From the NCBI GenBank assembly GCA_019115045.1, contig DXEI01000076.1, positions 1-51,519 of the forward strand: a DNA stretch of 51,519 nucleotides, read 5' to 3'. Below the pieces are notes generated by a model. It was given only the letters and a program-made list of their open reading frames with translations. It made no database searches and was not told the origin of the DNA. Source of the DNA: Candidatus Gemmiger excrementipullorum (lineage in GTDB: Bacteria > Bacillota > Clostridia > Oscillospirales > Ruminococcaceae). The translations under genes and the position numbers were made by a program. Shown piece after piece: positions 1 to 51,519 of this stretch (position 1 is the stretch's first letter; every line of letters begins with the position of its first letter).

Positions 1-467
1 AGCTGCTGCAGCGCGAACGCGCAGTCGAGGCTTTCGCGGCTGACGCGGCGGTGCTGACGGCCGCCGTACAGGCTGGGCATGATGACGCTGATGCGGTGGG
101 CGCGGCCGGCCACAGCCTGGATCAGGCGCAGCAGGTTCTGGAAATGGTCGTCGGGCGAGAGATGGTTCTCGTACCCGAAGAGCTGGTAGGTAACGCTGTA
201 GTTGCCCGGGTCGACGAACAGGAACAGGTCGTCGCCGCGGGTCGAGGTCTTGACGAGGCCCTTGGCGTCGCCGGACTGGAAACGCGGGCAGTCGGACGGG
301 ATGATAAAGGTGTCGACGTTCATGCCGACTTCCTGCGCCCAGCGGACGAGGTGGCCGTCCACCAGTTTGCAGAGTTCTTCGGCGCCGGGGCAGGCGATCA
401 GCCCCAGGTCGGCGATCGCATCTTCTTTGGCAAAGAAATCGCGCGGGCCAAGGTTTTGTTCAGCCAT
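1..467 (-). CDS. Ribose-phosphate pyrophosphokinase-like protein (3' end outside window)
   Basis: The first 155 codons are visible; the rest lies beyond the window edge. The protein resembles PRPP synthetases, which make phosphoribosyl pyrophosphate from ribose 5-phosphate and ATP for nucleotide, histidine and tryptophan synthesis. Seen: the stretch GYENHLSPDDHFQNLL and the later MPSLYGGRQHRRVSRES, which matches the region of Prs that carries the R-Q-x-R/H-K/R motif. The N-terminus (MAEQNLGPRDFFAKED) is unlike that of the canonical enzyme, so this is probably the divergent Prs-like family seen in Clostridia rather than the housekeeping prs. The start at 467 has an AAGGAG ribosome binding site. 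The gene lies downstream of the ribosomal cluster but behind its terminator. Family assignment fairly sure; exact activity is inferred. Confidence 0.8.
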   Translation of the reverse strand, partial: MAEQNLGPRDFFAKEDAIADLGLIACPGAEELCKLVDGHLVRWAQEVGMNVDTFIIPSDCPRFQSGDAKGLVKTSTRGDDLFLFVDPGNYSVTYQLFGYENHLSPDDHFQNLLRLIQAVAGRAHRISVIMPSLYGGRQHRRVSRESLDCAFALQQ

Positions 468-533
468 ACGTGTTTGCTCCTTACTTCCATGACAAGATGT
501 TGTTAGGGCAGGCGCACTGCCCCACCTACCAAT

Positions 534-539
534 ATTGTA
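534..539 (-). promoter_or_regulatory. Possible -10 box for the Prs-like gene
   Basis: Reading the minus strand there is a TACAAT hexamer about 70 bases upstream of the start codon at 467. The -35 at the right distance is poor (CTGGTT), so this is only a weak candidate. The rest of the 468-782 gap holds the rplQ terminator near 727-761 and otherwise no gene or convincing structure that I can see. Confidence 0.35.
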
Positions 540-726
540 ACACAGCGGCCAAATAAAACCAGCCCTGCGGCGCAAGTTTTTGTGCGTTTACGGCATTTTC
601 TGCGTTTTACCCAGCCCTTGTTTGCCGCCCTGGCGCGAAATCTGTCGCATTTTACAAAAAATTTGCAATTCGTTCACAGGGCGCCTTTCTTGCAGGGTAG
701 GTTATGGGGTGGCGGCTGCGCGCGCC

Positions 727-761
727 AAAAAAACAGCGCCTGCCGGTGGGCAGGCGCTGTT
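727..761 (-). terminator. Rho-independent terminator of the ribosomal protein cluster
   Basis: Perfect 13-bp stem (732-744 with 749-761, GGTG loop on the plus strand), followed on the minus strand by seven T residues (733-727). It lies just after the rplQ stop codon and should end the S10-spc-alpha transcript. Confidence 0.92.
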
Positions 762-782
762 TGGTTTTGCCGTCAGGGCTGA

Positions 783-1124
783 TCAGACCAGCTCCAGGAT
801 GGCCATCTCGGCGGCATCGCCGCGGCGGGGGCCGATCTTGTAGATGCGGGTGTAACCGCCGTTGCGGTCGGCATATTTGGGGCCGTACTCGTCGATGACC
901 TTCTTGGCGACATCCTCCTTGGTGATGTAGGAGAAGATCTGGCGCTTGGCGTGCAGGCCTTCCTGCTTGCCAAGGGTGACCATCTTTTCGGCCATGGAAC
1001 GAACTTCCTTGGCGCGGGTAACGGTGGTCTCGATCTTGCCGTTCTCAAACAGATAGGTCACCATCGCGCGCAGCATGGCGTTGCGGCTGTCGGTGGTACG
1101 ACCGAGTTTTCTGGTACCGGGCAT
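783..1124 (-). CDS. rplQ: 50S ribosomal protein L17
   Basis: 113 residues, the usual short bacterial L17. The protein binds 23S rRNA near the peptide exit tunnel. The N-terminus [19 protein letters not shown] is the family signature; a central [15 protein letters not shown] and a C-terminal [16 protein letters not shown] follow. It is the last gene of the alpha operon, directly downstream of rpoA and followed by a strong terminator. The order rpsM-rpsK-rpsD-rpoA-rplQ is standard for Firmicutes. Confidence 0.97.
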
Positions 1125-1168
1125 TCCGTTTCACTCCTTATGAATTGGTATCCGCGTGTCGCGGGGGG

Positions 1169-2128
1169 TTAGTTTTCTTCCTCTTTGGTCAAAGAGAAAC
1201 CAAGGCTGTCCAGCTTGGACATGACCTCCTCCAGGCTCTTGCGGCCCAGGTTGCGCACCTTCATCATCTCGTCCTCGCTCTTGTTGATGAGGTCGCCGAC
1301 GGTGTTGATGCCGGCACGCTTGAGGCAGTTGAAGGAACGCACGCTGAGATCCAGCTCCTCAATGGTCATCTCCAGCGCTTTCTCGCGGCCCTGGTTGTCG
1401 TTGTCGACCATGATCTCGGTCTCGCCGGTATCATCGCTGAGGTTGACAAACAGGTTCAGGTGCTCGGTCAGTACGCGGGCCGCCAGGCTCAGGGCTTCCT
1501 GCGCGTTGCAGGTGCCGTCGGTCCAGACTTCGATGATGAGCTTGTCATAGTCGGTGATCTGGCCTACGCGGGTGTTGTCCACCGTGTAGTTGGCCTTGAG
1601 CACCGGGGTGTAGATGCTGTCGACCGGCAGGGTGCTGACGTCGTTCTTTTCGACCAGCGCCAGTTTGTTGCGCTCGGCCGGCACATAACCGCGGCCTTTG
1701 TCGAACGTCAGCTCCATGACGAGCTTGGCACCCTCGCCCAGGGTGGCGATGTGCCACTCGGGGTTGAGGATCTCGAGATCATCGCCGCCCTTGATGGAAC
1801 CGGCGGTGAGCTCGCAGGGGCCGGCGGCCTCTACACGGACGGTCTTGGGGCCGTCGCCGTAGATCTTGGCGGCAATGCCCTTGAGGTTGAGGACGATCTC
1901 GGTCACATCCTCACGCACGCCCTCGATGGTGGAAAACTCATGCACCACGCCGTCGATCTTGACGCTGGTGACCGCCACACCGGGCAGCGAGGACAAAAGC
2001 ACACGACGCAAGCTGTTGCCCAAAGTCGTGCCGAAACCGCGTTCCAGCGGCTCGACGACGAACTTCCCGTAACGGCCGTCCGGCGAAAGGCTGACCGTCT
2101 CGATCTTGGGGCGTTCGATCTCCATCAT
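1169..2128 (-). CDS. rpoA: DNA-directed RNA polymerase alpha subunit
   Basis: 319 residues, close to the usual 315. Alpha dimerises to start assembly of RNA polymerase, and its C-terminal domain contacts UP elements and activators. Seen: the N-terminal domain with [20 protein letters not shown] near residues 31-50, a linker near 235, and a C-terminal helix-hairpin-helix domain ([20 protein letters not shown], then [16 protein letters not shown]). Two adjacent ATG codons (2128 and 2125) follow a GGAGGG site; either could be the start. It sits between rpsD and rplQ. Confidence 0.98.
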
Positions 2129-2203
2129 AAAAACCCTCCTTGTTTCGCTGGCGCACAGCGGCGCCAGGCAGGTTGTAAAAGACGTAGAAGCAAGCTGAGA
2201 GGA

Positions 2204-2806
<603 letters not shown>

Positions 2807-2826
2807 AACTCAAATTCTCCTTTCAA

Positions 2827-3231
2827 TCAAACGCGGCGGCGTTTGGGCGGGCGGCAGCCATTGTGCGGGATGGGGGTCACATCACGGATCATGGTGACTT
2901 CCAGGCCGGTGGCCTGCAGGGCGCGGATGGCACTTTCACGGCCGGAGCCGGGGCCTTTGACGTAGACCTCGACGGTCTTCATGCCATGCTCGATGGCGGC
3001 CTTGGCGGCGACCTCAGCGGCGCTCTGGGCGGCGTAAGGGGTGCTCTTGCGGGAGCCGCGGAAGTTCAGCGCGCCCGTGCTGCACCAGGAGACGGTGTTG
3101 CCCTGGGTATCGGTGATGGTCACAATGGTGTTGTTGAACGTGCTCTGGATGTGAGCAGCACCGGCGCTGATATTCTTGCGCTCTCTTTTCTTGGTGCGGG
3201 CTTTTGCCGCAGTAGCTTTATTAGCAGCCAT
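2827..3231 (-). CDS. rpsK: 30S ribosomal protein S11
   Basis: 134 residues, typical for the family. S11 forms part of the platform of the small subunit near the mRNA exit. Diagnostic segments are [20 protein letters not shown], the [11 protein letters not shown] stretch, [17 protein letters not shown], and the C-terminal [15 protein letters not shown]. It is in the alpha operon, 15 bases after rpsM, with a GGAGGAACGCAAG ribosome binding region. Confidence 0.98.
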
Positions 3232-3246
3232 GTCTTGCGTTCCTCC

Positions 3247-3618
3247 TTACTTCTTCTTATTCGCGACAGTGCGTTTGGGACCTTTGCGGGTACGCGCATT
3301 GGTCTTCGTGCGCTGGCCGCGGCAAGGAAGGCCCTTGCGATGGCGCACACCACGGTAGCACTGGATCTCCGTCAGGCGCTTGATGTCCAGCGCCACATTG
3401 CGGCGCAGGTCGCCTTCCACCATGATGTTGTTTTTGTCGATGTAGTCACGGATCTTGGCTTCTTCCTCAGAAGTCAGGTCCTTGACGCGGGTATCAGGGT
3501 TAATTCCGGTCCCGGCGAGGATCTCGTCGGCAGTGGACTGACCAATACCGTAAACATAAGTCAGACCAACCTCGATCCGCTTCTCGCGAGGCAGATCAAC
3601 ACCAGCAATACGTGCCAT
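3247..3618 (-). CDS. rpsM: 30S ribosomal protein S13
   Basis: 123 residues from the ATG at 3618, chosen because [19 protein letters not shown] is the conserved S13 N-terminus and because GGAGGTGCTTT lies just before it; nine extra in-frame codons upstream are ignored. S13 binds the head of 16S rRNA and contacts L5 and the P-site tRNA. The C-terminal [20 protein letters not shown] is the conserved basic tail. First gene of the alpha-operon block. Confidence 0.97.
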
Positions 3619-3731
3619 AAAGCACCTCCATAGATAACATCCCATGTCCTAGTCGGGGCCTGCGCCGGGAATCTACGCACTTGGCCCCCAAGCGTTTTGG
3701 GTACGGTTTCCGCGGTAGGGACCGCGGACCT
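3619..3731 (-). other. Non-coding spacer before rpsM, possible alpha-operon leader
   Basis: This 113-bp gap between rpmJ and rpsM is the longest within the spc-alpha part. Read on the minus strand it contains a short hairpin (CCGCGGTCCCTACCGCGG) near 3699-3716 and a second GC-rich region. In many bacteria the alpha operon is controlled by S4 through an RNA leader here. The sequence shows only some potential for structure; the regulatory role is inferred. Confidence 0.3.
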
Positions 3732-3845
3732 TTAGCCCTGACGCTGCTTATGCTTCGGATTGGCGCAGATGACCATCACGCGACCTTTGCGCTTGATGAC
3801 CTTGCACTTCTCGCAAATGGGTTTCACGGAAGGTTTTACCTTCAT
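3732..3845 (-). CDS. rpmJ: 50S ribosomal protein L36
   Basis: 37 residues, the full length of L36. It reads [19 protein letters not shown] and so on, with the zinc ligands C11 and C14 and, further on, C27 and H32 ([11 protein letters not shown]). This is the zinc-binding form. AAGGAGGTTAAC precedes the ATG. It lies between infA and rpsM as in other Firmicutes. Confidence 0.96.
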
Positions 3846-3876
3846 GATGTTAACCTCCTTCTATAACACAAGGCGT

Positions 3877-4113
3877 TTATTTGGAACGCCAGGTGATCCG
3901 GGCCTTGGTCAGGTCGTAGGGCGACATTTCCATCGTGACCTTATCCCCGGGCAGGATGCGGATGAAGTTCGTCCGCAGTTTGCCGGAAATGTGGGCCAAC
4001 ACGGTGTGGCCGTTGGGCTTGCCCTCTTTGTTGAGCAGCTCGACCTTGAACACGGTGTTGGGCATGGCCTCCCGTACGATACCTTCTACTTCGATGACAT
4101 CTTCTTTAGACAA
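3877..4113 (-). CDS. infA: Translation initiation factor IF-1
   Basis: 78 residues with an S1/OB fold. IF-1 occupies the A site of the 30S subunit during initiation. Conserved parts are [13 protein letters not shown], the [12 protein letters not shown] block, [19 protein letters not shown] and [10 protein letters not shown]. Bacterial IF-1 is normally 72 residues; this one carries about six extra residues (NKEGKP) in the loop just before the conserved NGH. The gene is otherwise intact and in its usual place between the KOW protein gene and rpmJ. Confidence 0.97.
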
Positions 4114-4140
4114 GCTGATTGCCTCCTTGGAAGGGTTGCG

Positions 4141-4392
4141 TCAGTTTGCACAGCCCGCCTCGTAGGCGGCGATGGCATTCCTGAGTGATTGGTCGCTATT
4201 CAGAAGCTCGTTTTCCAGGACGGTGGACGTGGGCGCCACATGCCTGGCTTTTTTGCGCTTGGGGTCCCCGACTTTGCGCAGGTCCCCGTCCGCCAGCCAG
4301 AGCATCGGCCCCTCTACCGCCAGGACCGCCAGGATGCGGGTCTTGTCCCGCCCGGCCTTGGAGCGCACCAGTTGACCTCTTACAAAGTCCAT
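4141..4392 (-). CDS. KOW-domain RNA-binding protein (L14e-like, RplGB type)
   Basis: 83 residues with an N-terminal KOW motif: FVRGQLVRSKAGRDKTRILA at residues 3-22. A small KOW protein of this kind lies between map and infA in many Firmicutes and is thought to bind ribosomal RNA; its role is not well defined. The start overlaps the end of map by 13 bases, which suggests translational coupling. The C-terminal half (PKRKKARHVAPTSTVLENEL) is basic. Confidence 0.85.
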   Translation of the reverse strand: MDFVRGQLVRSKAGRDKTRILAVLAVEGPMLWLADGDLRKVGDPKRKKARHVAPTSTVLENELLNSDQSLRNAIAAYEAGCAN

Positions 4393-5153
4393 CCCGGTTC
4401 CTCCCAGCCTTGGGTCAGGATCTCCGCCCCGCCTGCGGTGATGGCGACGGTATGCTCAAAATGAGCCGCCAGGCCGCCGTCGCAGGTTTTGACGGTCCAA
4501 CCGTCCTTCAGCGTCTTTACCGCGTACTTGTACTGGCACACCATCGGCTCGATGGCGATGCACATCCCCGGCACCAGGCGCGGGCCGCGCCCGGCGTTGC
4601 CGTAGTTGGGGACCTCGGGGTCCTCATGCAGCTCTTTGCCGACGCCGTGGCCGACAAAGCTGCGCACCACAGAGAAGCCGTTTTCCTCGACATAGGCCTG
4701 GACGGCATGGCTGATGTCGCCGATGCGGTTGCCGCCGCAGGCCATCGCAATGCCGCGGTGCAGGCTCTCTTTGGTGACGTCCAGCAGGCGCTGTGCTTCG
4801 AGGTCGAGCTTGCCGCAGCCGTAGGTGCAGGCGTTGTCGCCGTTGAAGCCGTCGATCTTGCAGCCGGTGTCGATGGATACGATGTCGCCGGGGCGGATCT
4901 GCTGCTGGTGGTTGGGGATGCCGTGGATGACGGTGTCATTCACGCTGATGCACGCCGTGGCCGGGAAGCCGTACAGGTGCAGGAAGTTGGGCCTGGCACC
5001 GTGGCGCACGATAAAGTCGTAGATGATTTTGTCGATCTCCGCCGTGGTGATCCCGGGTTCGATCGCCTCGCCGCCGGCTTTGAGCGCAGCCGCGCTGATG
5101 GCGCAGGCTTTGCGCATCTTTTCCAGCTCAGCGGCATTTTTGATTTGGATCAT
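4380..5153 (-). CDS. map: Methionine aminopeptidase, type I
   Basis: 257 residues. The enzyme removes the initiator methionine from nascent proteins, using two metal ions. The metal ligands are visible in DIVSIDTGCKIDGFNGDNA (Asp pair), VGHGVGKELHEDPEV (His) and AIEPMV (Glu), in the usual order. No N-terminal zinc-finger extension is present. It is co-transcribed with adk (7 bases upstream) and overlaps the KOW gene. Confidence 0.97.
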   Translation of the reverse strand: MIQIKNAAELEKMRKACAISAAALKAGGEAIEPGITTAEIDKIIYDFIVRHGARPNFLHLYGFPATACISVNDTVIHGIPNHQQQIRPGDIVSIDTGCKIDGFNGDNACTYGCGKLDLEAQRLLDVTKESLHRGIAMACGGNRIGDISHAVQAYVEENGFSVVRSFVGHGVGKELHEDPEVPNYGNAGRGPRLVPGMCIAIEPMVCQYKYAVKTLKDGWTVKTCDGGLAAHFEHTVAITAGGAEILTQGWEEPGWTL

Positions 5154-5160
5154 GGATCGA

Positions 5161-5793
5161 TCAAGCCTCCAAAAGCTTGAGAAGGAACGCGGTGGTGGCC
5201 TCGATGGAACCCTGGTCGGGCACCTCGACGAGCTTGCCGCGCTGGCGGTAGAACGCGACCAGCGGCTCGGTCTGCTCGTGGTAGGCTTTCAGGCGCTCCA
5301 GCACGGTGGCGGGCTCGTCGTCCTTGCGGATGACGAGCGCGCCGCCGCAGCGGTCGCACACGCCTTCTTTGGCGCTGGGTTTGTTGATGATATGATAGCT
5401 TGCGCCGCACTGGGCACAGACGCGGCGGCCCGACATGCGCCGGGTGATCGCCTCGTCGGACACGACCAGGTCGATGACCTTGTCGATCTCCACGCCCATC
5501 TTCTCCAGGGCTTCGCCCTGGGCGATGGTGCGCGGCATACCGTCGAGGATAAAGCCGTTCGCGCAGTCCGGCTGCGCCAGACGCTCTTTGACGATGCCGA
5601 CGATGACGTCGTCGGGCACCAGAGCGCCAGCGTCCATAAAGCTCTTTGCCTTTTGGCCCATCGGCGTGCCTTCCTTGACGGCGGCGCGCAGGATATTACC
5701 GGTCGAAATGGTGGGGATACCCAGCTTGTCGCAGAGGATCTCTGCCTGGGTGCCCTTACCGGCGCCAGGGGCGCCCAAAAGGATCAATTTCAT
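5161..5793 (-). CDS. adk: Adenylate kinase
   Basis: 210 residues, the long-LID form. It interconverts ATP + AMP and 2 ADP. The P-loop GAPGAGKGTQ is at residues 8-17, the AMP-binding DGMPRTIAQGEAL follows near 85, and the LID holds two CxxC pairs (CAQCGASYH and CDRCGG), so it should bind structural zinc as in other Gram-positive enzymes. The gene lies between secY and map, the conserved Firmicutes arrangement. Confidence 0.98.
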   Translation of the reverse strand: MKLILLGAPGAGKGTQAEILCDKLGIPTISTGNILRAAVKEGTPMGQKAKSFMDAGALVPDDVIVGIVKERLAQPDCANGFILDGMPRTIAQGEALEKMGVEIDKVIDLVVSDEAITRRMSGRRVCAQCGASYHIINKPSAKEGVCDRCGGALVIRKDDEPATVLERLKAYHEQTEPLVAFYRQRGKLVEVPDQGSIEATTAFLLKLLEA

Positions 5794-5810
5794 CGCACAT
5801 TCCCTTTCTG

Positions 5811-7115
5811 TTATTCCAGGAACCCTTTGTGGTGACGGGCGGTCATGTAGCCTTCCAGCGAACGGCCGGTCTCCAGCGCCACGCCGACGACGATCAGCAG
5901 GCTGGTACCACCCAGCTGGATGGACGTGCCGGTGACGTTGCCGAGGATGATGGGCAGGCCCGCGACGATGGCCAGGAAGATCGCGCCGATGAGGGTGATC
6001 TTGGACAGCGTCTTGGTGATGAAATCACTGGTAGGCTTGCCCGGGCGGATGCCGGGGATGGTGCCGTTGTTTTTGCGCAGCTGGTTGGCGATGTCAACGG
6101 GATTGTACTGGATCGCAACGTAGAAGTAGTTGAACGCGACGATCAACAGCACGTAAACGATGAGGTAGAGAACGCTGTTGTAGTTGAACGCGCTGAAGAA
6201 CCCATACAGAAGCGGATGGGCCGCGGCGTCGATGTTGATGAAACGGAAGATCATGCCGGGCAGGCTGCACAGCGTCGAGGCAAAGATGATCGGCATAACG
6301 CCGGACATATTGACCTTGATGGGGATGTAGCTGGCCTGGCCGCCGTACATCTTACGGCCGACAACGCGCTTGGCGTACTGCACCGGGATGCGGCGCTCGG
6401 CATTGGTCAGGATGACCACAAAGACCACCGCGACCAGCGCCAGCACGATGAGCACCGGCAGGAAGACGTAGAACTGGGGTTCCCCGTTCTGCGCGCGGCC
6501 CACGATGTTGGTCACTGCGCTGTAGATGGAGGACCAGCGGGCCACGATGCCGGCAAAGATCAGCATGGAAAGGCCGTTGCCGATGCCCTTGGTATCGATC
6601 TGGTTGCCCAGCCAGGTGCACAGCTGCGAACCGGCGGTGAACGCCAGAATGATGACCACGGCGCTGAAGATGCCTGCGAAGCCTTCGGTGTAGGAAAGCG
6701 CGCCCATGTTGCGGATGATGAAGTAGTAGCCGATGGACAGCATCAGGCCGATGCCCGCGCCCACGTAGTTGGTGATGCGGCGCATCTTGCGCTGGCCTTC
6801 CTCACCCTCTTTGGTGAGGTTTTCCAGGTACGGGATGGCCACCGCCAGCAGCTGCATGATGATGGACGCGTTGATGGCGGGCTGCACGCCGAGGGCGAAG
6901 ATGGTGCACTCGCTCAGGGCGCCGCCAGACATCATGTTCAGGTACTCCAGCATGTCGCCGGTACCACCGGCAAACATGGCGGACAGCGCGTCGGCCGTGA
7001 TGTAGGGCACGGGGGTCGCGCAGCCCAGGCGGAACAGGACCAGGATCAGGAAGGTGAACAGGAGCCGCTTGCGAAGATCGTCGATCTTCCAGGCATTGCG
7101 GAAGGTTTCAAACAC
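5811..7115 (-). CDS. secY: Preprotein translocase subunit SecY
   Basis: 434 residues with ten predicted membrane spans. SecY is the protein-conducting channel of the Sec system. Seen: the N-terminal FRNAWKIDDLRKRLLFTFL, the plug region near GGALSECTIFALGVQPAI, and the cytoplasmic loops ending VGRKMYGGQASYIPIKVN and NNGTIPGIRPGKPTSDFI that contact the ribosome and SecA. It starts one base after the rplO stop codon. Confidence 0.98.
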   Translation of the reverse strand: MFETFRNAWKIDDLRKRLLFTFLILVLFRLGCATPVPYITADALSAMFAGGTGDMLEYLNMMSGGALSECTIFALGVQPAINASIIMQLLAVAIPYLENLTKEGEEGQRKMRRITNYVGAGIGLMLSIGYYFIIRNMGALSYTEGFAGIFSAVVIILAFTAGSQLCTWLGNQIDTKGIGNGLSMLIFAGIVARWSSIYSAVTNIVGRAQNGEPQFYVFLPVLIVLALVAVVFVVILTNAERRIPVQYAKRVVGRKMYGGQASYIPIKVNMSGVMPIIFASTLCSLPGMIFRFINIDAAAHPLLYGFFSAFNYNSVLYLIVYVLLIVAFNYFYVAIQYNPVDIANQLRKNNGTIPGIRPGKPTSDFITKTLSKITLIGAIFLAIVAGLPIILGNVTGTSIQLGGTSLLIVVGVALETGRSLEGYMTARHHKGFLE

Positions 7116-7116
7116 C

Positions 7117-7554
7117 TTACATCACCTCAGCCTTCCCGCCCGCTTTCTCGATCTTTTCTTTGGCAGAGGCAGTGTAGGCAGCCGCTTTGACGTTGACAGC
7201 CTTGGTCAGCTCGCCGTTGCCCAGCACCTTGACGCCGTCCAGCGTCTTGGAGATGACGCCGGCCTTCAGCAGGGCCTCGGCGTCGACGGTGGCGCCGGCC
7301 TCGAACTTCTCGAGGTCAGACACCTTGATGGTAACATACTTGGTGGCAAAAATGTTGTTGAAACCGCGTTTCGGCAGGCGGCGCTGCAGCGGCATCTGGC
7401 CGCCTTCGAAGCCGGCCTTCTTGACGCCGGAGCGGGCTTTCTGGCCCTTGTGGCCGTAGCCGGCGGTCTTGCCGTTGCCGGAGCCGGCGCCGCGGCCCTT
7501 GCGGGTCACGGCCTTGCGGGCGCCCGCGGACGCTTTGAGTTCATGAAGTTTCAT
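7117..7554 (-). CDS. rplO: 50S ribosomal protein L15
   Basis: 145 residues. A late-assembly protein of the large subunit. The glycine-rich basic N-terminus ([20 protein letters not shown] at residues 20-39) and [18 protein letters not shown] are the family signature. It ends right before secY, and the two genes are probably translationally coupled. Confidence 0.97.
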
Positions 7555-7571
7555 GCTTGCACCTCCTTGCG

Positions 7572-7751
7572 TTACGCCTTGGTCACTTCGACCAGGTGGG
7601 AGATCTTGGCGATCTTGCCACGGGTGGCCGCGTTGTCAGGCTGCTCGGTGACCTCACCAGGGCGGTTGAGGCCCAGAGAGTGCGCAACGGCGATCTGCTC
7701 TTTGCCGCGGCCGATCAGGCTTTTGGCAAGACGAATGGTAAGTTTCTCCAT
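7572..7751 (-). CDS. rpmD: 50S ribosomal protein L30
   Basis: 59 residues from the ATG at 7751, chosen because [20 protein letters not shown] is the conserved L30 start and GGAGGCTACCACA precedes it. An earlier in-frame ATG would overlap rpsE and is less likely. L30 binds 23S rRNA domain II. Order rpsE-rpmD-rplO is standard. Confidence 0.96.
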
Positions 7752-7764
7752 TGTGGTAGCCTCC

Positions 7765-8268
7765 TTAACCCAGGATCTCGGCAACGGTCTTGCCGCGCTT
7801 GGCCGCGACGCTCTCGGCGTCGGTCAGGCCGCACAGACCCGCGAAGGTGGCGGCGGTCACGTTGATGGGGTTGTTGGAGCGCAGGCTCTTGGCACGGATG
7901 TCCTTGATGCCGGCGCATTCCAGCACCGCACGCACCGGGCCGCCGGCCAGAACGCCGGTACCGGGGGCAGCGGGGCGCATCAGGACGCGGCCCGCGCCAA
8001 AGACGCCGACGATCTCATGGGGGATCGTGGTGCCTTTCATGGCGACCTTGTGCATATTCTTCTTGGCGGCGCCTTCGCCCTTGCGGATGGCCTCGGGCAC
8101 TTCGCCGGACTTGCCGACACCGTAGCCGATGTTGCCCTTGCCGTCGCCGACGACGATCAGCGCGGCAAACTTCATGACGCGGCCGCCCTTGACGGTCTTG
8201 GAAACGCGGTTGATGGAGACGACCTTGGTGATCATGCCGTCATCTTGTTCTCTATTACGCATGGCCAT
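7765..8268 (-). CDS. rpsE: 30S ribosomal protein S5
   Basis: 167 residues. S5 helps maintain decoding accuracy and mRNA unwinding at the entry channel. The double-stranded RNA-binding N-domain ([20 protein letters not shown], then [20 protein letters not shown]) and the C-terminal domain ([20 protein letters not shown]) are clear. A GGAGGGAGAAG site precedes the ATG. Part of the spc block. Confidence 0.98.
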
Positions 8269-8286
8269 TGTATCTTCTCCCTCCTT

Positions 8287-8646
8287 TTACAGTTTCAGGC
8301 CGGCTTCGCGGGCGCCCTCAGCAAGCGCCTGGACGCGGCCCTGGTAGATGAAACCGCCGCGGTCGTAGACCACTTCGGTGATGCCTTTTTCCAGGCACTT
8401 TTTGGCGATGGCTTCGCCGACTTTCTTGGCAGCCTCAATGTTGCCGCCGTAAGCGCCGAAGTCCTTGTCCATGCTGGACGCGCTGGCCAGGGTCACGCCC
8501 TTGGTATCGTCGATGACCTGAGCGTAGATGTGCTTGGCAGAGCGGAAAACATCCAGACGGGGACGCTCGGCAGTGCCGCTGATCTTACCGCGAACACGGC
8601 GGTGACGGCGAAGACGAGCTTCGTTCTTATCAGGCTTGTTGACCAT
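8287..8646 (-). CDS. rplR: 50S ribosomal protein L18
   Basis: 119 residues. L18 binds 5S rRNA together with L5 and L25. The N-terminal [19 protein letters not shown] and [15 protein letters not shown], and the C-terminal [20 protein letters not shown], are the family's conserved blocks. Lies between rplF and rpsE. Confidence 0.98.
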
Positions 8647-8664
8647 AATGCTTCTCCCCTCCTA

Positions 8665-9213
8665 TTATTTACCCTTGCCGGCTTTGCCTTCCTTGCGGAT
8701 GACATACTCGCCAACATAGCGGATGCCCTTGCCCTTGTACGGCTCGGGCGGGCGCTTGCCGCGCACTTCGGCGGCAAACTGACCGACTTCCTGCTTGTCG
8801 ATACCGACGATGCTGAAATGCAGCGCGTCTTTGAGCTCGATCTTGATGGTGTCGGTCTCCTCGACCTCAACGGGATGAGAGAAGCCCAGCGTCAGGACCA
8901 GCTTGTTGCCCTGCTTGGCGGCACGGTAGCCGACGCCCTGGATCTCGAGGTCTTTCTTGAAGCCTTCGGTGACACCGACGACCATGTTGTGGACGATGGT
9001 GCGGGTCAGGCCGTGGAGGCTGCGGGCCTCCTTCTCGTCATTGGGGCGGGTAACCAAAATCTCATTGCCCTCGATCTTGATGTTCATGAGGGGATGGTAT
9101 TTGGAATGCAGGGTACCCTTGGGGCCCTTCACGGTGATGGTGTGCTCGGCCTCGTCGACCTTGACTTCCACCCCCGCGGGAATGACGATGGGTTTTCTTC
9201 CAATTCTCGACAT
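8665..9213 (-). CDS. rplF: 50S ribosomal protein L6
   Basis: 182 residues from the ATG at 9213; MSRIGRKPIVIPAGVEVKV is the conserved start, and the eight in-frame codons upstream are not part of it. L6 lies near the factor-binding stalk base. Two L6 folds are present, the second ending in the signature KRPPEPYKGKGIRYVGEY. Position between rpsH and rplR is standard. Confidence 0.97.
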   Translation of the reverse strand: MSRIGRKPIVIPAGVEVKVDEAEHTITVKGPKGTLHSKYHPLMNIKIEGNEILVTRPNDEKEARSLHGLTRTIVHNMVVGVTEGFKKDLEIQGVGYRAAKQGNKLVLTLGFSHPVEVEETDTIKIELKDALHFSIVGIDKQEVGQFAAEVRGKRPPEPYKGKGIRYVGEYVIRKEGKAGKGK

Positions 9214-9230
9214 TGTCTGTTGCCCCTTTC

Positions 9231-9629
9231 TTACCACACAAAGGCGAGGACTTCACCGCCGACATGCGCCGCACGGGCAGCCTTGTCGGTCATGACGCCT
9301 TTCGAGGTGGAGATGATCGCGGTGCCCAGGCCTTTCATGACCTTGGGCATATCTTCGCAGTTGGTGTAGATGCGCAGGCCCGGCTTGGACACGCGCTTGA
9401 GGCCGGCGATGACCGGCATACCGTCGTCCTGGTACTTGAGGGTCAGGGTGATGGTCCCCTGCTTGTTGTCCTCGGTCACTTTCATACCCTTGATGTAGCC
9501 CTCATCAACCAGGATCTGGCAGATCGCCTTCTTCAGGTTGGAAGCGGGAATATCCACGGAAGGGTGTTTGGCAGTGCTCGCGTTGCGGATGCGGGTGAGC
9601 AGGTCCGCGATGGGATCGGTGATTTGCAT
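9231..9629 (-). CDS. rpsH: 30S ribosomal protein S8
   Basis: 132 residues. S8 binds helix 21 of 16S rRNA and, in enterobacteria, represses the spc operon. Conserved segments are [20 protein letters not shown] at the N-terminus and [20 protein letters not shown] near the C-terminus. Spacing to rpsZ upstream is 61 bases. Confidence 0.98.
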
Positions 9630-9690
9630 GCCACTAACCTCCTTAGGTTGTGTTGAGTGTGTTGTTTCGTTCTAACAAGCAGCCAAGGGC

Positions 9691-9876
9691 TTACCAGGAA
9701 GCCTTCTTGACGCCGGGGATCTCGCCCTTGTAGGCCAGCTCACGGAAGCAGATACGGCAGATGCCATACTTGCGCAGGTAAGCGTGGGGACGGCCGCAGA
9801 TCTTGCAGCGGTTGTACGCGCGGGTCGAGAACTTGGCGGGGCGCTGCTGTTTGAGCTTCATAGAAGTTTTTGCCAT
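9691..9876 (-). CDS. rpsZ: 30S ribosomal protein S14, zinc-binding type Z
   Basis: 61 residues, the short S14 with two CxxC pairs: CKICGRPH and CRICFREL. Zinc binding follows from family knowledge. The N-terminus [20 protein letters not shown] is typical of Firmicutes. It lies between rplE and rpsH, as in Bacillus and Clostridium. Confidence 0.97.
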
Positions 9877-9891
9877 GGTAAGTTCCCTCCC

Positions 9892-10431
9892 TTAGTTAGC
9901 GAACGGGGCGCCCAGAGCCTTGAGCAGCTCCTTGGCTTCCTCGTCGGTCTTGGCGGTGGTGACGAAGCAGATGTCCATGCCGCGGATGGCGTCGACCTTG
10001 TCGAAGTCGATCTCGGGGAAGATGATCTGCTCTTTCAGGCCGAAGGCGTAGTTGCCGCGGCCGTCGAAGGAGTTGCCGTTGATGCCGCGGAAGTCGCGCA
10101 CGCGGGGCAGCGCAACGTTGAACAGGCGGTCGACAAACTCGTACATACGCTCACCACGCAGGGTGACCTTGGCGCCGATGGGCATGCCCTGGCGCAGCTT
10201 GAAGTTCGCAACGCTCTTTTTGGCTTTGCAGACGATGGCCTTCTGGCCGGTGATCTGGCCCAGGTCCTTGACGATGGCGTCAATGACCTTGGCATTCTCT
10301 TTGGCTTCGCCGGCGGCAACATTGATGATGACCTTGTCCAGCTTGGGGATCTGCATCACGCTCTTGTAGCCGAACTTTTTGTTCAGGGCCGGAGCGATCT
10401 CGTTGACATACTGTTCTTTCAAACGTGCCAT
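9892..10431 (-). CDS. rplE: 50S ribosomal protein L5
   Basis: 179 residues. L5 binds 5S rRNA and forms a bridge to S13. Seen: [20 protein letters not shown] near the N-terminus, [19 protein letters not shown], and [20 protein letters not shown]. It is preceded by rplX and followed by the zinc-type S14 gene. Confidence 0.98.
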
Positions 10432-10445
10432 TGTGTACTCCTCCC

Positions 10446-10760
10446 TTACAGTTCAGCGCCGCACTTGCGGCAGACGCGGACGTTCTTGCCGTCCTTGACG
10501 GTGTGGGCAACGCGGGTCGGCTTGCCGCACTTGGGGCAGACAGGCTGCACCTTGCAGGCGTAGATGGCGCCCTCGGCCTTGACGATGCCGCCCTGCTCGC
10601 CCTGACGGCGAGGCTTGACGTGCTTGGTGACCATGTTCAGGCCCTCGACGATGACCTTGCCCTCTTTGGGGGAGGCCTGCAGGACCTTGCCGGTCTTGCC
10701 CTTATCCTTGCCGGAGATGATCATAACGTTGTCGCCGGTTTTAACATGAAGATCGTTCAT
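10446..10760 (-). CDS. rplX: 50S ribosomal protein L24
   Basis: 104 residues from the ATG at 10760, chosen by the conserved [20 protein letters not shown] (KOW motif) and the GGAGGTTTTAATAAGA before it. L24 starts assembly of the large subunit. The C-terminus contains [10 protein letters not shown] and CRKCGAEL, a zinc ribbon often seen in Clostridia. Confidence 0.97.
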
Positions 10761-10776
10761 TCTTATTAAAACCTCC

Positions 10777-11145
10777 TTACAGCGATTCGGGAGCCAGGGA
10801 CAGGATCTTGGTGAAGCCGGCGTCGCGCAGCTCGCGCGCCACAGGTCCAAAGATACGGGTGCCCTTGGGGCTCTTGTCGGCCATGACGATGACGGCGGCG
10901 TTCTCATCAAAACGGATGTAGCTGCCGTCGTCGCGGCGCAGGCCGTGCTTGCTACGGACGATGACGGCCTTGACCACGTCGCCCTTCTTCACGGTGCCAC
11001 CGGGCGCAGCCTTTTTGACGCTGCAGACCACGATGTCGCCGATGTTGGCATATCTCTTGCGGGTACCGCCCAGTACACGGAAGCACATTAACTCCTTGGC
11101 ACCGGTATTGTCGGCCACTTTGAGATAAGTTTGCATCTGAACCAT
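10777..11145 (-). CDS. rplN: 50S ribosomal protein L14
   Basis: 122 residues, the constant length of L14, which forms an intersubunit bridge. [20 protein letters not shown] at the start and [20 protein letters not shown] near the end are signature stretches. It has a good AAGGAGG site upstream and follows rpsQ. Confidence 0.98.
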
Positions 11146-11178
11146 CTTTCAGGTCCTCCTTTCAAAGTACCAGGCTGA

Positions 11179-11433
11179 TTATTTCGCTTTCTCGACGATC
11201 TTGACCAGGCGCCAGTTGACATCCTTGGAAAGTTTGCGGGTCTCCATGATCTCGACGCGGTCGCCGATGCCGGCTTCGTTGTTTTCGTCATGGGCCTTGA
11301 ACTTCTTGGTACGCTTCAAGATCTTTTTGTAGAGGGGGTGCTGGACACTGTCCTTGACGGCGACGACGATGGTCTTGTCCATCTTGTCGGAGACAACGGT
11401 GCCCACACGGGTCTTTCTCAGATTACGTTCCAT
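11179..11433 (-). CDS. rpsQ: 30S ribosomal protein S17
   Basis: 84 residues with the OB fold of S17. [20 protein letters not shown] and [19 protein letters not shown] are the conserved parts. It binds the 5' domain of 16S rRNA. Lies 15 bases after rpmC. Confidence 0.97.
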
Positions 11434-11448
11434 GTCTTACCCTCCCTC

Positions 11449-11646
11449 TTACGCGTTTTTGGCATTCTTCTCGGCCAGGACGGTCATCACGCGGGCGATG
11501 TCCTTCTTGACGGTATCGATCCGAATGGGGTTGTCCAACTGGTTGATGGCGTGCTGAAAGCGCAGGTTGAAGAGCTCGGCCTTCAGGTCTTTGAGCTGCT
11601 TGTTCAGCTCGACGTCGGTCATTTCACGCAGTTCCGTGGCTTTCAT
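11449..11646 (-). CDS. rpmC: 50S ribosomal protein L29
   Basis: 65 residues forming two helices. L29 sits at the tunnel exit next to L23, where chaperones dock. The conserved [18 protein letters not shown] is present. Its ATG overlaps the TGA of rplP in an ATGA arrangement, so the two are likely coupled in translation. Confidence 0.97.
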
Positions 11647-12083
11647 TCAGCGTCACCCTCCTTTACGGTGCCAAGCTCTTCACGCTTGACGAATTTGCAG
11701 CGCACCGGCAGCTTGTGGCTGGCCAGGCGCAGGGCCTCGCGGGCGGTCTCCTCGCTGACGTCGGCCAGCTCAAAGAGCACGCGGCCCGGCTTGACGACGG
11801 CCACCCAGTACTCGGGGCTGCCTTTACCGGAACCCATGCGGGTGCCGGCGGGCTTTTCGGTAACAGGCTTGTCGGGGAAGATCTTGATCCAGACCTTGCC
11901 GCCGCGCTTGATATAACGGGTCATGGCAACACGGGCCGCCTCGATCTGGTTGGAGGTGATCCAGGCCGGCTCCAGCGCGATCAGGCCGTAATCGCCCTGA
12001 TTGACTTTGTTGCCGCGCATGGCCTTGCCGGTCATGCGGCCGCGCTGCACGCGGCGGTACTTAACACGTTTGGGCAGTAACAT
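11643..12083 (-). CDS. rplP: 50S ribosomal protein L16
   Basis: 146 residues from the ATG at 12083; [20 protein letters not shown] is the conserved start, and extra upstream codons overlap rpsC. L16 organises the A-site region of the large subunit. [20 protein letters not shown] and the methionine-rich N-terminus match the family. Its ATG shares one base with the rpsC stop (TAATG), and its stop overlaps rpmC. Confidence 0.97.
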
Positions 12084-12787
12084 TACTGTTTGCCTCCTTC
12101 CTTCTTGGCGGGGGCTTTGGCGCCCTTCAGGATCTCGCCTTTGTAGACCCACACTTTGACGCCGACCTTGCCGTAGGTGGTGTTGGCCTCGGCAAAGCCG
12201 TAGTCGATATCGGCGCGCAGCGTCTGCAGGGGGATGGTACCCTCGTGGTAGCTTTCGGTGCGGGCGATGTCGGCGCCGGCCAGACGGCCGGAGCAGGTGA
12301 CCTTGATGCCCTTGGCCGGCGTGGCGCTGCGGTCACGCGGCTGCATGGCGTTGCGGATGGCCTGCTTCATAGCGCGGCGGAAGGCGATGCGGCGCTCCAG
12401 CTGGGAAGCGACGTCCTCGGCCACGAGCTGGGCGTTGGTGGTGGTGCCTTTGACCTCGATGATGTTGAGGTTGACGGCTTTGCCGGTCAGCTTGGCGAGC
12501 TGCTTTTCGAGCTTGGCGCTCTCAGCACCGCCCTTGCCGATGACCATGCCGGGCTTGGCGCAGAAGACGTTGACCTTGACGCGGGGGGCGCCGGTTTGGC
12601 TGTCCACGGTACGCTCGATCTCGATCTTGGGGATACCGGCGGAGTAGAGCTGCTTTTTCAGGGTCTTGCGGATCTTGTGATCCTCGACCAGGGTGTCGCC
12701 GAAGGCCTGCTTAGAGGTAAACCAGCGGCTGTCCCAATCTTTGATAACACCCACGCGCATGCCGTGGGGATTGACTTTCTGGCCCAT
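12083..12787 (-). CDS. rpsC: 30S ribosomal protein S3
   Basis: 234 residues. S3 lies at the mRNA entry and has helicase activity with S4 and S5. N-terminal [22 protein letters not shown] domain with [20 protein letters not shown], and C-terminal [17 protein letters not shown] are seen. The tail is basic. Overlaps rplP by one base. Confidence 0.98.
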
Positions 12788-12799
12788 TTGTTTACCTCC

Positions 12800-13135
12800 T
12801 TACTCTTTCTCTTTCAGCACGACCGTCATGTGGCTGGTGCGCTTGAGGATGCGGTACGCACGGCCATGGTCGCGCGGCATGATGCGCTTGAGCGTGGGGC
12901 CGGGGCAGACATAGCATTCTGCGACGTACAGGTTGTTGCGGTCCATTTGGAAATTGTTTTCCGCGTTCGCGGCGGCAGAGTTCACCAGTTTGAGAAGGGG
13001 CTCGCAGGCGGCCTTCGGGGTGTACTGCAGGATAGCCAGCGCTTCGTCCAGGGGTTTGTTACGGATGAGGTCCATCACGATCGAAACCTTGCGGGGACTG
13101 ATGCGGGCGTAACGGAGAATAGCCCGTGCTTCCAT
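12800..13135 (-). CDS. rplV: 50S ribosomal protein L22
   Basis: 111 residues. L22 lines the exit tunnel with a long hairpin. [20 protein letters not shown] at the start and the [20 protein letters not shown] tip/strand region are diagnostic. It lies between rpsS and rpsC in the S10 block. Confidence 0.97.
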
Positions 13136-13152
13136 TCGATGTTCCTCCTCTC

Positions 13153-13428
13153 TTATTTGCCGGCGGTCTTGCCGCCGCCGTGGCCGGTGAATTTGCGGGT
13201 GGGGGCAAACTCGCCCAGCTTGTGGCCGACCATATCCTCGGTGACATAGACGGGCACATGCTTGCGACCGTCATGGACGGCGAAGGTGTGGCCGACAAAC
13301 TCGGGGAAGATGGTGGAGGAACGGCTCCAGGTCTTGACGACGCTCTTTTTGCCGCTCTCGTTCATGGCCTCGACCTTTTTCATCAGGGAAGGCAGAACGT
13401 AAGGGCCCTTCTTGGTGCTTCTAGACAT
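13153..13428 (-). CDS. rpsS: 30S ribosomal protein S19
   Basis: 91 residues. S19 forms a complex with S13 in the head of the small subunit. [20 protein letters not shown] and [20 protein letters not shown] followed by [18 protein letters not shown] are conserved. Standard position between rplB and rplV. Confidence 0.98.
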
Positions 13429-13444
13429 TGTTCAATTACCTCCC

Positions 13445-14275
13445 TTAGCCGTTGGCGCGCTTGACGATAAACTTGTCGCTGCGCGCTTTGTGTTTGCGGG
13501 TCTTCAGGCCCAGAGCGGGCTTGCCCCACGGGGTACGCGGGCTGGAGTGACCGACCGGGGCGCGGCCCTCGCCGCCGCCGTGCGGGTGGTCGCAGGGGTT
13601 CATGACGGAACCGCGGCTGCCGGGACGCACGCCCATGTGGCGCTTACGGCCGGCCTTGCCCAGGTTGACGTTCTCGTGGTCGAGGTTGGAAACGACGCCC
13701 ACGGTGGCGATGCAGTTCAGGCGGACGTTGCGCATCTCGCCGGAGGGCAGACGCACCAGCGCGTAGCCGTTCTCTTTCGCCATCAGCTGCGCCATGACGC
13801 CGGCGGAACGGACCAGCTGGCCGCCCTTGCCGGGGTAGAGCTCGATGTTGTGGATCATGGTACCGACGGGGATGTTCTCAAACGGCAGGGCGTTGCCGGG
13901 CTTGATGTCGGCGTTGGGGCCGGCCATCACGGTGTCGCCGACCTTGAGGCCGTCGGGCGCCAGGATGTAGCTCTTGACGCCGTCCTCATACTCGATGAGG
14001 GCGATGAACGCGGAGCGGTTCGGGTCGTATTCCAGCGTCTTGACCGTGGCGGGGACGTCAAACTTGTTGCGCTTGAAGTCGATGACGCGGTACTTGACGC
14101 GGTTGCCGCCGCCGTGGTGGCGGACGGTGATCTTGCCGGTGTTGTTGCGGCCGGCATGCTTTTTCTTGGGCTCGAGCAGGCTGCGCTCCGGCTCGACCTT
14201 GCTCAGCACGCTGTAGTCAGTCACAGTCATGCCGCGGCGGCCGGGGGTAGTCGGCTTGTACTTTTTAATAGCCAT
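13445..14275 (-). CDS. rplB: 50S ribosomal protein L2
   Basis: 276 residues. L2 is required for subunit joining and supports peptidyl transferase. N-terminal [20 protein letters not shown], central RNA-binding domain, and the C-terminal [20 protein letters not shown] with the key histidine are seen. It is preceded by an unusual 256-bp gap carrying repeats, not by the usual short spacer after rplW. An AAAAGGAGAGCACC site precedes the ATG. Confidence 0.98.
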
Positions 14276-14298
14276 GGTGCTCTCCTTTTTAGTATCTT

Positions 14299-14355
14299 AT
14301 GAATTTTTGTCGGGGTCATATCCCCATAGCTGAGTCCCTCGGCGGGGCTCCGTAA
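14299..14355. repeat. 57-bp direct repeat, copy 1, in the L23-L2 gap
   Basis: Bases 14299-14351 are identical to 14426-14478, and the match continues to 14355 with one mismatch. The unit contains a GGGG-TCATAT-CCCC mini-hairpin and a CCTCGGCGGGG palindromic part. It is not coding in either direction in any convincing way. The high identity of two copies 127 bases apart suggests a mobile or recently duplicated intergenic element. Confidence 0.85.
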
Positions 14356-14358
14356 GGT

Positions 14359-14424
14359 ATATCGGCCAAAAGCCGATATGCGATGTTTCTGGATTTTTTG
14401 CTGCGCAAAAAATGCGAAACATCG
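14359..14424. repeat. Two hairpins between the 57-bp repeats
   Basis: Bases 14359-14366 (ATATCGGC) pair with 14372-14379 around a CAAAA loop. Bases 14381-14389 pair with 14416-14424 (CGATGTTTC with GAAACATCG), with a nested stem 14393-14400/14406-14413. The hairpins are framed by the direct repeats and together look like a small interspersed palindromic element transcribed inside the ribosomal operon. Confidence 0.75.
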
Positions 14425-14425
14425 G

Positions 14426-14482
14426 ATGAATTTTTGTCGGGGTCATATCCCCATAGCTGAGTCCCTCGGCGGGGCTCCATAA
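14426..14482. repeat. 57-bp direct repeat, copy 2, in the L23-L2 gap
   Basis: Second copy of the repeat that starts at 14299, with the same orientation. After position 14482 the sequence diverges into a GC-rich stretch (14484-14504, GCGGGCCGCTGGGGCCCGG) that can itself fold. No gene fits in 14276-14531. Confidence 0.85.
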
Positions 14483-14531
14483 AGCGGGCCGCTGGGGCCC
14501 GGGGCGGCAGACTTTGCTGCCGCAGCGGTCA

Positions 14532-14825
14532 TCAGACCATGCTGTTGAAGAACTCGATCTCCTTGGAGTCGGGCGTCAGGGTCACGATGGCCTTTTTGCT
14601 CTTGGCGGTGTAACCGGCATGCATGCCCTGGCGGCGGTAACGGCCGCGCACCGAGATGGTGTTGACCTTGGCGACCTTGACACCGAACAGCTCTTCGACC
14701 GCGTTGGCGATGTCGACCTTGGTGGCGTCGGTCGCGACCTTGAAGGTGTACTTCTTATCGGCGATGCCGGCCATGGAGTTCTCGGTGATGACGGGGGCGA
14801 GAACGATGTCCTGTGCGAATTTCAT
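14532..14825 (-). CDS. rplW: 50S ribosomal protein L23
   Basis: 97 residues from the ATG at 14825; a GTG one codon earlier (14828) is closer to the GAGGAGG site and is also possible. L23 sits at the tunnel exit and docks trigger factor and SRP. The motifs DIVLAPVITENSMAGIADKK and VEELFGVKVAKVNTISVRG are clear. The start overlaps the stop of rplD (TGATG). Confidence 0.97.
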   Translation of the reverse strand: MKFAQDIVLAPVITENSMAGIADKKYTFKVATDATKVDIANAVEELFGVKVAKVNTISVRGRYRRQGMHAGYTAKSKKAIVTLTPDSKEIEFFNSMV

Positions 14826-15445
14826 CACGCATATACCTCCTCAAGTTTCTTGGCGGCGTCCAGGCTGAGGATCAGCTTGTCGGCGTTGACCACGTCGTAG
14901 GTGTTGACGCCGGTCGCGGCGGTCTTGACGCCGGGGATGTTGGCGGCGCTCTTGACGAACTTCTCGTCCAGGGTGTCGTTGACGATCAGGTTCTTTTTGC
15001 CGGCGCCGACGGCCGCCAGGAAGGCGACGACGGTCTTGGTCTTGTATTCATCGGCGGCGATCTTGTCGACGATGATCAGGTTGCCGTTGGCAGCCTTGTC
15101 AGACAGCGCGCTGAGCAGCGCCAGGCGCTTGACCTTTTTGTTGATGGTGTAGTAGTAGCTGCGGGGCTTGGGGCCGAGCGCAACGCCGCCGTGGGTCCAC
15201 TGCGGCGCGCGGATGGAACCCTGGCGCGCATGGCCGGTGCCCTTCTGGCGCCAAGGCTTCTTGCCGCCGCCGCGCACTTCCTTGCGGATCTTGGTGTTCT
15301 GGGTGCCCTGGCGCTGGTTGGCCAGGAAGTTGACGACTGCCTCGTGGACAGCCTTCTCGTTCGGGGTGATGCCGAACACGGCGTCGGAAAGCTCAACGGT
15401 GGAAACCTTCTTGCCGTTCATATCGACGACAGTAAACTGTGCCAT
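14825..15445 (-). CDS. rplD: 50S ribosomal protein L4
   Basis: 206 residues. L4 lines the exit tunnel, and in enterobacteria it also represses the S10 operon. The tunnel loop region KPWRQKGTGHARQGSIRAPQ is strongly conserved, with EAVVNFLANQRQGTQNTKIR before it. Overlaps rplW by one base and follows rplC by 14 bases. Confidence 0.98.
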   Translation of the reverse strand: MAQFTVVDMNGKKVSTVELSDAVFGITPNEKAVHEAVVNFLANQRQGTQNTKIRKEVRGGGKKPWRQKGTGHARQGSIRAPQWTHGGVALGPKPRSYYYTINKKVKRLALLSALSDKAANGNLIIVDKIAADEYKTKTVVAFLAAVGAGKKNLIVNDTLDEKFVKSAANIPGVKTAATGVNTYDVVNADKLILSLDAAKKLEEVYA

Positions 15446-15459
15446 TGTGTTTTCCTCCT

Positions 15460-16092
<633 letters not shown>

Positions 16093-16256
16093 TGTTGTTT
16101 CCTCCTGTAAAGGTTATTGGTTGGTGGTTTCCCATCAACATGACCTCTCCGCTGCTTGCGGCAGCGAGATGTTGCGGCAGCGCTTTGGTTTTACGCGCCG
16201 GCCGTTCGCAGATCACGGCTGCGCGTGCCGGCATTATAATGTAAAACGGAAAGCTC
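16093..16256 (-). other. Structured 164-bp gap between rpsJ and rplC
   Basis: A long spacer for this operon. On the minus strand it has a TATAAT-like box at 16235-16240 with only a weak -35, then GC-rich inverted repeats (for example GCCGGC/GCCGGC around 16197-16236 and GCTGCCGCAA/TTGCGGCAGC around 16151-16184). It could hold a secondary promoter or a regulatory RNA for rplC and the genes that follow; neither is proven. Confidence 0.35.
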
Positions 16257-16568
16257 TCACAGCTTGATCTCGATGTCGACGCCCGCGGGGAGCTGCAGGC
16301 TCATAAGAGCCTCGACCGTCTTGTTGGACGGCTTCAGAATGTCGATCAGACGCTTGTGGGTGCGGGTCTCGAACTGCTCGCGGCTGTCCTTGTATTTGTG
16401 GACCGCGCGCAGGATCGTGACGATCTCCTTATCGGTGGGCAGGGGGATCGGGCCGGACACGCGGGCGCCGGTGCGCTTTGCGGTCTCCACGATCTTCTGC
16501 GCCGCTGCATCGATGAGGGACGCATCGTAGCTCTTAAGACGGATTCTGATTTTTTCTTTGACTGCCAT
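16257..16568 (-). CDS. rpsJ: 30S ribosomal protein S10
   Basis: 103 residues, first gene of the cluster. S10 is part of the head of the small subunit and, with NusB, of antitermination complexes. [20 protein letters not shown] and [20 protein letters not shown] followed by [17 protein letters not shown] are diagnostic. GTAGGAGGCGAAAGTA precedes the ATG. A promoter about 350 bases upstream serves the operon. Confidence 0.98.
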
Positions 16569-16909
16569 TACTTTCGCCTCCTACTAAAATTTGTGCCTTA
16601 GGCGAGCCGATAAATCACACACGTTTCCGGGTGTTTCACTGCTTCGCATGACAAAATCCGGTGAACCGCTGTGCGCAGTTCTCCCGGAAAGAATCATCAC
16701 AAAGTAGCTGAACATTGGTCCGTGCCGCAGAATGCAGCGCCGTACATATCCCTTTGTTTCCGTAATTCTTTCGCCCGGTTCTAAGATCGGACATACTCCG
16801 CGGAAAAACCCGCCTGCCCTAAGGCGTAGCGGCGGCAACCTCCCGCATCAACGCATATCGCGGCTTGCGCAGAACGCTTGCAGCAATCTGCCCAAGCCTT
16901 TCGCAGCCG
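16569..16909 (-). ncRNA. Long 5' leader of the S10 operon (candidate autoregulatory RNA)
   Basis: About 340 bases separate the likely transcription start (near 16909) from rpsJ. No real gene is visible; an 84-codon open frame at 16584-16838 has no start signal and a composition unlike its neighbours. The sequence is less GC-rich than the genes and has short inverted repeats. S10 operon leaders are often targets of ribosomal-protein feedback, so a regulatory RNA is plausible but not shown. Confidence 0.4.
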
Positions 16910-16915
16910 TGATTG

Positions 16916-16944
16916 ATTATAGCACACGTCCCCCGGCGTTGCAA
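16916..16944 (-). promoter_or_regulatory. Promoter of the S10-spc-alpha cluster
   Basis: TTGCAA (-35, 16944-16939), 17-bp spacer, TATAAT (-10, 16921-16916), followed by an AT-rich start region. It is the only strong match upstream of rpsJ. The region just upstream (16945-17000) is rich in A/T tracts and could act as an UP element. Confidence 0.85.
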
Positions 16945-17114
16945 GTGTTTTTTGGGCGTTTTTCTAAATTTTTTTCTGAAATTTCTGCGTTTTGCCGAAA
17001 ATCGCCCCCGCCGCCTCGCAAAGCAGCGAAGCCCATGCGGTTTTGCGCCGGGGCAGTCTGTTTCGCAGTATACATTATGTATATTTTCTTAAAAAAATAC
17101 AAATCGGCGTCGCA
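16945..17114. other. AT-rich intergenic stretch with a palindrome
   Basis: No gene seen. The stretch is far poorer in GC than its surroundings. It has T/A tracts upstream of the S10 promoter and, at about 17069-17083, the palindrome TATACATTATGTATA, followed by a run of seven A residues. It may be the end of the lipoprotein transcript, an UP element or an operator; I cannot choose between them. Confidence 0.4.
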
Positions 17115-18248
17115 TTATGGCAGTTCCCGCCTGTGCCAGCCGCCAGCATCCTTGACCCAGAGGGTCGTGCCCTCCCAGGCAACGCCCGGTTCCGCGCAGG
17201 GGATGACCTCGGCGCCGGTGGAATCCAGCAGGCCCCAGGCGTCGCCGCGGCGCACGGCCGCATAGCCGTTTTGCAGCGGCGCGGCATAGAGCGGCACCGC
17301 GGTAAAGTCCCCGGTGTCGGGGTCGCGGGTGCGGTCGTAGGTAGCGTCGTAGACGGCATCGGTCACCGGTTCCTGGCTGTCGCGGCCCAGGTAAGCCCAC
17401 GAACCGCTGGTCAGCCGGATGGGGGCCAGCGCTTCGTCAAAAAAGAAGCCGGCAAGCTGTACGTCGCGGGGGCTGTACAGGCTTCCCGCACGCGACGCAT
17501 ACTGGTAAATGATCTGACCGTCGTCCATCTCCGTTACGACCGGGTCGGAGGGATAAAACGGCTCCGAGGGAGAGGGCGGGTAGAGGGAGTCCTCCCCCGT
17601 TTCCTGCACTTCATGTACCGTGCTGACCGGAAGCGGGTCGCCGTAGGCAGCCCACATTTCTTCGGTGATCTCCTGGAAGGTGCCCGGACCGTCCGGCTCC
17701 ACATAGACCCGCAGCGCCCCGGGGTCGTAGGCATGGACGTCCCTGCCGGGGGCATCCAGATCGTACACGAAACGGACCTGTACCCCGCCATGCCCGCCGC
17801 AGATCGCAGGCTCGCCCCCGGCGTCCAGGCGGGCCGTGAGCTCGTCGATCTCCGCCCAACTCATGCCGGTAACATCCCAGATCCAATGCTGCCCGCAGCT
17901 GCTCACCGGCGTATCGGCCCGGCAGGGCAGCAGTTCGGTGCCGTCAGCGCGGATCAGCCCCCATTTGCCGTCTTTGCTGACGGTAAAGTACCCCTCAAGG
18001 GCGGTGGACGGCACGGCGTCGTGCACCGCCACGCTGCGCATCTCGTCGTAGTCCAAACCGGGCTCCGGCGTAGGGCTTGGCTCCGCCGTGGCTGCCGGGG
18101 ACGCGGTGGGCGCGGGCGTCGCCGCTGGGGCGGCGGATGCCGCGGGCGCAGGCGTGGCGGCAGGCTGCGCCGGGGCGCAGGCCGCCAGCAGCGCGGCGGC
18201 CAGGGCCAGCGCGGGCAGGGCGCGAACGGTTTGCAGGCGGCGTTTCAT
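17115..18248 (-). CDS. WG-repeat lipoprotein
   Basis: 377 residues from the ATG at 18248 (GGAGGTCATGT before it); ten more in-frame codons upstream are rejected. The N-terminus has basic residues, a hydrophobic stretch and a lipobox LLAAC, then an Ala/Pro/Thr-rich linker to about residue 60, so it should be a membrane-anchored surface lipoprotein. Two WG-type repeats are visible: GKWGLIRADGTELLPC near the start of the mature domain and GDAWGLLDSTGAEVIPC near the end. Function unknown; WG repeats usually mediate binding. It follows the larger lipoprotein gene by 71 bases, and the two share a nearly identical signal segment. Confidence 0.75.
   Translation of the reverse strand: MKRRLQTVRALPALALAAALLAACAPAQPAATPAPAASAAPAATPAPTASPAATAEPSPTPEPGLDYDEMRSVAVHDAVPSTALEGYFTVSKDGKWGLIRADGTELLPCRADTPVSSCGQHWIWDVTGMSWAEIDELTARLDAGGEPAICGGHGGVQVRFVYDLDAPGRDVHAYDPGALRVYVEPDGPGTFQEITEEMWAAYGDPLPVSTVHEVQETGEDSLYPPSPSEPFYPSDPVVTEMDDGQIIYQYASRAGSLYSPRDVQLAGFFFDEALAPIRLTSGSWAYLGRDSQEPVTDAVYDATYDRTRDPDTGDFTAVPLYAAPLQNGYAAVRRGDAWGLLDSTGAEVIPCAEPGVAWEGTTLWVKDAGGWHRRELP
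18102..18248 (-). repeat. Duplicated signal-peptide segment, copy 1
   Basis: These 147 bases match 20135-20281 without gaps and with about 11 differences. The segment encodes the signal peptide, lipobox and the first part of the Ala/Pro linker of both lipoproteins; the mature domains are unrelated. Confidence 0.9.
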
Positions 18249-18319
18249 ACATGACCTCCTGTTCCTGCGGCGCACCAAACTTTGCTGTTGCGCCTTCTAC
18301 CTCTTATATAGAGAAACCT

Positions 18320-20281
18320 TTACACGGCCAGTTCGATCTCGGCCACCCGCCAACCGTCGGCGGCGGGCGCCAGGCGGATGGTATGCCACACGGCCTGCAC
18401 CGGCGCGGCCTCATTGTCAAGGAGGTCGGCCTGTGTGCCGCGCTCCAGCCCCAGCAGGCCAAAGACGATGCTGCCGTCTGGCTGCGTTTGGGGCGCGGTG
18501 CACAGCTGCGCCAGCACCAGCAGGTTTGCGCCGCGCGCGCCGTTGCCAAAGCAGAGTTCGTCGTTTTCGCCGGGCAGGTAGCCGGTATAATACCCGTTTT
18601 GTTCGTCGTACCCGCCGCTGGCGTAGGCTGCGGCCAGTTCCGGGGTAAAAATCTGCTCCAGGTGGGCTTTGAGTTCGCTGTAACGGGTAAAGCGCGCGCC
18701 CTCGGCCGCCTGGTACAGTTCCGCGCCGTTTTCGCCTTCCAACGGCTCCGCCGGGAAATACCCAAGGCGGACGTTGTAATGCCACAGGAAGTCCAGCGCT
18801 TCGGCCACTGTAACGGCCGCCTGGTGGTCGAGCTGTGCGGGCAGGCAGTAGCGGTGGATACCCTGGTGATCCTCCCATGGGAGGACGATCTGCACCACCC
18901 GCTGGGTGGTATCGGGCAGCGGATAGTCCGGGTCGACCAGCAGCGTGCCGGCGCCGAGCAGGCCGTTTTCATCAGGCTGCACCTCGGGGTTCCGCGCCTG
19001 CAGGTCCGCCGCCGGGACGCCAAACCGTTCGGCAGCCTGCTGCCAAGTCAGCCCGCTGCCGTTTTCCGTGCCGGTCAGGTTGGCCACCAGCGGCAATGCA
19101 GCCGGCAGAGGCTGCCCGTTTTTCAGGCGGACGCGTGTCTCCCAGGTCTGATACTCCGGCGTTTTATCGCCGCCGGTCCAATCGGCGTGCAGGATGGCCC
19201 AGCTGCCGTCGTCGTTGGGGCGCATCGTGTACGTCACCTGCTGACCGGGCTGCATCCACAGCCCGTTGGCCCCACGGGCGATGGTCAGCGCGGCGGTGCC
19301 GTCGGCGTTTTGGGTGAAGGCGGTCATGCGCTGGTTGCGGCCGGTATACCCGGGGCTGGCGGCGAAGTCGAAAGTGTCGGTCGCTTCCTCGTAGATCGCG
19401 CCGTAATCCTCCTGCGTGAAAGCCGCAGCCGAGCGGTGCTGGAAGAAATACGGGGTGACGCCGAACGCGTCCTGCGCCTGCTGCGCCAGTTCTTCGCCGG
19501 ACCAGGCTGCGCCGGCCGGTTCCAGCCCGCGGCCGGACGCAAAACCGGCCAGATAGTAGGTGGTCGACACCGGGGGCAGGTCGTCGGCGTCCTGCCAGGG
19601 CTGGGTGGTGACCCAAGTGCGGAAGCTGTTGACCGCGGTATACGCGCTGCCGCTTTGGGGCAGGTAGCTGCCCTGCGGCACCAGTGCTTCCACACAGCCG
19701 GAAGCGGTATAAAACCCGTTGCCGAACGTTACGGCATAGGTGGTGACGCCGGCGGGCAGCGGCGTCGCGCCGGGGTCGGTGACCGAGATCGTCAGCCACA
19801 GCGGCTCCCCTGCCCCGCCGCCGGAGAAAGCGACCCCCTCCACCGTCAGGCCGGCCAGGTCGGTAAAGGGAAAGACGTCGTCCCGGCTTTCCTTGCCGCT
19901 TGCCGCACGGGTGAAGGTATCGGGGTCAAAATCGCACGCCTGCGCCGCCGCGCGGGCGTCCCCGGTATAGAGCGCCGCCGCCAGCGCATAGGCGTTTTGC
20001 AGGCAGGTCTCGGCGTCGGTGTACATCGAGTCCAGCTCCTGCTGCGTATAGCCGCACCCTTCCACCGCGGCCATCGCCTGCGCGTAGTCCGGGCAGCCTG
20101 CCGGCGGGGCAGCCAGCGGCGAAGGCTGCGGCGTCGCGGTGGGCGCGGGCGTCGCCGCCGGGGCGGCGGATGCCGTGGGCGCAGAGGTGGCGGCAGGCTG
20201 TGCCGGGGCGCAGGCCGCCAGCAGCGCGGCGGCCAGGGCCAGCGCGGGCAAGGCGCGAAGAGGTTGCAGACGGCGTCTCAT
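18320..20281 (-). CDS. Large lipoprotein with LysM-like segment, unknown function
   Basis: 653 residues from the ATG at 20281, which has the same signal peptide and lipobox (LLAAC) as the neighbouring WG-repeat lipoprotein. A Pro/Thr/Ala linker follows to about residue 60. The mature part is exported and rich in Trp, Tyr and Asp. Around residues 400-450 the stretch LTWQQAAERFGVPAADLQARNP resembles a LysM domain, which would suggest peptidoglycan binding. I do not recognise the other domains. Upstream lies a promoter-like TATACT overlapping the rqcH terminator; downstream is the paralogous lipoprotein, so the two probably form an operon. Confidence 0.7.
   Translation of the reverse strand: MRRRLQPLRALPALALAAALLAACAPAQPAATSAPTASAAPAATPAPTATPQPSPLAAPPAGCPDYAQAMAAVEGCGYTQQELDSMYTDAETCLQNAYALAAALYTGDARAAAQACDFDPDTFTRAASGKESRDDVFPFTDLAGLTVEGVAFSGGGAGEPLWLTISVTDPGATPLPAGVTTYAVTFGNGFYTASGCVEALVPQGSYLPQSGSAYTAVNSFRTWVTTQPWQDADDLPPVSTTYYLAGFASGRGLEPAGAAWSGEELAQQAQDAFGVTPYFFQHRSAAAFTQEDYGAIYEEATDTFDFAASPGYTGRNQRMTAFTQNADGTAALTIARGANGLWMQPGQQVTYTMRPNDDGSWAILHADWTGGDKTPEYQTWETRVRLKNGQPLPAALPLVANLTGTENGSGLTWQQAAERFGVPAADLQARNPEVQPDENGLLGAGTLLVDPDYPLPDTTQRVVQIVLPWEDHQGIHRYCLPAQLDHQAAVTVAEALDFLWHYNVRLGYFPAEPLEGENGAELYQAAEGARFTRYSELKAHLEQIFTPELAAAYASGGYDEQNGYYTGYLPGENDELCFGNGARGANLLVLAQLCTAPQTQPDGSIVFGLLGLERGTQADLLDNEAAPVQAVWHTIRLAPAADGWRVAEIELAV
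20135..20281 (-). repeat. Duplicated signal-peptide segment, copy 2
   Basis: Partner of 18102-18248. The same DNA serves as the export module of the larger lipoprotein. The break in similarity at the end of the linker suggests segmental duplication or gene conversion. Confidence 0.9.
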
Positions 20282-20324
20282 GGGGTGTGACCTCCCTTTT
20301 TGCGGCAAAAGCGGCCGTTTTTTC

Positions 20325-20330
20325 CAGTAT
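20325..20330 (-). promoter_or_regulatory. Extended -10 box for the lipoprotein pair
   Basis: On the minus strand TGCTATACT forms an extended -10, immediately after the rqcH terminator hairpin. The -35 would fall inside the hairpin and is weak. Candidate promoter for the gene starting at 20281. Confidence 0.45.
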
Positions 20331-20336
20331 AGCACA

Positions 20337-20370
20337 AAAGCCACACACCGCACAGGCGGCATGTGGCTTT
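20337..20370 (-). terminator. rqcH: Terminator of rqcH
   Basis: On the minus strand AAAGCCACA pairs with TGTGGCTTT, and inside it CCGC pairs with GCGG. The U-tract is short (TTTTGTG), so efficiency is uncertain. It lies directly after the rqcH stop. Confidence 0.65.
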
Positions 20371-20387
20371 GTAATAAAATTTACAAC

Positions 20388-22142
20388 TCAGCGCTTTTTG
20401 AGCTGTTCTTCCAGCCCGGGGCGCGGCGTGACGTAGACGGTGGTGTAGACGTTGTACAGCACCATGCCGGGTTTGGCGCCGTTTGCTTTCCAGATGTTTT
20501 TGACCTCGGTGGTGTCCACCGCCACCTTGGCCCCGGCGTTCTGGCTGGAATGCAGCACCGCCAGCTCGGCGGCTTCCTGCCGGGTGGCGTCAGGGATCGT
20601 CTCGCCGCGGCTCATGACGACGCAGTGGCTGCCGGGGGCTTTTTGCACGTGGAACCACAGGTCCTTGCCGCGGGCGGTGTGCAGCGTGAGTTTATCGTTT
20701 TGCAAATTGTTGCGGCCCACCAAAATTTCGAACCCGTCGCTGGATGTATAGCGCAGGAAATCGGCCGGTTTCTGGCGTTTGTCGCGCGGTTTGTAGTATT
20801 TTAAGTAGCCCTGGCTTTTCAGCTCGGCGCGGATCTCGTTGAGGGCGGCCTCGCCGGGGGCGGCTTCGACCTCGTACAGCACGGTGGCCAGGTATTCGAT
20901 CTCGGCTTCCCCCTCCACCAGCAGTTTTTGCAGCATGGCGTGGGCGGTCTGCTTCTTTTTATAGTCCTTGAAATATTTCTGCGCGTTCTCGTTGGGGCCG
21001 AGACGCGGGTCCAGCCGGATGGTGACATCCTCGCCGGTGTAGTAGTTCTGCACGGTCACCTGGCGGTCGCCCTTGTGCATGGCCCAGAGGTTGGCTTGCA
21101 GCAGCTCGCCGTACAGGCGCAGCGTGTCGGCCTTGCTGGACTGGGCCAGCTCCTCGCGCCGGGCGGCCTGCTTGCGCACGGCGCGCTCGTGCATATTGTG
21201 CACGGCCTTGTACAGCTCGCGGCTTTTCTGGCGTAGGCGCTCGGCGCGGTCCTTGGTGGCGTAGTAATCCTCCAGCAGTTCGCTGTAGGTGGCGTACTGC
21301 GTCAGGATGGCCTGAGCCCCGTACTGCCGCGGCACAAAAAAGCTGAACTCCACCGGTTTGGGCGCGCCGTCGGCCTGGGGCAGGCGCACCGCCGTGGGCG
21401 TGCCGCCGGCGGCGTGTTCCTGTTTGAGGGCGTCGAGCGCGGCGGCCAGCGCGGCGCGTTCACGCTCGTCCAGCTCGCTGGCCAGGGCCGGGGTCTCGCC
21501 CAGGGCGCGGCAGACGGCCTCCCGCATGACGATGGGCCCCACGCCGGACACCGTTTTGCCCAGCGCCGCGGCCACCGGCAGCTCTTTTTGGCAGGCGGCG
21601 GCCACCAGCGCGGCGGCGTCCGCTGCCAGAAAATCCGGCCGGGCCGGTTTGGGCGGCAGTGTGTAGGGCAGGCCCGGCAGCAGCTGGCGGACCTCGCTGT
21701 CCTCAAAGTCCACGCGCTTGAGCGCGTCGATGATGCGGCCGTTTTGCACCAGCACGAGGTTGGAGTAGCGGCCCATCAGCTCGGCCGCCAGCGTGTTGGT
21801 GACAAGGTCGCCCATCTCGTTGGTGCAGCGGAAGTCAAAATAGACGATGCGGTCGCCGGGTTCGCGCCGCAGCGCGATGAGCCGCCCGCCTGTGAGGTGT
21901 TTGCGCAGCAGCATGCAAAAGCCCGGCGGCGTGAGCGGGTTTTCAAACGTTTCTTTCGTCAGGCAGACGCGGGCCGAGCCGCTGCGCGCCGACAGCAGCA
22001 GCCGGAACGTATCGGTGCGGGTGCGCAGTGTCAGCACGACTTCGTCGCGCGTCGGCTCAAAGATCTTGTCGATCTTGGCGTCCAGCAGCGTCTTGTTCAG
22101 TTCACCGGCGACGAGCGCCAGCGTGGCGGCATCCAGAGCCAT
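20388..22142 (-). CDS. rqcH: Ribosome quality control protein RqcH (NFACT family)
   Basis: 584 residues. RqcH binds split 50S subunits with stalled peptidyl-tRNA and recruits tRNA-Ala to add C-terminal alanine tails. The order is NFACT-N (residues 1-200, with KIDKIFEPTRDEVVLTLRTR), helix-hairpin-helix and coiled coils (about 220-430), then the NFACT-R domain, which has KDLWFHVQKAPGSHCVV and SSQNAGAKVAVDTTEVKNIW. These match the former fibronectin-binding family FbpA/YloA. AAAAGGAGAACCCC precedes the ATG. It follows the Nif3 gene in the same direction. Confidence 0.93.
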   Translation of the reverse strand: MALDAATLALVAGELNKTLLDAKIDKIFEPTRDEVVLTLRTRTDTFRLLLSARSGSARVCLTKETFENPLTPPGFCMLLRKHLTGGRLIALRREPGDRIVYFDFRCTNEMGDLVTNTLAAELMGRYSNLVLVQNGRIIDALKRVDFEDSEVRQLLPGLPYTLPPKPARPDFLAADAAALVAAACQKELPVAAALGKTVSGVGPIVMREAVCRALGETPALASELDERERAALAAALDALKQEHAAGGTPTAVRLPQADGAPKPVEFSFFVPRQYGAQAILTQYATYSELLEDYYATKDRAERLRQKSRELYKAVHNMHERAVRKQAARREELAQSSKADTLRLYGELLQANLWAMHKGDRQVTVQNYYTGEDVTIRLDPRLGPNENAQKYFKDYKKKQTAHAMLQKLLVEGEAEIEYLATVLYEVEAAPGEAALNEIRAELKSQGYLKYYKPRDKRQKPADFLRYTSSDGFEILVGRNNLQNDKLTLHTARGKDLWFHVQKAPGSHCVVMSRGETIPDATRQEAAELAVLHSSQNAGAKVAVDTTEVKNIWKANGAKPGMVLYNVYTTVYVTPRPGLEEQLKKR

Positions 22143-22154
22143 GGGGTTCTCCTT

Positions 22155-22907
22155 TTATAAGTAGGTATAGGGGTCGGTGTCGGCGGCGGCGTGGCGCACG
22201 GCCAGCTGCGGGAACGCCGCAGCCAGCCGCGCGGCCAGCACGTCGGCGATGGCATGCTCGGTGCCCCAGTGGCCGGCCACGATGAGCCCGACGCCTTTTT
22301 GCTGTGCCAACAGCGCGATGTGGTGCGCGCCCTCGCCGGTGACCAGGCAGTCGGCCCCCTCGTCGATGGCCTGCTGCAGGTAGCTGCCGCCCGCGCCGCT
22401 GACCTCGGCCAGGCAGGCCACGGGCCTGGGGCTTGCAACATATTTGACGCCGCTGTGCAGCGTCGCGGCGCAGTGGCGCGCCAGGGCCTCGACGGTGGTG
22501 GGCGGCACCGCGCCGATGCGCCCGCAGCCGTCGGCAAACGCGCGGCGGCCTTCGCGCGCGATGCCCAGGGTGTCGGCCAACAGGTCGTTGACGCCGCCCT
22601 CGGCCGCATCAAGGTTGGTGTGCATGCAGATGGCGGAGATGCCGTTTTGCAAAAGCAGCGCCGGGACGTCGTCTGCCGCGATGCGCTTGAGCGCGTCAAA
22701 GATGACCGGGTGGTGGCTGACGATGAGCGTGCAGCCGGACGCGGCGGCCTCCCTCACGACGGCGGGGGTGATGTCGAGCGCCGTCAGCACGCCGTCCACC
22801 GGGGCCCCGGCGTCGACGAGCAGGCCGACGTTGTCCCAGGCGCAGGCCAGCTCCGGCGGGGCGAAGGCTTGCAGCTGCCGCAAGACCTCTTGTACAGTCA
22901 CAGACAT
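22155..22907 (-). CDS. Nif3-like dinuclear metal centre hexameric protein (YqfO family)
   Basis: 250 residues from the ATG at 22907, which has GGAGG seven bases before it; a longer open frame upstream belongs to trmK. Nif3 proteins form toroids with two metal ions; the cellular role is still unsettled, and some are annotated as GTP cyclohydrolase type 2. Metal-binding motifs are visible as LIVSHHPVIFD near 60, CMHTNLDAAEGGVND near 95, and VTGEGAHHIALLAQQKG with VAGHWGTEH near the end. The pair trmK-nif3 is conserved in Firmicutes. Its start lies inside the end of trmK. Confidence 0.93.
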   Translation of the reverse strand: MSVTVQEVLRQLQAFAPPELACAWDNVGLLVDAGAPVDGVLTALDITPAVVREAAASGCTLIVSHHPVIFDALKRIAADDVPALLLQNGISAICMHTNLDAAEGGVNDLLADTLGIAREGRRAFADGCGRIGAVPPTTVEALARHCAATLHSGVKYVASPRPVACLAEVSGAGGSYLQQAIDEGADCLVTGEGAHHIALLAQQKGVGLIVAGHWGTEHAIADVLAARLAAAFPQLAVRHAAADTDPYTYL

Positions 22908-23572
22908 GAGCGTTCCTCCAGTTCCAAAATCAGGGCGTCCACCGCGTCGGCCTCGGGGCCGGGCGGCAGGCCGCGGCGGTATTTTTTGAGCTTGGCGTTC
23001 TGCTGCGCGCAGTAGGCGGCAAAGCCGGGCCGCCCGGCCGTTTGGCCGCACAGGCATGCAAGGCCGTCGGGCTCGTGCGCGGCGCCGGTATAGCGGGCGT
23101 TCATAACGGCGTACCACCGCCCGGCCGCCTGGCACAGCGTTTCGCCCGCCAGCGCAAAGCCGCGGCGCGCCAGCCAGCGGCGCAGCACGCTGTGCTTGGT
23201 GGCCGGCACCAATACCAGGTTGTAGCGCGCGTCGAACACCCAGGGCGCAGCTTCCAGGATTTCGATGATGGTCTCGGCCCCCATGCCGGCGATGATGATG
23301 TCGTCGGCCTCGCCGGGGCGCAGCACCGAGAGCCCGCTGCCCAGCCGGCACTGCACTTTGTCCCCGTAGGGCGCGCAGCGCTGGCGGGCTTTGGCCAGCG
23401 GGTCAGGGCGCAGGTCGCACGCCAAAACAAGCGGGCAGCGACCGCTGCCCGCCAGTGCGGCACTTAATTTGCCGTGGTCGCAGCCGATGTCCGCCGCGAC
23501 GTGCCCCGGCCGCACATAGCCGAAGGCCGCCGCCAGGCGGGCGTCCAGCCGCGGCGTGTTACTGACGGCCAA
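22898..23572 (-). CDS. trmK: tRNA (adenine(22)-N(1))-methyltransferase TrmK
   Basis: 224 residues if the TTG at 23572 is the start. No ATG lies at a sensible place, and upstream codons belong to the DUF1858 gene in another frame. The enzyme methylates A22 of tRNAs using S-adenosylmethionine. The SAM-binding motif is ADIGCDHGKLSAAL, followed by the acidic CDLRPDPLAKA, and the catalytic-loop-like DIIIAGMGAETIIEIL is seen. It overlaps the DUF1858 gene by 14 bases upstream and nif3 by 10 bases downstream, so all three are coupled. Family sure; start uncertain. Confidence 0.85.
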   Translation of the reverse strand: MAVSNTPRLDARLAAAFGYVRPGHVAADIGCDHGKLSAALAGSGRCPLVLACDLRPDPLAKARQRCAPYGDKVQCRLGSGLSVLRPGEADDIIIAGMGAETIIEILEAAPWVFDARYNLVLVPATKHSVLRRWLARRGFALAGETLCQAAGRWYAVMNARYTGAAHEPDGLACLCGQTAGRPGFAAYCAQQNAKLKKYRRGLPPGPEADAVDALILELEERSCL

Positions 23573-23765
23573 AATACTCGTTGAGCTGGGCCACCAGCGC
23601 GTCGGCGTCGACGCCGTGCACGGCGCAGGCCTGCTCGACAGTCTCGCCATGGGCGGCCATGCAGCCCAGGCAGTGCATGCCCGTGGCCAGGAAGATGGGC
23701 ACGCAGCCCTGGGCGGGGTCGTTGTTGAGGATCTCGGCAATGATGGTATCTTTGGTAACAGTCAT
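23559..23765 (-). CDS. DUF1858 domain protein (hybrid-cluster-associated redox disulfide type)
   Basis: 68 residues. The whole protein is one DUF1858 domain with the CxxC motif in GMHCLGCMAAHGETVEQAC. Proteins of this kind occur near hybrid cluster proteins or other redox proteins and may act as small disulfide or metal-binding partners; no such partner is seen here. AAAGGA precedes the ATG. It overlaps trmK. Confidence 0.88.
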   Translation of the reverse strand: MTVTKDTIIAEILNNDPAQGCVPIFLATGMHCLGCMAAHGETVEQACAVHGVDADALVAQLNEYFGRQ

Positions 23766-23798
23766 GGCAGTACGTTCCTTTCTGATAAAACGGGATGT

Positions 23799-26063
23799 TT
23801 ATGATACCGGCTGCCAGGCAGCGTACAGCGCAAAGCCTTGCAGCTGGGTCAACAAAGTCAGCAGCGCCACAGCCAGCGCGGCCCCGTGGGCAGCGCTGCG
23901 GCGCAAAGCCACCAGGCGCTGGGCCCGCAGCAGCAACAGCGCCAGCGGCAGCACCGGCAGCAGGTAGCGCCCCTGCATGCCGAACAGCGTCTGGTAGTTG
24001 ATGGGCGTCCAGTTGAGCGCCGCAGCCAGCACCGCCAGCGCCACGCAGGCCAGCATGCCCGCTGTGCCCCACGCCATGCAGCGGCCCAGGGGGGCGCTTT
24101 CTGCAGTGGGCAGGGCAGCCGCCAGCAGCGCCAGCACCAGGCCGACGCCCAGCAGCCAGCTGACGTCGATGCGGTAGACGATGGGCTCGCCCAGCGTCGT
24201 GCCCAGCAGCCCCTGCAGCCACAGCGCGCCCTGCTCCGGCAGGGTGCGCAGCAGCAGTTTGAGGGTGGCGGGCAGGTTGCGGCAGATATACCCGAACGAG
24301 AACGTCCACACCGAGTCGCCGTTGGGCTGGACTTCCAGCAACTGGTCGGGCGTCAGGCCGCCGCCCATGCGGGAGAATGCGAACAGCCCGCCGGCCACGG
24401 CCAGCACCGCCGCCACGGCCACGCCGCGCCAGAACCGCCGCCGCTTGGCGGCGTCCGCCCGCACGCGCAGGTACAGCGCGCAGAGCACCGCCAACGCCGC
24501 CAGCGCCGCCAGCGCGGCCGCGGCGAGCATCGGGGTGCTCATATCGCGCGCGGCGTACCCCAGCGCCGAAGCGTTGGACACGACCCACAGGCCGGCCGCC
24601 AGCGCCAGCACAGCCGCCTGCACCAGGCGGCCCGGCCGGACCGAAACGCCATGCAGCGAGACCGACGCCTGCGCCGGGGCGCGGCGCGGATCAAGATGTT
24701 CGGGCGGGATGGCCAGGCACAGCAGCACCACCGGCAGGTAGATCGCCTTGGCCGGGGCCACGGCGGCCCCCAGCAGCACCAGCAGCGCCAGCTGCCAGCG
24801 CCGGCCCGGCTGCGCGCGCAGCGAAAGACACAGCGCCGTGAACAGGAACACCGTGCCCAGCACGGCGGCGTCGGGCGAAAGGCTGGCCGCCAGCTGCAGC
24901 GGCATGGGCAGCAGCGCTGCGGCGGCAAACAACCCGCGCAGCGCGGCGGGCGCTAATGCGACCGCCGCGGCCGCCAGCGCCAGATAGACCAGCAGGTTGG
25001 CGGCGCGGCCCCAGTCCAGCATCGTGTAAAAGTTTTTGCCCTGGCTGCGCGCCAGCCGGATGCCGGCCGCCTGCGCCCAATAGCTGCCGCTGCCCTGCCC
25101 GGCCTCGGCGCCGCTGATCTCAGTCAGCCTGTCGGGGCCGTCCGGCTCGCTCTGGCGGGCCTGGGCCTGCGCTTTGTAGGCAAAAATGCCGATCTCGCCA
25201 GTCTTGGTGCCAAAATACGGCGCGTCGCAGCTGCGCACCAGCAGCTTGCCGCCCTGCGACGGCTGCTGCCCGCCCCAGACGCTGGCCAGCTCATACGCAG
25301 CGGCCAGGTGGGTGTATTCGTCCGGCGCGACAAGGGCGGGCGTGACGCGCAGAAAGCCCAGCCCCAAACACAGCCCGGCCGCCGCTGCCAGCAGCGCCAG
25401 CGGCGCATGCAGCACCGCCAAAAACACCGCCGCAAAAGCGGCCGCCGCCAGCGGCAGCGCCAGCTGCGCGGCCAGTTCGGCCGGCCAGCTGCCGGAATAA
25501 TCGCGCACGCGCTGTACCGCCAGCGTGGCGTCCAGCGCCTGCGCGCCGTCCGCCCCGTTATACAGCGCCATGCCGTCCACTTCGCCTTCGCTGGCCCACA
25601 GGCCCAGCGGGCCGTCCCACGGCACGGCGTTGTACAGGTGCACGGTCAGCGTTTCGTCCTGCGCGGCCATATAGGGGCGCTCGGTCGTGAACTCGGTAAA
25701 CGTATCGTTGAAGATGTTCAAAAAATTGCCGGCGCTTTGCAGCAGCTGCTCGCCCTGCGCATTGTAGACATCCACCATCACCATGCCGGATTTATACAGC
25801 TGGTCATGGGTGCTGAAGCGCAGCCGCACGCCGTAAAACGCCTGCCCGGCCTGCAGCGGGATCTCCTGGATCAGGCCGCCGTCCTCCGGCAGGTCGACGA
25901 TCTGGCTGTATTCGTCGTTGACGATCTCATACACAGGTTCGTTGCCCAGCCGCTGCTGCAGGTCATACCCCACCCAGCGGCAGGCCAGCCATACCGCGGC
26001 AGCCGCCAGCGCCGCCGCCAGCAGGGCGGCAAACACCCGGTGTGCGCGTAAAAATTTGGACAT
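23799..26063 (-). CDS. DUF2142 polytopic membrane protein, GT-C glycosyltransferase-like
   Basis: 754 residues with about 12 membrane segments. Residues 10-30 form the first segment, followed by an extracytoplasmic domain of about 170 residues. The core TPALVAPDEYTHLAAAYELA (Asp-Glu just after the second segment) and SLSPDAAVLGTVFLF match DUF2142, a family related to GT-C glycosyltransferases that use lipid-linked sugars; MQGRYLLPVLPLALLLL near the C-terminus is also typical. Substrate unknown. Its neighbour upstream is another GT-C-like protein, which suggests a shared role in cell-surface glycan synthesis. 33 bases separate it from DUF1858. Confidence 0.82.
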   Translation of the reverse strand: MSKFLRAHRVFAALLAAALAAAAVWLACRWVGYDLQQRLGNEPVYEIVNDEYSQIVDLPEDGGLIQEIPLQAGQAFYGVRLRFSTHDQLYKSGMVMVDVYNAQGEQLLQSAGNFLNIFNDTFTEFTTERPYMAAQDETLTVHLYNAVPWDGPLGLWASEGEVDGMALYNGADGAQALDATLAVQRVRDYSGSWPAELAAQLALPLAAAAFAAVFLAVLHAPLALLAAAAGLCLGLGFLRVTPALVAPDEYTHLAAAYELASVWGGQQPSQGGKLLVRSCDAPYFGTKTGEIGIFAYKAQAQARQSEPDGPDRLTEISGAEAGQGSGSYWAQAAGIRLARSQGKNFYTMLDWGRAANLLVYLALAAAAVALAPAALRGLFAAAALLPMPLQLAASLSPDAAVLGTVFLFTALCLSLRAQPGRRWQLALLVLLGAAVAPAKAIYLPVVLLCLAIPPEHLDPRRAPAQASVSLHGVSVRPGRLVQAAVLALAAGLWVVSNASALGYAARDMSTPMLAAAALAALAALAVLCALYLRVRADAAKRRRFWRGVAVAAVLAVAGGLFAFSRMGGGLTPDQLLEVQPNGDSVWTFSFGYICRNLPATLKLLLRTLPEQGALWLQGLLGTTLGEPIVYRIDVSWLLGVGLVLALLAAALPTAESAPLGRCMAWGTAGMLACVALAVLAAALNWTPINYQTLFGMQGRYLLPVLPLALLLLRAQRLVALRRSAAHGAALAVALLTLLTQLQGFALYAAWQPVS

Positions 26064-26108
26064 CCGGCTCTCGCCGCCTTTCCTGTAGGTTCTGCGGGGG
26101 ACAGTCTT

Positions 26109-26114
26109 ATTATA
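26109..26114 (-). promoter_or_regulatory. Possible -10 box for the DUF2142 gene
   Basis: TATAAT on the minus strand 46 bases before the ATG at 26063, but with no good -35 at 17 bases. The stronger candidate is the one at 26228-26256. Confidence 0.4.
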
Positions 26115-26227
26115 CCATGACGCGCAGCGGAATGGCAGAATTGCGCATCCAAAGCTTTGCCGGACCGGCGCTACGCCAGAACGGCAAGGCGCCCGGCAAA
26201 AAACGGGATGACAGCCGCCCTGCGGCT

Positions 26228-26256
26228 ATTATACCGCAAGCGCGGCAAAAGCGCAA
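26228..26256 (-). promoter_or_regulatory. Promoter between the two GT-C-like genes
   Basis: TTGCGC (26256-26251), 17-bp spacer, TATAAT (26233-26228) on the minus strand. It starts just after the end of the upstream glycosyltransferase gene and reads towards the DUF2142 gene. A small hairpin (26214-26228) and six T residues (26204-26199) follow on the minus strand and might act as a weak terminator or attenuator in the 165-base leader. Confidence 0.6.
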
Positions 26257-26257
26257 A

Positions 26258-27703
26258 TCAACCCTGTTTCTGGTAGAGGTACCAGGTCACTTCGCCCTCG
26301 CCGCCGTCATAGCGGCAGGCGTCGATGCAGACATACCGCGGGAAACGTGTCTGCAGGTCGTCGACCAGCGCCACGGCGTAGTCGACGGCGCCGGTCTGCA
26401 GCAGGGTGTTTTGCTCGGCCCACTGGGCTTCCAGCGGCATGTTGGTGACACAGAAATACCGGCATGGCGGCAGCACGCCGGCGGCCGTGTAAAAGCCGCC
26501 GTCCAGCGTGCCGTAGTTGAGCAGGCTCGCCCCCAGCTGCGCGTTGATCTGCGCCGCAAAGCGGATTTGCGGCAGCGTATCGGCCGCGCGGCCGCGCAAA
26601 TTGCGGTTGGGGCTGGCCGCCCAGCAAAACAGCGCCGCAGCCGCCAGCGCCGCCCACGGGGCCGCGCACCGCAGCCAGCGGGGCAGCGGCCGCCGCGCCG
26701 CCCACGATGCCAGCGGCGCCAGGCCCAGCGGCGCAAAGACGGCCAGCACCAGGCTGTAATACACAAGATACCCGCCCAGCAGGCTGGTCAGCGTCAGGCC
26801 GGCCGCCAGCACGGCGGCCCAGGCCGCCGCCGCGCGGCGGCGCGCCGCAAACGCCCAGACCAGAAAAAGGGCAAACAGCGCCACGGCCGGCAGCGCGTCG
26901 CGCGCCGCCCACCACAGGTGCTGCACCAGGGCGGCCGGGCCGCCGCTGCCATGGTACAGGAACAGGTTGTCGTAAAAATAGGCGGTGAACCAGTCCCCCA
27001 GCGCGCCGTGCACGCCAAAGTAGACGGCCCACGGCAGCGCAGCCAGCGCCATGCCGCCCAGGTACGCCCCGCAGCTTTGCGCCAGCGCCCGGCCCCAGCC
27101 GCGGCGCACATACCAAAGCGCCAGCAGCGCCGCCCACGCCAGGTAGAACCCCAGCACGGTGTATTTGAGCCACAGCGCGCACCCGGCCAAAAAGCCCTGC
27201 ATCGCCACGGCAGACAGCGGCATGCGCCGCCCGGCGCACAGCGCCCGCAGGCCGCCGTACAGCGCGGCCGCCAAAAACGGCAGCAGAAACTCCTCAGCGC
27301 TGCCGCCGTGGAAAAACGCGCGCCCTGCCGCGACGGCGGCCGCCGGCAGCGCCGCCCACGCCGGGTGCAGCGCCCGGCCGCACAAGGCGGCCGCCGTGCG
27401 CACCCCCAGCGCCAGGAACAGCGCGAAGGAAATCACTTCCAGCGCAAAAACGCCGGTGAAGCCGGTGCGGTCCGCCAGGGACCCCAGCCCGTACAGCAGG
27501 TAGATCACGGGGCCTTTGTGGTCGAACACATCGCGGTACAGCACCTTGCCGCTGAACATCGACTTGCCCATGGTAAAAAAGATGTTGGCGTCCATCCAGT
27601 CGTTGAACGCAAACAGCGGCGACGATTTGCTGCACAGCAGCAAGACCGCGGCGGCTATGGCCAGGTACCACAGCGCCCGTTTGGTTTTTGCCTGCCAGGC
27701 CAA
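26258..27703 (-). CDS. Polytopic glycosyltransferase-like membrane protein
   Basis: 481 residues from the TTG at 27703, which has AGGGGG eight bases before it; a GTG at 27712 is the other option. About 11 membrane segments are seen. NDWMDANIFFTMGKSMFSGK and LYRDVFDHKGPVIYLLYGLG near residues 35-75 are the first loop typical of GT-C/GT39-like proteins, with the acidic D-x-x-D/E pair thought to bind the lipid-phosphosugar donor. The C-terminal 130 residues form a soluble extracytoplasmic domain. Likely modifies a surface polymer; acceptor unknown. Confidence 0.75.
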   Translation of the reverse strand: MAWQAKTKRALWYLAIAAAVLLLCSKSSPLFAFNDWMDANIFFTMGKSMFSGKVLYRDVFDHKGPVIYLLYGLGSLADRTGFTGVFALEVISFALFLALGVRTAAALCGRALHPAWAALPAAAVAAGRAFFHGGSAEEFLLPFLAAALYGGLRALCAGRRMPLSAVAMQGFLAGCALWLKYTVLGFYLAWAALLALWYVRRGWGRALAQSCGAYLGGMALAALPWAVYFGVHGALGDWFTAYFYDNLFLYHGSGGPAALVQHLWWAARDALPAVALFALFLVWAFAARRRAAAAWAAVLAAGLTLTSLLGGYLVYYSLVLAVFAPLGLAPLASWAARRPLPRWLRCAAPWAALAAAALFCWAASPNRNLRGRAADTLPQIRFAAQINAQLGASLLNYGTLDGGFYTAAGVLPPCRYFCVTNMPLEAQWAEQNTLLQTGAVDYAVALVDDLQTRFPRYVCIDACRYDGGEGEVTWYLYQKQG

Positions 27704-27720
27704 CCCGCACACCCCCTAAA

Positions 27721-27756
27721 ACAAACCGCGTCCCGGTCCGCTGGACCGGGGCGCGG
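27721..27756 (-). terminator. Terminator after the zinc-ribbon gene
   Basis: 14-bp stem (27726-27739 with 27743-27756, one G-U pair) followed on the minus strand by GTTTGTTTT. It separates the zinc-ribbon gene from the glycosyltransferase gene. Confidence 0.8.
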
Positions 27757-27796
27757 CGTGGAAATCAAACTTGCGTTACACGTACAGGCGCGTAGA

Positions 27797-28075
27797 TCAG
27801 CCGTTCTCTTTCATCTGGGCGAAGCACTCGCTGCAGTAGACCGGGCGGTCCTCCCGCGGCTGGAAAGGCACCTTGCAGGCCTTGCCGCAGTTGGCGCAGA
27901 CCGCGTCAAACATCTGGCGCTCGCCACGGGTGGCGTTCTTGCGGGCATCGCGGCAGGGCTTGCAGCGCTGGGGCTGGTTCTCGAAACCACGGCTGGCGTA
28001 GAACTCCTGCTCGCCGGCGGTCCAGACGAACTCTTTGCCGCAATCCTTGCATACCAAAGTCTTGTCTTCGAACAT
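27797..28075 (-). CDS. Zinc-ribbon protein with four CxxC pairs
   Basis: 92 residues from the ATG at 28075 (GAGGAGATACCCACT before it). Four CxxC pairs are present: CKDCGKEF, CKPCRDAR, CANCGKAC and CSECFAQM, enough for two zinc ribbons. The first half, with FVWTAGEQEFYASRGFENQP, matches the probable zinc-ribbon family (zf-trcl). Such proteins are small and cytosolic; the function is unknown. It lies downstream of a sigma factor gene in the same direction, with 139 bases between. Confidence 0.85.
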   Translation of the reverse strand: MFEDKTLVCKDCGKEFVWTAGEQEFYASRGFENQPQRCKPCRDARKNATRGERQMFDAVCANCGKACKVPFQPREDRPVYCSECFAQMKENG

Positions 28076-28214
28076 AGTGGGTATCTCCTCTGTTTGTATT
28101 TGCCCGCGGAAGAATCTAAACCAACGCATATGGAATGGACCAACGAACTGATTTTAGGCGCTACTGGGGGCAGGTTGATATATGACCAGGCAGATGCCTA
28201 GATCCAAAAACGGC

Positions 28215-28757
28215 TCACCCGCGCAGTTTGCGGCGGGCGCGTGCCAATGCGTTGGCCACGCCTTTGGGCGTGATGCCAAGCTGCTGCGCCGTGCGCGCGG
28301 CGGGCTGCCCATGCAGGCTGGCCACCAGGGCGCGGCGCTCCAGCGGGGAAAGTTCGGTCTGCATGCGGCCCAGCGTGGCGGCCCAGCGCTCCCCCGCGAT
28401 GGCCAGTTCCTCCGGCCCGGGCTGGGGGATGTTTTCGGCGTCCGGCAGCGGCACGCTGAAATTGAGCGGCGCGTGCTTTTTGCGCAGCGCGGCGCGGCGG
28501 GCGTCCTGCTGGGCGTGGCGGATACACGCCGCGGCATAGGATGCAAACGGCGCGCCGGCCGCCGGGCGGTAGCTGCGCACGGCCTGGAACAGGCCGATCA
28601 GCCCCTCCTGCACGGCGTCCTCAAAGTCGAGGCCGGGTGCCTGGCAGGCGGCCGCCCCTTTGCGGATGGCCGGCATCAACCGGGCGATCAGCGCGGCAAG
28701 CGCCGTTTCGTCCCCGCGCTGTGCGCGAACCAGCATATCGTCATCGATGTTCTGCAT
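28215..28757 (-). CDS. SigH-like RNA polymerase sigma-70 family factor
   Basis: 180 residues from the ATG at 28757, chosen by GGTGGAGAAGATCGC; the 46 codons upstream are not part of it. Region 2 is visible as DDDMLVRAQRGDETALAALI and LDFEDAVQEGLIGLFQAVRS, and region 4 as ELSPLERRALVASLHGQPAA followed by a helix-turn-helix, TAQQLGITPKGVANALARAR. The acidic DFEDAVQEG pattern resembles SigH of Bacilli and Clostridia, which act in competence and sporulation; the regulon here is unknown. Confidence 0.88.
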   Translation of the reverse strand: MQNIDDDMLVRAQRGDETALAALIARLMPAIRKGAAACQAPGLDFEDAVQEGLIGLFQAVRSYRPAAGAPFASYAAACIRHAQQDARRAALRKKHAPLNFSVPLPDAENIPQPGPEELAIAGERWAATLGRMQTELSPLERRALVASLHGQPAARTAQQLGITPKGVANALARARRKLRG

Positions 28758-28791
28758 GCGATCTTCTCCACCGGCAGATACGAACACCTTT

Positions 28792-28820
28792 ATAATACCC
28801 GTACGGGCGCGGTTTGTCAA
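28792..28820 (-). promoter_or_regulatory. Promoter of the sigma factor gene
   Basis: TTGACA (28820-28815), 17-bp spacer, TATTAT (28797-28792) on the minus strand, 35 bases before the ATG. A consensus-like housekeeping promoter. Confidence 0.85.
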
Positions 28821-28877
28821 CCTGTTTTTGGGCAATTTGCTGCATGGCGCCGGCGCGAATTTTGCGGCGGCGGGGGC

Positions 28878-28906
28878 TTGTATTCCCGCCGGCAACCTGT
28901 TATACT
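28878..28906 (+). promoter_or_regulatory. Promoter of the Mn riboswitch transcript
   Basis: TTGTAT (28878-28883), 17-bp spacer, TATACT (28901-28906) on the plus strand. Transcription would start near 28913, a few bases before the riboswitch P1 stem. Confidence 0.85.
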
Positions 28907-28916
28907 GGGCAGGAAA

Positions 28917-29024
28917 GGCAAAAGGGAGTAAGCGGCAGGGCCGGCCGGGGCGCGGGGCCTGCGTTTGGCTTCGTCACCACGGGCAGTCCGCCCCGGGCCA
29001 CACCCAAGCACTGAGACTTTTGCC
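28917..29024 (+). promoter_or_regulatory. yybP-ykoY manganese riboswitch aptamer
   Basis: P1 is formed by GGCAAAAG (28917-28924) and CTTTTGCC (29017-29024). The conserved elements of the class are in order: GGGAGTA right after P1 (28924-28930), TTCGTCACC (28970-28978), CCGGGCC (28994-29000) and CACTGAGACTTTT (29009-29021). Two internal arms lie between. Known members of this class bind Mn2+ at the L1-L3 contact and switch genes on. The match is by motif and order, without a covariance-model search. Confidence 0.9.
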
Positions 29025-29057
29025 GCGGCCCGCCCGGCTGCGGTAAAAGCCTTTTTT
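29017..29057 (+). terminator. Riboswitch-controlled terminator
   Basis: CTTTTGCCGC (29017-29026) pairs with GCGGTAAAAG (29040-29049, one G-U pair), and six T residues follow (29052-29057). The 5' arm is the same strand as the 3' half of the riboswitch P1 stem, so aptamer and terminator cannot form together. Metal binding would free transcription. Confidence 0.9.
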
Positions 29058-29106
29058 ATTGCCGCTTTGCCCCCCTGCACCCAATTTGTAAGGAGGAACC
29101 CCTGTT

Positions 29107-30240
29107 ATGGATGTTTTGCAAACGTTTGCCGGGCTGTTTGCCAACTTTGGCAACCTGACCTGGCAGATGGTCGTCATGTGGGCCATCGGCGGCCTGCTGG
29201 TCTACCTGGGCATCGTCAAAAAGATGGAGCCCAGCCTGCTGCTGCCGATGGGCTTTGGCGCCATCCTCGTCAACCTGCCGATGTCGGGCGCCATCACCCA
29301 GGGCGAGACCGAAGGCCCCATCACTGCGCTGTTTGAGGCGGGCATGTCCAACGAGCTGTTTCCGCTTTTGCTGTTCATCGGCATCGGCGCGATGATCGAC
29401 TTTGGCCCGCTGCTGGAAAAACCGTGGCTGATGCTGTTTGGCGCGGCGGCGCAGTTTGGCATCTTCTTCACGCTGGCGGTCGCCGGGCTGTTCTTTGACC
29501 TGCCCGACGCTGCGTCCATCGCCATCATCGGCGCGGCCGACGGCCCCACGGCCATCTTTGTGGCCAACACGCTGGGCAGCAAGTACCTGGGCGCCATCAT
29601 GGTGGCCGCGTACAGCTACATGGCGCTGGTGCCCATTGTGCAGCCGCCGGTCATCCGCCTGTGCACGACCAAAAAAGAGCGTATGATCCGCATGCCCTAC
29701 CGCAAGGGCAACGTGACCCAGACCACCAAGATCCTGTTCCCCATCGTGGTCACGGTGCTGGCCGGCCTGGTGGCCCCCGCCAGCGTGGCGCTGGTCGGCT
29801 TTTTGATGTTCGGCAACCTGATCCGCGAGTGCGGCGTGCTGAACTCGCTTTCCGAGACGGCGCAGAACGTGCTGGCCAACCTCATCACCATCGTGCTGGG
29901 CCTGACGGTGGCCGGGCAGATGACGGCCGACAAGTTCGTCAAGCCCGACACGCTGCTGATTTTGGCGCTGGGCCTGGTAGCCTTTGTGTTTGACACGGCC
30001 GGCGGCGTGCTGTTTGCCAAGCTGCTGAACCTCTTCCTGCCCGAGGGCAAAAAGCTCAACCCGATGATCGGCGCGGCCGGCATCTCGGCGTTCCCGATGA
30101 GCGGGCGCGTCGTCAACCAGATGGGCCTGGCCGAGGACAACCAGAACTTCCTGCTGATGTACTCCATCAGCGTCAACGTTTCGGGCCAGATCGCCTCGGT
30201 CATTGCCGGCGGTTTGATCCTGACCCTGATGGGCATGTAA
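29107..30240 (+). CDS. Sodium-pumping decarboxylase beta-subunit-like membrane protein (OadB/GcdB family)
   Basis: 377 residues, nine to eleven membrane segments. Family members form the Na+ channel of biotin-dependent decarboxylases such as oxaloacetate and glutaconyl-CoA decarboxylase. Conserved parts are IIGAADGPTAIFVANTLGSK (containing the Asp known to bind Na+ in OadB), YSYMALVPIVQPPVIR, and GAAGISAFPMSGRVVNQMG with the conserved Ser/Arg. A GTAAGGAGG site precedes the ATG. There is no alpha (carboxyltransferase) gene or biotin carrier nearby; only a gamma-like small protein follows. It is controlled by a manganese riboswitch, unusual for the family, so its job may differ from a classical decarboxylase pump. 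Confidence 0.93.
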   Translation: MDVLQTFAGLFANFGNLTWQMVVMWAIGGLLVYLGIVKKMEPSLLLPMGFGAILVNLPMSGAITQGETEGPITALFEAGMSNELFPLLLFIGIGAMIDFGPLLEKPWLMLFGAAAQFGIFFTLAVAGLFFDLPDAASIAIIGAADGPTAIFVANTLGSKYLGAIMVAAYSYMALVPIVQPPVIRLCTTKKERMIRMPYRKGNVTQTTKILFPIVVTVLAGLVAPASVALVGFLMFGNLIRECGVLNSLSETAQNVLANLITIVLGLTVAGQMTADKFVKPDTLLILALGLVAFVFDTAGGVLFAKLLNLFLPEGKKLNPMIGAAGISAFPMSGRVVNQMGLAEDNQNFLLMYSISVNVSGQIASVIAGGLILTLMGM

Positions 30241-30252
30241 GGAGGGTTTTGT

Positions 30253-30390
30253 ATGAACATTGCATCGCTTGCTTCGACGCTGCCCATGATGCTCGTCGGC
30301 ATGCTGGGGATCTTTTTGGTCATCGGCGTCATCATCCTGGCGGTCTGCCTGCTCAACCGGCTGACCGCGAAAAAGGACGACAAAGAATAA
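30253..30390 (+). CDS. Small OadG-like gamma subunit
   Basis: 45 residues: a single membrane helix (PMMLVGMLGIFLVIGVIILA at residues 11-30) and a charged tail, KKDDKE. Gamma subunits of Na+ pumping decarboxylases have the same layout, but often a longer tail with a metal-binding C-terminus that is absent here. GGAGGGTTTTGT precedes the ATG. It starts 12 bases after the beta-like gene, so the two are one operon. Confidence 0.85.
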   Translation: MNIASLASTLPMMLVGMLGIFLVIGVIILAVCLLNRLTAKKDDKE

Positions 30391-30407
30391 CCCTTTGCAT
30401 ACAGCAC

Positions 30408-30450
30408 AAAACCAGCGGGGCCCGCGGCATCATGCCGCGGGCCCCGCTGG
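30408..30450 (-). terminator. Terminator after degV, possibly bidirectional
   Basis: Near-perfect 39-base palindrome (30412-30450) with 17-19 bp arms; on the minus strand four T residues follow. It lies between the convergent beta/gamma operon and the DegV gene and may serve both. Confidence 0.8.
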
Positions 30451-30477
30451 CGTATGGAGGTACCCGTTGGGCCGGGT

Positions 30478-31338
30478 TTATGCTTGTTCGTCCTGCGGGG
30501 CTTTGGCCACGAACAGGATGCCGGCCGCGCGCGGGCCGACGTGGGTGCCGATGGTCGCGCCGATCTGGCAGGTGCGCACGCCCTCGAGCTTGAGGTTCTG
30601 CGTAAGGTGGTAGTGCACCGGGCCGGCCATCTGCTTTTCGTCGCTGTAAAGCACCGTGCAGGGGTAGTTGGTGTCGATGCCGCCCAATTCGTCGAGCTGC
30701 TTGAACATCGCCACCAGCGCGCCGGGGCGGCCGCGGCCCTTGCCCGCCAGCTTGACAGCCCCGCCGTACAGCGCAATGACCGGCTTGATGCCCAGCGCGC
30801 CGCCGACGATGGCGACCGCCGCCGGCACGCGCCCGCCTTTTTGCAGGTGCTTGAGGCTGTCGACGACCGCGACGATGCGCACGCGCTTTTTAAAGGTCTC
30901 GAGCTCGGCGGCGATCTCGGCTGCCGTCAGGCCCTTGTCGCGCAGGCGCAGCGCCTCGCGCAGGAGTTCGGCCTCGCCCTGGGCCGCCGTCTCGGAGTCG
31001 ACGACGTACACCGGCGTGTCGACCTCCTTGGCGGCCAGCACGGCGCACTGGTAGGTGCCGGACAGTTTTTGGGCGACGGTGATGACGACGACCTCGTCGC
31101 CGGCTGCCTCGGCGTCGGCGTACGCCTCTATAAAAGCGGCCGGGCTGGGCTGGCTGGTGCGCGGCAGCTTGGCGTCGGCGGCCAGCCGCGCAAAGAATTC
31201 GTCTTTGGTCATGCGGCCGTCGTCCTCGATGGTGGTGCCATCCTCAAACGTGATGGCCATCGGCACCACGGCAACGCCGGGCTGCGCCTGTTCCTGTTCG
31301 GTCAGGTCGGCGGCGGAATCGGTCAGGATACGGATCAT
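30478..31338 (-). CDS. DegV family fatty-acid-binding protein
   Basis: 286 residues. DegV/FakB-type proteins bind a fatty acid and present it to the kinase FakA for phosphorylation. The N-terminal MIRILTDSAADL, then LPRTSQPSPAAFIEAYADAE and VVDSLKHLQKGGRVPAAVAI with ALGIKPVIAL are family signatures. No fakA gene is in the window. Convergent with the beta/gamma operon. Confidence 0.93.
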   Translation of the reverse strand: MIRILTDSAADLTEQEQAQPGVAVVPMAITFEDGTTIEDDGRMTKDEFFARLAADAKLPRTSQPSPAAFIEAYADAEAAGDEVVVITVAQKLSGTYQCAVLAAKEVDTPVYVVDSETAAQGEAELLREALRLRDKGLTAAEIAAELETFKKRVRIVAVVDSLKHLQKGGRVPAAVAIVGGALGIKPVIALYGGAVKLAGKGRGRPGALVAMFKQLDELGGIDTNYPCTVLYSDEKQMAGPVHYHLTQNLKLEGVRTCQIGATIGTHVGPRAAGILFVAKAPQDEQA

Positions 31339-31402
31339 AGGGCTTCCCTCGCTTTGTTATCAATGTAAAGTCAGATCTATACGGGCGGCGCAACGCCGCG
31401 GG

Positions 31403-32767
31403 TCACTGTGGGGCAGGCTCTTGCAGGCCCAGCAGGCCGGCAGCGGTGTCGGGGTCCAGCTGCTGCACGGCTTCCAGCTTGCGGGTGATGGCACGGCTGC
31501 GCGGGCCGATGAGCTCCTCAAGATCGGAACCGGTCTGGTTGAGGTGGCGCTGCATCTGCTGCAAGCCGGCGCCGAACTTTTCAAACTCGGTCTTGACGGC
31601 GCCCAGCACCGTCCACACCTCGCCGGAGCGTTTTTGGATGGCCAGCGTGCGGAACCCCATCTGCAAGGCGTTGAGCAGCGCCGCCATCGTGGACGGGCCG
31701 GCGACGGTGATCTGGTAGTCGCGCTGGAGCGCCTCGGGCAGGTCGCCGGAGACGACCTCGGCATACAGCCCCTCGAACGGCAGGAACAGGATGCCGAAGC
31801 TGGTGGTGTAGGGCACCTCGATGTATTTGTCGTGGATGTCTTTGGCCTCCTGCCGCAGCACGGTGTACAGCGCTTTGCGCATGGCGGCCACGGCCGCCGC
31901 GTCGCCGCGCTGCTGCGCGGCCTGCAGGTGGGCGTAGGCGTCGCCGGGGAACTTGGCGTCGATGGGCAGCCAGACCGGCCCGCCCTGCCCCGGCAGCTTG
32001 ACGGCGTACTCGACCCGGTTGGCGCTGCCCGGCACGGTGGCGACGTTGCGCTCGTACTGGCCGGGGGCCAGGATCTGCTCCAAGATCGCGCCGAGCTGCA
32101 CCTCGCCCAAAATGCCGCGCGTCTTGACGCCGGACAGCACCTGCTTGAGGCTGCCGACGTCGGCGGCCAGCGTCTGCATCTCGCCCAGGCCCTTGTAGAC
32201 CTGCTCGAGCTGGGTGCTGACGGTGCGGAAGGAATCACTGATGCGCTTTTGCAGCGTATCCTGCAGTTTTTCTTCCACCGTGCCGCGGATCTCGTCAAGT
32301 TTCTGGTTGTTGTCGGCCCGGATGACGTTGAGCCCCTGCACCAGGGCGCCGCGCACGCCGTCCAGGCGGGCGGCGTTGGAATCCTCGAGGTTTTTCAGCC
32401 GCTGTTCCAGCACGGTCAGCTGGGTCAGCAGCGCGTCGCTGGCGGCCTTCTGGCGCGCCGCGCCGGCGCGGTCGATGGCGTCCAGCCGGGCGGTGTCAGC
32501 CGCGGCCTGCTGGCGCTGGTTTTCGGCCAGGACGCCGGCAAAATCCCGCAGGGAGGCCGACGTGGTGCGGGCGCTCTCGCCCTGCATGGCGCGCAGCTGC
32601 TCGGCCAGCAGGTCGGTCTCGCCCTGCAGCACCGGCGTCACGGCCTGCACAAAGTCCTGCGGCGTGGCGGGCGGGGGCTGCCGGCGGCGGCTTTGCGCCA
32701 GCAGCACGGCCAGCAGCACATCCCCCACCAGGGCCAGCGCCAAAAGTAGATACAGCATCCAATCCAT
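31403..32767 (-). CDS. rmuC: DNA recombination protein RmuC
   Basis: 454 residues: an N-terminal membrane anchor (residues 3-24), a long coiled coil to about residue 200, then the RmuC nuclease-like domain with GVKTRGILGEVQLGAILEQI, LPIDAKFPGDAY and LFLPFEGLYAEVV. The conserved D-A-K is the suspected metal-dependent core. RmuC limits inversion of short repeats in E. coli; biochemical role not settled. Followed by degV after 64 bases. Confidence 0.95.
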   Translation of the reverse strand: MDWMLYLLLALALVGDVLLAVLLAQSRRRQPPPATPQDFVQAVTPVLQGETDLLAEQLRAMQGESARTTSASLRDFAGVLAENQRQQAAADTARLDAIDRAGAARQKAASDALLTQLTVLEQRLKNLEDSNAARLDGVRGALVQGLNVIRADNNQKLDEIRGTVEEKLQDTLQKRISDSFRTVSTQLEQVYKGLGEMQTLAADVGSLKQVLSGVKTRGILGEVQLGAILEQILAPGQYERNVATVPGSANRVEYAVKLPGQGGPVWLPIDAKFPGDAYAHLQAAQQRGDAAAVAAMRKALYTVLRQEAKDIHDKYIEVPYTTSFGILFLPFEGLYAEVVSGDLPEALQRDYQITVAGPSTMAALLNALQMGFRTLAIQKRSGEVWTVLGAVKTEFEKFGAGLQQMQRHLNQTGSDLEELIGPRSRAITRKLEAVQQLDPDTAAGLLGLQEPAPQ

Positions 32768-32795
32768 AGGTCATCCTTCCGGCCGCCGCAAGCCC

Positions 32796-32825
32796 AGTAT
32801 AGCATATCCGGCAGCCTGATACCAA
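32796..32825 (-). promoter_or_regulatory. rmuC: Promoter of rmuC
   Basis: TTGGTA (32825-32820), 18-bp spacer, TATACT (32801-32796) on the minus strand, about 30 bases before the rmuC start. Confidence 0.6.
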
Positions 32826-32854
32826 GTACAGTTGTTCAATTTTTCGCGTTGTGT

Positions 32855-33241
32855 TCAGCGGATGAGCAGCAGCCCGATGCCCGCCAGCGCCATAAAGGCA
32901 GCCATCAACTCGGTGCCGGGGTTGTGGCGTTCCAGCAGCGGGCGGCCGGGGCGGTACCACACCCGGATGCTTTTGCCCTTTTGCGCGTCGTGGCAGAACC
33001 AGAACGCGTCGTTGGTCTCGCATTCCAGGCGTTCGCCGTCCACATATACTTCCACCACATAGCGGTAGCCGCCGGCCCCGCCGCGCGGGCTGGTGCGGTC
33101 GGCTTTGCGGCAGCCCAGGATGCGGGCGGGCAGCAGCGTACCGCCGCGCACGGTGCGGTATTTTTCCCACAAAGCGGCGGCGGCCAGGGCCAGAAACAAT
33201 ACCCCCAGCACCCGGTATACGATCATAAGCGGCAGCGGCAT
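32855..33241 (-). CDS. DUF3592-like membrane protein
   Basis: 128 residues from the ATG at 33241, which has AAAGGA at nine bases; a TTG two codons earlier is unlikely. One membrane helix lies at each end (about 6-24 and 112-128), with a beta-rich cytosolic or surface domain between, containing RYVVEVYVDGERLECETND and IRVWYRPGRP. This is the layout of DUF3592. Function unknown. No RNA or other gene seen in 33248-33360. Confidence 0.7.
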   Translation of the reverse strand: MPLPLMIVYRVLGVLFLALAAAALWEKYRTVRGGTLLPARILGCRKADRTSPRGGAGGYRYVVEVYVDGERLECETNDAFWFCHDAQKGKSIRVWYRPGRPLLERHNPGTELMAAFMALAGIGLLLIR

Positions 33242-33360
33242 AGGCAAAGGTCCTTTCGTAAACAGCTCAGCTTTTTACTATCATACCCTGCTTTTGCAAA
33301 AGCTGCAAGGGGCCGGGGCAAAGTTGCCGGGCGCGGCGCGCGCTTTCGCTGTTTAAAGTA

Positions 33361-33389
33361 TTGACTACAGCGGGCATAGTTGCTACAAT
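33361..33389 (+). promoter_or_regulatory. Promoter of the TrpR-like gene and galM
   Basis: TTGACT (33361-33366), 17-bp spacer, TACAAT (33384-33389) on the plus strand. It drives the gene starting at 33443 and probably galM. Confidence 0.85.
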
Positions 33390-33401
33390 GAACGTAGCAA
33401 C
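33379..33401 (+). promoter_or_regulatory. Operator-like inverted repeat over the -10 box
   Basis: GTTGCTAC (33379-33386), seven bases, GTAGCAAC (33394-33401): perfect 8-bp arms centred on the -10 and start region. A repressor bound here would block RNA polymerase. The DNA-binding protein encoded immediately downstream is the obvious candidate. Confidence 0.75.
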
Positions 33402-33442
33402 AGCCAAAGCCCCCGACATCGTTTACAAAAAAGGAGGCGCCT

Positions 33443-33760
33443 ATGCGCCCGGAGACCCAAAACGAAAAAGAACGCAGCACCGCCCTGTATGAGGCGATCC
33501 TGCGCCTGAACACGCTGGAGGAATGCATCCGCTTTTTTGAGGACCTGTGCGCCGTGACCGAGCTGCACACGCTGGAGCAGCGCTACGCCGTAGCCGGCTG
33601 CCTGCTGCAGGGCAAGGTCTACAGCGAGATCCGGCGCGAGACCGGCGCGTCCAGCGCGACGGTGAGCCGCGTCAACCGCATGCTCAACTACGGCACCGGC
33701 AGCGTGGCCGCCAGCGTCCGGCAGGACCTGGCCAGCCAGCCGGAGCCCGACACAGAATAA
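33443..33760 (+). CDS. TrpR-like DNA-binding protein (YerC/YecD family)
   Basis: 105 residues, essentially one TrpR-fold domain. LNTLEECIRFFEDLCAVTEL and LEQRYAVAGCLLQGKVYSEI followed by the recognition helix region RETGASSATVSRVNRMLNYG match the family. YerC-type proteins are predicted repressors; their co-repressor and targets are mostly unknown. AAAAAAGGAGGCGCCT precedes the ATG. It is followed by galM after 16 bases. Confidence 0.93.
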   Translation: MRPETQNEKERSTALYEAILRLNTLEECIRFFEDLCAVTELHTLEQRYAVAGCLLQGKVYSEIRRETGASSATVSRVNRMLNYGTGSVAASVRQDLASQPEPDTE

Positions 33761-33776
33761 AACAGGAGGTGCCGTG

Positions 33777-34829
33777 ATGTCTGTTTCCATCACCCCGTTT
33801 GGCAAGACGACCGCCGGCGTGCCGGTGCAGCGCGTCGTGCTGAAAAACGACCAGCTGGAAGTCCACCTTTTGACCTATGCCGCACTGATCCACCGCATCC
33901 TGGTGCCGGACCGCAAGGGCGAGCCGGTCGACGTCGTGCTGGGCTACCCCACGGTGCCCGACTACGAGGTCAACAGCGGCGACGGCATGGGCGCAGCCGT
34001 GGGCCGGTTCGCCAACCGCATCGGCGGGGCGCAGTTCCCGCTGTATGAGGAGATCGTGCACGTGACGGCCAACGAAAACGGCAACTGCCTGCACAGCGGC
34101 CTGCACGGGTTCCACCACACGGTGTTTGCGGTGGAACCGACGCCCGGCGAGACCGACAGCGTGACGATGACCGCCCAAAGCCCCGACGGCACCGACGGGT
34201 TCCCCGGCACGGTGGACCTGGAGATCCAGTACCAGCTCGTCAAGCGCGGGCTGATGGTGCGCTACACCGCCACCACCGACGCGCCGACGGTGTGCAGCAT
34301 GACCAACCACAGCTATTTCAACCTCAACGGCCATGCCAGCGGCACGGCGCTGGGGCACCGTATCAGCGTGGACGCCGACGCCTACCTGGAGACCGACGAC
34401 GCCAGCATCCCCACCGGGCGCATCGTGCCGGTGGCCGGCACGCCGATGGATTTTAACGAGGAAAAGACGCTGGGCCTGGACATTGAGGCCGACTATCCCG
34501 CCCTGAAACAAGCCGCCGGGTACGACCACTGCTATGTCATCCGCGACAGCGGCCTGCGCCACGCCGCCTGGGTGACCGGCCCGCAGACCGGCATCCGCAT
34601 GGAGGTGTTGACGACGCTGCCCGGCATGCACCTGTACAGCGCCAACTACCTGGCCCCGGCCACCCCCTGCAAGGACGACGCGCACTACCAAAAGCGCGAT
34701 GCCGTCTGCTTTGAGACGGAGGAGTTCCCCGACGCGCCCAACCACCCCAACTTCCCCGACGCGACGCTGCTGCCCAACGCGCCGTACAGCTCCACCACGA
34801 TCTATCGTTTCGATCTGGCGCCGCAGTAA
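33777..34829 (+). CDS. galM: Aldose 1-epimerase
   Basis: 350 residues from the ATG at 33777; a GTG one codon earlier is closer to AGGAGG and also possible. The enzyme interconverts alpha and beta anomers of sugars such as galactose and glucose. Conserved catalytic parts are GRFANRIGGAQF, NGNCLHSGLHGFHHTVFAVE (His), NHSYFNLNGHASGTALGHRI (second His) and AGYDHCYVI, with the C-terminal Glu in CFETEEFPDAPNHPNF. It shares a promoter with the TrpR-like gene. Confidence 0.95.
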   Translation: MSVSITPFGKTTAGVPVQRVVLKNDQLEVHLLTYAALIHRILVPDRKGEPVDVVLGYPTVPDYEVNSGDGMGAAVGRFANRIGGAQFPLYEEIVHVTANENGNCLHSGLHGFHHTVFAVEPTPGETDSVTMTAQSPDGTDGFPGTVDLEIQYQLVKRGLMVRYTATTDAPTVCSMTNHSYFNLNGHASGTALGHRISVDADAYLETDDASIPTGRIVPVAGTPMDFNEEKTLGLDIEADYPALKQAAGYDHCYVIRDSGLRHAAWVTGPQTGIRMEVLTTLPGMHLYSANYLAPATPCKDDAHYQKRDAVCFETEEFPDAPNHPNFPDATLLPNAPYSSTTIYRFDLAPQ

Positions 34830-34842
34830 ACCGTATACATAA

Positions 34843-34881
34843 CGGCCCCGCCCGGTTTTGCCCGGGCGGGGCCGTATTTTT
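34843..34881 (+). terminator. galM: Terminator of galM
   Basis: 13-bp GC-rich stem (34843-34855 with 34862-34874) followed by TATTTTTGT on the plus strand. The convergent glgB gene ends at 34889, so it may serve both directions. Confidence 0.88.
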
Positions 34882-34888
34882 GTCTGCC

Positions 34889-36664
34889 TTACAGCGGGTC
34901 CAGGCGGTAGAGCCGGCCGCTGAACGGCGCCAGTGTAAAGGCGGTGGGCCCTGCCGCCTGCACCGGCGGCGCATCCTGCGGGGCCGGGGCAGCGCCGCCC
35001 CAGCACTGCCAGTCGGTGTCCAGCAGCAGCGTCAGGCGGCAGGCGGGCAGGTCCAGCGTGTACGCTTCCTGCGGGTCTGCCCCAAAATTGAACAGCGCCG
35101 CCACGCGGCTTTCGCGCCCGGTGCGCAGCAGTGCGCAGACGTTTTGCTCGCCGTGGCCGCAGTCCAGCCATTGGAAGGCCGCGGGGTCGTACTCCCGTGA
35201 CCAGAGCGCCTCGTTTTGCAGGTAGACCTCGTGCAGGCGGCGTCGGAAATGCCAGAACGCGTCGTGCACGGGGTAGCGCAGCAGCATCCAGTCCTGCTCG
35301 CGGCTTTCGTCCCACTCGCGCAGCTGGGCGAACTCATTGCCCATAAAGTCCAGCTTTTTGCCGGGGTGGGCCATCATATACAGGTACAGCGCCCGCGCCT
35401 GGGGGAACTTGCCCTCGTACCCGCCGTACATCTTTTGGGCGATGGTCGCCTTGCCGTGGACGTTCTCGTCATGGCTGAGGGGCAGGATGTAGTGCTCGTT
35501 CCAGGCATAGACCATCGAGAAAGTCAGCCTGCCCAGCTGGGTCTTGCGCTCGTCGCTGGTCTTTTTGCAGTAGTCCAACGTGTCGTTCATCCAGCCCAGG
35601 TCCCACTTGTAGTCAAACCCCAGGCCGCCGTATTCGACCGGGGCCGTGACTTTGGGGTAGGCGGTGCTGTCCTCGGCGATGAGCATCGCCGTGGGGTGGC
35701 GCTGCTGCAAACCCTGGTTCATGGCCTTTAAAAATTCCAGCGTCGAGCCGTTGACGCCGCGCGCGGGGTCGCCCTGCCAGTAGATCAGGCGCGAGACGGC
35801 GTCCATGCGCAGGCCGTCGGCATGGAAGGCCCGCAGCCAGTAGTCGGCGCAGGACTGCACAAAGCAGCGGATCTCGCCGCGGGAATGCATGAAGTTGCAG
35901 CTGCCCCACTCGCTCTGGCCCACGGCGGCGGCCGGGTACTCGTACAGCGGGGTGCCGTCGAACTGTTTGAGGCCGTAATCGTCCACCGCAAAGTGGACGG
36001 GCACAAAGTCCAGGATGACGCCGACGCCCTGCGCGTGGCAGGCGTCGATGAACTGCGCCAGCTGCGCCGGCGTGCCGTAGCGGCTGGTGGGCGCGTAAAA
36101 GCCGGTGATCTGGTAGCCCCAGCTGCCGTCGAACGGGTGTTCGGCCAGCGGCATCAGCTCGATGTGGGTGTAGCCGTTCTCTTTACAGTAGGCGGGCAGC
36201 TGTTCGGCCAGTTCGGCGTAGGTGTACCAGCCGCCGTCCGGCTTGCGCCGCCAGCTGCCGGCGTGGACCTCGTAGATGTTCAGCGGGCGGTCAAAATTTT
36301 TGCTGCGCGCGGCCATCCAGGCGTCGTCGGCAAACGGGTAGTCCGGCATCCCGGCGATGACGCTGCGGCCGTCGGGGCGCAGCGCCATCGCAAAGCCGTA
36401 GGGGTCGCAGTGCAGCGCCTCGCGCCCGTCGGGGCCGGTGATGCGGTACTGGTACAGCATGCCCGGCGCGGCGCCGGGCACCTCGGCCTGCCAGACGGCG
36501 GACCGGATCTGGGTAAGGTCAAACACGCCGAACGCGCCCTCCACCTGGACGCGGCGGGCCGCCGGGGCCCACACGGCAAAGCGCGTGCCGCCCGGCCCCA
36601 GGTGCGCGCCAAAAAACGTATAGGCGTCAAACGCACGGCCGGTGTAAAAATCCTGCAATTCCAT
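34889..36664 (-). CDS. glgB: 1,4-alpha-glucan branching enzyme
   Basis: 591 residues from the ATG at 36664 (GACAGGAGCATACAAACG before it), chosen over a longer frame. The enzyme makes alpha-1,6 branches in glycogen. N-terminal CBM48 domain (residues 15-100), then the GH13 barrel with its four regions: DFVPVHF, GLRMDAVSRLIYW (nucleophile Asp), AEDSTAYPKV (acid Glu) and LSHDENVHGK. It is shorter than E. coli GlgB because the N1 domain is missing, common in Gram-positives. No other glg gene is near. Its promoter appears to lie in the mgtE terminator. Confidence 0.95.
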   Translation of the reverse strand: MELQDFYTGRAFDAYTFFGAHLGPGGTRFAVWAPAARRVQVEGAFGVFDLTQIRSAVWQAEVPGAAPGMLYQYRITGPDGREALHCDPYGFAMALRPDGRSVIAGMPDYPFADDAWMAARSKNFDRPLNIYEVHAGSWRRKPDGGWYTYAELAEQLPAYCKENGYTHIELMPLAEHPFDGSWGYQITGFYAPTSRYGTPAQLAQFIDACHAQGVGVILDFVPVHFAVDDYGLKQFDGTPLYEYPAAAVGQSEWGSCNFMHSRGEIRCFVQSCADYWLRAFHADGLRMDAVSRLIYWQGDPARGVNGSTLEFLKAMNQGLQQRHPTAMLIAEDSTAYPKVTAPVEYGGLGFDYKWDLGWMNDTLDYCKKTSDERKTQLGRLTFSMVYAWNEHYILPLSHDENVHGKATIAQKMYGGYEGKFPQARALYLYMMAHPGKKLDFMGNEFAQLREWDESREQDWMLLRYPVHDAFWHFRRRLHEVYLQNEALWSREYDPAAFQWLDCGHGEQNVCALLRTGRESRVAALFNFGADPQEAYTLDLPACRLTLLLDTDWQCWGGAAPAPQDAPPVQAAGPTAFTLAPFSGRLYRLDPL

Positions 36665-36688
36665 CGTTTGTATGCTCCTGTCGGTTTT

Positions 36689-36713
36689 GCCGCCGGGGCT
36701 TGCCCCCGGCGGC
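36689..36713 (-). other. Hairpin at the 5' end of the glgB transcript
   Basis: GCCGCCGGGG pairs with CCCCGGCGGC around a short loop. If transcription starts near 36713 this hairpin would form the very 5' end of the glgB mRNA, which may protect it from decay. Confidence 0.55.
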
Positions 36714-36748
36714 AAAAAAATTGTACCACACCCCGGGGTGTGGTACAA
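36714..36748 (-). terminator. mgtE: Terminator of mgtE
   Basis: A perfect 28-base palindrome (36721-36748) followed on the minus strand by seven T residues (36720-36714). It lies 28 bases after the mgtE stop codon. Confidence 0.9.
36720..36748 (-). promoter_or_regulatory. glgB: Candidate glgB promoter nested in the mgtE terminator
   Basis: The palindrome begins TTGTAC and ends TACAA, and the first T of the T-run completes TACAAT. The spacing is exactly 17 bases, so the terminator DNA is also a plausible promoter for glgB, with a start near 36713. No other promoter is seen for glgB. Confidence 0.6.
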
Positions 36749-36776
36749 GCACAAAATTTAACACAGTGTTTAAATT

Positions 36777-38138
36777 TTACAATCGCAGGATCGCGGTGGC
36801 CACGTTGAAGTAGACCAGCAGCGTCGTGGTATCGACGATGGTGGTGATGAGCGGCGACGCCATGACGGCGGGGTCGATCTTGACTTTTTGCGCGGCGACC
36901 GGCAGCAGCCCGCCGATAAGCTGGCTGAGCAACACCGTGCAGATCAGCGTCAGGCTGACGACCAGCGCCACCGGCGCGGCCACGCGGTCCAAAAACAGCA
37001 GCTTGGCAAAGCTGCAGACGGCCAGCGTCAGCCCGCACAGCAGCGCGACGCGGCATTCGCGCCAGAGGATGCGCGGCAGGTCGCGCGGGGCGATCTCGCC
37101 CACGGCCATGCCGCGGATGATGGTGGAGGTGCTCTGGCTGCCGGCGTTGCCGCCGGCGTCGGTGAGCATGGGGATGTAGGCGGTCAGCACCGTCACGGCG
37201 GCAAGCGCTTCCTCATACCCGCGGATGACCATGCTGGAAAACGTGGCGCTGATCATCAAAAAGATCAGCCACGGCGCACGGCTTTTGTACAGGTCCCACA
37301 TCGACTGTTTGAAGTAGGGTTTGTCGTTGGGGCCGATGGCGTTCATCTTGGCGATGTCCTCGCTGGCTTCGTCCTGCAAGATGGAGATGGCGTCGTCGAT
37401 GGTGACGATGCCGACGAGGCGGTTTTCGGCGTCGACGACGGGGATGGCCAGAAAGCCGTATTTTTCAAACAGGCGCGAGACATCCTCCTGGTCGGTGGTG
37501 GTGGTGACGCTGACGACGTTCGCGTCCATCATGGTGCGCAGGGTGCGCCCCTCGTCTTTTTCCAGCACCAGCGCGCGCAGCGAGACCACGCCCACCAGCG
37601 TGCGGTCGGGCTCGGTGATATAGCAGTTGTTGATGGTCTCTTTGTCAAAGCCGTGGGCACGGATGGCCTCCATGGCCTGGGTGACGGTCATGTCGGGGCG
37701 CAGTTCCATCAGCTCGGTCGTCATGACGCCGCCGGCGGAGTCCTGCGGGTAGCGCAGCAGTTCGTTGATCATGCGGCGGGTCGCGGGGTCGGCCTGGGCC
37801 AGGATGCGTTTGACCACGCTGGCGGGCATCTCCTCGACCAGATCCGTCGCATCGTCGACGAACAGCTCGTCGATGACGGCCTTGAGCTCGGTATCGCTGA
37901 GGGCGTCGATGAGCGCCTGCTGGGTGCCGGGCGTGAGCTCGGCAAAGACTTCGGCCGCCTGGTCCTTGGGGCACAGGCGGAACAGCACCGGCAGTTTTTC
38001 CGGCGGCAGATCCTCAAACACAGCGGCCAGGTCGGGCGCAGGCAGGCTGGCCATGACGTCGCGCAGGCTTTGGTATTTTTTGGCGTCGTCCAGGTGGGCC
38101 AGCATCGTTTTCAGGGTCAGGATGGTTGCATCAGACAT
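36777..38138 (-). CDS. mgtE: Magnesium transporter MgtE
   Basis: 453 residues. MgtE is a Mg2+-gated Mg2+ channel: an N-terminal superhelical domain (residues 1-130), two CBS domains (about 135-260, with TQAMEAIRAHGFDKETINN and PVVDAENRLVGIVTIDDAIS), a plug helix, then five membrane helices with the pore motif AYIPMLTDAGGNAGSQSTST near 340. All are present and in order. The ATG lies directly after a hairpin and T-run that also contain its ribosome binding site, so initiation and transcription are likely controlled together by the leader. Confidence 0.97.
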   Translation of the reverse strand: MSDATILTLKTMLAHLDDAKKYQSLRDVMASLPAPDLAAVFEDLPPEKLPVLFRLCPKDQAAEVFAELTPGTQQALIDALSDTELKAVIDELFVDDATDLVEEMPASVVKRILAQADPATRRMINELLRYPQDSAGGVMTTELMELRPDMTVTQAMEAIRAHGFDKETINNCYITEPDRTLVGVVSLRALVLEKDEGRTLRTMMDANVVSVTTTTDQEDVSRLFEKYGFLAIPVVDAENRLVGIVTIDDAISILQDEASEDIAKMNAIGPNDKPYFKQSMWDLYKSRAPWLIFLMISATFSSMVIRGYEEALAAVTVLTAYIPMLTDAGGNAGSQSTSTIIRGMAVGEIAPRDLPRILWRECRVALLCGLTLAVCSFAKLLFLDRVAAPVALVVSLTLICTVLLSQLIGGLLPVAAQKVKIDPAVMASPLITTIVDTTTLLVYFNVATAILRL

Positions 38139-38167
38139 AAAAAAGCTGCCTCCTTTCGGCGGCAGCT
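38139..38167 (-). terminator. Attenuator hairpin before mgtE
   Basis: On the minus strand AGCTGCC (38167-38161) pairs with GGCAGCT (38150-38144), followed by TTTTTT, which ends at the mgtE ATG. The AAAGGAGG ribosome binding site is in the loop and 3' arm. Formation should both stop transcription and hide the binding site. Confidence 0.8.
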
Positions 38168-38322
38168 ACCCGGTCATGCGGCACATTCAGGCAATGCAAA
38201 GCACGGCCCTGCCCGGCGCGGTCTGCGCAGGGCAAAGCCCGCCCGTGTGCAACAGGGTGGCTGCCATAGGGGTTCTTCGGTTTACAGGGCTGGGACTACC
38301 GGCCGTATCCATGGCGACCACC
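38161..38322 (-). promoter_or_regulatory. Mutually exclusive leader structures upstream of mgtE
   Basis: On the minus strand GGTGG-TC-GCCAT (38322-38311) pairs with ATGGC-AG-CCACC (38267-38256). The same GGCAGCCACC can instead pair with GGTAGCTGCC (38170-38161, 9 of 10 bases), which is the 5' arm of the attenuator hairpin. So the leader can form either the first hairpin plus the terminator, or an antiterminator. The first hairpin covers the start of a short leader ORF, which suggests that translation decides the outcome. Confidence 0.65.
38187..38312 (-). CDS. Candidate leader peptide of mgtE
   Basis: 41 codons from the ATG at 38312, with GAGGTGG five bases upstream. It starts MDTAGSPSPVNRRTPMAATL and has prolines at positions 7, 9, 15, 28 and 33. 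The mix of an acidic residue, Pro codons and an Arg pair near the start recalls the Mg2+-sensing leader peptide MgtL of enterobacteria, although sequence homology is not claimed. Codons 16-19 form the 3' arm of the leader hairpin. It ends 48 bases before mgtE. A translated control peptide is an inference; the frame could also be chance. Confidence 0.5.
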   Translation of the reverse strand: MDTAGSPSPVNRRTPMAATLLHTGGLCPAQTAPGRAVLCIA

Positions 38323-38360
38323 TCGCTTCGTTTTGGTTTAGGGGATTCTCCCCCGCCCTT

Positions 38361-38390
38361 ACTGTACCACCCGGGGCGGGTGCGCGTCAA
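38361..38390 (-). promoter_or_regulatory. mgtE: Promoter of mgtE
   Basis: TTGACG (38390-38385), 18-bp spacer, TACAGT (38366-38361) on the minus strand. Transcription would start near 38354, giving a leader of about 215 bases. Confidence 0.75.
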
Positions 38391-38405
38391 CCCCCCCGGC
38401 GCGCT

Positions 38406-38987
38406 TTACATGACCAGTTCGCGGAAATAGTGCGTGTTGACGCTGTGGTCCTGCCCGGCCAGTTTGCCGATGCAGCCGTCCAGCGTGTGGGCGACGTCGT
38501 CCAGGCTGCGCCACTGGGCGGCCTGGGGTTTGACCTCGCGCTCCAGCCAGGGGGCGATCTCGGTGTGGGAGCAGGCGCCCTCGATCAGATACGCGCCGGC
38601 GCGGGCCGGCTGCGTCTGGGGGATGTACTGCTCGGCGCTGCCCAGCGTGGTGAGCACAAACTGCCCCTTGCGGTTGCGCCCGCCCACCAGCAGGCGCACG
38701 CCCACCGGCTGCACCTTGACCGACGGCGCGCGCTGGCACAGCACCTTGACGGCTTTTTCCAGCGTGAGGTAGCGGGTGTCGTATTCGTCCAGCGCGTGGA
38801 TGATCTGCACGGCGGCCAGCGTATCGCCCGCAAAACCCACCAGCACGTTGCGGTTGAGTTTGCGCACTTTGGGCACATCCTCGCTGAGGATGTTGGGCGC
38901 CGCGCCGGTGATGGGTTCCTCGACCAGGCGGCCGTCGCTGACCATGGCGCAGAACGCCTCGCCGCATACGGCTAAGATCGCACTCAT
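38406..38987 (-). CDS. HslV/proteasome-like Ntn-hydrolase family protein
   Basis: 193 residues from the ATG at 38987, with GAAAGAAAC before it. The region EDVPKVRKLNRNVLVGFAGD followed by TLAAVQIIHALDEY parallels the HslV segment that runs V-K-K-V-R-R-L ... V-I-A-G-F-A-G-G-T-A-D-A, and LLVGGRNRKGQFVLTTLGS parallels the next strand pair. This suggests the four-layer Ntn fold. The residue after Met is Ser (MSAILAVCGEAF), where HslV has its catalytic Thr; removal of Met would expose a possible Ser nucleophile. No hslU or other ATPase is in the window. Activity is unproven. Confidence 0.7.
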   Translation of the reverse strand: MSAILAVCGEAFCAMVSDGRLVEEPITGAAPNILSEDVPKVRKLNRNVLVGFAGDTLAAVQIIHALDEYDTRYLTLEKAVKVLCQRAPSVKVQPVGVRLLVGGRNRKGQFVLTTLGSAEQYIPQTQPARAGAYLIEGACSHTEIAPWLEREVKPQAAQWRSLDDVAHTLDGCIGKLAGQDHSVNTHYFRELVM

Positions 38988-39028
38988 AGTTTCTTTCTTC
39001 CTTTCCCGGTTGTGTGTTTTGCGGGGCC

Positions 39029-39058
39029 ATTGTAGCATAAAAAACGGGCATACCGCAA
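39029..39058 (-). promoter_or_regulatory. Promoter of the Ntn-hydrolase gene, nested in a terminator
   Basis: TTGCGG (39058-39053), 18-bp spacer, TACAAT (39034-39029) on the minus strand. The -35 lies in the loop and 3' arm of the terminator of the PTS IIA gene. Confidence 0.65.
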
Positions 39059-39069
39059 GGGTATGCCCG
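39039..39069 (-). terminator. Terminator of the PTS IIA gene
   Basis: 10-bp stem (39045-39054 with 39060-39069) followed on the minus strand by six T residues (39044-39039), 14 bases after the stop codon. Confidence 0.9.
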
Positions 39070-39082
39070 CGCATTTGCCGTC

Positions 39083-39592
39083 TTACTTGCTGATCTTGAG
39101 CAGGTCGTCGCCCGGCGCGACCGTGCCGGAGGCCACCAGCTCGACGTTCTGGTAGTCGTCGGTGTTGGTGATGACGGTGATGACGACCGCCGGGTGGTTG
39201 GCCGCCGCGATCTTGGCGAGGTCCATCTCCAGCAGAAGCTGGCCTTTGGTGATGGTATCGCCCTCCTTGACTTTGGGGCTGAAGCCGTCGCCCTTCATCT
39301 CGACCGTGTCGACGCCGACATGGATCAGCACCTCGACGCCGCCGTCGCCCTGGATGCCCAGCGCGTGGCCGCTGTCCGGCGCCTGGGTGATGGTGCCGCT
39401 GACCGGGGCGTAAACTTTGCCCTCCGACGGGTCGATGCCGCAGCATTTGCCCAGGATGCCCTGCGCGAACACTTCATCGGGGATCTGCTCCATCGGGACG
39501 ACGGTGCCTTTGGCGTCCGCCGCCAGCGTCATCGGGAACGCGGGGGCTGCCGGCTGGGCCGGGCCTTTTTTCAAGAAATCAAAGAAACCCAT
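39083..39592 (-). CDS. PTS glucose-type IIA protein (EIIA-Glc, Crr-like)
   Basis: 169 residues. IIA-Glc carries phosphate from HPr to a IIB domain and can regulate sugar uptake. Active-site histidines lie in the conserved SGHALGIQGDGGVEVLIHVG (first His helper, second His phosphorylated) followed by VDTVEMKGDGFSPKVKEGD. The N-terminal MGFFDFLKKGP tail is like that of free-standing Crr proteins. No IIBC gene is near, so it probably serves permeases encoded elsewhere. Confidence 0.94.
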   Translation of the reverse strand: MGFFDFLKKGPAQPAAPAFPMTLAADAKGTVVPMEQIPDEVFAQGILGKCCGIDPSEGKVYAPVSGTITQAPDSGHALGIQGDGGVEVLIHVGVDTVEMKGDGFSPKVKEGDTITKGQLLLEMDLAKIAAANHPAVVITVITNTDDYQNVELVASGTVAPGDDLLKISK

Positions 39593-39645
39593 GTGTACAA
39601 CTCTCCTTTATCGTAGCCCGCTGCGCGGGCCGTCTGCTTGTGCTT

Positions 39646-39674
39646 ATTATAACGCCCCGCGCGGGCAAAAGCAA
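39646..39674 (-). promoter_or_regulatory. Promoter of the PTS IIA gene
   Basis: TTGCTT (39674-39669), 17-bp spacer, TATAAT (39651-39646) on the minus strand, about 54 bases before the start codon. It begins just after the TetR gene ends. Confidence 0.75.
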
Positions 39675-39689
39675 CGGAAACCTGCCGTT

Positions 39690-40256
39690 TTACAAAAGTT
39701 CTTTTACCGCACGGATCGCCTGCCAGGTGACGGCTGCCATCTCCTGCGGGGCGGGCTGGTAAGCCTGCTGCTGCCAGGCCGCGATGCTGCCAAAACAGCC
39801 GTTGATGGCAAACGCCAGCAGGTATTGCTGGCGGGGGGTCGCCCCTTCGGGGATGAGCTGGCCCAGGCAGCGCCGGGCGATGACATCTTTGGCGCTGCGG
39901 GTAAACTCCGACTCCCACGTTTTGCCGTACAATGCGCTGCAAACGTCCCGGTTCTCGTTGAGATACTCAAACAGCGTCACCAGCGCGGGCGGCACATCCT
40001 CCTGCGAGATGCTGGGCACCAGCGCGTCCATCAGCTCGCACAGGTGGTCGAGCTGCGCGCTCTCCATCTGCTCCATCAGCGCGTAGATGTCGGCATAGTG
40101 GAAGTAAAATGTCCCGCGGCTGATGCCCGCCATCTCGGTCAATTCACGGACGGTGATCTCCCGCAGGTCCTTTTGCTGCAGCAGGCTGATCAACGCCTGA
40201 TACAGCCGCTGCTTGGTCATGCGCACACTGCGGTTGGCATCCCCCTTGGCGTTCAT
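39690..40256 (-). CDS. TetR/AcrR family transcriptional regulator
   Basis: 188 residues from the ATG at 40256; GTG codons four and three codons earlier are alternatives. The N-terminal helix-turn-helix is TKQRLYQALISLLQQKDLRE followed by ITVRELTEMAGISRGTFYFH and YADIYALMEQM, and the C-terminal ligand-binding domain resembles TetR_C regulators of the DhaS/YcfQ kind. It is divergent from the HD hydrolase gene. A palindrome lies over its own promoter, so it is probably autoregulated and may control its neighbour. Confidence 0.93.
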   Translation of the reverse strand: MNAKGDANRSVRMTKQRLYQALISLLQQKDLREITVRELTEMAGISRGTFYFHYADIYALMEQMESAQLDHLCELMDALVPSISQEDVPPALVTLFEYLNENRDVCSALYGKTWESEFTRSAKDVIARRCLGQLIPEGATPRQQYLLAFAINGCFGSIAAWQQQAYQPAPQEMAAVTWQAIRAVKELL

Positions 40257-40305
40257 CGCATGCACCACCTTTCAAACGGACTTCCAGGCTTAAATCGTTT
40301 TTATA

Positions 40306-40334
40306 AGAATACCGTTTTTTGACATAGTTGTCAA
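40306..40334 (-). promoter_or_regulatory. Promoter of the TetR gene
   Basis: TTGACA (40334-40329), 17-bp spacer, TATTCT (40311-40306) on the minus strand. Confidence 0.8.
40319..40334. promoter_or_regulatory. Operator-like palindrome at the TetR -35 box
   Basis: TTGACA-TAGT-TGTCAA is a perfect 6-bp inverted repeat that includes the -35 of the TetR promoter and lies about 45 bases upstream of the divergent HD-gene promoter. Likely binding site for the regulator. Confidence 0.65.
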
Positions 40335-40379
40335 GTTTTTTCGTTTGCCGGGCCTAAAATTGGTTATTTTGTACGAATC

Positions 40380-40408
40380 TTGGCAGATTTGTCAAAACAT
40401 GGTACAAT
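40380..40408 (+). promoter_or_regulatory. Promoter of the HD hydrolase gene
   Basis: TTGGCA (40380-40385), 17-bp spacer, TACAAT (40403-40408) on the plus strand, 46 bases before the ATG. Confidence 0.8.
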
Positions 40409-40453
40409 ACGGCTAACAACAACTGCGCAACAACACGCAAGGGAGGGTTTTGC

Positions 40454-41230
40454 ATGCCGCTGGACCGCCGCCGCGCCCGGCAGGCGTTTGCCGCCTACGC
40501 CGCACGCTATGACGCCGACGACCCCAAAGTCAAACTGAAGATCGACCACACCTACCGCGTAGCGGCGCTGTGCGAGCGCATCGCCGCCAGCCTGGACCTG
40601 CCGCCTGCCGAGCGGGACCTGGCCTGGCTGTGCGGGCTTTTGCACGACATCGGCCGCTTTGAGCAGCTGCGCCGGTACGGCACGTTCAACGACGCGCAGT
40701 CCATCGACCATGCCGCCATGAGCGCCCGCGTGCTGTTTGACGAGGGGCATATCGCCGAATACCTGGACGACCGCACGCAGGACGAAATGCTGCGCACCGC
40801 CGTGGCGCAGCACAGCGCCTACCGCCTGCCGGACGGCCTGGACGCACGCACGCTGCAGTTTTGCCAGATCCTGCGCGACGCCGACAAGGTGGACATCCTG
40901 CGCGTCAACGTCGAGACGCCGATGGAGGAGATCTACAACGTCTCGACCGAAGCGCTGCAGCAAAGCCCCGTCAGCCCCGCCGTGCTGCAGGCGTTTTATG
41001 AGCACCACTGTGTGCTGCGCAGCCTCAAGCAATACCCGGCCGACAACGTCGTGGGGCATGCCTCGCTGGTGTTTGAGCTGTGCTACCCCGAGAGCCTGCG
41101 CGCCGTGGCCGAGCAGGGCTGGCTGTGGAAACTGCTGGACCGCCCCTTTACCGACCCGGACACCGCCCGCGCCATGGATGCCCTGCGCGCCGAGCTGCGC
41201 CGCTGGCTGGCCGCGCACCTGCCCGCCTGA
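40454..41230 (+). CDS. HD domain phosphohydrolase
   Basis: 258 residues. The HD metal site is visible: His32 in KIDHTYRVAALC, the His64-Asp65 pair in CGLLHDIGRFEQ, and a later Asp in ILRDADKVDILRVN. A cluster of His residues (IDHAAMSARVLF, AVAQHSAYRLPDG) follows. HD proteins hydrolyse nucleotides or other phosphate esters; the substrate here is not evident. AGGGAGGGTTTTGC precedes the ATG. Divergent from TetR, which may regulate it. Confidence 0.9.
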   Translation: MPLDRRRARQAFAAYAARYDADDPKVKLKIDHTYRVAALCERIAASLDLPPAERDLAWLCGLLHDIGRFEQLRRYGTFNDAQSIDHAAMSARVLFDEGHIAEYLDDRTQDEMLRTAVAQHSAYRLPDGLDARTLQFCQILRDADKVDILRVNVETPMEEIYNVSTEALQQSPVSPAVLQAFYEHHCVLRSLKQYPADNVVGHASLVFELCYPESLRAVAEQGWLWKLLDRPFTDPDTARAMDALRAELRRWLAAHLPA

Positions 41231-41245
41231 CCCTATGCAGAAAGT

Positions 41246-41280
41246 CGCCCCGGGCGCTGCCAAGTGCAGCGCCCGGGGCG
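41246..41280. terminator. Bidirectional terminator between HD and NSS genes
   Basis: 15-bp GC-rich stem (41246-41260 with 41266-41280) between two convergent genes. T residues are few on either side, but position and stem fit a shared terminator. Confidence 0.75.
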
Positions 41281-41295
41281 GCTTTGCTATGCAGT

Positions 41296-42663
41296 TTACA
41301 GCAGGCCCTGGATCAGGATGACCGCAATGATGACGGGCAGAACGAACTGGAAGTAGTACTTGAGGCCGCGCGGCATGCGCAGGCCTTCGCCGGTGTTGCA
41401 CTCGGCCATGTACTTGTCGTAGCCCCAGCCCCAACGGCTGACGCAGAAGACCAGGTAGACCAGGCTGCCGCCGGGCAGCAGCAGGTTGCTGACGAGGAAG
41501 TCCTCAAAATCCAAAATGGTGGTGCCGGCGCCGAGCGGCTGCACGCCGCTGAGCAGGTTGAAGCCCAGCGCGCAGGGCAGCCCGGCCAGGATGAGCACGA
41601 CGCACCACACAAGGCAGCCTTTGCGGCGGCTCCAGCCGAACTGGTCCATGACGGTGGCGATGAGGTTTTCAAACACCGCAATGACGGTGGTGAAGCTGGC
41701 GAACGTCATGAACAGGAAGAACAGCGCGCCCCACAGGCGGCCGCCCGCCATGTTGGCAAAGACGTTGGGCAGCGTGACGAAGATGAGCTGCGGGCCGTAG
41801 TCCGGCGCGATGCCGAACGTAAAGCAGGCCGGGAAGATGATAAGCCCCGCGCACACCGCCACAAAGGTGTCGAGGATGCAGACGCGCACAGCCTCGCCCG
41901 GCAGGGTGAACTTGCGCTCCATATAGCTGCCGAAGATCTCCATCGCGCCGATGCCCAGGCTGAGGGTAAAGAACGACTGGTTCATGGCCGCGCTGATGAC
42001 GTTGCCCAGGCCCTGTTCCGAGGCGCGCTCCCAGTCCGGCAGCAGGTAGAAGGCCAGGCCCTCACCGACGCCGGGCAGCACAAAGCTGTGCGCCACCAGT
42101 ACCAGAATGAGCACGATCAGCGCGCCCATCATCCACTTGCCGGCGCGCTCCAGCCCGCTTTGCAGGCCCTGGCCGCAAACCAGGAAGCCCGCCACCGTGA
42201 TGAGCACCATCCAGAACACCTGCTCACCCGGGTTGGACAGCGACGCCTGGAAGATCGTCTCGACGTCGGTGCCGCTGACGCCCTCAAAGTTGCCGGCCAG
42301 GAAGCGGAAGAAATAGTCCAGCATCCAGCCGGAAACGGTGGTGTAGTACATCATCAGGACTGCGCAGCCCAGCATGCAGACCCACCCGTGCAGATGCCAC
42401 TTGCTGCCTTTGGGTTCCAGCGCCTTGTACGCTGCGCCGGCGCTGCCGCGGCCCGCGCGGCCCACGGCCAGTTCCATCGTCAGCACCGGCACGCCCATGA
42501 TGACCAGGAACAACAGGTAGAACAGCACGAACACGCCGCCGCCGCTTTCGCCGGTGACGGTGGGGAACCGCCACACGTTGCCGATGCCGATGGCGCAGCC
42601 CGCGCTGACCAGAATGAAGCCGAGGCGGGAGGCAAAACTCTCCCGCTGTTTTGTAGGATCCAT
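41296..42663 (-). CDS. Sodium-dependent symporter of the NSS (LeuT/SNF) family
   Basis: 455 residues with 11 to 12 membrane helices. NSS proteins import amino acids or related amines with Na+. Helix 1 has the signature GFILVSAGCAIGIGNVWRFP with the substrate/Na+ site, helix 6 the unwound region in NQSFFTLSLGIGAMEIFGSY, and helix 8 TFASFTTVIAVFENLIATVM. It is divergent from the threonine aldolase gene and shares with it a palindromic -35 box, so an amino-acid substrate such as threonine or serine is a reasonable guess but unproven. Confidence 0.94.
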   Translation of the reverse strand: MDPTKQRESFASRLGFILVSAGCAIGIGNVWRFPTVTGESGGGVFVLFYLLFLVIMGVPVLTMELAVGRAGRGSAGAAYKALEPKGSKWHLHGWVCMLGCAVLMMYYTTVSGWMLDYFFRFLAGNFEGVSGTDVETIFQASLSNPGEQVFWMVLITVAGFLVCGQGLQSGLERAGKWMMGALIVLILVLVAHSFVLPGVGEGLAFYLLPDWERASEQGLGNVISAAMNQSFFTLSLGIGAMEIFGSYMERKFTLPGEAVRVCILDTFVAVCAGLIIFPACFTFGIAPDYGPQLIFVTLPNVFANMAGGRLWGALFFLFMTFASFTTVIAVFENLIATVMDQFGWSRRKGCLVWCVVLILAGLPCALGFNLLSGVQPLGAGTTILDFEDFLVSNLLLPGGSLVYLVFCVSRWGWGYDKYMAECNTGEGLRMPRGLKYYFQFVLPVIIAVILIQGLL

Positions 42664-42695
42664 GTTTTTCCTTCTTTCCTCACACGAATATGGTT

Positions 42696-42724
42696 ATTAT
42701 AACGCAGTTTTGCGGGCGTTGCAA
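42696..42724 (-). promoter_or_regulatory. Promoter of the NSS symporter gene
   Basis: TTGCAA (42724-42719), 17-bp spacer, TATAAT (42701-42696) on the minus strand. The -35 is a palindrome shared with the divergent promoter. Confidence 0.85.
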
Positions 42725-42747
42725 GGGCAAAACCGCCGTGCTATAAT
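42719..42747 (+). promoter_or_regulatory. Promoter of the threonine aldolase gene
   Basis: TTGCAA (42719-42724), 17-bp spacer, TATAAT (42742-42747) on the plus strand, with the same -35 hexamer as the opposite promoter. Confidence 0.87.
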
Positions 42748-42778
42748 AAGCAAAATGCGCTTGGAAGGAGAATGTGCC

Positions 42779-43831
42779 ATGCTTCGTTTTGAATGTGACT
42801 ACGGCGAGGGCGCCGCCCAGCCGGTACTGGACCTTTTGCAAAAGACCAACCTGGAACAGACCTCCGGCTATGGCGAGGACGCCTACTGCGCCGCCGCGGC
42901 GGACAAGATCCGCGCGCTGTGCGACGCGCCCGACGCCGCCGTGCACTTTTTTGTGGGGGCGACCCAGGCCAACCTAACGGTGATCGACGCCGCGCTGAAA
43001 CCCTGGCAGGGGGTGCTGTGCGCCGAGACCGGGCATATCCATGTACATGAGACCGGCTCGATCGAAGCCACCGGCCACAAATGCCTGGCGCTGCCCGCGC
43101 GGGAGGGCAAGATCACCGCACAGCAGGTGCGCGACGCCGTGGCCGCCCACCGTGCCAACCCCAGCCATGAGCACGAGGTGCAGCCCGGCATGGTGTATAT
43201 CTCCAACCCGACGGAAGTGGGCACGCTGTATACCAAAGAGGAACTGACCGCGCTTTCGGCCGCCTGTTACGAACTGGGGCTGTACCTGTTTGTGGACGGC
43301 GCGCGCATGGCCTACGGCCTGATGAGCCCGCGCAACGACCTGAGCCTGCCGGACTACGCCGCGTTGTGCGACGTGTTCTACCTGGGCGGCACCAAGTGCG
43401 GCGCGCTGTTTGGCGAGGCCGTCGTCATCACCAACGACGACCTGAAACCCGATTTCCGCTACGCCCTCAAACAGCACGGCGGCATGCTGGCCAAGGGCCG
43501 GCTGCTGGGGCTGCAGTTTTTGGCGCTGCTGGACGGCGAGGACGGCAGCGGCAGCAGCCCCTATTTTGCCCTGGCCGCCGAAGCCGACCGCCAGGCGCTG
43601 CAGATCCGCGATGCGTTTGCCGCCAAAGGGCTGGCGGCGCAGTACGACGCCCCCGCCAACCAGCAGTTCTTTGTGCTGCCCGACGCCTGGTACGACGCGC
43701 TGGCCGCCCGCTATGCGATGAGCCCGATGGGCAAGCCCGACGCCAGGCACACCGCCGTGCGCTTTTGTACGAGCTGGGCCACCCGGCCCGAGGCCGTGGC
43801 CCAGCTGCTGGCCGACATCGCGGCGCTGTAA
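42779..43831 (+). CDS. Low-specificity threonine aldolase (beta-eliminating lyase fold)
   Basis: 350 residues from the ATG at 42779 (GGAAGGAGAATGTGCC before it); the open frame extends upstream through the promoter and is not used there. PLP-dependent cleavage of threonine to glycine and acetaldehyde. Seen: the N-terminal FECDYGEGAAQPVLDLLQKT, FVGATQANLTVIDAALKPWQ, SNPTEVGTLYTKEELTALSA, the LYLFVDGARMAYGL Asp, and the PLP lysine in LGGTKCGALFGEAVV. Typical length. Faces the NSS symporter. Confidence 0.93.
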   Translation: MLRFECDYGEGAAQPVLDLLQKTNLEQTSGYGEDAYCAAAADKIRALCDAPDAAVHFFVGATQANLTVIDAALKPWQGVLCAETGHIHVHETGSIEATGHKCLALPAREGKITAQQVRDAVAAHRANPSHEHEVQPGMVYISNPTEVGTLYTKEELTALSAACYELGLYLFVDGARMAYGLMSPRNDLSLPDYAALCDVFYLGGTKCGALFGEAVVITNDDLKPDFRYALKQHGGMLAKGRLLGLQFLALLDGEDGSGSSPYFALAAEADRQALQIRDAFAAKGLAAQYDAPANQQFFVLPDAWYDALAARYAMSPMGKPDARHTAVRFCTSWATRPEAVAQLLADIAAL

Positions 43832-43850
43832 CGCCCCCATAAAAACCAAC

Positions 43851-43878
43851 GTCCCCGGAGCCTGACGGCCCCGGGGAC
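43851..43878. terminator. Terminator between the aldolase and sugar transferase genes
   Basis: GTCCCCGG pairs with CCGGGGAC with further inner pairs. On the minus strand GTTGGTTTTTATGG follows; on the plus strand ATGTGTTTT. It lies between convergent genes. Confidence 0.7.
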
Positions 43879-43900
43879 ATGTGTTTTGGCGGGTCTGCGC

Positions 43901-45352
43901 TTACTTGGCGCCGCGGCCGCCCAGCACGACGCCGACGGTCTTGACCAGGATCTTGACGTCGTTCCACAGCGACCAGTTGTCGATGTACTGGACGTCCAGC
44001 TTGACGACCTCCTCAAAATTTTCGATGTCGTTGCGGCCGCTGATCTGCCACAGGCCGGTGATGCCGGGTTTCATGCTCAGGCGGCGCTTGTGGTGGCTCT
44101 GGTACTGCTTGTACTCGTCCACCGTCGGCGGGCGGGTGCCCACCAGCGACATGTTGCCCACCAGCACGTCAAAAAACTGCGGCAGCTCGTCGATGCTGGT
44201 GCGGCGGATGAACCGCCCGACCCGGGTCACGCGGGGGTCGTCCTCCATCTTGAACATCAGGCCGTCCATCTCGTTGTGGCACAGCAGGTCTTTTTTGCGC
44301 TGCTCGGCGTCGGCGTACATGCTGCGCAATTTGTGGATATAAAAGTACCGGCCATTGAGGCCCACACGCTTTTGTTTGAAGATCAGCGGCCCGGGGCTTT
44401 CGAGCTTGAGCGGGATGGCCACGACGGCGATGATGGGGATGCTGATCAGGCAGCCCACCAGCGCACCGACAATGTCCATCGCCCGTTTGAGGATCATATC
44501 GCGCAGTTCCAGCTCGATGGTGCCCATGGTGACGACGTTGCCGCCGGCGCAGCGGCCGAGCTCACGGCTCAGGCGGGCGGCGCTGGTCTCGTCGCAGCAG
44601 ACTTCCTCGATGCGGTCGAGCAGCTTCAGGCGGAAATGCACGGTCAGGCCCATGCTCTCCATCTCTTCGAGGTACGGCAGAAAGGACTCGCCGCTGTCCA
44701 TCGGGATGTCGACGTGGATCTCGTCCAGCGCGGCGCGGCGGATCCAATCCATAAAGTTGTCGTAGGCCGCCCGCACCGGCACACCCTCAAACTCCTGCCC
44801 GACGAGCTCCGGGGGCGCGTCCAGCAGCACGACGCCGCACACCCGCTTGGACCAGTCCTCGCGCAGGGCGCGGATGACCGCCGGGGCATGGTCGGTGGTG
44901 GAAAGGATGCCGACAAGGCTTTCCATGCCGCTGCGGTTCTGCGCGCGGCGCAGGTGGCGCTTGAGCAGGCTGTGGCTCAGCGGCATCAGCAGGGCGTTGA
45001 CCAGCGGCACCGCCACCGCAAAATAGCGCGAGTCCAGCATTTCGGCCTTGGCCAGCAGCATCAGCGTCGAGTAGACGGCCGCCATCAGCACATTGAACCG
45101 CAGCGAGATCACGAACTCCCGCCCGGTGCCGCGGGTGGCGATGTTCTCGCGCTGGTTGAAAAAGAAAAAGGTCATGATAAAGGCCACCGCCACCAGGCAC
45201 AGCGTCTGCACCCAGTCGCCGGCGCTGTACGGCACGATGCGCCCCAGCAGGCCGTCGGTGATAAGCCAGGCCAGCAGCACACTGACGCCCAGTGTGAGCA
45301 GGTCCAGCGCAAAGACATAAGCGTATTGCAGTTTTTCGCGTTTGTTGATCAT
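43901..45352 (-). CDS. Exopolysaccharide polyprenyl glycosylphosphotransferase
   Basis: 483 residues from the ATG at 45352; a longer frame upstream overlaps the promoter and is rejected. The enzyme transfers a sugar-1-phosphate to undecaprenyl phosphate to start a surface polysaccharide. Four N-terminal helices (residues 10-135), a CoA-binding-like domain, a fifth helix near 310, then the bacterial sugar transferase domain with SPGPLIFKQKRVGLNG, KLRSMY, RRTSIDELPQFFDVLVG, GTRPPTVDEY and PGITGLWQISGRND. No other polysaccharide genes adjoin, so it is an isolated priming transferase. Confidence 0.95.
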   Translation of the reverse strand: MINKREKLQYAYVFALDLLTLGVSVLLAWLITDGLLGRIVPYSAGDWVQTLCLVAVAFIMTFFFFNQRENIATRGTGREFVISLRFNVLMAAVYSTLMLLAKAEMLDSRYFAVAVPLVNALLMPLSHSLLKRHLRRAQNRSGMESLVGILSTTDHAPAVIRALREDWSKRVCGVVLLDAPPELVGQEFEGVPVRAAYDNFMDWIRRAALDEIHVDIPMDSGESFLPYLEEMESMGLTVHFRLKLLDRIEEVCCDETSAARLSRELGRCAGGNVVTMGTIELELRDMILKRAMDIVGALVGCLISIPIIAVVAIPLKLESPGPLIFKQKRVGLNGRYFYIHKLRSMYADAEQRKKDLLCHNEMDGLMFKMEDDPRVTRVGRFIRRTSIDELPQFFDVLVGNMSLVGTRPPTVDEYKQYQSHHKRRLSMKPGITGLWQISGRNDIENFEEVVKLDVQYIDNWSLWNDVKILVKTVGVVLGGRGAK

Positions 45353-45415
45353 CGGTCTATCCTGTCCTGCGCCCCGGCTAGGACCCGGGGCGCAATACTC
45401 CATGATGTTCTGCTT

Positions 45416-45444
45416 ATTGTAGCACGTTTGGGGCGGTTTTTCAA
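45416..45444 (-). promoter_or_regulatory. Promoter of the glycosylphosphotransferase gene
   Basis: TTGAAA (45444-45439), 17-bp spacer, TACAAT (45421-45416) on the minus strand. Confidence 0.8.
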
Positions 45445-45492
45445 TCCTGCGCGGACGGCAAAAAAACTGGCAGAAAAAATGCAGCGCGGGGC

Positions 45493-45521
45493 TTGACAAC
45501 TGTGTATACTGTGTATATACT
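45493..45521 (+). promoter_or_regulatory. Promoter of the GntR-ABC operon
   Basis: TTGACA (45493-45498), 17-bp spacer, TATACT (45516-45521) on the plus strand: a near-consensus promoter embedded in AT-rich repeats. Confidence 0.9.
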
Positions 45522-45543
45522 GTAAATATCGAATATGTACAGT
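45499..45543 (+). promoter_or_regulatory. Operator-like repeats over the GntR promoter
   Basis: ACTGTGTATA and TGTGTATATACTGT repeats fill the spacer, and ACTGTA (45519-45524) faces TACAGT (45538-45543) as an inverted repeat across the transcription start. This is where a YtrA-type GntR repressor would be expected to bind. Confidence 0.65.
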
Positions 45544-45563
45544 TCGATGCAAAGGAGCGCTTC

Positions 45564-45935
45564 ATGCAGATCTATCTTTCCAATTCCGGGCAGGAGCCGA
45601 TCTACGCGCAGATCACGCGGCAGATCAAGCAGCAGATCCTGTCCGGCCAGTTACAGGCAGGCGACGCCCTGCCCAGCATCCGGCTGTTGGCCAAAGAGCT
45701 GCGCATCAGCGTCATCACCACCAAACGTGCGTATGAGGACCTGGAGAATGCCGGGTTCATCGTCACGCAGCCGGGGCGCGGCAGTTTTGTGGCTGCGCAA
45801 AACCCCGCCCTGCTGCGCGAAACGCATTTAAAAGAAGTAGAGGACCATTTGCAGCGCGCGGTAGACGCCGCGCGCCAGGGCGGCATCCGCTACGAGGAAG
45901 TATGCGAGACGCTGCGCCTTTTATGGGAGGGCTGA
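45564..45935 (+). CDS. GntR family regulator (YtrA subfamily)
   Basis: 123 residues. The winged helix domain (residues 9-75) has PIYAQITRQIKQQILSGQLQ, GDALPSIRLLAKELRISVIT and AYEDLENAGFIVTQPGRGSF; the short C-terminus is typical of YtrA-type repressors, which control ABC transporters in the same operon. AAAGGAGCGCTTC precedes the ATG. The next gene starts just after its stop. Confidence 0.95.
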   Translation: MQIYLSNSGQEPIYAQITRQIKQQILSGQLQAGDALPSIRLLAKELRISVITTKRAYEDLENAGFIVTQPGRGSFVAAQNPALLRETHLKEVEDHLQRAVDAARQGGIRYEEVCETLRLLWEG

Positions 45936-45937
45936 CT

Positions 45938-46798
45938 ATGTCGACCGAAGCGGCCGCCTTGCGCGGCGTGCAGAAACACTACAAAGAGTTTACGCTGGGC
46001 CCGCTGGACCTGACGGTGCCCGCCGGGAGCATCGTGGGGCTGGTGGGCGAAAACGGCGCCGGCAAAACGACGACGCTGCGCCTGTTGTGCGGGGTAAGCA
46101 AGCCGGACGCCGGGCAGATCACGCTGCTGGGCGGCGCGCCGGGCGAAGCGGCCGCGCGCGCCAAAGTGGGCGTGGTGTTTGAGGACGCCTACTTTTATTA
46201 TGGCATGACGGCCGCGCAGATCGGCCGCAGTTTGGCGGGCATTTACGGCCCGGCGTGGGACGCCGGGCGTTTTGCGGGCTACCTGCAGCGCTTTGGGCTG
46301 GACCCCGCCCAAAAGATGAAAGACTACAGCCGCGGCATGCGCTTAAAGCTGAACCTGGCCACGGCGCTGGCGCACGACCCCGAGCTGCTGGTGCTGGACG
46401 AGGCGACCGCCGGGCTGGACCCCGTGGTGCGCAGCGAGATGCTGGACCTGTTTATGGAATTTATCCAGGACGAGCGCCACAGCATCTTGATGAGCAGCCA
46501 CATCACCAGCGACCTGGAGCAGGCGGCGGATTCCATCGCCTACCTGCACCACGGCCGGTTGCTGTTCCACGAGAACAAGGACGACCTGCTGCAGGAATAC
46601 GGCCTGCTGCGCTGCGGGCGCGCCGCGCTGGACCGCCTGCCCGCCGGGGCCGTCATCTACACGCGGCAGGGTGCATTTGGCTGCGAGAGTTTGGTCAAAG
46701 GGCGCGAAGAGATACGCCGGCTGCTGCCCGACGCCGTCTGTGACCCGGCCGGCATCGACGACATCATGCGCTTTTACAGCGGGAGGGATGCACAATGA
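45938..46798 (+). CDS. ABC transporter ATP-binding protein
   Basis: 286 residues from the ATG at 45938 (GGGAGGGCTGACT before it); an upstream ATG inside the GntR gene is rejected. Walker A GENGAGKTT is at residues 37-45, the signature motif is degenerate (YSRGMRLKL near 130), and Walker B is LLVLDEATAGLD. This is the layout of ABC-2 type exporters linked with YtrA regulators, often involved in antibiotic or envelope stress. The stop overlaps the next gene (ATGA). Confidence 0.94.
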   Translation: MSTEAAALRGVQKHYKEFTLGPLDLTVPAGSIVGLVGENGAGKTTTLRLLCGVSKPDAGQITLLGGAPGEAAARAKVGVVFEDAYFYYGMTAAQIGRSLAGIYGPAWDAGRFAGYLQRFGLDPAQKMKDYSRGMRLKLNLATALAHDPELLVLDEATAGLDPVVRSEMLDLFMEFIQDERHSILMSSHITSDLEQAADSIAYLHHGRLLFHENKDDLLQEYGLLRCGRAALDRLPAGAVIYTRQGAFGCESLVKGREEIRRLLPDAVCDPAGIDDIMRFYSGRDAQ

Positions 46799-47469
46799 AA
46801 GGGCTTTTGTACAAAGATCTGACGCTGATCGTTGGCAGCTACCGCATGAACTTTGTGTTTTTGCTGGTGGTCTACACCGCGATGGCCTTTGCGTTGCAGA
46901 TGGATTTTATGGCCTATGCACTGGTGTTCGTGGTGGGGCTGTATGCCTCCACGACCATCTCGATGGACGAAAACAGCCGCTGGGACCTGTATGCCCGCAC
47001 GCTGCCGGTGACGCCGGGGCAGATCGTGGCCGGCAAGTTTTTGCTGACGCTGGGCTGCACTGCCGTGGGCGCGGCGCTGAGCTTTTTGCTGCTGGCCGTG
47101 ATGCCGCACAACCCGCCGCTGCCCGAGGCCGCGGCCGGGCTGGCGGCCGCTGTGACCACGACGCTGGTGTACGGGGCGCTGGTGATCCCGCTCTCGTACA
47201 AATTCGGCGCGGCCAAGGCGCGCAGCTGGGTGATGGCGGTGCTGTTTGCGCTGTTCTTTCTGCCGCTGCTGGCGCTGACCTCGCTGCCGGAAGAGACGCG
47301 CGACGCCCTTTGGGACGCGCTGGGGCTGCGCGGCGGGCAGCCCGCCTGGTCGCTGACGGAGGGGCAGGGCCTGGGGCTGTTCCTGGGTGCGATGCTGGCG
47401 GTCTCGCTGCTGGCGGTGGGCATCAGCTGGGCGGTGAGCGTGCCTTTGTACCGCCAAAAGACCGACTGA
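46795..47469 (+). CDS. ABC-2 type transporter permease
   Basis: 224 residues with six membrane helices and no clear substrate-binding part. It begins MKGLLYKDLTLIVGSYRMNF, then pairs of helices with MDENSRWDLYARTLPVTPGQ between, typical of ABC-2 permeases of bacilli. Forms the exporter with the ATPase upstream. Substrate unknown. Third and last gene of the GntR operon. Confidence 0.9.
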   Translation: MKGLLYKDLTLIVGSYRMNFVFLLVVYTAMAFALQMDFMAYALVFVVGLYASTTISMDENSRWDLYARTLPVTPGQIVAGKFLLTLGCTAVGAALSFLLLAVMPHNPPLPEAAAGLAAAVTTTLVYGALVIPLSYKFGAAKARSWVMAVLFALFFLPLLALTSLPEETRDALWDALGLRGGQPAWSLTEGQGLGLFLGAMLAVSLLAVGISWAVSVPLYRQKTD

Positions 47470-47513
47470 AAACCTCCGCGCCTTGAATTTTGACCGTATA
47501 CAAGGCAAAAATG

Positions 47514-47543
47514 CCCGCCGCGGCTTGACAAAGCCGCGGCGGG
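47514..47543 (+). terminator. Terminator of the ABC operon, overlapping a promoter
   Basis: 13-bp perfect stem (47514-47526 with 47531-47543), GACA loop. No long U-tract follows, so it may be weak. The rpsF promoter -35 lies across the loop. Confidence 0.65.
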
Positions 47544-47553
47544 TTGCTATAAT
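47525..47553 (+). promoter_or_regulatory. Promoter of the rpsF-ssb-rpsR operon
   Basis: TTGACA (47525-47530), 17-bp spacer, TATAAT (47548-47553): full consensus. It is built into the hairpin that follows the ABC operon. Confidence 0.93.
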
Positions 47554-47559
47554 AAGTTG

Positions 47560-47635
47560 CTGTGCCGGATGGCACAGATTTCCTTGCCCTTTGCGTGGGC
47601 AAAGGGCCATACGTCCAAAAGGAGGTGCACAGAAT
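47560..47635 (+). ncRNA. Leader of rpsF with two hairpins (candidate S6:S18 control site)
   Basis: TGTGCC-GGAT-GGCACA (47561-47576) and GCCCTTTGC-GTGG-GCAAAGGGC (47586-47607) form two stable hairpins between the promoter and rpsF. A CCG triplet, known as part of the S6:S18 binding motif in other bacteria, occurs in the first. Whether this is that motif cannot be decided by eye. Confidence 0.5.
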
Positions 47636-47920
47636 ATGGCTAAGTACGAAACCATGATGGTTACCACCGCCACCCTCGACGAGGAGGCCTCCGCCGCTCT
47701 GGTCAACAAGTTCAAGAACCTGATCGCGGCGAATGGTACGATCGATTCTGTTGATGATTGGGGCAAGAAACGCCTTGCCTACCCCATCAACGATGAGACC
47801 GAAGGTGTGTACACCGTGATCAAGTTCACCAGCGAGCCCGATTTCCCCGCTGAGCTGGACCGCGTTTTCAAGATCACGGAAGGCGTTCTTCGCAGCATGA
47901 CCATTGCTGAGGAAGAGTAA
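47636..47920 (+). CDS. rpsF: 30S ribosomal protein S6
   Basis: 94 residues from the ATG at 47636 (AAAAGGAGGTGCACAGAAT before it); the open frame upstream includes the promoter region and is rejected. S6 binds 16S rRNA as a dimer with S18. MAKYETMMVTTATLDEEASA and VDDWGKKRLAYPINDETEGV match the family. First gene of the rpsF-ssb-rpsR operon, standard in Firmicutes. Confidence 0.97.
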   Translation: MAKYETMMVTTATLDEEASAALVNKFKNLIAANGTIDSVDDWGKKRLAYPINDETEGVYTVIKFTSEPDFPAELDRVFKITEGVLRSMTIAEEE

Positions 47921-47931
47921 GGAGAGGCAAA

Positions 47932-48411
47932 ATGCTGAATGTTGTTGCTATCATGGGCCGCCTTGCGCGTGACCCGGAGCTCCGCCAGACCACGACCGGC
48001 AAAAATGTGGCGTCTTTCCGCATCGCCTGCGACCGCGGGCGCCGCGATGCCAACGGCCAGAGCCAGGCTGACTGGTTCGACGTCGTTGCGTGGGACCGCA
48101 CGGCGGAATTTGTGTGCAAGTATTTCCAAAAAGGTTCGCTGATCATCGTTGACGGCCGCCTGCAGAGCCGGTCCTACCAGGACAAGGCCGGGAACAACCG
48201 CACCGCCATTGAGATCGTGGCCAACAACGTCAACTTTGCCGGCCCCAAATCTTCCAACGCCGCACCCGGTATGGGTGACGCCGGCTATGGCGCGCCCATG
48301 GCAGAACCCGCCGCCCGCCCCGCTGTGCAGCAGGCCCCCGCGCCGAGTTACAGCGCCGGCAGCAACGACGACTTTGCCCTGATCGAGGATGAGGGCGATC
48401 TGCCGTTCTAA
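47932..48411 (+). CDS. ssb: Single-stranded DNA-binding protein
   Basis: 159 residues. An OB fold over residues 1-105 with MLNVVAIMGRLARDPELRQT and WFDVVAWDRTAEFVCKYFQK, then a flexible Gly/Ala/Pro-rich linker, and the acidic tip EDEGDLPF, which recruits repair proteins. The whole domain plan is intact. 11 bases after rpsF, with AAGGAGAGGCAAA before the ATG. Confidence 0.97.
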   Translation: MLNVVAIMGRLARDPELRQTTTGKNVASFRIACDRGRRDANGQSQADWFDVVAWDRTAEFVCKYFQKGSLIIVDGRLQSRSYQDKAGNNRTAIEIVANNVNFAGPKSSNAAPGMGDAGYGAPMAEPAARPAVQQAPAPSYSAGSNDDFALIEDEGDLPF

Positions 48412-48454
48412 CCAACGAATCGAACGAAAATACCTGATAAGGAGGTAAACCACC

Positions 48455-48697
48455 ATGGCTATGGATCGTTCTTCCCGCCCGATGCATCGCGGCCGCAAAA
48501 AGGTCTGCAGCTTCTGCGTCGACCGCGTGGAGCACATTGATTACAAGGATCTGCCCCGCCTGCGCAAGTACGTGAGCGAGCGCGCCAAGATCATCCCCCG
48601 CCGTGTGACCGGTACCTGCGCGTTCCATCAGCGTGAGCTGACGGTCGCCATCAAGCGTGCCCGTTATATGGCGCTGATGCCCTACGTGAGCGATTGA
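48455..48697 (+). CDS. rpsR: 30S ribosomal protein S18
   Basis: 80 residues. [20 protein letters not shown] gives a CxxC pair, followed by the conserved [20 protein letters not shown] and [20 protein letters not shown]. This is the zinc-binding C+ type of S18. GATAAGGAGGTAAACCACC precedes the ATG. Last gene of the operon. Confidence 0.97.
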
Positions 48698-48724
48698 TCC
48701 GCCGCGGCATCTGACCCACGAACC

Positions 48725-48756
48725 AAAGCCCCGGTCCTAACGGACCGGGGCTTTTT
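48725..48756 (+). terminator. Terminator of the rpsF operon
   Basis: 13-bp stem (48725-48737 with 48742-48754), TAAC loop, run of T to 48756. A strong terminator. Confidence 0.93.
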
Positions 48757-48769
48757 GGCTCCCGCGCGC

Positions 48770-48808
48770 AAAACAGGCGGGCCGCCCCCTGCCGGGGCGG
48801 CCCGCCTG
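48770..48808 (-). terminator. Terminator of the dnaK-dnaJ transcript
   Basis: 15-bp stem (48774-48788 with 48794-48808) followed on the minus strand by TTTT. It lies just after the dnaJ stop codon. Confidence 0.85.
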
Positions 48809-48816
48809 CTGCCATG

Positions 48817-49983
48817 TTACGATGTAAACCGGTCGCGCAGGTTTTTGAAAAAGCCTTTGCGTTTTTCGTAGTTTTCTTCCTTGAGGCTGTCCTCAAAGGC
48901 TTTGAGGGCCTCGCGCTGGGTGCGGTTGAGCTTTTTGGGGATCTCGACATCGACGATGACGTACTGGTCGCCGCGGCCGCGCCCGTTGAGGTACTGGATG
49001 CCCTGGCCGCGCAGGCGGAACTTGGTACCGCTCTGCGTGCCTTCGGGGATGCGCTGGGCCACCTTGCCGTCGACGGTGGGGACCTCGACCTCGGCGCCGA
49101 GGACCGCCTGCGAGTAGGTGATGGGCACGCGGACGTAGACGTCGTAGCCGTCGCGCTCAAACACGGCGTCGGGCTTGACCGTCACATGCACGATGACATC
49201 GCCCGCCGGGCCGCCGTTGCTGCCGGCGTCGCCCTGGCCGCGCAGCGCGATGTTCTGGTCGTCGTCGATGCCCGCGGGGATCTTGACTTCCAGCGTTTTG
49301 CGCGCGGTGGTCTTGCCGGTGCCGTGGCAGGTCTTGCAGGGGTTTTTGATGATGGTGCCGCGGCCGCCGCAGTGCGGGCAGGGCTGCTGGCTTTGCATGA
49401 CGCCGAACGGCGTGCGCTGCTGGGTGACCACATAGCCGCGGCCGCCGCACTGGGTGCAGGTCTCGGGGGTGGTGCCCGGCTCGCAGCCGGTGCCGTTGCA
49501 GCTGGAACAGGTCTGCTGACGGTTGAGGGTGATCTTTTTGGTGCAGCCGTGGGCTGCCTCCTCAAACGTCAGCACGACGCTGGCCTGAATGTCGTGGCCT
49601 TTGCGCGGCGCGTTGGCGTTGCTGCGCGCCGAACCGCCGAACCCGCCAAAGCCGCCGAAGCCGCCAAAAATATCGCCAAAGATATCGCCCAGGTCGACGC
49701 CGCCCGCGCCGAACCCGCCAAAGCCTGCGCCGCCCTGGCCGGCCCCGTAGTTGGGGTCGACCCCGGCAAAGCCGAACTGGTCATAGCGCTTGCGCTTTTC
49801 GGGGTCCGAGAGGATGTCGTGCGCCTCGTTGACTTCCTTGAACTTTTCCTCGGCCACTTTGTCGCCGGGGTTCAGGTCGGGGTGGTACTTTTTGGCCAGT
49901 TTGCGGTAGGCGCTTTTGATCTCGGCGTCGGTGGCGTTTTTGCCAAGGCCCAGCACCTCATAGTAATCACGTTTTTCTGCCAT
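48817..49983 (-). CDS. dnaJ: Chaperone protein DnaJ
   Basis: 388 residues from the ATG at 49983; twelve in-frame codons upstream are rejected because [20 protein letters not shown] is the J-domain start. DnaJ delivers substrates to DnaK and stimulates its ATPase. J domain with YHPD (HPD motif) to about 70, a Gly/Phe-rich linker, four CxxCxGxG zinc repeats ([32 protein letters not shown]), and the C-terminal substrate domain. All are intact. GGGGAATGATCCT precedes the ATG. Downstream of dnaK. Confidence 0.98.
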
Positions 49984-50030
49984 AGGATCATTCCCCTCTA
50001 TTGGGTGGTGCGGGGGCACCGTAACCCTGC

Positions 50031-50063
50031 AAGGGCCGCCATCCTGCGCGGACGGCGGCCTTT
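50031..50063 (-). other. Hairpin between dnaK and dnaJ
   Basis: A 10-bp stem (50031-50040 with 50054-50063, one G-U pair) in the 116-bp gap. There is no T-run on the minus strand, so it is more likely an mRNA-stability or processing element than a terminator. Confidence 0.55.
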
Positions 50064-50099
50064 GCGGGCGGGGTGCTTACCCGTCATGTTCTGGGTGGA

Positions 50100-51519
<1,420 letters not shown>

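Follow-up and report, generated by a model that had tools for sequence, protein, structure and literature searches.

A yybP-ykoY-type leader RNA before a decarboxylase beta-subunit gene pair in Candidatus Gemmiger excrementipullorum and its possible link to metal export

Why should an RNA that resembles the manganese riboswitches precede genes that look like the beta and gamma subunits of a Na+-pumping decarboxylase? The question is raised by a locus in a 51,519-nucleotide stretch of DNA from Candidatus Gemmiger excrementipullorum (contig DXEI01000076.1), which was analysed at its full length and is called here the window. An earlier note, made from the sequence alone, had assigned the leader to the yybP-ykoY class. 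The riboswitch class is known and the oxaloacetate decarboxylase (OAD) beta subunit as its target is absent from the literature searched, since no report of the pairing was found in the open literature, a coverage lying outside the target tables of the 2015 primary papers. Our results suggest that the branch of beta proteins headed by this switch contributes to the transport of manganese or of a similar metal.

Architecture and class of the leader

Reading of the leader confirmed the order of landmarks given in the earlier note and the terminator built in part from the 3' strand of P1, with promoter, P1, GGGAGTA, CGTCA, CCGGGC, CACTGAGAC, terminator and T6 following one another (Table 1). The transcript would start, as predicted from the promoter, a few bases 5' of P1. 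The GGGAGTA and AGAC strands are invariant across 20 aligned leaders of other genes, the first two P1.2 pairs of the window are altered on both sides relative to the commonest ones (A-U for G-C and G-C for C-G), and two of the four P2 pairs show double-sided changes in nine sequences each of the training set of the model R1 described below. By eye the window aptamer has no clear P4, the arm that a four-way junction would require; a three-way junction is described for a mgtA member of the class in the text available of one source (PMC9495176). Folding of the single sequence was uninformative, the minimum free energy of the leader being unremarkable against shuffles (z -0.47).

Table 1. Positions of the leader elements and genes in the window
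Feature	Position	Strand	Remarks
Sigma-70-type promoter	28878..28906	+	-35 TTGTAT 28878-28883, 17-nt spacer, -10 TATACT 28901-28906; read from sequence
Aptamer, yybP-ykoY (Mn2+) class, OadB subtype	28917..29024	+	R1 match 28916-29025, E 0.0017
P1	28917-28923/29018-29024	+	7/7 pairs
L1 5' strand GGGAGTA	28924..28930	+	3' strand GAGAC at 29013-29017
P1.2	28931..28934 with 29009-29012	+	A-U, G-C, C.A mismatch, G-C
P2 hairpin GCAGG/CCTGC	28935..28962	+	read from sequence
P3	28967..28999	+	28970-28973/28994-28997 by script; to 28967 and 28999 by eye with bulge
L3 TCACCAC	28974-28980	+	with CGTCA landmark; candidate metal-sensing A at 28976
P3.1	28981-28984/28990-28993	+	script search of P3-L3-P3.1 setting
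Intrinsic terminator	29017..29057	+	stem 29017-29049, T-run 29052-29057; includes P1 3' strand
oadB-like gene for a 377-aa beta subunit of branch A	29107..30240	+	PF03977 480 bits; TIGR01109 406.6 bits
Small 45-aa transporter subunit related to OadG, with a single hydrophobic segment	30253..30390	+	NF040909 26.0 of 25 bits

The check that the earlier note had proposed for its class assignment, a search with the Rfam model RF00080, failed: with a threshold as loose as E <= 10, cmscan of positions 28770-29130 did not report RF00080, and no match was found at E <= 0.5 in 16 related OadB-type leaders. Although the earlier note had counted such an outcome against its own proposal, we set it aside because RF00080 is underpowered in the family. 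In none of 148 family genomes does this model exceed its own cut-off, mntP leaders included, so that the miss reflects a weakness of the model and not a property of the class. At E <= 0.1 it yielded 17 matches in 16 of the 148 genomes; judged by eye, 12 precede mntP, UPF0016, P-type ATPase or Ca/Na-exchanger genes (all 12 leaders having the GGGAGTA...AGAC core, with 14-35 bits) and the other five looked like chance. As RF00080 reaches these 12 leaders of known target types and not the OadB-type ones, the OadB subtype is more distant from the curated model. RF00080 was accordingly dropped as a decisive test, falling short as it does on leaders of known target types too, and in the mntP leader of the window genome itself it recovered just a 29-nt part, with 13.6 bits. 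Matches of other Rfam models to the window leader (tfoR, mir-4888, DnaX and Thermales-rpoB, 13-20 bits) lay far under their cut-offs and were rejected.

Class membership was assessed with the model R1, whose structure comprises P1, P1.2 and P2 and whose training set consists of 20 leaders of genes other than oadB (16 of mntP, two of Ca/Na exchangers, one of UPF0016 and one of a P-type ATPase), selected by motif and P1 pairing or by an RF00080 match. Searched over both strands of the 51,519 bases of the window, R1 gave a single match at E <= 10, that of the aptamer, with 21.4 bits. The same RNA occurs elsewhere: R1 matches 34 of the 70 window-like OadB loci in the family (window counted, one match per locus), the window having the lowest score of the 34. 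There is no R1 match at the other 36, and no other Rfam riboswitch exceeded its cut-off near the switch-less orthologues (39 sources, 36 of them these family loci). At 77 loci on named contigs (out of 80; excluded were L157, L198 and L224, which offer 143-206 nt of upstream sequence, and at least two loci, L196 and L204, are probably the same contigs as family loci) R1 gave 29 matches. Directly upstream of oadB lie 24 of them, one lies 446 nt upstream of it (L193), two stand before a pair of genes of which oadB is the second (L189 and L192), and those at L182 and L197 belong to other genes. At E <= 5 R1 had no match at the locus of Streptococcus equi or at any canonical OadB locus (20 searched). 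Backed by R1 and by comparison across dozens of loci, the class assignment of the earlier note holds, and the window leader almost certainly belongs to the yybP-ykoY class.

Pairing was examined in 55 leaders (33 from the family, 22 named ones and the window, less L050, which has no anchor) against a control in which the 3' letters were redistributed among the leaders, their relatedness being ignored. P1.2 pairs occur in 163 of 165 cells, compared with 128.8 +/- 2.9 in the shuffles, and P1 pairs in 303 of 385, compared with 251.6 +/- 5.3. By script, the terminator takes in the 3' strand of P1 in 52 of the 55 leaders; of the three misses, L055 and L075 look terminator-like by eye. The predicted secondary structure and switch layout of the leader are thus supported, and the layout, as read from the sequence, is that of an ON switch. 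An antitermination (ON) model has been given for the class (PMC6754395, in the part available); contrary to it, a 2024 review, as far as its accessible text goes, describes the manganese riboswitches as OFF switches (PMC11477304). ON polarity of the window switch is presumed here from the class, and Mn2+ is, on the same ground, quite probably its ligand. The window L3, UCACCAC, has the N-C-A motif, as do the loops printed for Lactococcus lactis (UCAAUUC) and Xanthomonas oryzae (ACAUACU) in the text seen of PMC6754395. A search of the P3-L3-P3.1 setting that requires the metal-sensing A fits 43 of the 55 leaders; because 314 of 1100 shuffles fit too, this result is weak on its own.

The beta and gamma' proteins and the other targets of the RNA

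The protein behind the switch was said in the earlier note to be of the OAD beta family, which is correct (PF03977, 480.4 bits for a cut-off of 31.6). In a FastTree tree, window-like OadB proteins (150 rows; branch A, with its proteins called beta-A) separate from canonical OadB (20 rows) with a local support of 100. Presence of the switch requires 26 changes on this tree (60 rows with it, 87 without, L193 counted among the latter, and three unscored), so that it has been gained or lost often. The Na+ ligands D203, S382 and N412, together with E40, are kept in the window protein and in nearly all of branch A; in StOAD these residues serve Na+ binding and decarboxylation, according to the text available of PMC7274780. 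E134, D353 and Q416 (StOAD numbering) occur in all, or in all but one or two, branch-A rows, gaps aside, where canonical OadB has G/Q/S, G/S and V, respectively. Their value as markers of metal export was weakened by the decarboxylase-linked members, which carry the same residues, so they mark the branch and not the switch. Among switch-bearing members, 6 of 60 have R at position 304, as do 13 of 83 others and four of the seven for which the retrieved stretch includes alpha; the four are lactic-acid-type citrate operons. For StOAD only a moderate defect is described for R304A in the source text at hand.

The small gamma-like partner of the earlier note was likewise recognised, with the 'OadG-related small transporter subunit' model NF040909 at 26.0 bits (cut-off 25), OAD_gamma remaining below its cut-off (16.8 of 27 bits). 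By script, a partner ORF of 40-64 aa is present at 61 of the 70 branch loci; at canonical loci a gamma of 120-129 aa precedes beta in at least 7 of 20 (from the ORF list). The gamma subunit of StOAD holds alpha through residues 61-84, a tail described as required (PMC7274780, in part), and such an alpha-binding tail does not fit within the 45-aa partner, here called gamma'. A split gamma is possible, since the tail in S. equi seems to be a separate protein.

Which other genes follow this RNA? At E <= 0.01, and with filters stricter than those of the locus scan that gave 34 of 70, R1 found 136 matches in 92 of the 148 family genomes, the 20 training leaders included, compared with the 17 matches of RF00080 in the same 148 genomes, so that the Rfam model misses most manganese-type leaders in the family. 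At least 54 lie within 700 nt before MntP (146 MntP places were entered and the count is a lower bound), 27 precede branch-A oadB at distances of 44-224 nt and 55 are elsewhere. Inspection by eye of 40 of these 55 placed 18 before P-type ATPases, three before Na/Ca exchangers, three before TetR-like genes, one before another oadB and one before a Na/Pi symporter, the remaining 14 being unclear, at a contig end or before other genes. A Pfam search on ten chosen ones agreed with the eye (five P-type ATPases, three Na/Ca exchangers, one Na/Pi symporter and one TetR). Four of the other 15 had been identified earlier (two exchangers, one UPF0016 and one ATPase) and 11 lay outside the survey. These counts place branch-A oadB among the three commonest identifiable targets of R1 in the family. 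Other genes seen after an R1 site include a response regulator (L270) and a tRNA-guanine-transglycosylase-like ORF (L290).

MntP is encoded in the window genome with its own leader of the same kind, whose R1 score (67.8 bits) is expected by construction because the leader is in the training set. Replacement of MntP by beta-A was considered and rejected, because 135 of the 148 genomes, that of the window included, have MntP.

Proposed metal export and its alternatives

The earlier note had offered metal export, exchange of Na+ for Mn2+ and regulation by a cofactor as candidate functions. The evidence leans to metal export, on account of the fellow targets of the RNA, of a gene pair at one named locus and of one switch-bearing genome in which no OadA was found. 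PMR1-type ATPases, known as Ca2+ pumps, transport Mn2+ too. At the locus concerned (L189, Halothermothrix sp.) an R1 site is followed by an 888-aa P-type ATPase gene and, 18 nt later, by beta-A; the ATPase fits best the PMR1-type Ca model, under its cut-off (783.2 of 798.3 bits), and passes that of the SERCA-type Ca model (708.5 bits, cut-off 703.4). A near relative (L170) has the end of an ATPase in the same place on a contig too short to reveal a switch, and L192 has a Na/Pi symporter where L189 has the ATPase. The genome in which no OadA was found (G048, 96% complete) has a beta-A with the switch and a single OadB match in the whole assembly; the PYC_OADA model found no match in this assembly, and its Biotin_lipoyl matches resemble AccB and GcvH by their neighbours. 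A PYC_OADA match is present in 31 of the 34 switch-bearing family genomes; its absence from the other three (G048, G066 and, by deduction, G130) may be accounted for by assembly gaps.

We therefore favour, with a probability slightly above one half (about 0.55) and by analogy with the class, the reading in which the RNA acts as a transcriptional ON switch for Mn2+ and the beta-A/gamma' pair takes part in the export of Mn2+ or a similar ion. Binding of Mn2+ would dock L1 with L3 and hold P1, P1 so held would block the terminator, and the beta/gamma' mRNA would be made. Together the two proteins would make up a membrane complex like that of OAD beta and gamma but lacking the alpha-binding tail, and this complex may help to remove Mn2+ or a similar divalent cation beside MntP. 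The Na+ ligands are kept, and the additional polar E134, D353 and Q416 may adapt the ion path. Candidate energy sources are exchange with Na+ or H+, or decarboxylation of carboxybiotin with partners encoded elsewhere.

The strongest competitor, which we nonetheless find doubtful, sees in beta-A/gamma' a usual Na+-pumping decarboxylase module, with alpha and BCCP taken from elsewhere. Mn2+ would then set only the level of the module, since either Na+/metal exchangers need a Na+ gradient to drive them or Mn2+ serves a carboxyltransferase partner. Conservation of D203, S382, N412 and E40 in nearly all members speaks for it, as do the Na/Ca exchangers among the targets of the same RNA and the PYC_OADA matches in those 31 genomes. 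The window unit has two genes, without alpha or BCCP, which says little because canonical OadB in the family is often apart from alpha too; and another contig of the window genome (C40) encodes OadA and BCCP, a single copy of each, beside a carboxyl transferase, so that decarboxylase partners may exist there. In S. equi a branch-A beta and the small subunit adjoin BCCP, OadA and citrate lyase, and three named loci (L175, L182 and L207) resemble this decarboxylase operon. Beta-A without the switch sits in decarboxylase operons of S. equi, an Enterococcaceae MAG, Floricoccus and Streptococcus sp. At L218 the order is alpha, small gamma, BCCP, beta-A, gamma and canonical beta, and at L194, L163, L169 and L200 beta-A lies in or beside related mixtures of alpha, BCCP and canonical beta. 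R1 gave no match before oadB at any of these loci (S. equi, L175, L182, L207, L218, L194, L163, L169 and L200). Since switch-less members sit in such operons, beta-A can belong to a decarboxylase and a shared alpha is possible. Against this reading stand the gamma', too short for the tail that holds alpha in StOAD (PMC7274780, as far as available), the failure to find OadA in G048, and R304, present in 6 of 60 switch-bearing members and in all four members from lactic-acid-type citrate operons; the last point is tempered by beta-A proteins of the S304 type that also adjoin alpha (L218, L194 and L200) and by the moderate effect of R304A.

Canonical OAD beta is paired with Na+-citrate carriers. 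A wider proposal, that branch A as a whole translocates divalent metal, exporting Mn2+ under the riboswitch and acting with shared alpha and BCCP as a decarboxylation-driven metal pump, seems to us unlikely. Under this proposal the branch A of lactic acid bacteria would expel the metal imported with citrate by CitMHS, and canonical beta would expel the Na+ of its carriers. A CitMHS gene is present in S. equi. The carrier of the Enterococcus faecalis citrate operon is described as a CitMHS H+/metal-citrate symporter, and E. faecalis without OadB still consumed citrate, with a delay (PMC3198936, PMC6193673, both in part). This context would fit a metal-moving beta if the E. faecalis OadB itself belongs to branch A.

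It is also improbable, in our view, that the RNA is a yybP-type variant for another ion and that the pair serves that ion. A 2020 review expects variants of this class for other divalent ions (PMC7266159, in the portion available), the OadB subtype lies beyond the reach of RF00080, a Na/Pi symporter is among the R1 targets and OadB-type L3 loops such as UCAAUAC and ACAGCAC are unlike that of X. oryzae (PMC6754395). Nevertheless the L. lactis loop printed there resembles them, the window L3 has a candidate metal-sensing A (with the weak search result given above), and the remaining identified targets are mainly those of manganese switches. That the window copy is decayed or a chance look-alike without a working switch is very improbable, for despite the lowest R1 score of the 34, the C.A mismatch in P1.2, an energy no better than shuffles and the lack of an RF00080 match, P1 pairs in full, double changes preserve pairing in P1.2, neither terminator nor promoter nor position is disturbed, and the R1 match is the sole one in 51.5 kb.

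If the favoured reading, export of Mn2+ or a similar ion, is true, the many stand-alone beta-A/gamma' gene pairs belong to metal homeostasis and gain a testable role, which concerns annotations such as 'sodium ion-translocating decarboxylase subunit beta' and 'OadG-related small transporter subunit' in S. equi. The CitS/NhaP-like elevator fold would then join the means of Mn2+ export, and the question would arise whether decarboxylase action can power the transport of a divalent ion.

Comparison with known systems

The window leader shares with yybP-ykoY (RF00080) P1, the L1 strands GGGAGUA...AGAC, P2, P3, the N-C-A of L3 and a terminator that competes with P1 (PMC6754395, in the part seen); it differs in not being recognised by RF00080, in having no clear P4, in the A-U instead of G-C pair closing L1 and in its OAD beta target. 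The Na+-I riboswitch (DUF1646 motif) is also an ion riboswitch with an ON terminator and is occasionally found on OAD genes (PMC9337991, partial text), but it is not among the Rfam matches of the window leader at E <= 10. Five of the 16 OadB-type leaders resemble the Streptococcus pyogenes RNA SSRC10 (RF02617) with 28-34 bits, under the cut-off of 56. In the text available, SSRC10 is filed as a small RNA candidate, precedes a putative calcium transporter gene and is reported on the strand complementary to the reference, which misfits a leader unless the strand naming differs (PMC3675131).

In the case of the proteins, the OAD of Enterococcus/Streptococcus citrate operons is alike in its branch-A beta (S. 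equi, Streptococcus sp., the Enterococcaceae MAG and Floricoccus) and, in S. equi, in its small OadG-related subunit, whereas it belongs to a decarboxylase operon, keeps R304 and has no R1 leader before oadB. The OadB of StOAD (6iva/6iww) is a homologue of the window protein at 321 bits, with D203, S382, N412 and E40 kept in both; the window protein differs from it by S in place of R304 and G in place of R258, by a partner of 45 aa, by a unit without alpha and BCCP, and by the branch-specific E134, D353, Q416 and C299.

Genes and other elements near the leaders

The model built from 20 yybP-ykoY-class (Mn-type) leaders of genes other than oadB (R1) also found leaders upstream of Na/Pi symporters with a PhoU domain (L192:68-165 and L291), and in L192 the leader is followed by the symporter and then by oadB-A, the branch of the decarboxylase beta family to which the window gene belongs. 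Strong matches to the same model, of 67-75 bits, lie directly upstream of TetR-like genes in three further loci (L257, L258 and L262), the TetR identity being borne out by Pfam for one of these genes.

Other features in the window and in compared loci
Feature	Location	Strand	Remarks
S10-Clostridia ribosomal protein leader	window 16771-16859	-	RF03136, 49.3 bits
Sigma-70-family factor ORF, regions 2 and 4	window 28215-28895	-	divergent, directly before riboswitch leader
Fluoride riboswitch	L019 2783-2872	+	RF01734, 38.9 bits; a short way downstream of oadB-A pair
114-aa protein	L144 4084-4428		Streptococcus equi citrate operon; encoded before biotin carrier (BCCP)

Small partner ORFs and the gamma subunit

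In two loci (L062 and L065) the small ORF after oadB-A bears the beta hairpin motif GIIGGADGPTAIFVTG as an N-terminal copy. The 114-aa protein of S. equi gave no match in a Pfam search, and inspection by eye suggested two copies of a motif resembling the OadG tail. Judged from sequence, the gamma subunit of S. equi seems to be divided into a transmembrane part and a tail part, the latter being this protein.

Resemblance to SSRC10

Five OadB-type leaders (L030, L014, L021, L024 and L010) resemble Rfam family RF02617 (SSRC10, 'Streptococcus sRNA 10'), with scores under the family cut-off. The published account places S. pyogenes SSRC10 before a putative calcium transporter gene, and on the complementary strand (PMC3675131). 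SSRC10 may be a Mn-type leader instead of a small RNA, although the published strand is the complementary one.
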